Part shown: piece after piece, positions 1 through 34,745 of the stretch
Layout of the letters: the number at the start of each line of letters is the position of its first letter
Position numbering within the stretch: the stretch's first letter is position 1
Assembly (NCBI GenBank): GCA_009840575.1
Contig: VXNO01000023.1
Coordinates: forward strand, 1 to 34,745
Direction: 5' to 3'
From: Chloroflexota bacterium
GTDB lineage: Bacteria; Chloroflexota; Anaerolineae; Aggregatilineales; Phototrophicaceae
Length of the DNA stretch: 34,745 nucleotides
Notes under the pieces: model-generated
The model's input: only the letters and a program-made list of their open reading frames with translations
Database searches by the model: none
What the model was told of the DNA's origin: nothing
Program-made: the position numbers and the translations under genes

Positions 1-297
1 GGCAGTGGCAGTGGCTTGGCTGGTTTGCGTGAGCAGCGCGTCTGCTGTTGCCGTGGTTTGCGCAGTTGCCAAGACCGTCGAATCAGTAGCGGCAATCGCC
101 AGAGCCGTCGCGGTAGCGGGAGTTTCGGCAGTCGGCGTGATTGTGGCTGTGAGCCTTGCTTCTTCAAGCGGCGTGGGGGAAGGCTGCGGCGGAATCTGCG
201 TTACACTGGACAAAAGCAAAGCAAATACCAAGGCGAAGACCAGCGCGAGCGCCGCCAACAGCGCGATAATCAACTCATTGCTAATGTTGCGGCGCAC
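1..297 (-). CDS. Thr/Ala-rich membrane-anchored protein, 3' end cut off by window
   Basis: This reading frame starts at GTG 297 and runs off the left edge, so 99 codons are visible. A GAGG lies about 10 nt upstream, inside the end of the preceding kinase-like gene, whose stop is at 301-303. Residues about 8-30 form one strong hydrophobic segment (IIALLAALALVFALVFALLL), a signal anchor or uncleaved signal peptide. A Pro-rich hinge (PPQPSPTP) follows, then a low-complexity stretch rich in Thr and Ala that looks like a flexible extracytoplasmic stalk. The functional domain would lie beyond the window. The 3-nt spacing suggests co-transcription with the kinase-like gene. The function is not recognisable, but the base composition, stop-free frame and tight spacing support a real gene. 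Confidence 0.6.
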   Translation of the reverse strand, partial: MRRNISNELIIALLAALALVFALVFALLLSSVTQIPPQPSPTPLEEARLTATITPTAETPATATALAIAATDSTVLATAQTTATADALLTQTSQATATA

Positions 298-300
298 AGG

Positions 301-3300
301 TCATGCCTCGGCTGCGGCAGGCGATTGCAGTGGCAGCGCCAGATGAAAGGTAGAGCCTTTGCCTTTTTCGCTAGTCACCCAGATTTCGCCTGCCTGCGCG
401 CGCGCAATCGCTCTGGCCACGGTTATGCCGACGCCAGTATCGGCAAATCCCGGGATCGCCGGGTAGCGCGCTCGATATGTCCGCGCGAACAAGCGGGGCA
501 AGTCGCTGCTGGCGATGCCGCCGCCCGCATCTTGCACGCGCAGGACCAGCGCGTCAATTGAGTTTGCGTTGTCATGCAGTTGGGTATTGTCTTGGCTCGC
601 CGAAACAAGCACTTGCGCGCCGGGCGGAGATACTTCACAGGCATTTTTCATCAGTACGGTCAGTATGTGCTTCAAACCCAGGAAGTTGATATCCGAGGTC
701 GGCAGATTGTCGTCCATGCTCAGCTCGATGAGCAGGCTTTTTTCCACCATTTGCGCTGCGTTTTCGGCGATGACCTCTTCGATGATGCCGGCGATATCGA
801 TTCCATTCCCTTGCCCATTTTGATTTGCGGCAGGCCTTGCTGCGCGCTGTAGCTCCGCCAATACATCGGCGATATGCGTGATCTCTGCTGATGCCAACTG
901 CAGCGTTTGCAGCTGCGCCGCGCCCAGAATGCCGATCGACTCAGCCAGCAGCAAATCAATATAATCGCGTAGGCTGCGGACAGGCGTGTGCAAATCCTGC
1001 AAGAGGCTCAGCAGCGCTGCCGGGCTGCGCGTGGGCGGGGCTGGCTCGGGCGTATGAGCCAACTCCAGCCGGGCGTCGCTCAAATCCAGCGCCAGGTCTT
1101 CCCGCTGTTGGCTCAAACGGGTGACAGTCTTGCGAAGCGTCTCCAGTTCGTTTTGCAGCTCGACGCTTTGTTCACGGCTTGCTTCCGCTTCCAGCATTTC
1201 ACCGACTTTGGCGGTGAGTTGGTCACGAATGATGAGCAGATTGTCCCGCTCTTCTGCCAGGGTCTGGATTTGTTTCTGCGCTTCATCCTGGCGTGATTTC
1301 TCTGCGGACAAGCTCTTTTCCAGTTGCTGCTTGTCATTTTCCAGCGCCGCCTTAGCCGCTTCGACCGTCTCTGCCTGCGCCAGGGTTTGCTGCTGTTCGC
1401 GGCGCAGCGCTTCCCGGGATTCCAGCAGCGCTTCGTGGTCGGCGCTGAGTTCTTGCAGTTGCGCTTCGAGCTTTTGCTTGTCGCCTGTATCCGCCTTTAG
1501 CAGCGTTTGATGTTCAGCTTGCAATGCAGCCAGGCGCGCATCAGCATCGGTCAGCAGCTTGCCAAATGCCAGCCGCTCGGCATGAAGGTGCAGCAGAGCC
1601 GGCAACATGACCGCGCGGATATCGCTTGCGCCCAGCGCTTTCAGCCTTTGCGCGATAGCATCTTGCCGCCGGCGCTGTTGGTCTCGCTGCAGTTCCAGCT
1701 GATCACGCTCGTCACTTAGCTGCTGCAGCATTGCCGCGAGCGCATCAGCGGGTGAAGAACGCCGCAATACCAGCAAAGCGCTGACCTGCCTGCGCAGCCG
1801 GTCGCGCGCATACAGCCGCAGATTGTATTGCTTGTGCATATATTCCTGAATCGATTGCTCGAGGCTGCCCCCCCCATTAAGCAGACGCAGCGCCGCCTCG
1901 GCATCCAGCAGTTCACTGGCGCTGGCTTCACAAGCGGATACCAGCGCGGACTGTTCGCTAAAGGCAGCCCGCAGCCCAACTGCGGCGCTGGCATTATTGT
2001 CCGCTGCCTCCAGCCTGTCCAGCAGAGTTGCTTGCTCCACAACCAGCCGCTCTTCCAATTCGCCGATTTGCCCCTGCAGCCGGGCGATTCGCTCGGCAGA
2101 GCCAGCCAAGCCAGCGCTCATCTCACGGCGGATGCCTAGCAAATCAGCCCGCGAAAGCGCCTCCGCGCCAGTCTGCTCACTCACATAGCCCGCGGAGGGC
2201 GAGGTTTCCGGTTGGGCTTGGGCTTGCTCGTCGCCCTGCCCCGCAAGCACGAAACCAGCCACCGCGGCGATATCTGCCAGCAGCGCCAAATCCGCCTCGT
2301 CCAAACCCACTTGGCTATACGGCGAGCCAAGCAGCAGCAGCCCGGCCAGCGCATCGCCCGTCACCAGCGGCTGGGCAATCATTCCGCCATAGCCATCAAC
2401 ACCGATGCGCTGGAATAAAACTTGCAATTCCACTGTGTGGTGATCGGGCAATAAAGCTACCCGTTCGCGGCGTTTGGCTGCTGCCAGCAGGGTCGGCTGT
2501 TCAAGCAGGTCCACTACAGCCGCTGCCAGCGATTTTTCTGTTGTACGATCCCAACCAGCCAGGGCTTCCGCCGTAGCGTCATCCAGCAGCTTCAAGAACA
2601 AACATAGCTCCGCGTCAGTCGCCTTTTGCGCCGCGTGGACGAGGCGTTCTGGCACAGTCGCTTGGTCGCCGCTCTCCAACAGCATAGCGATAGCCGCGAG
2701 CAGCCGAGTCGAATCATATTGCGAGCTTGCCAGTGTGAGCCCATCGCCTGGAGGACTGCCGGGGCTCGCTTCGGCTGATACAGTATCCGCTTGCTGTGAA
2801 GCCGCCAGCACGACTTCGACCAGGCTTATTTCCAATAACGATATCGCCAGTCGGTGGATGATCACCGGCAGCAAGACCAAGCCCGCCGCATAAGCCAAGC
2901 GCGCCGCGCCTTGATAATGCCCCGCGACCTGCCCTTGGGCGATCTGCCACAATTCCCAGCCGCTGCCCAGCGCAAGCAACAGGAAGAGCAGCGCCTTGAG
3001 TGGCGCGTCTACGATGTGCCGCGTGTTCAAAACAGTCAAAAGCAGCAGCGCCGCCGCCAAACCGCCGATAGCAGCCGTCCACAAGGGCGCATATTGGCTG
3101 GCGTTGAAACTTAGCCCGGCTTCGTATTCCAGCAGCCAGGCGCGCGCCGTATTGATGAAGAGCAGGCTTAACAAAAAGACACAGCCAAAGATGAACAGGT
3201 TGGAACGACTACGCCAAAAGGTGAAGTCGGCGCTCAAAAAAGCCCAGCCCAGCAGCAGCACAGTCACCGCCATCGCCAGTCTTTCCAGCGGCGGCAGGAA

Positions 3301-3546
3301 CAGGTTGGCATCCAGTTCGGCATACAGAGCGACAACCGCCGCGCCCAGCATCACCAGCCAGACCAGCACCAATGCGGCAGTCGCAAAAACATAACGCTGC
3401 GTCGAAAAGTCGTGCGGATAGCGTGAACGATGACCAAAAGCCAGGAAGAGCGAGCCTTGGCTGCAGGCGATGACCAATAAGAAAAACAGCATGTCGCCCG
3501 GGAATACGATAAAGAGATTCAATAAATCAATGGGTTCTCGAGACAA
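301..3546 (-). CDS. 7-TM/GAF/coiled-coil histidine-kinase-like ATPase
   Basis: This is a large sensor protein of about 1080 aa. It has roughly seven hydrophobic helices in the first 260 residues, a GAF-like domain (about residues 285-430), long Glu/Gln/Ala-rich coiled coils (about 480-800), a degenerate dimerisation helix, and a C-terminal HATPase_c domain with N box (LMKNACEVSPPG), G1 (DAGGGI), F box (LPRLFA) and G2 (DTGVGI). The dimerisation helix reads LLQDLHTPV where histidine kinases have HELRTP, so Gln (codon 997-999) sits at the usual phosphoacceptor position. The start is uncertain. The frame is open to TTG 3735/ATG 3732 with GGAGG nearby, but that extension is Cys/Arg-rich, overlaps a dispersed repeat and contains a TATACT box at 3586-3591. 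TTG 3546 keeps the whole first TM helix; ATG 3492 is the next alternative. The gene is divergent from the NUDIX gene. Confidence 0.8.
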   Translation of the reverse strand: MSREPIDLLNLFIVFPGDMLFFLLVIACSQGSLFLAFGHRSRYPHDFSTQRYVFATAALVLVWLVMLGAAVVALYAELDANLFLPPLERLAMAVTVLLLGWAFLSADFTFWRSRSNLFIFGCVFLLSLLFINTARAWLLEYEAGLSFNASQYAPLWTAAIGGLAAALLLLTVLNTRHIVDAPLKALLFLLLALGSGWELWQIAQGQVAGHYQGAARLAYAAGLVLLPVIIHRLAISLLEISLVEVVLAASQQADTVSAEASPGSPPGDGLTLASSQYDSTRLLAAIAMLLESGDQATVPERLVHAAQKATDAELCLFLKLLDDATAEALAGWDRTTEKSLAAAVVDLLEQPTLLAAAKRRERVALLPDHHTVELQVLFQRIGVDGYGGMIAQPLVTGDALAGLLLLGSPYSQVGLDEADLALLADIAAVAGFVLAGQGDEQAQAQPETSPSAGYVSEQTGAEALSRADLLGIRREMSAGLAGSAERIARLQGQIGELEERLVVEQATLLDRLEAADNNASAAVGLRAAFSEQSALVSACEASASELLDAEAALRLLNGGGSLEQSIQEYMHKQYNLRLYARDRLRRQVSALLVLRRSSPADALAAMLQQLSDERDQLELQRDQQRRRQDAIAQRLKALGASDIRAVMLPALLHLHAERLAFGKLLTDADARLAALQAEHQTLLKADTGDKQKLEAQLQELSADHEALLESREALRREQQQTLAQAETVEAAKAALENDKQQLEKSLSAEKSRQDEAQKQIQTLAEERDNLLIIRDQLTAKVGEMLEAEASREQSVELQNELETLRKTVTRLSQQREDLALDLSDARLELAHTPEPAPPTRSPAALLSLLQDLHTPVRSLRDYIDLLLAESIGILGAAQLQTLQLASAEITHIADVLAELQRAARPAANQNGQGNGIDIAGIIEEVIAENAAQMVEKSLLIELSMDDNLPTSDINFLGLKHILTVLMKNACEVSPPGAQVLVSASQDNTQLHDNANSIDALVLRVQDAGGGIASSDLPRLFARTYRARYPAIPGFADTGVGITVARAIARAQAGEIWVTSEKGKGSTFHLALPLQSPAAAEA

Positions 3547-3646
3547 GACAACGCACCCAGCCTGCCGAGCTGATTTTGTCCCGCCAGTATAGCACAGGCG
3601 CAGAATCTCCATGCGGCATAAGGCGCGCATTCTCTTGGCGGGTCCG

Positions 3647-3923
3647 CAGGGCAATCGCATCAAAAATTTACTACAGAGGGCGCAGAGATTTGGTGTAGGG
3701 CACAGGCGGTGACTCGCCCGAAATGAACCCATCAATCCTCCGAAAAGCCTTGGAAAGCAAAGTGGTGCGAAGATTCAGGCTATATCTGGCGAGCGGATTG
3801 ACAGATTGCCTCTACAAGTCGGTGATTTCGCGCGGATCCACAGCGCAAAATATTTATTTTCCCCTCGGTGCACTCCTTAAACTCGGCGCGCTCAGTGGTT
3901 AAACATTTGATGCGATTGCCCTG
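3647..3923. repeat. 277-bp element bounded by perfect 18-bp inverted repeats
   Basis: CAGGGCAATCGCATCAAA at 3647-3664 recurs as its exact reverse complement at 3906-3923. Imperfect similarity continues inward on both arms (TTTACTACAGAG on the left, TTTAACCACTGAG read from the right), giving arms of about 34 nt. No target-site duplication is visible outside the arms. The interior contains no convincing gene, only the probable non-coding N-terminal extension of the kinase-like frame. The ACCACAGAG-type units resemble a short repeat family common in environmental bacterial genomes. A solo relative of the left arm lies at 30955-31036. The element could be a MITE-like sequence or two facing copies of a dispersed repeat. 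Confidence 0.6.
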
Positions 3924-3941
3924 TTGGCTACGCGCTATCGG

Positions 3942-3970
3942 TTGAAATCTCGCTGCTGCTGCTCTAGACT
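3942..3970 (+). promoter_or_regulatory. Sigma70-type promoter of the NUDIX gene (leaderless)
   Basis: TTGAAA (3942-3947), a 17-nt spacer and TAGACT (3965-3970). The ATG at 3978 begins only 7 nt after the -10 box, so transcription should start at or next to the A of the start codon. Confidence 0.6.
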
Positions 3971-3977
3971 CGCGTCA

Positions 3978-4472
3978 ATGCGATATCAGCCGAAGCAAAG
4001 CCCCGTGAGCCGACAAATCGCCAGCCTCGTACGCCGTTTTCCGGCTCTTGTGCGCCTGCCCTACCTCATATACCAGCGGGCTCGTCCGCGTTATACCTTG
4101 GGCGCGGCAGCGGTGATACTCAATGAGTCCGGCGCTGTGCTGCTGGTCGAGCATGTATACCATCCGCGTTTCGCATGGGGGCTGCCGGGCGGCTGGGTCG
4201 ACTTTGACGAAGACCCGGCGGTTGGCATCGTCCGCGAACTCCACGAAGAGCTGACGCTTTCCGCGCGGGTGAGCCGAGTCCTGCATGTTGCCAAAACAGC
4301 CCGCAGCCACATCGATATCGCCTACCTGTGTGTTGCCGAAAGCTCGGTCGGTAAGCTCAGCCACGAATTACTCGCCTATCGTTGGGCAGCCGAATCAGAC
4401 CTGCCGCTCCTAAAACCATTCCACGCCCGCGCCATCGAGTTAGCGCGACAGGATCTGCGGAGCGCGGGATGA
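3978..4472 (+). CDS. NUDIX hydrolase
   Basis: A 164-aa NUDIX-family protein. The family hydrolyses nucleoside diphosphates linked to another moiety, with the metal bound by the Nudix box. The box runs about residues 72-94 (GGWVDFDEDPAVGIV then RELHEELTL). It keeps the G-x5-E-x7-RE-U-x-EE pattern, but the usual Gly near the end is Thr. LPGGW just before it is typical of the fold. The exact substrate cannot be told. ATG 3978 was chosen over the upstream in-frame start at 3924 because a good promoter (3942-3970) ends 7 nt before it. There is no Shine-Dalgarno, which fits a leaderless mRNA. The stop codon overlaps the next gene's ATG (ATGA at 4469-4472), so the two are translationally coupled. 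Confidence 0.85.
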   Translation: MRYQPKQSPVSRQIASLVRRFPALVRLPYLIYQRARPRYTLGAAAVILNESGAVLLVEHVYHPRFAWGLPGGWVDFDEDPAVGIVRELHEELTLSARVSRVLHVAKTARSHIDIAYLCVAESSVGKLSHELLAYRWAAESDLPLLKPFHARAIELARQDLRSAG

Positions 4473-6094
4473 GCACGAGCCTCGGCGAGCGGCGGCGGCA
4501 CAGAGGCTTCCCCTGGTTGCTTATGTTGTCTTTGCTGCTGCTTGTTGCCGCGGTTGCCTTGTTGATTAATGAACTGGTCGGGTTCAGCCGCCGCGAACAG
4601 CAATTGCCCGCTGGCATCAGCGTCGCTGGCATCAATATCAGCCGCTTGAACGAACGGGATGCCGTAGCCCGCTGGGAACGCGCCTATGCCGAGCCAGTCG
4701 AGCTGCTGTATCCATCAGAAGCTGGCGCGCAGCTCATCCTGCTCTACCCTGACCAGGTGGGCTGGCGCATCAGCAGCGAATCAATGCTGGCGGACGCCCT
4801 GGAATTGGGGGAACAGGGTGGCGGATTTTGGCGGCGATTCATCGACTACCTGCTGGGCATCGAGCAGATCGTATCCCGCGATATCCCGCTCAATGCTGAT
4901 TATCAGGAGAACACCCTGCGCGCTTACCTCGAAGATATCGCCGCGCGCTATGACAAGCCGCCGGGCTCCGCCAGCTATGACTTGCAGGCGCTCGTCGTCT
5001 ATCCCGGCAATAGCGGCAATACCCTGGATGTCGCCAGCGCGATCAATAGGGTCGATGCAGCTTTGCGTTCGGCGGTCGCGCGCGCAGTCGATTTGCCCAC
5101 CCTCGCGGTCAACACCCAGGCGCTGCGCTTGGACGCGCTGCGGGAGCTTATCATCGCCCTGCTGGACGACAAAGGCTTCATCTACGATGGCGTCAACACG
5201 GTCGCTTCGGTTTATATCCTGGATTTGCGCGGCGGCGAAGAGATCAGCATCCTGGGCGATGTGGCTTTTTCCGCTGCCAGCACCATCAAAGTGCCGATCA
5301 TGGTCGAGTACTTTCGCAGCTTGTCCACGCCACCCACCAACGACGAAGCCTGGCTCTTGGCGAACTCGCTGCTTTGTAGCAACAACTCGTCTTCCAATTT
5401 GATTATGGAGATCATCGGCGGCGGCGACATTTTTCGCGGGCTGCGGCGCGTCTCGGATACGGCGCAGGCGCTGAGCATCAGCAACACCTATATCACTGCG
5501 CCTTTCTACCTCGGCGTGGCGGGGCAGCAGCTTGGCTCCATCCAGGCGCCCGCCACCGCGCCCAACCCCAACTTTGATACCGAAGCCGACCCATTCAACC
5601 AGACGACAGCCGAAGATATGGGCGCGCTCTTCAACCTTATTTACGATTGCGCCCACTACAATTCCGGTTTGGCGCTCGCCCTGCCTGGCGCGGTAACGCA
5701 GCGCGAATGCCGGCAGATGCTCGAGCTCGGCAGCGCCAACGATCTGCTGCGCCTGCTGCAGGGTGGCATCCCCAGCGGCGTGCGCATCTCCCACAAAAAT
5801 GGCTGGATCGCCGATAGCGTTGGCGATGCCGGCGTGGTGTATTCACCCAATGGCAATCATTATGTGATTTCAGTTTTTTTGTGGGAGCGCTCAGAGTTCC
5901 AGGATTATCAAAAATTGTGGTCGCTGGTCGAAGAAATCTCCCGCGCCGCCTGGAATTATTTCAATCCACAAGCGCCGCTGCTGCAGCCGCGCGCCGATAC
6001 CCCGCTGACGGCGCAGGAATGCGAGGGCAACTACCTGCCGCCCGCCCCGGACTATGTCAACCTGGATGACATCAACGGCTGGCGGCGCAATTGA
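4469..6094 (+). CDS. VanW-like N-domain plus class A beta-lactamase-fold serine hydrolase
   Basis: A 541-aa extracytoplasmic protein: basic N-terminus, one membrane anchor (about residues 15-35), a region resembling the peptidoglycan-binding PG_binding_4/VanW N-domain (about 45-210, starting at LPAGISVAGINISRL), then a beta-lactamase2-like domain. The serine-hydrolase motifs are visible: S271-T-I-K274 (SxxK), S308-S-N310 (SxN) and K443-N-G445 (KTG-like, Thr replaced by Asn). A cell-wall role (binding or cleaving a peptidoglycan stem or acting as a penicillin-binding protein) is more likely than antibiotic resistance. The start is the ATG overlapping the NUDIX stop (ATGA); a longer frame to 4382 exists but would lie inside the NUDIX gene. 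Its stop is 6 nt from the stop of the convergent STAS gene. Confidence 0.8.
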   Translation: MSTSLGERRRHRGFPWLLMLSLLLLVAAVALLINELVGFSRREQQLPAGISVAGINISRLNERDAVARWERAYAEPVELLYPSEAGAQLILLYPDQVGWRISSESMLADALELGEQGGGFWRRFIDYLLGIEQIVSRDIPLNADYQENTLRAYLEDIAARYDKPPGSASYDLQALVVYPGNSGNTLDVASAINRVDAALRSAVARAVDLPTLAVNTQALRLDALRELIIALLDDKGFIYDGVNTVASVYILDLRGGEEISILGDVAFSAASTIKVPIMVEYFRSLSTPPTNDEAWLLANSLLCSNNSSSNLIMEIIGGGDIFRGLRRVSDTAQALSISNTYITAPFYLGVAGQQLGSIQAPATAPNPNFDTEADPFNQTTAEDMGALFNLIYDCAHYNSGLALALPGAVTQRECRQMLELGSANDLLRLLQGGIPSGVRISHKNGWIADSVGDAGVVYSPNGNHYVISVFLWERSEFQDYQKLWSLVEEISRAAWNYFNPQAPLLQPRADTPLTAQECEGNYLPPAPDYVNLDDINGWRRN

Positions 6095-6100
6095 GCGGGC

Positions 6101-6436
6101 TTACGGTGATTCCAGCGCCTCCGCCCGGCTGTCATAAATACGCAGGAGCTGGCCGAGCGCCGAAGCTGCCAGCGCCTCGCGGACGGCATCAGAGGGCTGC
6201 GCCAGGCTGAGGGCGGCACTATTGCGTCGCGCCAGCTTGAGCGCCTGCATCAGCGTAAACAAACCCGCCTCGCCGATGTGCTCGACCGCGCTCATTTCCA
6301 AAATGATTCGGCGCGCCCCTGCGGCTATCGCTTCGCCGACGATTGCCAAAAGCCGAGCCGACTCGCTCTCGTCCAGCCGCCCGGCGATTTCAACCAGCCG
6401 GACAGCGCCGTATTGGGAAAGCTCGAATGTCAGCAT
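6101..6436 (-). CDS. STAS-domain protein (anti-sigma factor antagonist-like)
   Basis: A 111-aa single-domain STAS protein of the SpoIIAA/RsbV type. In this family an unphosphorylated STAS protein binds an anti-sigma factor kinase, and phosphorylation of a conserved Ser switches it off. The core is visible: LVEIAGRLDESES, then RRIILEMSAVEHIGEAGLF at about residues 42-60. At the switch site the family has D-S-S-G-L; here it reads G-E-A-G-L (residues 55-59), so no phosphorylatable Ser is present. No anti-sigma kinase is adjacent. The nearest HATPase is the kinase-like protein at the left end. Divergent from the small membrane protein gene (53-bp gap) and convergent with the beta-lactamase-fold gene. 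Confidence 0.8.
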   Translation of the reverse strand: MLTFELSQYGAVRLVEIAGRLDESESARLLAIVGEAIAAGARRIILEMSAVEHIGEAGLFTLMQALKLARRNSAALSLAQPSDAVREALAASALGQLLRIYDSRAEALESP

Positions 6437-6453
6437 TTGTCGCCGCTCGGCTG

Positions 6454-6482
6454 TTCAATTGCTAGCAGATTGTGAGTATAAT
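6454..6482 (+). promoter_or_regulatory. Sigma70-type promoter of the small membrane protein gene
   Basis: TTCAAT (6454-6459), a 17-nt spacer and a perfect TATAAT (6477-6482). The -10 box overlaps the upstream ATG at 6481. The ATG at 6490 lies 7 nt after the box, so the transcript should be leaderless. Confidence 0.65.
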
Positions 6483-6489
6483 GGCAGCT

Positions 6490-6771
6490 ATGGACTGGGG
6501 CTACACACTGCTTATCACGCTGGCTGCGGCTGCATTGCTGCTGATGATCCAACGCGCCGAGCCGAAACGTCGGCGGCTGGTTGGCTTCTTTGTGATTTTG
6601 GCTTTGCTGCTGATCCGCCACAACGCATTTTTGAAAAGCCACCTGCACGAAGAGACGGCGATTGCCTTTGCGCTGGCACTCCTGTTGAACGGCGCATTCT
6701 GGTTGCTGATTGGGCGCTACAACCCGGTCAGCAGCAGCGACAATGTGCGGGTGCTCGGCATGGACGACTAA
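6490..6771 (+). CDS. Small three-helix membrane protein, unknown function
   Basis: A 93-aa hydrophobic protein. Three probable membrane helices are visible: about residues 5-20 (TLLITLAAAALLLMI), 30-42 (LVGFFVILALLLI) and 57-74 (TAIAFALALLLNGAFWLLI). A basic RRR loop separates the first two, and the C-terminus is acidic (VRVLGMDD). No family is recognised. The frame extends upstream to GTG 6472 and ATG 6481, but a perfect TATAAT occupies 6477-6482, so ATG 6490 at the expected transcription start is preferred. It is convergent with mrp. The two stop codons lie in the arms of a 9-bp inverted repeat. Confidence 0.65.
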   Translation: MDWGYTLLITLAAAALLLMIQRAEPKRRRLVGFFVILALLLIRHNAFLKSHLHEETAIAFALALLLNGAFWLLIGRYNPVSSSDNVRVLGMDD

Positions 6772-6785
6772 TCGCTGATTAGTCG
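6765..6785. repeat. Perfect 9-bp inverted repeat holding both convergent stop codons
   Basis: CGACTAATC, loop GCT, GATTAGTCG. The TAA of the plus-strand membrane protein (6769-6771) and the TAA of minus-strand mrp (6779-6781) sit in symmetrical positions in the two arms. There is no T-run on either side, so it is not a standard intrinsic terminator. Confidence 0.6.
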
Positions 6786-7831
6786 ATGATGCTGATGGGG
6801 ATGACATCCGCGCCTTGCAGCAGGGCAACGCTGATGCGCGCGGCACAAGCCTGCCCCAGCGCGCGAAATGCCTGCCCAGCCGCCGACTCTGGCTCGTGGA
6901 TTGACAGCGGCCTGCCCATATCGCCGCCTTGGCGAATGGAGGCTGTCAGGGGGATCCGCCCCAGAAAGGCGAAGCCGCGCTGATTAGCAAAGTCCTCGCC
7001 GCCGCCACTGCCGAAGAATTCCCCCGCCATATTCTCCACCACGCCCAGCACCGGCACATTCAACTGCTCGAACATCGCCGCGGCGCGAATGGCATCGGAG
7101 ACCGCGACATCCTGCGGCTGCGTAACGATGATGCTGCCAGTCAGCGGGAAGGACTGGGCGAGGGACAGCGGCGCATCGCCCGTGCCCGGTGGCAAATCCA
7201 CGATCATATAGTCCAGGCTGCCCCAGTTGACATCGGTGAAGAACTGGCGGATGGCGCTGTGTAGCATGGGCCCGCGCATAATCATCGGCTTGTCTGGCGA
7301 GGTCAGAAAGCCGCTGCTGATGAGCTTGACTCCGTAGACTTCCAGCGGCTGCATCTTCTTATTGACGACGCGCGGTCTGCCGCTGCCCAAGCCAAACATC
7401 TGTGGCAGGTTGGGGTTGAGGATGTCGGCGTCAATCAGCCCGACGCGCGCGCCCGCCTCCGCCAGGCAGACAGCCAGATTCGTGGCGACAGTGCTCTTGC
7501 CCACCCCGCCCTTGCCGCTGGCGACCGCAACGATGCTGTTCATCGGCATATCCAGACGCCCGTGGATACGCCGGTCGGTCGGAACCTGGGCATCCCAGCT
7601 AATTTTCACCTGCTTGATTCCCGGCACGCGCCCGATCAAGGCGGCGTTGCAGCGCTCGACAAAGACATCTTTTAAGGGGCAAGCTGGCGTCGTCAGCACG
7701 ATGGTGAAGGCAGCAGTGCCATTATCCACTTGCAAATCACTCACCATATTGAGCGTGACAATATCGCGATTGAGTTCGGGCTCGATAACGGTGCCCAGCG
7801 CCGTCATCACTTGCTGATGCAGCTTGTTCAT
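6779..7831 (-). CDS. mrp: Mrp/ApbC-family Fe-S cluster carrier P-loop ATPase
   Basis: A 350-aa protein with the Mrp architecture: an N-terminal MIP18/DUF59 domain (about residues 4-80, with the conserved TTPACPLKD Cys) and a MinD/ParA-type P-loop ATPase (SGKGGVGKST at 105-114, DADILNPNLP, DLPPGTGDAPLS). Mrp proteins and their mitochondrial relative Ind1/NUBPL carry Fe-S clusters to targets. Ind1 is specific for complex I, which fits its place as last gene of the iscX-nuoB-nuoCD-nuoI operon. The C-terminal CxxC that bridges a cluster between two Mrp subunits is not seen: the usual position reads VENMAGEFFGSGGGED. ATG 7831 follows the nuoI TGA after one nucleotide (TGATATG). The frame remains open upstream into nuoI, but that part is only a shadow. 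Confidence 0.88.
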   Translation of the reverse strand: MNKLHQQVMTALGTVIEPELNRDIVTLNMVSDLQVDNGTAAFTIVLTTPACPLKDVFVERCNAALIGRVPGIKQVKISWDAQVPTDRRIHGRLDMPMNSIVAVASGKGGVGKSTVATNLAVCLAEAGARVGLIDADILNPNLPQMFGLGSGRPRVVNKKMQPLEVYGVKLISSGFLTSPDKPMIMRGPMLHSAIRQFFTDVNWGSLDYMIVDLPPGTGDAPLSLAQSFPLTGSIIVTQPQDVAVSDAIRAAAMFEQLNVPVLGVVENMAGEFFGSGGGEDFANQRGFAFLGRIPLTASIRQGGDMGRPLSIHEPESAAGQAFRALGQACAARISVALLQGADVIPISIID

Positions 7832-7832
7832 A

Positions 7833-8654
7833 TCAGCCACCACGTTTGGCGGCTCGGCGCGCCTTGCGTTCCAATGCCTTGCGGCGCCTTTCTTCACGCT
7901 TGGCGTCGTCTTCGCTCCAGGGTGTCGCTCCCCCTGCGCTTGCGGCTGGGGCGGGAGTCGCTTGCGCGGCTGGCTGGGCTGGCGCGGGGGCAGCTTGGGC
8001 GGCTGGACGCGGCGCGCTTGGGCGGCTGCTTGTTTGTCCACGACGCGCTTCTTTGGCGGCGTCTTTGTGTTCCCATGTGCCACGGGACAACATCTCTTCG
8101 TAGGCGCGCGTCGGGGCGATGCTGCGCCAATAGGAATTGGGCTTGGACAAACGGTCTTTGTCGTGGATGTGATGCGTCGTGCGGTCATAACTGGCCAGCT
8201 CGTAGTCATGATCCATCTTGATGGCATCAAAGGGGCAATACTCAGCGCAATAGCCACAATTCATGCAGATGTCGATATCGATGAAGAAGGCTTCTGGCTC
8301 AGGCACGGGCCGCCCGGTGACGGGGTCATTGCCGCGCACGATCCAGATGCACTGCGGCGGGCAGACTTTGGCGCAGATGCCACAGCTGGTGCACCAGTCT
8401 TTGCCGGCGCGGGTGGGGTGGTCTTCGTCTTCGATGATCAGAAAAGGCACGAAGCGGAAACGTTCGGGCACCGCCACTTTTTCGTCCGGGTATTGTACTG
8501 TGATGACGCCTTTGGTCTGCGTGCCTTGACGCACTCCAAAGTTGTCGACCGAATGGCTGTATTTGCGAAAGCCATAACGGATGTCGTCGATATAGGAGTC
8601 GACGAAATGCCGCAGTGTCAGCAGCAAGCCTTTTGCCAAGCCGGTTCCGTACAT
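7833..8654 (-). CDS. nuoI: NADH-quinone oxidoreductase subunit I with basic C-terminal tail
   Basis: A 273-aa NuoI. This subunit carries clusters N6a and N6b that pass electrons from the NADH module to NuoB. Two full CxxCxxCxxxCP motifs are present (Cys 88, 91, 94, 98 and Cys 130, 133, 136, 140). The N-terminal helix region (GLLLTLRHFVDSYIDDI) fits membrane-surface contact. Usual family length is about 150-220 aa. Here residues about 190-240 form an Ala/Pro-rich linker, followed by a basic tail (TPWSEDDA...KALERKARRAAKR) that closely matches the tail of NuoB in the same operon. It lies 22 nt after nuoCD and one base before mrp, so it is co-transcribed. Confidence 0.93.
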   Translation of the reverse strand: MYGTGLAKGLLLTLRHFVDSYIDDIRYGFRKYSHSVDNFGVRQGTQTKGVITVQYPDEKVAVPERFRFVPFLIIEDEDHPTRAGKDWCTSCGICAKVCPPQCIWIVRGNDPVTGRPVPEPEAFFIDIDICMNCGYCAEYCPFDAIKMDHDYELASYDRTTHHIHDKDRLSKPNSYWRSIAPTRAYEEMLSRGTWEHKDAAKEARRGQTSSRPSAPRPAAQAAPAPAQPAAQATPAPAASAGGATPWSEDDAKREERRRKALERKARRAAKRGG

Positions 8655-8676
8655 TTGCCCTCCTCGCTGCGCTTGC

Positions 8677-10551
8677 CTAGCGGTCGGTCTCGCCCAGCAC
8701 GATGTCGATGCTGCCCAGGATGCCTACGATGTCGGCGACTTTGTAGCCTTTGCTCATGATGCCCATGGGCGTCAAGTTGATGAAGCTGGGGGCGCGCACA
8801 TGATAGCGCCAAGGGTTGGCGGTGCCGCTCCTGCCGCCTGCCGACACGATGTAATAGCCCAGCTCGCCCTTGCCATTTTCCACGCGCCCATAGGCTTCGC
8901 CCAAGGGGACGCGGGGAGCATACGCGCCGGGCTTGCCATCCGCCCAGATCGATTGCCCCTTAGTCGCTTCCAGCCGCGGCAAGATCTGCCGCAAAATGCG
9001 CACGCTCTCGCGCAGTTCCTTGACGCGAACCCGATAGCGCGCGTACATATCGCCAGCGTCTTCCACCGCGACATCAAAGTCCAACTCTTCGTAAATACTA
9101 TAGGGGTCGGCGCGGCGAATATCATAAGGCACGCCACTGCCCCGCAGCAGCGGACCAGCCGCGCTGTAGTTGATGGCGTCTTCGGCGCTGAGCACACCCA
9201 CGCCCACCGAGCGCTCGATGAGAATTTCGTTCTGTGTGAGCAGTTGCTCCAGCTCGTCGATCGTGCGCGGGATGCGCTCGCTGACCATCTCGGTGAGGAA
9301 TTGCATGGTGTTGTAATCGCGCACGCGGTCGTTGGTCAGGTTGCTGACGCTTTTTAGCCGTTCAGGCAGGTCGGCAAACAAACCGCCAAAGCGCATATAG
9401 TTGCACATCATACGGCTGCCAGCTACCGCCTCGAAGAAATCCAGAATCCGTTCGCGCTCTTGAATGAAATACAGCACTGGCGTGAAGAACGCGCCGATGT
9501 CGTTCAGCCAAAAGCCGATCGCCCACAGGTGATTGACGATGCGGCTGAGCTCGACCATCATCACGCGCAGCGCCTCGCAGCGATAAGTCGGCTCGTTGTA
9601 GCGTCGCCCCAAGCTCAGCAATTGCTCGACCGCCAGCACGTAGCCATGGTTGTTGCCCATGCTGCTGATGTAATCAAGGCGGTCGGTGAAGGGGATATTG
9701 TGCAGGTAAGTGTTGCGCTCGCCGATTTTTTCATGGTTGCGATGCAAATAGCCCATGACCGGCTCGAGCGATGTCACCGTCTCGCCATCGACCGTCAGCA
9801 CCATGCGGAAGACGCCATGCGTGCTGGGGTGGTGCGGCCCCATATTCACCACCAGCTCATTGGTCTCAAAGCCGTCTTTGTCCATGACGCGCTCGACATC
9901 CACGCCCAAGCCCAGCGATTGGTATACGGCGGTCTCGGATGTATCCATCAAGCGGCTGAGGTCGATCTCGCGCGGATAGCTGACATTCTTGCCAAAGACA
10001 TTTTTCTCTTCAGCGCGGTGCACATGGCCGCCGGGCCAGCGGCTGTCGAATGGCTTCAGCTCTTCTTCATAATAGGCTTCGCGCCAGTCCTTGCGCATGG
10101 GGTGGCCGTGAAAGCCCTCCCACATCAAGATGCGCTTCAAATTGGGATGCCCCGGGAAGCGGATGCCGTATAAGTCCCAGGCTTCGCGCTCTTGGAAGTC
10201 CGCCCCACGCCATACCGAAACCAGTGAGGGGATTTCGGCATTGTCGCGGTCGGTCTGCGCCTTGAAGACCAATGTGCCGCCACCACTGCTGCGGTAGGCG
10301 TGGTAGACCATTTCCATGTGGTCGCCAGCGCCCAGATAATCGACCGCCGTCGCGCTGGAGAGGTAGTCGAAGCCCAGCTCATCGCGGATGACGCGGGCGA
10401 TATCCAGCAGTTGCGCGCTGTCGACGATGATGCCGCCATAGCCTTCGCGGTCGTCGGCGCTGATTGCATCGGGGTAGCTGGCTTTTAAGTGGTCGATCGC
10501 GCCTTCTATGCTCGTGTTGGTCAGGGGCGCGGCGGGGGCGGCAGTCGGCAT
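8677..10551 (-). CDS. nuoCD: Fused NADH-quinone oxidoreductase subunits C and D
   Basis: A 624-aa fusion of the 30-kDa (NuoC, about residues 15-190) and 49-kDa (NuoD, about 225-624) subunits of complex I. The NuoC signature is seen in [19 protein letters not shown] and [11 protein letters not shown]. The NuoD signature is seen in [19 protein letters not shown], the quinone-site His loop, with conserved blocks [17 protein letters not shown] and MFYMRFGG-like MCNYMRFGG. NuoD forms the quinone chamber with NuoB. No separate nuoC or nuoD start with a ribosome site is visible at the junction, so it is a true fusion as in enterobacteria. It starts 6 nt after nuoB; a GAGGA lies in the last nuoB codons. 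It lacks the basic tail found on NuoB and NuoI. Confidence 0.93.
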
Positions 10552-10557
10552 AAGGCT

Positions 10558-11439
10558 TTATTCCTCTTCTGCTGAGGCGCGGCGGCTGGCACGTAGAGCC
10601 TTGCGAGCCAAAGCGCGCAGCCGGCGTTTCTCACGAATGTCTTCGGCTTCTGTCCAGGGGGTGCCGCCAGTCGGCAATTCATAAGCCAGCGCGTTTCCAT
10701 TGGCGGGCGCGGCTTCGGCGGGCGCTGCGGTGCTGGCAGCCGTCTTCGCGGGGGCCAACTGCATGGCGGCGGGCAGCTCGCGGGTACCTAGCGCGGTCAT
10801 CTCTTGCGCGGCGCGTTCAGCCTGGCGGCGGATCATGTCCATCTGGCGCGGGTCGATGATGTCAGGTCCCAGCACTGGCACCGGCGTCGGCTCGGCTGAG
10901 CCTGCGCCATACCAAGGCACATCGTCGCCATTGGCGATGCTTTGCCCATCGATTTTTCGCTGCAAGGCAATCATCCCATACAGCAGCGCCTGGGGAGTCG
11001 GCGGGCAGCCGGGCACATAGACATCCACTGGCAGGTATTTATCCATGCCAGAGACGACATTGTAACCCTCTTTGAAAGGCCCGCCGCCACTGGCGCATGC
11101 GCCCATCGCCAGCACATACTTGGGTTCGGGCATCTGGTTGTAGAGGCGCACGATCGGCACGACCATCTTTTTGGTCACTGTGCCAGAGACGATCATCAAG
11201 TCGGCTTGACGCGGCGTCGCGCGCATGACCTCAAAGCCGAAGCGCGAAAAGTCGAAGCGCGATGAGGCGGTGGCGATCATTTCTATCGCGCAGCAAGCCA
11301 GCCCAAAGAGCATGGGCCACATGGAATTGCGCCGCCCCCAGTTGTAGAGCTGGCTGAGGCTGGTGATGGCGATATTGCTCTCCAGCTCGGCTGGCACGGG
11401 GAATTCGGTTGCATTGAGCTCTTGCAAGTTCAAGTCCAT
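10558..11439 (-). CDS. nuoB: NADH-quinone oxidoreductase subunit B with C-terminal extension
   Basis: A 293-aa NuoB (PSST subunit), which holds cluster N2 next to quinone. The four-cysteine N2 set is visible: tandem C49-C50 (LACCAIEM), C115 (GACASGGG) and C145 (PGCPPTP). The canonical domain ends near residue 170. Most NuoB proteins are about 160-220 aa, so this one has an extra tail of about 90 aa or more. The tail runs through an Ala/Pro-rich linker (about 225-255) to a basic segment (TPWTEAED...[13 protein letters not shown], 260-287) nearly the same as that of NuoI. The ATG is immediately next to the stop of iscX (11440-11442), so the two are translationally coupled. Confidence 0.93.
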
Positions 11440-11652
11440 CTATTCGCCGCTCTCCTCATACCAATCGCGCAGAATCTGCCGCAGTATCGCATCGTTGACC
11501 AGCGCCGGGTCATCGGCGAAACCCGGCAGCCGCACGATGCGCTCATACAACTCATGTAAGCCGATAGTGTCCAGATCGGCATCGGGGTAGGCGCGCAACA
11601 AAGCCAGGACGATCTCATAATCCGCGTCCCAATACAAAGCCGTCCCCGACAT
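11440..11652 (-). CDS. iscX: IscX-like Fe-S assembly regulator
   Basis: A 70-aa acidic protein that matches the IscX (YfhJ) family over its full length; the E. coli protein is 66 aa. Diagnostic blocks are LYWDADYEIVLALLRAYPD near the N-terminus, the central LPGFADDP and the C-terminal ILRQILRDWYEE. IscX binds the cysteine desulfurase IscS and iron and tunes cluster assembly; it is normally found at the end of isc operons. Here it is instead the first gene of the nuoB-nuoCD-nuoI-mrp operon. A consensus promoter ends 9 nt before the ATG, so the message should have almost no 5' leader. No Shine-Dalgarno is seen. Confidence 0.85.
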   Translation of the reverse strand: MSGTALYWDADYEIVLALLRAYPDADLDTIGLHELYERIVRLPGFADDPALVNDAILRQILRDWYEESGE

Positions 11653-11661
11653 AACGCCACC

Positions 11662-11690
11662 AGTATAGGCAGGCAGCGCGCGATTGTCAA
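11662..11690 (-). promoter_or_regulatory. Consensus promoter of the iscX-nuo-mrp operon
   Basis: On the minus strand TTGACA (11690-11685), a 17-nt spacer and TATACT (11667-11662). The iscX ATG begins 9 nt further at 11652, giving an expected leader of about 2 nt. It is the best match to the sigma70 consensus in the window. Confidence 0.75.
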
Positions 11691-11724
11691 GATTGTTGCA
11701 AAGGCGCTCACGGCAATTGAAAAT

Positions 11725-11750
11725 TAACCACCGAGTACATCGAGTGGTAA
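11725..11750 (-). terminator. Possible terminator hairpin after thrB
   Basis: On the minus strand ACCAC, a 12-nt loop, then GTGGT followed by TAATTTTC. It lies 20-45 nt past the thrB stop and just upstream of the iscX promoter. Its arms resemble the ACCACAGAG-type units of the dispersed repeat, so it may be a repeat relic working as a terminator. Confidence 0.4.
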
Positions 11751-11770
11751 AGCTTTACGGGCGCGGGTGT

Positions 11771-12712
11771 TCAATATGCGCGCAAAACAACAGCGCCGGC
11801 GCGATCCACGCGGGTGGCTTGGGCGCTGCATTGTATATTTGCTTCCTGGTAGGCGCTTTGCATAGCCGCCGCGACCTGTCGAGCGACTTCCGCGCAATCG
11901 CACAGGGCGCAGAGGGCGGGCCCCGCCCCGCCGATGAATAGCGCGATGGCACCGTTGCGTTTTGCCAGCGCCCGCATCTCGCTCAGCAGCGGCATCAAGC
12001 TCGCCCGCGCCGGCTCGATGACCTGGTCGCTTTCCATTGCCGCCCCCAGCGCCTGCAAATCACCACGATGCAGCGCGTCAATCAGCTTGCCAACCATGCC
12101 GGTTTGATGGATGAGCTTGGCGAGTGAAACGTTACCTGGCAGCAGCGCCCGCGCCTGATTCGTCGGTACAGCCACCGCCGGCGTCGCCAGCGCCAGGTGC
12201 AAATTGGTCGGAATGGGCAGCGCTTGGATGGCATCAACTGTGATGCCCGCTACCAGCACGATCCCGCCCAGCAGGCATGGCGCGACATTATCGGCGTGGT
12301 AGCCACTGACCAGCGCCTCGCCTTCCAGGCAGAATGGCAAGAGCTGCTCGCGCGTGAAGGGGCTGCCCAGCAATTTGTTCAAGGCGATGACTGTGACGAC
12401 GGCGCTGGCGGCGCTGCTGCCCAAGCCGCTGGCCAATGGCAAGCCTTTGACCAGGTGAATATCCAGCCCATGTCTCTCGCCCAGGTGAGTAAGCATCGCC
12501 CGCGCCGAAACAGCCGCTACATTCAATTTGGGGTCGCGCGGCAGTTGCCCATCATCGCCATCGATGCGGCTGATGACGATTTCGGGCGCATCTCGCCAGG
12601 ACACAGTCGCTCTGTCGCCCATGCCAGCCAGCGCCATGCCCAGAATATCAAAGCCGACGCCCAGGTTCGCCACCGTGGCCGGGGCGAAGGCTTCTGCACT
12701 GGAAAAAACCAT
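11771..12712 (-). CDS. thrB: Homoserine kinase
   Basis: A 313-aa GHMP-family kinase of normal length for ThrB. It phosphorylates homoserine to O-phosphohomoserine in the threonine pathway. The ATP-binding GHMP motif is GLPLASGLGSSAAS (about residues 90-103). The N-terminal APATVANLGVGFDILG is the usual substrate-side motif, and the C-terminal FIGGAGPALCAL matches the third GHMP motif. It is divergent from thrC (46-bp gap), which uses its product, so a shared control region is likely. The start ATG 12712 gives a normal N-terminus (VFSSAEAFAPAT). Confidence 0.92.
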   Translation of the reverse strand: MVFSSAEAFAPATVANLGVGFDILGMALAGMGDRATVSWRDAPEIVISRIDGDDGQLPRDPKLNVAAVSARAMLTHLGERHGLDIHLVKGLPLASGLGSSAASAVVTVIALNKLLGSPFTREQLLPFCLEGEALVSGYHADNVAPCLLGGIVLVAGITVDAIQALPIPTNLHLALATPAVAVPTNQARALLPGNVSLAKLIHQTGMVGKLIDALHRGDLQALGAAMESDQVIEPARASLMPLLSEMRALAKRNGAIALFIGGAGPALCALCDCAEVARQVAAAMQSAYQEANIQCSAQATRVDRAGAVVLRAY

Positions 12713-12728
12713 GCGCTGCCGCTATCCT
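12700..12728 (+). promoter_or_regulatory. Candidate promoter of thrC
   Basis: TGGAAA (12700-12705), a 17-nt spacer and TATCCT (12723-12728). It overlaps the divergent thrB start codon. A GGGAG ribosome site precedes the thrC ATG by about 7 nt. Each hexamer matches consensus at four of six positions, so this is a moderate call. Confidence 0.35.
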
Positions 12729-12758
12729 TGCTGCCTTGCCAGGCGCGGGAGTCTGCGA

Positions 12759-14036
12759 ATGTCCAGCAGTCTACAATGTATTGATTGCGCGCAACAATAC
12801 CCACTTAATCGCGTCATCTATGCTTGTGAACGCTGCGGCGGCTTGCTTGATGTCGCTCACGATTTTGCTGCGAGCACAGGAAAAATCACCCGCGAACTAT
12901 TTGACGAGCGCTTGGGCGCGCTGGACTTCCCATACAACAGCGGCGTCTGGCGCTTCAAGGAGCTGGTTTACCCCGATATCGAAGACGCGCATATCGTCAG
13001 CCGTGGCGAAGGCAATACCAACTTGTATGAATTGCCGCGCCTGGCTGCTTCTGTCGGCGTCGATTCATTTATGCTCAAGCACGAGGGCGAGAACCCGACC
13101 GGCTCCTTCAAAGACCGCGGCATGACCAGCGGACTCAGCCACGCCAAAGGCCTGGGCATGACACGAGTCGCTTGCGCCTCGACCGGCAATACCTCCGCGT
13201 CCATGGCTTCGTATGCTGCGCTGGCGGGTATGCAGGGCATCATTTTTTTGCAGAACACAGCCATCGCGCTGGGCAAGCTGGCGCAGGGTATCGCTTATGG
13301 CGGCACCTGCTTGCAGATAAACGCCGACTTCGACCGCAATATGGCGCTCGTTCGCCAAGTGGCGGAACGGCTGGGCATCTATGTGCTCAACAGCATCAAC
13401 CCTTTTCGGCTGGAGGGGCAAAAGTCGATTCTCTTTGAGGCGCTGCAGCAGATGCGCTGGCAAGCGCCGGACTGGGTCATCGTGCCCGGCGGCAACCTGG
13501 GCAATAGCTCGGCATTTGGCAAGGCGCTGCTGGAGATGCACACAGTCGGGCTGATCGACCGGCTGCCGCGCTTGGCGATCGTACAAGCCGAGGGCGCGAA
13601 CCCGCTCTACCGCCATTATGCCAGCGGCTTTCGCGGTTTCCAGCCGGTCAAAGCCGATACCATCGCCACCGCAATCAAAATCGGTGACCCTGTCAACTTA
13701 CAAAAAGCCATCCGCGCGCTGGAATGGACGGGCGGCGTCGTCGAGCAGGTCAGCGACCAGCAGATCATGGATGCCAAAGCGCTGATTGATGGCGCGGGCA
13801 TCGGCTGCGAGCCAGCCTCGGCTTGTTCGCTGGCGGGGGCGCGAAAATTGGTCGAGCGCGGCATCATCAAACGCGGCGATACCGTGCTGGGCATATTGAC
13901 CGGGCATGTGCTGAAAGACCCGGCTGCCACCATCGGCTACCACGCCGACGAGCTGCCCGGCATCACCGCGCAAAGGCGCAACCCCATGCTGCGCGCTGAA
14001 GATGACCTGGAGCAAATCGTGGCGCTGCTGGCTTAG
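12759..14036 (+). CDS. thrC: Threonine synthase
   Basis: A 425-aa PLP enzyme that converts O-phosphohomoserine to threonine. An N-terminal zinc-ribbon-like pair (C7-x2-C10 and C23-x2-C26) is typical of the longer ThrC class. The PLP Lys is K118 in ENPTGSFKDRG, and the PLP-phosphate loop is PGGNLGNSS. ATG 12759 has a GGGAG ribosome site at 7 nt and starts the protein just before the zinc ribbon. The frame is open to 12528, but that part lies in thrB antisense. Its TAG shares three bases with the TAA of the convergent metB-like gene (TTAG, 14033-14036), so there is no room for a terminator between them. Confidence 0.93.
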   Translation: MSSSLQCIDCAQQYPLNRVIYACERCGGLLDVAHDFAASTGKITRELFDERLGALDFPYNSGVWRFKELVYPDIEDAHIVSRGEGNTNLYELPRLAASVGVDSFMLKHEGENPTGSFKDRGMTSGLSHAKGLGMTRVACASTGNTSASMASYAALAGMQGIIFLQNTAIALGKLAQGIAYGGTCLQINADFDRNMALVRQVAERLGIYVLNSINPFRLEGQKSILFEALQQMRWQAPDWVIVPGGNLGNSSAFGKALLEMHTVGLIDRLPRLAIVQAEGANPLYRHYASGFRGFQPVKADTIATAIKIGDPVNLQKAIRALEWTGGVVEQVSDQQIMDAKALIDGAGIGCEPASACSLAGARKLVERGIIKRGDTVLGILTGHVLKDPAATIGYHADELPGITAQRRNPMLRAEDDLEQIVALLA

Positions 14037-15262
14037 CTGGCCGGCACCAGTCGCAGCGCTTCATTCAGGTCGGCGATGAGGTCTTCGGCGTCTTCGATGC
14101 CCAGGGCGAAGCGCACCAGATTGTCGCGGATGCCAGCGGCCAGCCGTTCTTGCGGGCTGAGGTCGTAGTAGCTCACATACGCTGGCTGTTCGATCAGGCT
14201 TTCGGTGCCGCCGAGGCTGGGCGCGATATAGGGGATGCGCAGCCGGTCGATGAAGTCGCTGGTCGCGTGGATGTCGCCCGCCACCTCAAAGCTGACCACG
14301 CCGCCGAAGCCGCTCATCTGGGCGCTGGCGATTTTATGGTCGGGGTGCGATGGCAAGCCGGGATAATGCACGCGGTCGACCTTGGCGTGCTGCTCCAGAA
14401 AGCGCGCGACTTGCAGCGCCGCCTCATTTTGATGGCGCACGCGCACAGCCAGGGTCTTGAGTCCGCGCTCAATGAGAAAGGCTTGATGCGGGTCGATGAC
14501 ATTGCCAAACATGCCGCGGGCATCCTTAAGCGCGGCTATGCGCCCGGCATCGCCCGCGATCGCCCCGCCCAGCACGTCGTTGTGCCCGCCGAAATACTTG
14601 GTCGCGCTGTGCATGACGAAGTCGATGCCATACTCCAGCGGGCGCAGGTTGACCGGCGTGGCAAATGTCGTATCCAGCAGGGTCAAAACGCGATTCGCCC
14701 GCGCCAGCTCGACCAGGCGCGCTAGGTCAACCACGCGCAGGTAGGGGTTGGTCGGCGTCTCAGTGAAGATGAAACGTGTCTTGCCCGGCTGGATGGCAGC
14801 TTCCAGCGCGCCATAATCGCACATGGGCACGATGCTGGTTTCGATGCCGAATTTCTTCAAGGTGCCCAGGCAGAATTGCCGGGTGCGCCGATAGCAGTCA
14901 TCGGTCATGATGATATGCGTGCCCGGACGCAGCACAGTCAAGAAGAGCGATGTAACCGCCGACATGCCGCTGGGGTAGACCAGCGCGTCGCCAGCGCCTT
15001 CTAACTGGGCGATGCGCGCCTCAAGCGACCAGGTCGAGGGATTGCCATAGCGCGCATATTCTTCGCGGTCCAGCTCGCCCCCATAGACCTTGGCATCCAG
15101 GAAGGCAATCAGCTCGGCGGTATTTTTGAATGTGAAAGTGGCTGACTGCACGATGGGCGTGGTCATGGCGTGGAAGCCCTTGTCACGCGCTGCCCCGCCA
15201 TGCACCGATTGCGTGCTGGCACCCTGATAATTGCGGTCTGGCTGGTCAGTTGATTTTGGCAT
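14033..15262 (-). CDS. Cystathionine gamma-synthase/lyase-family PLP enzyme
   Basis: A 409-aa member of the Cys/Met-metabolism PLP family (MetB/MetC/CGL). The PLP Lys lies in HSATKYFGGHNDVLGG. Other family blocks are YARYGNPSTWSLE, YPSGMSAVTS, TETPTNPYLRVVD and the C-terminal SLGGTESLIEQPA. The last block, with its Glu, is more like cystathionine gamma-synthase or gamma-lyase than beta-lyase. The neighbouring thrB and thrC suggest use of a homoserine derivative (O-acyl or O-phospho), but specificity cannot be read from the sequence. ATG 15262 was chosen over 15316 because it has an AGGGG ribosome site and lies downstream of a good promoter. Confidence 0.85.
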   Translation of the reverse strand: MPKSTDQPDRNYQGASTQSVHGGAARDKGFHAMTTPIVQSATFTFKNTAELIAFLDAKVYGGELDREEYARYGNPSTWSLEARIAQLEGAGDALVYPSGMSAVTSLFLTVLRPGTHIIMTDDCYRRTRQFCLGTLKKFGIETSIVPMCDYGALEAAIQPGKTRFIFTETPTNPYLRVVDLARLVELARANRVLTLLDTTFATPVNLRPLEYGIDFVMHSATKYFGGHNDVLGGAIAGDAGRIAALKDARGMFGNVIDPHQAFLIERGLKTLAVRVRHQNEAALQVARFLEQHAKVDRVHYPGLPSHPDHKIASAQMSGFGGVVSFEVAGDIHATSDFIDRLRIPYIAPSLGGTESLIEQPAYVSYYDLSPQERLAAGIRDNLVRFALGIEDAEDLIADLNEALRLVPAS

Positions 15263-15294
15263 TGCCGCCCCTTGAGCGGTTTCTCGCGCGCGGA

Positions 15295-15323
15295 ATGATA
15301 ACACAAGCCATACCAAGCGACAA
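15295..15323 (-). promoter_or_regulatory. Promoter of the cystathionine gamma-synthase-like gene
   Basis: On the minus strand TTGTCG (15323-15318), a 17-nt spacer and TATCAT (15300-15295). This puts transcription start near 15288, about 26 nt before the ATG, with an AGGGG ribosome site between. Confidence 0.55.
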
Positions 15324-15406
15324 TTGCGCGGGCAGTCGTTTTCGCATTTTGCGGCTCTATGCTAAGCTATCAGGCAGAGGCAAATATCCAAGAGGACACA
15401 GCAGAC

Positions 15407-16711
15407 ATGACCGACTCCGCATTTCGCGTCTATGGTGGGCAGCCGCTGCAAGGCGAGATCCATGTGCAGCGCGCCAAGAATGCCATCCTGGCGATGATCG
15501 CCGCGGCTATCGTGGTCGAAGAGGGCGAAACCGTCTTGCGCCAGGTGCCCGATATTGAGGATGTCGATTGCGCCTTTGAGCTGCTGCGCATGGTGGGCGC
15601 GCATGTCGATTATGACCGGCAGAGCAAAACCGCCCGCATTGATGCCAGCGAGGTGGATAACGGCGTCTTGCCCGCGGATATCACCGAGCGCTTTCGTGGC
15701 TCTGTGCTTTTTCTTGCGCCGCTGCAGATCCGCCTGGGCTATGTGGAATTGCCGGGCAGTGGCGGCTGCGACATTGGCACGCGCAAGATCGACTTTCATC
15801 ATCGCGGCTTCGCTCGGCTAGGCGCGCAGGTGCATTATTATGATGATGGCCGCACCATTGCCGAGCTAGCGGGCAGGCGCTTTCGTGGCTCGCAGCTGTA
15901 TCTGGACTGGCCCAGCCACACCGGCACAGAAAACCTGATGCTGGCGGCGGCGCTGGCTGAGGGGCAGACGATCCTGGAAAATGCGTCAGTCGAGCCCGAA
16001 GTCGTCGATTTTGGCAATTTTCTGAATGCCATGGGCGCGGATATCCGCGGGCTGGGCACACACACGCTTTTCATCAACGGCGTGGAGCGGCTACGCGCGA
16101 CTGACTATACACCCGTGCCCGACCGGCTGGTGACCGGCACCTTCATGATGGCGGCGGCGATCACTGGCGGCGATGTGACTGTGCAGGGTGTCGAGCCGGC
16201 GCACCTGCGTATCGTCTGCGCCAAGCTGGAGCAGATGGGCGTACATATCGACATCCATGGCAGGGCGATCCGTGTGCGGGGGCGGCGCGAACGGCTGAAC
16301 CCCATCAACATTCAGACTTACCCCTACCCCGGCTTCCCGACTGACTTGCAGCCCTGCGTGGCGGCGCTTTCTTGCTTGTCCGATGGCACGAGTTATATCC
16401 GCGAGCGCGTCTTTGATAACCGCTACGATTATGCCGACGCCCTGCTGCAGATGGGCGCGGATATTCTCATCAGCCAAGGTGGCGCTTGCATCATCCAGGG
16501 GGTGGAACGGTTGAGGCCCGCCCGCCTCACCGCCCACAACATCCGCGCGGGCGCAACCATCCTGCTGGCGGCGCTGGCCACCGAAGGCGAAAGCACAATT
16601 CGCAATGTCTACCAGATCGACCGCGGCTACGAAGGCATTGAAGACCTCTTGAGCCAACTGGGCGCGAATATCACGCGGATTACGGCGCAATCGGAACTTC
16701 AGCTCGCTTAG
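15407..16711 (+). CDS. murA: UDP-N-acetylglucosamine 1-carboxyvinyltransferase
   Basis: A 434-aa MurA/AroA-fold enzyme that adds enolpyruvate to UDP-GlcNAc, the first committed step of peptidoglycan synthesis in the cytoplasm. The substrate Lys/Asn pair is K24-N25 (RAKNAILAM). The catalytic loop reads ELPGSGGCDIG with Cys121 at the position of the fosfomycin-reactive Cys115 of E. coli, so the enzyme should be fosfomycin-sensitive. The C-terminal FPTDLQ and RVFDNRYDYAD (Arg/Glu region) are typical. ATG 15407 with AGAGGA upstream gives a standard N-terminus; an in-frame ATG at 15359 is judged too early. A weak -10-like TATGCT at 15358-15363 may be its promoter. Confidence 0.9.
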   Translation: MTDSAFRVYGGQPLQGEIHVQRAKNAILAMIAAAIVVEEGETVLRQVPDIEDVDCAFELLRMVGAHVDYDRQSKTARIDASEVDNGVLPADITERFRGSVLFLAPLQIRLGYVELPGSGGCDIGTRKIDFHHRGFARLGAQVHYYDDGRTIAELAGRRFRGSQLYLDWPSHTGTENLMLAAALAEGQTILENASVEPEVVDFGNFLNAMGADIRGLGTHTLFINGVERLRATDYTPVPDRLVTGTFMMAAAITGGDVTVQGVEPAHLRIVCAKLEQMGVHIDIHGRAIRVRGRRERLNPINIQTYPYPGFPTDLQPCVAALSCLSDGTSYIRERVFDNRYDYADALLQMGADILISQGGACIIQGVERLRPARLTAHNIRAGATILLAALATEGESTIRNVYQIDRGYEGIEDLLSQLGANITRITAQSELQLA

Positions 16712-16732
16712 AAGGCTTGCCGCTTCCTGGCC

Positions 16733-16762
16733 CACCCCTCCCCGAAGCATCAGGGAGGGGTG
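16733..16762. repeat. Perfect 10-bp hairpin between convergent murA and leuB
   Basis: CACCCCTCCC (16733-16742), a 10-nt loop, GGGAGGGGTG (16753-16762). It is symmetrical and lies 22 nt after the murA stop. Neither strand has a T-run after the stem, so it may act as a bidirectional stop or 3'-end protector, or be a copy of an intergenic repeat. The rest of 16763-16866 holds only a C/G-rich imperfect repeat near 16828-16858. Confidence 0.5.
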
Positions 16763-16866
16763 CTAATCTCAAGGAACTCGGAGTTTATGACCGGTATTTC
16801 TTACTGGAGCATAGCTTGGCGAAACCTTCCCCTTCATTGATATGGGGGCGAGGGGGATAGACCACC

Positions 16867-17928
16867 TTAGATGCGCGCCAAGACCGCCGCCGCAAATTCA
16901 TCAGTAGATACGGGTGCCTCACCAGCCCCCGCGATATCCGCTGTGCGCAAGCCATGCGCGAGCGCCGCGTCCACAGCCGCTTCAATGGCGCTGGCTTCTG
17001 CTTCCAGCCGCAAGCTGTAACGCAACAGCAGCGCCGCGCTGAGGAACATGCCGATTGGGTTGGCTTTGCCTTGTCCGGCGATATCGGGCGCGGAGCCATG
17101 CACAGGCTCGTACAAGCCAAAACTATCGGCGCGCAAGGATGCCGACGGCAGCATACCCAGGCTGCCCGCCAGCACGGAGGCTTCATCGCTCAAAATGTCG
17201 CCGAACATATTGCCCGCCACGATGACATCAAAGCTGCCCGGGCGCGTCAGCAGATGCATGGTCGCCGCGTCCACCAGCAGATGCTCCAGCTCGACATCGG
17301 CGTATTCTTCATGCAGCGCCACGACTGCGCGCCGCCACAAGCGCATGGAAGCCAGCACATTGGCTTTGTCCACCGAGCATAATTTGCCGCGTCTGCCCTG
17401 CGCCGCGCGAAAAGCCACATTCGCCACTTGTTCGACCTGGGCGCTGGTGTAGCTCATCGTGTCATAGGAAGTATCACCTGTTCCCTGCTCTTGCCGCTCG
17501 CCAAAATAGATGCCGCTGACTAGCTCACGCACGAAGAGAATATCGACATCTTGCAGCAATTCCGCCCGCAAAGGCGCATGAGCCGCCAAGGCTGGATAGG
17601 TCTTAACCGGGCGCAGATTGGCGAAGAGACCAAAATGCTGGCGCAAGCCTAACAAGCCGCGCTCGGGCTGGACTGTAGCTGTTGGGTCCGACCACTTGGG
17701 TCCGCCCACCGCGCCCAGCAGGATGGCATCCGCTTCTTCACAGATAGCGATGGTTTCGGGCGGCAGGGGATCCCCCGTCTCGTCAATGGCGATGCCGCCG
17801 ATCAAACCATGCAGGAATCGAAACTGGTGTCCCCGCTTTTCAGCTAGCGCCGCCAGCAGCCGGGCCGCATGGGATACGACTTCCGGACCAATGCCATCGC
17901 CCGCGAGTACCGCGATTGTCGCTTTCAT
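16867..17928 (-). CDS. leuB: 3-isopropylmalate dehydrogenase
   Basis: A 353-aa isocitrate/isopropylmalate dehydrogenase-family protein. It oxidatively decarboxylates 3-isopropylmalate for leucine, and with CimA in the same operon probably also 3-methylmalate for isoleucine. Signatures are the N-terminal LAGDGIGPEV, the substrate Arg block RGLLGLRQHFGLFANLRP, SVDKANVL (catalytic Lys) and the NAD site EPVHGSAPDIAGQGKANPIG. ATG 17928 has an AAGGA ribosome site at 6 nt; the frame is open upstream only as an overlap with cimA. It is the last gene of the branched-chain operon, 22 nt after cimA. Confidence 0.93.
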   Translation of the reverse strand: MKATIAVLAGDGIGPEVVSHAARLLAALAEKRGHQFRFLHGLIGGIAIDETGDPLPPETIAICEEADAILLGAVGGPKWSDPTATVQPERGLLGLRQHFGLFANLRPVKTYPALAAHAPLRAELLQDVDILFVRELVSGIYFGERQEQGTGDTSYDTMSYTSAQVEQVANVAFRAAQGRRGKLCSVDKANVLASMRLWRRAVVALHEEYADVELEHLLVDAATMHLLTRPGSFDVIVAGNMFGDILSDEASVLAGSLGMLPSASLRADSFGLYEPVHGSAPDIAGQGKANPIGMFLSAALLLRYSLRLEAEASAIEAAVDAALAHGLRTADIAGAGEAPVSTDEFAAAVLARI

Positions 17929-17950
17929 CTGTTGTCCTTCCCTATCGTGA

Positions 17951-19549
17951 TTAGCGCGCCATTGCCAGTGGCGTCGCTTCGCCTTGGCTACTGGCGATCG
18001 ATAAACCATATTCGACGCTGTCGACCAGCGCCAGCCAACTCGCGCAGATAATATCCGTGCCTGCGCCGACTGTGCTCCAGCGCTCTTTGCCATTGTATGA
18101 ATCGATCAATACGCGGGTCATAGCGCCGGTGGCTTGCTGGCTGTCGATGATGCGTACTTTGTAATCGACCAGTTGAATATCGCGCAGCGCCGGATACAGC
18201 GGCAGCAAAGCCTTGCGCAGCGCCAGGTCCAGCGCATTGACCGGCCCATTGCCCTCGGCAGCGGTGTGCACCACATCGCCATCGACATCCAGCTTGACCA
18301 TCGCCTCCGCCAGTTGCCCGCGCCCACGCCGGTCTTCGACGATGACGGTGAAATCTAGTAAATTAAAAAGCGGTTCATAATCCGCCGCTGCCCGCCGCAA
18401 ACGCACCGCCACCGAGGCCTCCGCGCCCTCAAAGACAAAGCCGGCATTCTCCAGTTCTTTGATTTCGTTTAAGACCTGCGTCGCCTCGAAGCGAGAAACA
18501 TCCAAGCCCAGTTCTTCCGATTTGCTGAGCAGGTTGCCGCGCCCCGATAAATCCGACACCAGCACGCGCGTCTTGTTGCCAACCAATTCGGGATCGATAT
18601 GTTGATAGCTATCAACATTGCGTCGCATCGCCGCCACATGGATGCCGCCTTTATGCGCGAAGGCGCTCTTGCCCACATAAGGCAGATGCGTATCGGGCGC
18701 CAAGTTGGCGATCTCGGCGACCGCCCGCGATAGATGCGTCAATATGGACAGTTGGCCATCTTGCGCCAGGCAAGGCAAGCCCATCTTCAGGATGATATCG
18801 GGGATGATGCTGCAGAGGTTGGCGTTGCCACAGCGCTCGCCATAGCCGTTGATAGTACCTTGCACATGCGCCGCGCCCGCCTGCACCGCCGCCAGTGAAT
18901 TCGCCACCGCCAGTTCGCTGTCGTTGTGCGTATGGATGCCGAAGACCACCTGCGGGAATAGCTCACGCGCGCGCAGAAAGAAATCCGCGATTTCCCAAGG
19001 CATGGAGCCGCCGTTGGTATCGCAGAGCGTGATGACATCCGCCCCGCCAGCCGCCGCAGCCGCCAAGGTATCAAAGCCGTATTCCATATCCAGCTTTGCG
19101 CCGTCGAAAAAATGCTCGGCGTCGTAGATGACCTCTTTGCCCAGCGATTTCAGAAATGCCAGGCTGTCTTCGATCATGCGCAGGTTTTCTGCCGCCGTGG
19201 TCTGCAAGACATCGGTAACATGCAGCATGGAAGTCTTGCCGACCACCGTCACCACCGGCGTCTCAGCCGCCACCAGCGCGCGGATGTTGGCATCGTCTTC
19301 GGGCGCGATGCCTTTGCGCCGCGTCGACCCAAAAGCGGCGATCTTGGCGTTTGCCAGGTCGAGCCCGCCCACCTGCTCGAAATAGGCGACGTCTTTGGGG
19401 TTGGAGCCAGGCCAACCGCCTTCGATATAATCCACGCCTAGCTCGTCCAGCAGCCGCGTGATATGCAGCTTGTCGGCCACGGAGAAAGAAACGCCCTCGC
19501 GCTGGCTGCCATCGCGCAGGGTCGTATCGTAGATTGCGACTTTCTGCAT
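17951..19549 (-). CDS. cimA: (R)-citramalate synthase
   Basis: A 532-aa DRE-TIM/LeuA-family enzyme. The start DTTLRDGSQREGVSFSVADK and EGGWPGSNPKD are characteristic of CimA rather than LeuA, whose counterpart in this operon has DGEQSPGATLS and EAGFPAASPDD. CimA condenses pyruvate with acetyl-CoA to citramalate, giving 2-oxobutyrate for isoleucine without threonine deaminase. The metal-binding HTHND (GIHTHNDSELA) is present, and a C-terminal LeuA-type dimer/allosteric domain (about 385-520) suggests feedback control. It starts 25 nt after leuD with AGGAAGG upstream. Confidence 0.92.
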   Translation of the reverse strand: MQKVAIYDTTLRDGSQREGVSFSVADKLHITRLLDELGVDYIEGGWPGSNPKDVAYFEQVGGLDLANAKIAAFGSTRRKGIAPEDDANIRALVAAETPVVTVVGKTSMLHVTDVLQTTAAENLRMIEDSLAFLKSLGKEVIYDAEHFFDGAKLDMEYGFDTLAAAAAGGADVITLCDTNGGSMPWEIADFFLRARELFPQVVFGIHTHNDSELAVANSLAAVQAGAAHVQGTINGYGERCGNANLCSIIPDIILKMGLPCLAQDGQLSILTHLSRAVAEIANLAPDTHLPYVGKSAFAHKGGIHVAAMRRNVDSYQHIDPELVGNKTRVLVSDLSGRGNLLSKSEELGLDVSRFEATQVLNEIKELENAGFVFEGAEASVAVRLRRAAADYEPLFNLLDFTVIVEDRRGRGQLAEAMVKLDVDGDVVHTAAEGNGPVNALDLALRKALLPLYPALRDIQLVDYKVRIIDSQQATGAMTRVLIDSYNGKERWSTVGAGTDIICASWLALVDSVEYGLSIASSQGEATPLAMAR

Positions 19550-19574
19550 GGGCTGCGGACCTTCCTGTTGCGGA

Positions 19575-20186
19575 TTAGACGGTGGTTTTCACCCGCTGCG
19601 GATTGCTCGCTTCGAAAGCACGCACATCACCGTCCAACGCCAGCAGATAACCAAGTTGGTCGACGCCATGCAGCAGGCAATACTTCGAGAAGCCATCCAG
19701 CGGGAAATTGACGCGCCGGCCATCGGGCAGGGTCAGCGCCTGCGCCTCGACATCGACGCTGACTTCTGTGCCCGGCGCTTCCTCCGCCAGGCTGAATAGC
19801 TGCTGCTGGGTATCACGGTCGACGACGATGGGCAGCAAGCCATTTTTGAGCGCGTTGTTGCGGAAGATATCGGCGAAATCAGTGCTGATTACCGCTTTGA
19901 AGCCCGCGCCTAGCAGAGCCCAAGGCGCATGTTCGCGGGAGCTGCCGCAGCCAAAATTGTTGCCAGCCACCAAGACCGACGCGCCAGCATAATCGGGTTG
20001 ATTGAGGATAAAATCGGGGTTGGGCGTCTCGCCATCTTCCAGGTAGCGCCAGTCGCAGAAAGCCGCTTTGCCCAAGCCGGCTTTGTCGGTCACTTTCAAA
20101 AAGCGCGCCGGGATGATCTGGTCGGTATCGATGTCGTTGACGGGCAAGCCGACGATGCTGCCGCTGATGTGCCGTAGCTTTTCCAT
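19575..20186 (-). CDS. leuD: 3-isopropylmalate dehydratase small subunit
   Basis: A 203-aa LeuD of normal length, partner of LeuC in isomerising 2- to 3-isopropylmalate (and, by inference, citramalate to methylmalate). Signatures are the N-terminal [35 protein letters not shown] (substrate loop) and [21 protein letters not shown] 20186 has TAGGAG as ribosome site and starts 10 nt after the leuC stop. The frame is open to 20228, but that would overlap leuC. Confidence 0.95.
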
Positions 20187-20196
20187 AATTGGTCTC

Positions 20197-21633
20197 CTAA
20201 TTCGCCAGCATGACGCGCGGGTCAGCAACCGCGCCCGCTACTGCTGATGCCGCCGCCGTCAGCGGGCTGGCCAAGAAAGTGCGCCCGCCTTTGCCTTGAC
20301 GCCCCTCGAAGTTGCGATTGCTGGTCGAAACAGCGTATTGCCCCGGCCGCAGTTGGTCGCCATTCATGGCGATGCACATGGAACAGCCTGCCTCCCGCCA
20401 TTCCGCGCCCGCCGCCCGGAAAATCTCATGCAAGCCTTCGCTTTCCGCCTGCATCTTGACCTGCTGCGAGCCGGGCACGACCATCATGCGTACCGAATCA
20501 GCCACCTTACGACCGTCCATGAAGCGCGCTGCCTGCCGCAGGTCCGTGATGCGCGAGTTGGTGCAACTACCGATGAAGACCACATCAATGGCTTTGCCCA
20601 GCAGTTGCTGTCCGGGCGACAAGTCCATGTAGTCCAGCGCCTTGTCCAGCGCGATTTTCTTGTTGACATCGGGTTCATCGGCAGGCGCAGGCACAGCGCC
20701 ATCAATCGGCATACCCATGCCTGGGTTGGTGCCATAGGTGATCATGGGGATCAGCTCATCAGCGCGCAAAGTGATCTCCTGGTCGAAGGTCGCGCCGGGG
20801 TCGCTGGGCAGGCTGCGCCAATGAGCCAGCGCCGCATCCCACTCCGCGCCGCTGGGGGCATGCCGCCGCCCGCGCATATACTCAAAGGTGGTGTCGTCGG
20901 GCGCGACCATGCCCGCCCGCGCGCCGCCTTCGATGGACATATTGCAGACCGTCATGCGCCCTTCCATACTGAGGCTGCGGATGGCTTCGCCGCGGTATTC
21001 AAAGACCTTGCCCGTGCCGCCGCCGATGCCGATGCGGGCGATGATGGCCAGGATGATGTCTTTTGCGGTAACGCCGTCGCCCAGCCGTCCGTCGACATTG
21101 ATGGCCATGGTGCGCGGCTTGTTCTGCAGCAAGGTCTGCGTCGCCAGGACATGCCCGACTTCGCTGGTGCCAATGCCGAATGCCAGCGCGCCAAATGCGC
21201 CGTGGGTGCTGGTATGGCTGTCGCCGCATACGATGGTCATGCCTGGCTGCGTCAAGCCTTTTTCGGGACCAATCACATGCACAATGCCCTGATGTTCATC
21301 GCCCAGGGCGTACATCGGGATGCCGAAGTCGCGGCAATTGCGCGAAAAAGTATCCAGTTGCAGCGCGGCCATAGCATCAGCAATCGGGATGACGCCCAAG
21401 TCGTTGCGGGGCGTGGTGGGCGTGCTGTGGTCCATCGTGCCAATCGTCTGGTCGGGACGGCGCACCGCTAGCCCGCGCTCGCGCAGCATAGAAAAAGCCT
21501 GCGGCGAAGTAACCTCGTGCACCAGGTGCAGGTCAATGTAGAGCACGGCTGGCGTGTCGTCGCTTTGTTCGCGCACTGTGTGGGCATGCCAGACTTTTTC
21601 AAAGAGCGTGCGCGGTCTTCCGTTTTCCGTCAT
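20197..21633 (-). CDS. leuC: 3-isopropylmalate dehydratase large subunit
   Basis: A 478-aa aconitase-family protein carrying the [4Fe-4S] cluster. The three cluster cysteines are in GSCTNSR and [18 protein letters not shown] and DHSTPTT are substrate-binding blocks. Length is typical for the bacterial LeuC type that pairs with a separate LeuD. It lies 22 nt after leuA with GAGGA as ribosome site and 10 nt before leuD. In this operon it should serve both leucine and citramalate-derived isoleucine synthesis. Confidence 0.95.
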
Positions 21634-21655
21634 TTTGCATTCCTCAACTTTCTAT

Positions 21656-23263
21656 TCAGGCGGATAGTCCGACCACGGCGATATCGCCTTCCGGCGCGAC
21701 ATCGGCGGAGCCCAGGCTGGCGATCATGCGGTTCAGCGCAGCCACATAAGCTTTCACGCTGGAGACGACGATATCGCTATGCGCGCCATAGCCGCCGAAT
21801 GTACGGCTGCCGCCAGTGGGCGCGATGCGCACAGTCACCTCGCCCAGCGCGTCGATGCCTTCGGTAACGCTGTTCACATTGAATTCCAGCAAGGTGCAGG
21901 GCGCTTGGATGATCGCGTCCACAGCGCGATAGGAGGCGTCCACGGGTCCCGTCCCAACCGCCGACACAACGATTTCTTCGCCATGCTGGTCGGTCATTTT
22001 GACTGTCGCCGTGGGCATACCCATCGTGCCGCAGACCACCTGGATATCCACCAGGCGGTAGTAGTCTTCGGGTTTTTGCGCGGCTTCATCGGCGACCAAG
22101 GCTTCCAGGTCGGCATCGGTCACGGTCTTTTTCATATCCGCCAGCGCCTTGAAGCGGCGGAAGACATCCATCAGTTCATCGCCAGTCACATCATAACCCA
22201 GCTCGCTCAGGCGCACGCGCAGGGCATGGCGGCCGCTGTGTTTGCCGAGTACCAGCTTGCTCTGCGTGAGGCCGACTGTTTCCGGCGTCATGATTTCGAA
22301 GGTCTTGGCATTTTTCAGCACGCCGTCTTGATGGATGCCGCTCTCATGGGCGAAAGCATTCGCCCCGACGATAGCTTTGTTGGGCTGCACGGGCATGCCC
22401 ATGTAGTTGCGCACCATGCGGCTGGTCTTCATGATCTGCGTGGAGTCGATATTCGTGCGCAGGTCGTAGAAGCTCTTGCGCGTATGGATAGCCATGACGA
22501 CTTCTTCCAGGCTGGTATTGCCGGCGCGCTCGCCGATGCCATTGATGGTAACTTCTACCTGGCGCACGCCGCGCTTTAAGCCAGCCAACGTGTTGGCGGT
22601 GGCCAAACCCAGATCGTTATGGCAATGCACCGACCAGATTACGCCGCTGCCGGGGCCTGCGCCGGGCGTCTCGTTGATGAGCATTTCCAGCGTGTCCGCC
22701 CATTCCGACGGCATGACATAGCCGACCGTATCGGGGATGTTCAGGGTCGTCGCGCCACATTCGACCGCGGCGGCACAGGCTTGGATCAAGTATTCGGTAT
22801 CGGTCCGTCCCGCGTCCATGGGGCTGAACTCGACATCGTCACACAGGCTCTTCGCCAGGCTAACGGCTTCGCGGATGCGCTGCAAGCCTTCCGTTTTGTC
22901 GATGCGCAGCATAGCCAGGTGGCTGGGCGAGGTGCCGAGGAAGGTATGGATGCGCGGTTTTGCCGCCTGCTTGACCCCCTCCCAGGCGGTACGGATATCG
23001 CTTTCGACGGCGCGCGCCAAGCCGGCCACGGTCGGCCCTTCCGCCGTGCCGACTTCGCGGGCGATGCGCTGCACGGCGCGCAGGTCATCCGGGGAGGCGG
23101 CGGGGAAGCCGGCTTCGATGACATCGACGCCCAAGGCGGAGAGCTGGCGGGCGATCTCCAGCTTCTCGGCGCTGGAAAGCGTCGCGCCCGGGCTTTGCTC
23201 GCCATCACGCAGGGTGGTATCAAAAATTATGACGGTGTTTTCGTCGTAGCTTCGCTTTGGCAT
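21656..23263 (-). CDS. leuA: 2-isopropylmalate synthase
   Basis: A 535-aa LeuA, which condenses 2-ketoisovalerate with acetyl-CoA as the first step of leucine synthesis. The catalytic TIM barrel starts with FDTTLRDGEQSPGATLS and carries the metal-binding HCHNDLGLA. The C-terminal allosteric domain (about 400-525, VGTGPVDASYRAVDAII ... FGGYGAHSDIVVSSVKAY) binds leucine for feedback inhibition in this family. ATG 23263 has AAAAGGAGC 8 nt upstream. The 140-nt gap to ilvC is the longest between cistrons in the operon and holds a short open frame with a perfect ribosome site (23227-23343). Confidence 0.95.
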   Translation of the reverse strand: MPKRSYDENTVIIFDTTLRDGEQSPGATLSSAEKLEIARQLSALGVDVIEAGFPAASPDDLRAVQRIAREVGTAEGPTVAGLARAVESDIRTAWEGVKQAAKPRIHTFLGTSPSHLAMLRIDKTEGLQRIREAVSLAKSLCDDVEFSPMDAGRTDTEYLIQACAAAVECGATTLNIPDTVGYVMPSEWADTLEMLINETPGAGPGSGVIWSVHCHNDLGLATANTLAGLKRGVRQVEVTINGIGERAGNTSLEEVVMAIHTRKSFYDLRTNIDSTQIMKTSRMVRNYMGMPVQPNKAIVGANAFAHESGIHQDGVLKNAKTFEIMTPETVGLTQSKLVLGKHSGRHALRVRLSELGYDVTGDELMDVFRRFKALADMKKTVTDADLEALVADEAAQKPEDYYRLVDIQVVCGTMGMPTATVKMTDQHGEEIVVSAVGTGPVDASYRAVDAIIQAPCTLLEFNVNSVTEGIDALGEVTVRIAPTGGSRTFGGYGAHSDIVVSSVKAYVAALNRMIASLGSADVAPEGDIAVVGLSA

Positions 23264-23343
23264 AGGGAGGCGCTCCTTTTCACATATCGTCTGTGGTCAA
23301 TAGCGAAACGCGGGCTAAGCCCAGCAAGACCATCTTCCGACAT
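23227..23343 (-). CDS. Possible 38-codon upstream ORF overlapping leuA
   Basis: ATG 23343 is preceded by AAGGAGG with a 7-nt spacer, the strongest ribosome site in the operon. The frame (MSEDGLAGLSPRFAIDH...) runs 38 codons to TAA 23227-23229, overlapping leuA by 37 nt in another frame. It has no recognised family and is not rich in branched-chain codons. It may serve translational coupling or be fortuitous. Confidence 0.3.
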   Translation of the reverse strand: MSEDGLAGLSPRFAIDHRRYVKRSASLCQSEATTKTPS

Positions 23344-23403
23344 CCACACACCTCCTTCCTTTCGACTATCGCTTACGCGGCGGCTCTTCAGCTTGCCTGC
23401 GCC

Positions 23404-24414
23404 TTAGTCCTGCTGCTTGATATTCTTGGCATCCAGGAAGGGCATCATCTGGCGCAAGTCGGCGCCGACTTTTTCGATGAGCAGGTCATGCTCGCGTTGA
23501 CGCCGCGCATTAAAATTGGGACGCCCCTGCCGATTTTCATCGATCCACTTGCGCGCGAACTCTCCGTCCTGGATGCGCTGCAAGACGCCAGCCATCTCTT
23601 CTTTCACCGATTCCTCGAACTGGTCGCCGATAACATAACCGCCATGCTCGGCTGTGTTGCTGACGCTGTACCACATATAGCTCAAGCCGCCTTCGTAGAG
23701 CAGGTCGACGATGAGCTTCAGCTCGTGCAGGCATTCGAAGTAAGCGACCTCGGGCTGGTAGCCGGCTTTGACGAGTGTCTCGAAGCTGGCGCGGATGAGC
23801 GCGGTTACGCCGCCGCAGAGCACGACTTGTTCGCCGAAGAGGTCGGTCTCGGTTTCTTCTTTGAACGTGGTTTCGATGACGCCGGCGCGCGTGCAGCCAA
23901 TCGCTTTGGCATAAGCCAGCCCCAGCGCCAGCGCGTTGCCAGTCGCGTCTTGCTCGATAGCGATGAGCCCGGGCGTGCCAGCGCCTTCTGTGAAGACCTC
24001 GCGCACGCGATGCCCGGGCGCTTTGGGCGCGACCATGGCGACATCGACCGTGGGCGGCGGCACGATTTCCTTGAAGTGAATGTTGAAGCCATGCGCGAAC
24101 ATGAGCATAGCGCCGTCTTTAAGGTTGGGCGCGATATGCTCGCGGTAGACATCGCCTTGGCGCGTATCGGGGATGAGCAGCATGAGGATGTCGGCTTGGG
24201 CGCTGGCTTCGGCCACGGTGAAGACTTCTAAGCCATCGGCTTCGGCTTTGGCTTTGCTGCGGCTGCCTTCATGCAAACCGATGATGACCCGTTGCCCGTT
24301 GTCGCGCGCGTTCAAGGCGTGGGCGTGTCCCTGGCTGCCATAGCCGATCACAGCGATCGTCTTGCCATCCAGCAGCGCCAAGTCCGCATCTTTGTCGTAG
24401 TAGAGTGTTGCCAT
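23404..24414 (-). CDS. ilvC: Ketol-acid reductoisomerase (class I, NADP-type)
   Basis: A 336-aa short-form IlvC that isomerises and reduces acetolactate or acetohydroxybutyrate in valine, leucine and isoleucine synthesis. The Rossmann motif [17 protein letters not shown] is at about residues 24-40. The cofactor loop [12 protein letters not shown] has Ser residues that favour NADPH. The knotted C-terminal domain with metal-binding acids is seen in [10 protein letters not shown] and [17 protein letters not shown]. It lies 58 nt after ilvN; an AGGAG is 11 nt before the ATG. Confidence 0.96.
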
Positions 24415-24472
24415 TTATGCTGGTTCTCCTGAATTGATTGTGAGCAAATGCGAAAACAAACAGCGCCTGTTC

Positions 24473-25057
24473 TCAGGACTTTCTGCCATTGCGCGCGGAG
24501 GACGCCTGGACTATGGCTCGCGCCAGATCCCGCCGCGTCACGCTGGTATCATGGATGCGCGTGCCCCGACCCATGGAGACGACGCCAGTGCGGATCATCT
24601 CGACGATGCCGATGGGGCGCACCTCGTCTATGAATTTCTCGACGAAAACTTCGGTGCCGACCATTTCAATAATCGCTACATGCGGCCCCACATCGACGAT
24701 GCGGGCGGGGTAGCGGTCGCAGATCTCGGTGAGGGTATTGCGCGAATGGGCATCGTCGCTGCGCACCTTGATGAGCGCCAGGTCGCGTTCGATGTGCGGC
24801 TCGTTGTCGATGACGCGCACATCAATCACATTGACCAATTTTTGCAGGTTGTTGGCGATCTTGCGCGCGTATTCCGAGCCCGCATCCACGCGAATGGTCA
24901 TGCGCGAGACATCCGGCTTGTGCGTGCGCCCGACGGTCAAGCTGTCGATATTGAAGGCGCGGCGGCGGAACAAGCTGGCGACGCGGTTCAATACGCCCGG
25001 CTCGTTCTCTACCAAAGCCACCACAGTTACTTTGTTGGCGATCGCCTGCTGCGTCAT
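24473..25057 (-). CDS. ilvN: Acetolactate synthase small (regulatory) subunit
   Basis: A 194-aa IlvN/IlvH. The N-terminal ACT domain (TVVALVENEPGVLNRVASLF..., about residues 10-85) is where valine binds in this family, and a C-terminal activation domain follows (about 90-180). It binds IlvB and confers feedback control. The ATG overlaps the ilvB TGA by one base (TGATG at 25055-25059), which enforces equal synthesis of the two subunits. Confidence 0.95.
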   Translation of the reverse strand: MTQQAIANKVTVVALVENEPGVLNRVASLFRRRAFNIDSLTVGRTHKPDVSRMTIRVDAGSEYARKIANNLQKLVNVIDVRVIDNEPHIERDLALIKVRSDDAHSRNTLTEICDRYPARIVDVGPHVAIIEMVGTEVFVEKFIDEVRPIGIVEMIRTGVVSMGRGTRIHDTSVTRRDLARAIVQASSARNGRKS

Positions 25058-26757
25058 CAGCTTTCTCCTGGCTTGGGTCTGCGCTTCATATCATGCAGGT
25101 CGGCGCCAGCCGGCACCATCGGGTAGACCATCTCTTCTTTTTCAACGACGAACTCGATCAAGGTCGGACCATCAATGCCGCGCGCGTAAGCCACCGCCGC
25201 TTCGATTTCGTCGCGCTGGGTGACGCGCCGGTTGGGGATGCCGTAGGCATCCGCCAGTTTGCAGAAATCGGGATTGACCATGGGCGTGGCTTGATAGCGC
25301 TTCTCAAAGAAGAGCTCCTGCCATTGCCGCACCATGCCCAAGAAATGGTTGTTGATGATGGCGATATTAACATTGACATTTTCCTGGCGGGCGGTGGCCA
25401 GCTCGCACAGGGTCATCTGGAAGCCGCCATCACCGACGATCGCCCAGATTTCTTCGTCGGGCACCCCAAACTTCGCGCCGATGGCTGCGGGAAAACCGAA
25501 ACCCATCGTGCCCAAGCCGCCGCTGGTCAGCAAGGTGGAGGGGCGCTGGTGTGGATAATACTGCGCCTCCAGCATCTGGTGCTGCCCAACATCGGTGACC
25601 GTGATGGCATCGCCGCCGGTTAGCCGCCAGATATCGTTGATGACCTGCGCCGTCAGTAGCCTGCCTGGCGTTTCGTAATTCAAAATATCGCGCTCGCTGG
25701 AATCTTCCAGCCAATCGCGGATTTGATGAATCCAGTCCGGGTGCGACTTGCGCTCCAGCTTGGGCAGCAGTTGCTTCAGCACCGTCTTCAAATCGCCGGC
25801 GATGCCCACATCGGCACGCACATTTTTGTTGATCTCCGAGCGGTCGATATCGATGTGAATCTTGCGCGCATTGACCGCATAGGTCTTCAAGTTGCCGGTA
25901 ACGCGGTCGTCAAAGCGCATGCCCAGGGCGATGAGCAAGTCCGCTTCCTGGATAGCCAGGTTGGAAGACGCCTCGCCGTGCATGCCCATCATGCCGATGA
26001 CCAGCGGGTGGTCTTCGGGCAGCGCGCCTTTGCCCAGCAGGGTCAGCGCGACCGGGATCTGCGCCCGTTCCGCCAGCTCGCGCACTTCTTGCATCGCGCC
26101 GGACATGATGATGCCGTGCCCCGCCAGGATGATGGGGCGCTCCGCCTGGTCAATCAGCCGCAATGCCGCGTCGATCTGATAGGTATCGGCTGCGGCGGGA
26201 GGATCGTAACCGGGCAGAAAGATCGGACCTTCGGGGTAGATGAACTCAGTTACGGCATTCTGGACATCTTTGGGCACATCCACCAGCACGGGTCCAGGCC
26301 GGCCCGTGCGCGCGATATGAAAGGCTTCTTTCATGGTATAGGCGAGATCATCGACATCGGTAACCAAGTAATTGTGCTTGGTGATGGGCAGGGTAACGCC
26401 AGTTACATCCGTCTCCTGGAATGCGTCCGAGCCGATTGCCGGGATGGGCACCTGCCCGGTGATGGCGACGATGGGCGAAGAATCCATCATCGCGGTCGCC
26501 AAGCCCGTTACCAGGTTGGTCGCGCCGGGACCGCTGGTGGCGATGCAGACGCCGACTTCGCCAGTCGCCCGCGCATAGCCATCCGCCATGTGCGAAGCGC
26601 CTTGCTCGTGCCGCACCAAGACATGATGCAGGCGGTCGTCGTACTTTGCCATGGCGTCATAGGTGGGCAAAATCGCGCCACCCGGGTAGCCAAACATGAC
26701 ATGCACGCCTTCACGCAGCAGGCACTCCATGATAATTTCTGAACCCGTGAGCCGCAT
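25057..26757 (-). CDS. ilvB: Acetolactate synthase large (catalytic) subunit
   Basis: A 566-aa TPP- and FAD-dependent enzyme that makes acetolactate from two pyruvates, or acetohydroxybutyrate from pyruvate and 2-oxobutyrate. The N-terminal FGYPGGAILPTYDA and HEQGASHMADGYARATG (catalytic Glu region) and the C-terminal TPP/Mg motif GDGGFQM ... NN (INNHFLGMVRQWQ) are present. MRLTGSEIIMECLLREGV is a normal N-terminus, with GGGAGG 5 nt before ATG 26757. It lies 40 nt after ilvE. Confidence 0.96.
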   Translation of the reverse strand: MRLTGSEIIMECLLREGVHVMFGYPGGAILPTYDAMAKYDDRLHHVLVRHEQGASHMADGYARATGEVGVCIATSGPGATNLVTGLATAMMDSSPIVAITGQVPIPAIGSDAFQETDVTGVTLPITKHNYLVTDVDDLAYTMKEAFHIARTGRPGPVLVDVPKDVQNAVTEFIYPEGPIFLPGYDPPAAADTYQIDAALRLIDQAERPIILAGHGIIMSGAMQEVRELAERAQIPVALTLLGKGALPEDHPLVIGMMGMHGEASSNLAIQEADLLIALGMRFDDRVTGNLKTYAVNARKIHIDIDRSEINKNVRADVGIAGDLKTVLKQLLPKLERKSHPDWIHQIRDWLEDSSERDILNYETPGRLLTAQVINDIWRLTGGDAITVTDVGQHQMLEAQYYPHQRPSTLLTSGGLGTMGFGFPAAIGAKFGVPDEEIWAIVGDGGFQMTLCELATARQENVNVNIAIINNHFLGMVRQWQELFFEKRYQATPMVNPDFCKLADAYGIPNRRVTQRDEIEAAVAYARGIDGPTLIEFVVEKEEMVYPMVPAGADLHDMKRRPKPGES

Positions 26758-26797
26758 CTTCGCCTCCCGTTTGCTTCTTTTGCCGTCCGCAATCGCC

Positions 26798-27721
26798 TCA
26801 GGCTGGTTCTACATGCGTCAGCCAGCCGTATTTATCGGGCGCTTCGCCGGCGGTGATTGCGAAGAATTGCTCTTGCACGGCTTTTGTGATGGGTCCTCGT
26901 CCGCCGCAGCCAATTTGTATGCGGTCGACCGACTTGACCGGCGTAATTTCCGCCGCCGTGCCCGTGAAGAAAATCTCTTCCGCCATATACAGCATCTCGC
27001 GCGCGACCGGCTGGAAGCGCACTTCCACGCCCATATCGGTCAGAATCGTCAAGGCGCTATCGCGGGTGATGCCCATCAATATCGACGACCAAGCGCCCGG
27101 CGTATACACCACGCCATTCAGCACGACGAAGATATTCTCGCCCGCGCCTTCACTTACATAGCCGTTGACATCCAGGGCGATGCCTTCCTGGAAGCCGTTG
27201 TCGTGCGCCTCCATAGAGACGAATTGGCTGTTGACATAATTGCCGCCAGCTTTTACCAGCGCCATGTGCGTGTCGGGCGCCATGCGGCGGAAGCTGCTGA
27301 TCTGCACATCGACGCCCTGCTCAATGGCTTCCGCGCCCAGATAGCGCCCCCATTCAAAAGAAAGAATGAATGTCTCGGTCTTGGTATTCGTCCGCCCTTC
27401 CAGCCCCAGCGCCCCCGCTCCGCGCAAGATGATGGGGCGGATGTAGCAGGATTTGTGTTTGTTGCGGCGGACTGTCTCGAGGATGGCGGCATCCAGGGAT
27501 TCGGCGCTGTTGTCGTGGTCGATGCGCATGATGCGCGCGCCTTGTATCAAACGCTCGCTGTGTTCGCGCAGGCGGAAAACCGCAGCGCCAGCCGGCGTGC
27601 TGTAGGCGCGGATGCCTTCAAACACGCTCGAGCCATAATGCAGGGCATGGGCGCTGACATGCACAGTCGCATCGTCCCATTTTACAAACTCGCCATTGCG
27701 CCAGATCCATTCAGCACTCAT
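26798..27721 (-). CDS. ilvE: Branched-chain amino-acid aminotransferase
   Basis: A 307-aa fold-type IV PLP aminotransferase that catalyses the last step of Leu, Ile and Val synthesis. The PLP Lys is K157 (MALVKAGGNYVNSQ). Other family blocks are HALHYGSSVFEGIRAY and the cofactor-binding VSEGAGENIFVV. ATG 27721 has GAGGA 6 nt upstream; the frame is open to 27748, but that start has no ribosome site. It is the first structural gene of the operon and sits about 190 nt downstream of the attenuator terminator. The stop of a small open frame overlaps its ATG (ATGA). Confidence 0.94.
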   Translation of the reverse strand: MSAEWIWRNGEFVKWDDATVHVSAHALHYGSSVFEGIRAYSTPAGAAVFRLREHSERLIQGARIMRIDHDNSAESLDAAILETVRRNKHKSCYIRPIILRGAGALGLEGRTNTKTETFILSFEWGRYLGAEAIEQGVDVQISSFRRMAPDTHMALVKAGGNYVNSQFVSMEAHDNGFQEGIALDVNGYVSEGAGENIFVVLNGVVYTPGAWSSILMGITRDSALTILTDMGVEVRFQPVAREMLYMAEEIFFTGTAAEITPVKSVDRIQIGCGGRGPITKAVQEQFFAITAGEAPDKYGWLTHVEPA

Positions 27722-27888
27722 GTCGCTTCCTCGCGGTACGAAGTCCAATAAACAGAAAACGCTTGCTTCATGCCACCGCCGGGCAGCGAAACAAGCGTTT
27801 GAGACAGGGCGATGCCGCTCCAGTCAAATGCGCTGGACGCAGTTCGCTTGCATTTCCTGCTCATGTATCGCGTGCCGGTTCTTTTCAT
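27718..27888 (-). CDS. Possible 56-codon ORF between attenuator and ilvE
   Basis: This frame starts at ATG 27888 (AGGGA 8 nt upstream) or ATG 27894, encodes a basic peptide beginning MKRTGTRYMSRKCKR, and ends in a TGA that overlaps the ilvE ATG (ATGA). No family is recognised. It contains the long hairpin at 27757-27800. The coupling overlap is the main reason to list it; it may be fortuitous. Confidence 0.25.
   Translation of the reverse strand: MKRTGTRYMSRKCKRTASSAFDWSGIALSQTLVSLPGGGMKQAFSVYWTSYREEAT
27757..27800 (-). promoter_or_regulatory. Long hairpin just upstream of ilvE
   Basis: On the minus strand AAACGCTTG (27800-27792) pairs perfectly with CAAGCGTTT (27765-27757). The 26-nt interior contains a second short stem (GCTGCC/GGTGGC with G-T pairs). 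A T-rich stretch (TTTTCTGTTTATT, sharing the last T's of the stem) follows, so it could be a second terminator or a translational control hairpin. It ends about 35 nt before the ilvE ATG. Confidence 0.5.
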
Positions 27889-27910
27889 TGCCATAGTCCC
27901 TATGCGCAAC

Positions 27911-27937
27911 AAAAAGCCCCCCGTGGCTTGGGAGGCT
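27911..27937 (-). terminator. Intrinsic terminator of the branched-chain attenuator
   Basis: On the minus strand AGCCTCCC, loop AAGCCAC, GGGGGGCT, then TTTTTG. The stem has 8 pairs including one G-T. CCCAAGCC within its 5' arm and loop is exactly complementary to GGCTTGGG just after the leader-peptide stop (27968-27976), so terminator and antiterminator exclude each other. Confidence 0.8.
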
Positions 27938-27967
27938 GTTGTCTGCTGTTTCGCCGCGCGGTGCCTG

Positions 27968-27976
27968 CCCAAGCCT
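27968..27976 (-). promoter_or_regulatory. Antiterminator strand of the attenuator
   Basis: AGGCTTGGG on the minus strand, immediately after the leader-peptide TAA. It can pair over 8 bases with CCCAAGCC in the terminator. A ribosome at the stop codon would cover it and let the terminator form; a ribosome stalled on Leu/Val/Ile codons would leave it free. Confidence 0.7.
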
Positions 27977-28048
27977 TTAGAGTCCAAGGATAATCACGAG
28001 GACGACAAGGAGGACAAGAAGTAGGTTGCGGCTGATTGATTCGCGCAT
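27977..28048 (-). CDS. Branched-chain amino-acid leader peptide
   Basis: A 23-residue peptide, too short for ordinary gene finding. After MRESISRN it is almost entirely Leu/Val/Ile: 8 Leu, 4 Val and 3 Ile in total, with an unbroken run of 13 branched-chain residues (LLLVLLVVLVIIL) before a final GL and TAA. GGAAGAG lies 6 nt before the ATG. It sits about 25 nt downstream of the predicted transcription start and directly before the antiterminator and terminator, ahead of ilvE-ilvBNC-leuACD-cimA-leuB. That is the arrangement of ribosome-mediated attenuators known for ilv and leu operons of enterobacteria. A chance hydrophobic micro-ORF is possible but unlikely given the paired RNA elements. Confidence 0.8.
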   Translation of the reverse strand: MRESISRNLLLVLLVVLVIILGL

Positions 28049-28078
28049 GATTCACTCTTCCGCGCAGTTCCAACACAT

Positions 28079-28107
28079 ACCTTAACCTGTCCCATAATCC
28101 ATGTCAA
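28079..28107 (-). promoter_or_regulatory. Promoter of the branched-chain operon
   Basis: On the minus strand TTGACA (28107-28102), a 17-nt spacer and TAAGGT (28084-28079). The -35 is perfect and the -10 moderate. The leader-peptide ATG is 30 nt downstream of the -10. Between this promoter and argH (28108-28213) there is only a G/C-rich imperfect hairpin near 28174-28193 that may end argGH transcription. Confidence 0.7.
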
Positions 28108-28213
28108 GGGTTTGCCGATTATTCAACAAGGCAATTTACCACAAGAACATTATCCTGGCTCAGTGGAATTCAGCTTCCCCCTGACTTGTCGGGAGGTACC
28201 GAGGGAGGGTTGC

Positions 28214-29584
28214 CTACCCCGCCAGCAACTGCCTGGCTCGGGCGAGTTGCTCGCGGACGGCTTCGGGGGCTGTCCCGCCGTAGGCTCGTCGCTGGGCAAC
28301 CGATTGCGCAAAGTCGTATACCGCCGCGACATCGTCAGAAAAGAGCGGGTTAATGGCTTGCAGCTCGGACAGGGGCAGCGCCGACAAAGCCAGCGAAAGC
28401 TCCCCTGCCCGCCGCACGACCGCCCCCACCGCATGATGCGCCTGCCGAAATGGCAAGCCCTTGCGCGCCAGGTAATCCGCCAGGTCAGTCGCCAATAGGT
28501 CTTCAGTAAGCGCCGCCGCCATATTCTCCGGGTTGATTTTTAAGCTGCCTATGGATGCGCTCATCACCGGCAGCAGGCGCGCCAGTGTATCCAGCGAATC
28601 GAAGAGCGCTTCTTTGTCTTCTTGCAGGTCTTTGTTGTAGCCGCTGGGCAGCCCCTTGAGCGCCGCCAGGAAGCCGGTCAAGTTGCCAATCAGCCGCCCG
28701 GCCTTGCCGCGCATCAGCTCCATGGGGTCGGCATTGCGCTTCTGCGGCATCAAGCTGGAGCCGGTGCTGTAGCGGTCGTCCAGGCTGATGAAGCCGAATG
28801 CTGGATTGGAATAAATCAGAATATCTTCCGCCAGGCGGCTCAGATGCGTGGAGCAGAGGGCGCAGGCATAAAGTAAATCAGCGACAAAATCGCGGTCGCT
28901 GACGGCATCCAGGCTGTTCTCAGATGGACGGTCAAAGCCCAGCGACTCCGCCAGCGCCTGCCGATCGATGGCGAGCGGACTGCCAGCCAGCGCGCCCGCC
29001 CCCAAAGGGCAGACCGCTGTACGTTCCCGCGCATTCGCCAGACGGTCGATGTCGCGCTCCAGCATCCAAAAGAAGCTCAGCAGCCAATGCGCGACGGTGA
29101 TGGGCTGGGCGGGCTGCATGTGCGTGTAGCCGGGCATGACAGTGTCGATGTGCCGCTCCGCCATTTCTACCAGCGCGCTCTGCAACTGGCGCAGATCATC
29201 AAGTAGCCGCTCAGCCGCCCGCAGCGACCACAACCGAAAGTCGGTCGCGACCTGGTCATTGCGGCTGCGCCCCGTGTGCAGCTTGCCGCCGACAGCGCCG
29301 ACCAACTCAATCAAGCGCCGCTCGACAGCGGTATGAATGTCTTCATCGCCGGGCATCAGCGCGAAAGTATCGTTATCAAATTCCGCCAGCGCTTGCTCTA
29401 GCCCGGCGATGATTGTATTGGCTTCGTCGGGAGTCAGCACACCAGCAGAAACCAGCGCTTGGGCATAAGCGATGCTGCCGGCGATGTCTTCGGCATACAG
29501 CGCGCGGTCGAAGCCGATGCTGTCGTTCAGCCGCCGCAGGTCTGCATCGCTGGGCTCGCTGAAGCGCCCGCCCCAGAGACTCAT
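28214..29584 (-). CDS. argH: Argininosuccinate lyase
   Basis: A 456-aa fumarase/aspartase-superfamily enzyme that splits argininosuccinate into arginine and fumarate, the last step of arginine synthesis. The signature GSSLMPQKRNADP, with the catalytic Ser loop, is near residue 280. MSLWGGRFSEPSD is the standard N-terminus, and TGRSRNDQVATD and MPGYTHMQPAQP are conserved blocks. It starts 9 nt after the argG stop with GGCGGAG as ribosome site, so argG and argH form an operon. Length is typical. Confidence 0.96.
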   Translation of the reverse strand: MSLWGGRFSEPSDADLRRLNDSIGFDRALYAEDIAGSIAYAQALVSAGVLTPDEANTIIAGLEQALAEFDNDTFALMPGDEDIHTAVERRLIELVGAVGGKLHTGRSRNDQVATDFRLWSLRAAERLLDDLRQLQSALVEMAERHIDTVMPGYTHMQPAQPITVAHWLLSFFWMLERDIDRLANARERTAVCPLGAGALAGSPLAIDRQALAESLGFDRPSENSLDAVSDRDFVADLLYACALCSTHLSRLAEDILIYSNPAFGFISLDDRYSTGSSLMPQKRNADPMELMRGKAGRLIGNLTGFLAALKGLPSGYNKDLQEDKEALFDSLDTLARLLPVMSASIGSLKINPENMAAALTEDLLATDLADYLARKGLPFRQAHHAVGAVVRRAGELSLALSALPLSELQAINPLFSDDVAAVYDFAQSVAQRRAYGGTAPEAVREQLARARQLLAG

Positions 29585-29593
29585 CGCTCCGCC

Positions 29594-30856
29594 CTAATCG
29601 CGTTTGAAGCGGCTGTAATCGGGGCGGCTGTAGTCGGTCTTTGCGCCGCCTTCCAGCTCCAGCATGGCTTCGACCTTGATGGGCAAGCCAAAGAGTTGAA
29701 TGAAACCGTGCGCGTCTTGCTGGTTGTAGACATCTTCTTCGCCGAAGGACGCATAATCTTCGCGGTAGAGGCTGTAGGGGCTTTGCCGTCCCGCCACGAT
29801 GATATTGCCTTTGTAGAGTTTCAGCCGCACCGTGCCCGTGACCGTCGCCTGCGTAATCGCCACGAAGCCGTCCAGCGCCTCGCGCAAGGTGCTGTACCAC
29901 ATGCCGTTGTAGACGAGTTCGGCGTACTTGCTGGCGGTGATGTCCTTGTACTGCATGGTGTGCTTGTCCAGGCAGATGCTCTCCAGCAGTTGGTGCGCGC
30001 GGTGGATAATGGTGCCGGCTGGCGTCTCATATACGCCGCGGCTCTTCATGCCCACCAGCCGATTTTCCACCAGGTCGATGCGCCCGATGGCATGTTCGCC
30101 GCCCAGTTTGTTCAGCGCCTGGAAGAGCTCAACCGCGCTCATTGCCTCGCCATTGAGGCTGACAGGATTGCCTTGCTCGAAGGCGATTTCGATATACACC
30201 GCTTCGTCCGGCGCAGCTTGCGGGTCACGCGTCAGCTGGAACATGCCGGCTTCGGGTTCATTCCAGGGGTTTTCCAACATGCCGCCTTCGTGCGACAAGT
30301 GAAAAATGTTGCGGTCGCGGCTGTAGATGTCTTTCTCGGTGTGTGAGACTGGCACGCGAAACTCTTCCGCGTAAGCCAGGGCGTCTTCACGGCTGCGGAT
30401 ATCCCATTCTCGCCAGGGCGCGATCGTCTTGAGCTTGGGGTTCAGCGCCATGGTCGAGACTTCAAAGCGCACCTGGTCGTTGCCTTTGCCCGTGCAGCCA
30501 TGCGCGACGGCATCGGCTTTTTCCTGCTCGGCGATTTCGACCATGTGCTTGGCGATGAGCGGGCGCGCGAAGGATGTGCCCAGCAGGTATTCGCGTTCAT
30601 AGACAGCGCCAGCGCGCAAGGTCGGGAAGACAAAGTCAGTCAGAAATTCTTCGCGCAGGTCACGGATGTAGAGCTTGGATGCGCCTGAAGCCAGCGCTTT
30701 CTCTTCCAAGCCGTCCAGTTCTTCTTCTTGCCCCAGGTCGGCGCAGAAGCAGACCACCTCGCAGCCATAGTTGTTCTTCAGCCAAGGCACGATCACCGAA
30801 GTATCCAGCCCGCCGCTATACGCCAAGACCACTTTATTCACACCAGAATCCGCCAT
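29594..30856 (-). CDS. argG: Argininosuccinate synthase
   Basis: A 420-aa enzyme that joins citrulline and aspartate using ATP. The N-type ATP pyrophosphatase motif [10 protein letters not shown] is at residues 12-21. [14 protein letters not shown] and [12 protein letters not shown] follow in the expected order. ATG 30856 has GGAG 7 nt upstream; two in-frame ATGs further up (30862, 30886) are less well placed. A possible -10 box, TAGACT (30898-30893), lies 36 nt upstream, but no good -35 is visible. It is followed at 9 nt by argH. Confidence 0.96.
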
Positions 30857-30954
30857 TGTCATGCTCCGCCATGCTGTTCGACACAATCGGCAAGTCTAGC
30901 GGAAAGCGCGCGCGAATTGTAGGGGGCAGTAGCAATGCAATACCACAATTGAAG

Positions 30955-31036
30955 CGGGCGAGTCACCGCCTGTCCCCTACATCAAACCTCTGCGCGTCTG
31001 TATCTCTGTGGCAAATATATTTTGACGTGATTGCCC
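30955..31036 (-). repeat. Solo copy of the dispersed intergenic repeat
   Basis: Read on the minus strand, GGGCAATCACGTCAAA, a CCACAGAG unit, GCGCAGAG and the ending ACAGGCGGTGACTCGCCCG match 3649-3720 on the plus strand in the same order. The last 40 bases differ at only about three positions. It lies in the argG/31121 intergenic region. It lacks the facing second arm seen at 3906-3923. Confidence 0.7.
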
Positions 31037-31056
31037 CGCAACACAGATGCAAACGC

Positions 31057-31085
31057 TTGCAATTCGTGCCCTGCGCCGCTATGCT
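31057..31085 (+). promoter_or_regulatory. Promoter of the 102-aa orphan gene
   Basis: TTGCAA (31057-31062), a 17-nt spacer and TATGCT (31080-31085). Predicted start near 31092 gives a leader of about 29 nt containing a GAGGA ribosome site. Confidence 0.5.
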
Positions 31086-31120
31086 TGCGGCAATGCGCCA
31101 GCCGCACGCGAGGACGAGCC

Positions 31121-31429
31121 ATGTCGACAGTTGATGATCTCAAGCGCAAACGCGACGCCAAAGCGCGCCCCCACCTGGAGCAATACGCGCCCGTCTGGAT
31201 TCTGCAAGAAGACCTCTTCGCCGAAGACGAATCCATCCAGTTCCATGTGCTCTTCCAGCACAACCTGCATGGCTGGGTGAATCGGCGCTATCGTTACGAT
31301 GGCTTCAACAACACGCTCTATCACAAGGGTCAGACGCTGGTGGCGGAGGATGACGCGCTGCAGCACATGCTGGAAAGCCCGTATATCGCGGCGCGCGTGG
31401 CGGATATCCCCAATTCCTACGGCGGTTAG
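31121..31429 (+). CDS. Small soluble protein of unknown function
   Basis: A 102-aa protein. ATG 31121 has GAGGA 6 nt upstream and a promoter 35 nt upstream; the frame open to 31031 is probably non-coding. The first 20 residues are highly charged (STVDDLKRKRDAKARPHLEQ). The middle is rich in aromatic residues and Asn (FQHNLHGWVNRRYRYDGFNN, YHKGQTL), suggesting a small beta-rich fold. No signal peptide or membrane helix and no recognised family. Its TAG shares three bases with the TAA of the convergent glycosyltransferase gene (TTAG). Confidence 0.7.
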   Translation: MSTVDDLKRKRDAKARPHLEQYAPVWILQEDLFAEDESIQFHVLFQHNLHGWVNRRYRYDGFNNTLYHKGQTLVAEDDALQHMLESPYIAARVADIPNSYGG

Positions 31430-32682
31430 GGCTGCTTGCGAGCCTGCCCCGAGACAGTTTCAAAGACTCGCAACAGTCGCTGGGCGATGCGCGACCAGGC
31501 ATAATCCTGCGCGAGGCGGGCGGCGCTTTCCCCCATCAATTCGGCGCGCGCGGAATCGCTCAGCAGCTCGATGATACAATCCGCCAGCGAGATGGGTTCG
31601 CGCGTCGGGATGTGGTAGCCAGTTTCCCGGTCGCGCACCAGGAATTGCAAGCCGCCCACCTGCGAGGCGATGACCGGCGTGCCCGATGACATGGCTTCCA
31701 GCGCCACCATGCCAAAAGACTCATAATCCGACGGCATGATCACGGCGGTGGCGGCGCGGTAATAGCGCGGCAGTTGTGCTTGCTCTTTGGCACCGACGAA
31801 ACTCACCAGTTGGTCGATGCCGAGCTTGACGCTGAGGCTTTGCAAGCGAATCATCTCGCGGTTGGAGCGGTCGCGCGGGTCGCCGCCGACGATCATGAAA
31901 TGTAAGCGGCGCAGCAAATCGGGCTTGCGCTCCCGCAAGGCATGCAGCGCCTCCAAAATCGTATCGACGGCTTTGAGCGGCTCGATGCGCCCGACGAAGA
32001 GCAGCAGCTCGGTCTCCGTTTTCAGACGCAAAGCCGCGCGCGCAGCCGACCGTGAATCGCTTTGCTGGAAGCGCTCAGGATCCACGCCCGGCGGGATGAC
32101 AATGATCTGGCGGCGCGGGGCACGATACAGCCAACGCAACTGCGCTTGTTCGGCGGGCGTGGCCGCGATGATGCGCGCAGCCGCCTGCTGTACCTGCATC
32201 TCGATGAGCACGCGCTGGTCGGGCTGGTTCAAGGCAGTTTCTTCAATGCGCTGCTTCATCAAGCCCAGCGTGTGATACATATGCACAAAGCGGATGCCCC
32301 AAGCCTCTTTCAGCTTTGCCGCCACCCAGCCGCTCAGCCAGTAGTGGCTGTAGACGAGGCCATAACGCAGGTTCTGCAAGGTGGCAAAAGCGATCAGGCT
32401 GGCGGTGAATTCCGACAGATGAGGAACATGTTGCTCGGGCGATAGCGCTTGGGCAGGTCCTGCTTTCAAATAGATGACGCGCGCATTGTCCCCCAGCGCA
32501 TAGTCGATTTCCGGTTCGTATGGCGAACTGCGGCGCGTGAAAATATCGACTTGAATACCCAGCCGCCCTAGTTCACGCGCTAACTCGCTGATATAGACAT
32601 TCATGCCGCCGGTCTTCGCGCCACCCATAGGTGCCAGCGGGCTGGTGTGCACGGTGATGAAGGCGATGCGCTCTAGCGGCAC
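31426..32682 (-). CDS. GT4-family glycosyltransferase
   Basis: A 418-aa GT-B glycosyltransferase. The N-terminal GGAKTGGMNVYISELARELGRLG is the loop typical of sucrose-phosphate synthase/MshA-like GT4 enzymes. The C-terminal E-x7-E motif reads ESFGMVALEAMSSGTPV and binds the nucleotide-sugar donor. IPPGVDPERF and FVGRIEPLKAVDTILEAL are family hallmarks. Donor and acceptor cannot be told; MshA- or sucrose-synthesis-like roles are the nearest precedents. The start codon is GTG 32682, 8 nt after the acyltransferase stop, so the two genes are probably co-transcribed. No membrane segment is seen. Confidence 0.88.
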   Translation of the reverse strand: MPLERIAFITVHTSPLAPMGGAKTGGMNVYISELARELGRLGIQVDIFTRRSSPYEPEIDYALGDNARVIYLKAGPAQALSPEQHVPHLSEFTASLIAFATLQNLRYGLVYSHYWLSGWVAAKLKEAWGIRFVHMYHTLGLMKQRIEETALNQPDQRVLIEMQVQQAAARIIAATPAEQAQLRWLYRAPRRQIIVIPPGVDPERFQQSDSRSAARAALRLKTETELLLFVGRIEPLKAVDTILEALHALRERKPDLLRRLHFMIVGGDPRDRSNREMIRLQSLSVKLGIDQLVSFVGAKEQAQLPRYYRAATAVIMPSDYESFGMVALEAMSSGTPVIASQVGGLQFLVRDRETGYHIPTREPISLADCIIELLSDSARAELMGESAARLAQDYAWSRIAQRLLRVFETVSGQARKQP

Positions 32683-32690
32683 GGACTTGC

Positions 32691-33695
32691 CTATTCGGCG
32701 CGGATGTTCATCACGGCGGTATCGCGCCCGCCCATGCGATATTTGTAGGCTTCGTCACCGCGCAGGAAGTCAAAATATTGATAACCCTGCTCAATGGCAT
32801 GGCGGATATTGTATGCCAGCAGCACAATGCCCGGGCTGAGCTCGCCAAAGGCATCATGCGCGTGGCCGGAGTTGTAGACCATGACGCGGTCGCCATACAA
32901 GAAATTGATATAACTGGCGGCGGGAATTTCGTCCACAGTCAGGAAGTTTAGCTGCAGCCAGCCGCGCGCTTGCATCAATGGCACGATGGCGCGGAAGAAG
33001 CGCTGGTTGCCCTCGTCCTGCAAGAATTGTTCTTTTTCAGGGTCGCTGGCTGCCATCAATTCTACAAAGGTATCAATCTCGTGGGAAAGATCGTGCCGCC
33101 CATTGACAATATACCAGTCGACTGCGCGTTCGCTGCCTTGGATGCGACGCAGCTTGCGGCGGACTTCGTGACGCTGTTTTTTATCCAGCGAGGCCAGATA
33201 CCCGCGCCAATCGCCCGGCAGGTTGATGACCGGGCAGACTTCCTGCTGCTCGACTGTGACAGCGAAGCCCCGTTCCGCCAGCAAGTTGGGCAAAAGCTGG
33301 CGGGTCGGCGAATCGGCGGGGATATTGCATAGGTCAAGAAAGCCGATGCTGGCGCGCTTGTCTTGCAGATAATCCGCGAATGCCGTCAGCGCCTCTGACA
33401 GATGGTCGCGATCGATGATGAAATCCAAATAATCCGTAACATCCACGCAACCGATGATGCGCGTCGTTTTGCCCCGCGCTGATTCGGTGGTGAAGAGCGG
33501 CGCAATGCCCACAAGCTGCCCGTCTTTGCGGCAAGCCAGGATCAGCAATTCGCCCGGCTGGTAGGCAGCCCACCAGGTCTTTTGCCACTCCCAGGTGTAG
33601 AAGACGCAATCGATCGGCGCGCGCCTCAGCAGAGGATTCCATTCAGCCGCAAGCGCCTCAAAGGCGACGACATCCTGGTAAGCAGTGATCTCCAC
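32691..33695 (-). CDS. GNAT/FemAB-like acyltransferase (CelD/BcsL-type)
   Basis: A 334-aa protein resembling the Acetyltransf_6 (BcsL/CelD) group of double-GNAT proteins. Typical blocks are WNPLLRRAPIDCVFYTWEWQKTWWAAY near the N-terminus, KKQRHEVRRKLRR in the middle and LSPGIVLLAYNIRHAIEQGYQYFDFLRGDEAYKYRMG at the end, given here by positions of about 255-320. Members are thought to acylate or aminoacylate cell-envelope saccharides; the substrate is unknown. The following glycosyltransferase supports an envelope role. GTG 33695 was chosen because AAAGGA lies 6 nt upstream; an in-frame GTG at 33725 has no ribosome site. Confidence 0.8.
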   Translation of the reverse strand: MEITAYQDVVAFEALAAEWNPLLRRAPIDCVFYTWEWQKTWWAAYQPGELLILACRKDGQLVGIAPLFTTESARGKTTRIIGCVDVTDYLDFIIDRDHLSEALTAFADYLQDKRASIGFLDLCNIPADSPTRQLLPNLLAERGFAVTVEQQEVCPVINLPGDWRGYLASLDKKQRHEVRRKLRRIQGSERAVDWYIVNGRHDLSHEIDTFVELMAASDPEKEQFLQDEGNQRFFRAIVPLMQARGWLQLNFLTVDEIPAASYINFLYGDRVMVYNSGHAHDAFGELSPGIVLLAYNIRHAIEQGYQYFDFLRGDEAYKYRMGGRDTAVMNIRAE

Positions 33696-33779
33696 CGCGG
33701 TTCCTTTCTTTGGCTGGGCGGACACTTGTTTGACACAACGGCGCGCCCCTGTCTTACATGCGGCTTTTGGCGAAGCCAG

Positions 33780-34631
33780 CTAACGCGCCTTGGGGGTGGC
33801 TGGGTCGCTGCCCCAATCTTTCCAGGAGCCGTCGTATATGCGCAGATTCTTCGCCCCTAAGACCTCCATCGCCAGCATGCCATAAGTCGCCGAGACGCCG
33901 GAATTGCAATACAGCACGCAGTCTTCAGCATTCAGGTCGATATTGCTGCCTTCCATGACGAGGCGCAGTTCGTCAGCGGGTTTTAAGGTCAGGTCATCAG
34001 CGACTAAAACCGAGCGCGGCAGGTTAATGGCGGTGGGGATGTGCCCGACATGTTTCGCGCGGGAGGCAACGCCGCTGAATTCGCCAGGCGAACGGGTATC
34101 GATCAATTGCATGCCGCCATCCGCGAGGCTCTGCAAAATGTCTTCGGCGGTGGCGATGAGCCGGGGGTTTGCGCGCGCTTGAAAGCCGCCCCGTGGGTAT
34201 TGCGGGATGTCGGCGCTGGTGGTCCGCCCTTCCGCAATCCACTTCGTCCAGCCGCCATCCAGTATCTGCACAGCCTCGTGCCCGTAATAGCGCAGCGCCC
34301 AACGCAACCGCGTCGCGAACATGCCGCCGGCATCATCAGCAATTACCACGCGACTCCGCCCGCTGACGCCCAGCGCCTGCATCAATGCCGAAAAACGCGC
34401 CGGCGAGGCGATGTCGTTGGATGGCGAGCCAGGCTCTACGATATCGACCTGCCAATCCACATAGACCGCGCCAGGGATATGGGCGGCTTCGTAACCGGCG
34501 CGGTCGGAGAGGTAATGCGGCGGCGGCTCGGTCGGCGGCAGCACCTTGCCACGAATCTCGATGATGCGCAGGTCGGTGTCTGTTAGATGGTCTTGCAGCC
34601 AATCGGTCTGTACTAGCGGGGATGTCATCAT
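33780..34631 (-). CDS. Two-domain rhodanese (thiosulfate/3-mercaptopyruvate sulfurtransferase)
   Basis: A 283-aa tandem rhodanese. The N-terminal domain (about residues 1-140; RAGYEAAHIPGAVYVDW, LDGGWTKW) lacks the catalytic Cys. The C-terminal domain carries Cys242 in the loop YCNSGVSATYG, between the CRxGxxx form of thiosulfate sulfurtransferases and the CGSGVTA form of mercaptopyruvate enzymes, so the sulfur donor is not certain. Two consecutive ATGs (34631, 34628) follow AAGGAG; the second has the better 7-nt spacing. A possible -10 TAGAAT lies at 34671-34666 on the minus strand. The next gene starts after an 84-nt gap. Confidence 0.9.
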   Translation of the reverse strand: MMTSPLVQTDWLQDHLTDTDLRIIEIRGKVLPPTEPPPHYLSDRAGYEAAHIPGAVYVDWQVDIVEPGSPSNDIASPARFSALMQALGVSGRSRVVIADDAGGMFATRLRWALRYYGHEAVQILDGGWTKWIAEGRTTSADIPQYPRGGFQARANPRLIATAEDILQSLADGGMQLIDTRSPGEFSGVASRAKHVGHIPTAINLPRSVLVADDLTLKPADELRLVMEGSNIDLNAEDCVLYCNSGVSATYGMLAMEVLGAKNLRIYDGSWKDWGSDPATPKAR

Positions 34632-34689
34632 AACGCTCCTTGGTCTGTTCGCTTGTCATGCGCCTATTCTACCGAGTCCCGATGATGTT

Positions 34690-34713
34690 CCCCCACCCCC
34701 AAACCCCCTCCCC
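34690..34713 (-). promoter_or_regulatory. G-quadruplex-forming tract upstream of the rhodanese gene
   Basis: On the minus strand four G-runs of 4-5 bases separated by loops of 1, 3 and 1 nt (GGGGAGGGGG, TTT, GGGGGTGGGGG). It lies about 20 nt upstream of the possible -10 box of the rhodanese gene. C/G-rich hairpins elsewhere in the window (16733-16762) suggest it may also be part of an intergenic repeat. Confidence 0.45.
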
Positions 34714-34745
34714 GACCGCCAGTGTCTACGCGGCGCAAAATGAGG

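Follow-up and report, generated by a model that had tools for sequence, protein, structure and literature searches.

Matched C-terminal tails on the complex I subunits NuoB and NuoI in a Chloroflexota lineage, and their possible role as a docking tag

The core subunits of respiratory complex I are highly conserved, and among its accessory subunits NDUFA9 is an SDR. Two kinds of peptide signal known from other settings also invite comparison with what is described here, namely the encapsulation peptides of bacterial microcompartments, which are helical and often linker-tethered, and the tripeptide of cytosolic Fe-S client proteins, which has a hydrophobic-acidic-aromatic pattern and stands at the very C-terminus. 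To go by the available portions of the relevant papers, encapsulation peptides occur on different enzymes and are recognised by one common structure (PMC11157265, PMC7221423), while the tripeptide is common to unrelated clients and adaptors (PMC10623007); the accessory subunits of complex I have been reviewed (PMC8762328, available in part). For Chloroflexus aurantiacus, the accessible text of PMC3150298 describes two complex I clusters, one an ordered set of 14 genes and the second loosely arranged, and states that no complex I biochemistry then existed for this organism or for other filamentous anoxygenic phototrophs. A search of open-licence papers for C-terminal extensions of NuoB or NuoI, for Chloroflexota and for shared C-terminal motifs in complex I yielded no description of a motif of the present kind, in agreement with the initial annotation of this DNA, which had taken it to be undescribed; the nearest papers, as far as their accessible parts go, deal with the complex I of E. 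coli and an enzyme of Thermococcus, and neither concerns this group.

The locus considered here lies in a stretch of 34,745 nucleotides (called the window below, meaning the whole stretch that was analysed) from a Chloroflexota bacterium (assembly GCA_009840575.1, contig VXNO01000023.1). Its minus strand carries a row of genes comprising an iscX-like gene, nuoB, nuoCD, nuoI and mrp, the relevant features being as follows:

11440..11652, minus strand: iscX-like gene, 70 aa, directly upstream of nuoB; an open reading frame named by eye
10558..11439, minus strand: nuoB, 293 aa; Pfam PF01058 at 95.4 bits (cut-off 27), with NCBIfam NuoB subfamily models above cut-off
10663..10797, minus strand: Ala/Pro-rich linker of NuoB, about residues 215-259, recognised by composition; linkers across the genus 64% identical, pN/pS 0.36
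10561..10662, minus strand: C-terminal tag of NuoB, residues 260-293 (34 residues); tail model match E 1.5e-17
8677..10551, minus strand: nuoCD, 624 aa, untagged (C-terminus read); Pfam PF00346 and PF00329
7833..8654, minus strand: nuoI, 273 aa; Pfam Fer4 domains
7926..8048, minus strand: Ala/Pro-rich linker of NuoI, about residues 203-243, recognised by composition; linkers across the genus 53% identical, pN/pS 0.44
7836..7925, minus strand: C-terminal tag of NuoI, residues 244-273, TPWSEDDAKREERRRKALERKARRAAKRGG; tail model match E 7.9e-18, predicted helix 250-271
6779..7831, minus strand: mrp (NUBPL-type P-loop NTPase), 350 aa from the start proposed here, untagged; Pfam PF10609 and PF01883 on the longer ORF 6779-8257

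NuoB and NuoI belong to different Pfam families. The Fer4 match of NuoI (43.4 bits, over the cut-off) falls in two stretches and its best NCBIfam match is TIGR01971, the NuoI model, at 92.1 bits against a cut-off of 113; the assignment is supported by the gene order with nuoB and nuoCD. At their ends, however, these different proteins align without gaps, the NuoB tail being identical to the NuoI tail (TPWSEDDAKREERRRKALERKARRAAKR) at 16 of 28 positions, as had originally been noticed; when both 28-mers were shuffled and the best of 11 offsets taken, none of 20,000 trials reached 16, the maximum being 13. The length of 34 residues first given for the NuoB tail holds, whereas that of NuoI is 30 rather than 31. 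Other parts of the original description were borne out as well: both tails follow Ala/Pro-rich stretches (Ala and Pro make up 44% of the preceding 45 residues in NuoB and 58% in NuoI), they extend beyond the normal family length (in the window NuoB, the Pfam domain ends at residue 158 and the best NCBIfam NuoB model at residue 193, and the second NuoB of the same genome has 167 aa), and no such tail was seen when the C-termini of NuoCD and also Mrp were read. The observation is nevertheless larger than first reported, in that the genome encodes a third tailed protein and the tails are matched by genome across the family.

The third protein emerged when a plain NuoI query was searched against 25 genomes of the genus and 16 genomes of the same order but other families, since in all 25 of the former it also matched the end of an atypical extended SDR of about 390-413 aa, encoded at an unlinked locus (in the two such loci listed, no nuo genes were noticed alongside). 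A tail model built from 15 tails of this genus matched exactly three proteins strongly in every one of the 25 genomes, NuoB, NuoI and the SDR (75 matches in total, E ≤1.3e-13), a result that arises partly by construction because the model was built from the tails of this genus. The informative part of the search is that nothing else comes near, the next best match anywhere having E 0.026, and no match in the 16 same-order genomes being better than E 0.09; the model thus does not merely pick out generic basic sequence, which had been a concern at the outset. Among 396 genomes drawn from the class, the 11 belonging to the genus had three matches each, 6 of the 17 other family genomes had one to three, and none of the 368 genomes outside the family matched. 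A two-tail-pattern scan of a collection of genome contigs gave 63 confirmed loci, of which 32 have a match to the SDR domain and the remaining 31, taken as a group, to the tail region alone. The titles of all 63 are those of Chloroflexi, Chloroflexota, Anaerolineae or Anaerolineales MAGs, and bin prefixes such as COS, RHO and CAR would fit sponge species named in the accessible part of PMC8163846.

Within the genus the tail of the SDR is 93% identical, against 62% for its enzyme domain. A Rossmann-type SDR fold is present (extended SDR, GalE/RmlB type), and the catalytic YxxxK motif of SDR enzymes is absent, the aligned stretch being mostly YAPML and deleted in three rows of a 24-row alignment read by eye. 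In the SDRs of G000, G007 and G015 (L063, L064, L095) the region surrounding the usual active site has been lost, which is not so in the remaining 21 rows. No orthologue of this SDR was seen in the 16 same-order genomes, 7 of which gave matches to its N-terminal part only (E 4e-11 to 9e-9, limit 1e-8). An identification of the SDR with NDUFA9 found no support among the matches listed, NDUFA9 appearing in neither the sequence-match nor the fold-match lists.

Beyond the genus, 55 further loci from the family show tails that vary from genus to genus, though those of one genome tend to match. In G059, for instance, both NuoB and NuoI carry APWEESEEI; G364, G381 and G391 have KPW...ALARKA on both subunits, and G375 has IDPKKARLMKKR.EMLARK on both, while in genera g18 and g235 the two subunits both end in KFDKQAMLAKIREKKA, a motif unrelated to the window tag. 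Over 48 genomes from 18 genera, the mean score of NuoB-NuoI tail alignments was 87.8 for pairs from the same genome versus 47.2 for pairs from different genera. With one genome per genus, none of 100,000 permutations reached the observed same-genome match, and with permutation confined within tag types the median p was 0/1,000 and the largest 0.001, figures from permutations that are not tree-aware. Covariation within genera was mixed (0/20,000 for g18, p 0.92 for g16, 909/20,000 for all genera together). In these pairing tests G000 alone represents its genus, and 8 of the 55 non-genus loci were left out, either since no NuoB was found (G313, G437, G459, G461) or since the NuoI tail has 60 residues or fewer (G238, G249, G463, G458).

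Whether close relatives keep the similarity, a point raised with the initial annotation, thus has a divided answer: both tails are kept in all 25 genomes of the genus, while NuoI has no tail in G238, G249 and G463. Further exceptions are the NuoB of G439, which is without tag 2, and the pairs in G448 and G410, which score below the median of between-genus pairs. In both genomes of genus g21 the NuoI match (G249:C27:68621-69334; G463:C7:633891-634589) contains one TGA, and the protein ends short and untagged. Inspection by eye of the 16 genomes from other families of the order revealed no matched tails, and NuoB there stops shortly past its core. Two of these genomes, G031 (L221) and G037 (L227), have on NuoI a very different C-terminal extension, made of a repeated module of about 60-70 residues (SINVEGASPDQLAQWAANEGLPLPARSAAALKLEQMI...) of which the 542-residue ORF of G031 has at least two copies; G026 (L216) has two adjoining nuoB-like ORFs at 6042-7636.

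A second model, made for the KFDKQAMLAKIREKKA-type tag (tag 2) and searched through 98 family genomes at E 0.01, matched 19 of them, namely all 17 of g18 and both of g235; the same model matched none of 400 genomes from the phylum at E 1e-4, a draw that apparently included no g18 genome and for which the family search serves as positive control. In 11 of the 17 g18 genomes one match was to neither NuoB nor NuoI. Six of these extra carriers, read whole, proved to be NuoH in which a long Ala/Pro linker leads to the tag; a seventh, at a contig end, is a C-terminal fragment that matches, and four were assigned by ORF length alone. To see where such a NuoH belongs it must be borne in mind that the window genome, G000, has nuoH twice and its complex I genes in two sets. 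Contig C182 (L214) carries what looks like a full nuo operon, with neither NuoB nor NuoI tagged; contig C169 (L213) carries nuoA, H, J and K close to its end, and these would be the membrane part of the set containing the nuoB-CD-I of the window. The six g18 NuoH are 53-60% identical to the C182 NuoH and 35-41% to that of C169, and downstream of them lies a NuoI 76-83% identical to the C182 NuoI (in the one locus read, it has 164 aa and is untagged, and by eye there is a NuoG-like ORF upstream). The idea that the tag marks a single complex I was consequently dropped, the tagged g18 NuoH being closer to the other set; if the pairing of C169 with the window genes is accepted, the tag links subunits that belong to two different complex I sets.

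A broad tag-1 model, A6, proved insensitive, matching none of 34 genus genomes at E 0.01 despite the tagged NuoB and NuoI there, so that further divergent tagged proteins may exist. Its other matches, at E 1e-5 to 7e-3, were to small ORFs about 100 aa long, and the seven that were read (L337-L343; G364, G381, G466, G391, G467, G458, G457), all from genera other than that of the window, have one likely membrane stretch by eye and a tag-1-like C-terminus. Their tie to complex I is weak, as no nuo genes were noticed beside the two loci listed, no Pfam family came over cut-off in the four scanned, and for one of them four relatives in all were found, the query included.

As to the tail itself, a helix is predicted at 250-271 in NuoI (in a model that is poor overall, pLDDT 49.8) and at 384-408 in the SDR. 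In the genus, tail pN/pS is 0.10-0.12 compared with 0.36-0.44 for the linkers and 0.40 for the SDR domain (the SDR values here, and its codon comparison below, come from 24 of the 25 genomes, G003 being left out), so the tail is strongly constrained and the linker not. Linkers are Ala/Pro-rich and change freely in length. A second, internal ALARKAARAAK copy occurs in the linker, besides the terminal tag, in the NuoB of G381, G364 and G391 (L196, L198, L202), and likewise in the NuoI of G350 (L199).

Several explanations need to be weighed. That the match is a functionless by-product of gene conversion or low-complexity drift is very improbable, even though the freely varying Ala/Pro-rich linkers and the loss of one tail in some genomes would fit, as would the codons of the NuoI and SDR tails, which in the genus are the same in 322 of 555 cases where codon usage predicts 231, as in an old copy. 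Against this, the NuoB and NuoI tails use the same codon at 431 of 988 identical aligned residues in 47 genomes, so little above the 397 expected from codon usage that recent gene conversion does not explain the match and is disfavoured; NuoI-SDR codon sharing is the same within genomes (0.58) as between them (0.576), and the pN/pS of the tail is a third or less of the linker value. The codon results point instead to a match kept at the protein level. Because NuoI-SDR sharing exceeds expectation, yet is equal within and between genomes, an old copy from NuoI to the SDR is plausible, whereas for the NuoB tail it is uncertain whether an old copy or convergence lies behind it, the NuoB and NuoI tails being near saturation at synonymous sites. 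Where the initial annotation spoke of a duplicated docking helix, it is accordingly the word "duplicated" that is in doubt.

Three other possibilities grant the tail a function. The tags might bind one another without any separate receptor, the tails of NuoB, NuoI and the third protein forming a helical bundle that cross-links complexes. This would require all copies to share one sequence, and the match within genomes, kept even where the carriers differ between lineages, is what it would predict; but with a net charge of +4 to +8 and few large apolar residues like helices should repel, and a bundle seems unlikely. It is quite unlikely, too, that these are simply basic helices which attach through their charge to acidic lipids or nucleic acid and resemble each other through similar composition pressure. 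The tails are indeed strongly basic, and NuoB, NuoI and NuoH lie at or in the membrane, yet the best helical windows are hydrophilic (mean hydrophobicity -0.50 to -0.08, unlike the 0.29 presumed here for MinD as a yardstick), which also weakens the earlier suggestion of the membrane surface as partner. Moreover, charge alone requires neither residue matching genome by genome nor a pN/pS of 0.10, and the tail model finds no other protein of the genus at E <0.026. Finally, the tail could be a client signal for maturation or quality control, read by an Fe-S carrier such as Mrp or acting as a degron on unassembled subunits. NuoB and NuoI are Fe-S subunits, encoded between iscX and mrp, and the untagged NuoCD has no Fe-S match in Pfam. 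However, the SDR and NuoH, which also bear the tag, are not Fe-S families by Pfam, and the other complex I set of the window genome matures without tags on its NuoB and NuoI. As for IscX, homologues were found by tblastn in 52 of 55 family loci and in all 25 nuoB loci of the genus, but 10 of the 16 same-order genomes from other families, in which no matched tails were seen, likewise have a match in the nuoB locus fetched from them. A client signal is therefore decidedly unlikely, and Mrp or IscX, named at first as possible partners, receive no special support.

The reading preferred here, for which the chances are judged to be about even, is that the tail serves at the C-terminus as a helical docking tag, flexibly tethered by Ala/Pro sequence and read by one putative receptor that also gathers other respiratory proteins. 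As the sequences show, the tag sits on NuoB and NuoI of the split-operon complex I and, in some lineages, on one further protein, which is the SDR in the genus of the window, NuoH of the other complex I set in g18 and, less securely, a small membrane protein in certain sister genera. A single receptor, differing between lineages, would bind the tag, which would explain why both subunits keep one sequence and change it together while linkers and SDR domain drift; such binding would draw accessory proteins and the other complex I to the quinone-reducing module, so forming a larger respiratory assembly, or, alternatively, would hold those parts together while the assembly is being built. The docking helix and common partner of the initial annotation are to this extent supported, by the three tagged proteins in each genome of the genus, the matching within genomes, the constraint on the tail and the lack of any sign of recent conversion, and two unrelated tag sequences are each found on both NuoB and NuoI. 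There are also observations that count against a docking tag: the third carrier varies by lineage, and in g18 comes from the other complex I set, contrary to what one would expect of a simple model with a single complex, and to this must be added the tail-less NuoI or NuoB of some genomes, the low scores of G448 and G410 and the mixed covariation within genera. A bolder version, doubtful though worth stating, is that a lineage-specific receptor reads a short helical address tag and links the quinone-reducing module of one complex I with the second isoform of the enzyme and with accessory proteins. The result would be a bacterial respiratory assembly built by means of tags, with tag and receptor co-evolving so fast that related genera carry unrelated tags.

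Set beside the described systems, the tag resembles encapsulation peptides in being a short terminal peptide, predicted to be helical, on an Ala/Pro linker and common to different proteins, but differs from them in sitting on respiratory complex I subunits, in being strongly basic and in changing between genera in step on two subunits. With the Fe-S tripeptide it shares the character of a C-terminal signal on unrelated proteins, but it has about 28 residues rather than three, some of its carriers are not Fe-S proteins, and the tails read end in small, acidic or basic residues, their Trp standing at the tail start. Like NDUFA9, the SDR has an SDR fold and is connected with complex I subunits, the connection here being the shared tag only. 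As in C. aurantiacus, two complex I sets are present in a member of the same phylum; unlike here, no C-terminal tags are mentioned in the accessible text of PMC3150298.

In this family, then, two core subunits of complex I carry a matched, fast-switching tag in spite of the conservation usual for the core, which amounts to a natural experiment in which one peptide address has been changed in parallel on several proteins, and offers a test case for the organisation of complex I in bacteria that have two sets of it. Should there be a receptor, the tag would provide a handle for finding it, as bait in a pull-down, and a genome-wide search key, which already names one SDR per genome as a candidate partner of complex I. 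The shared tag thus points to a hidden common binding partner in the respiratory machinery.
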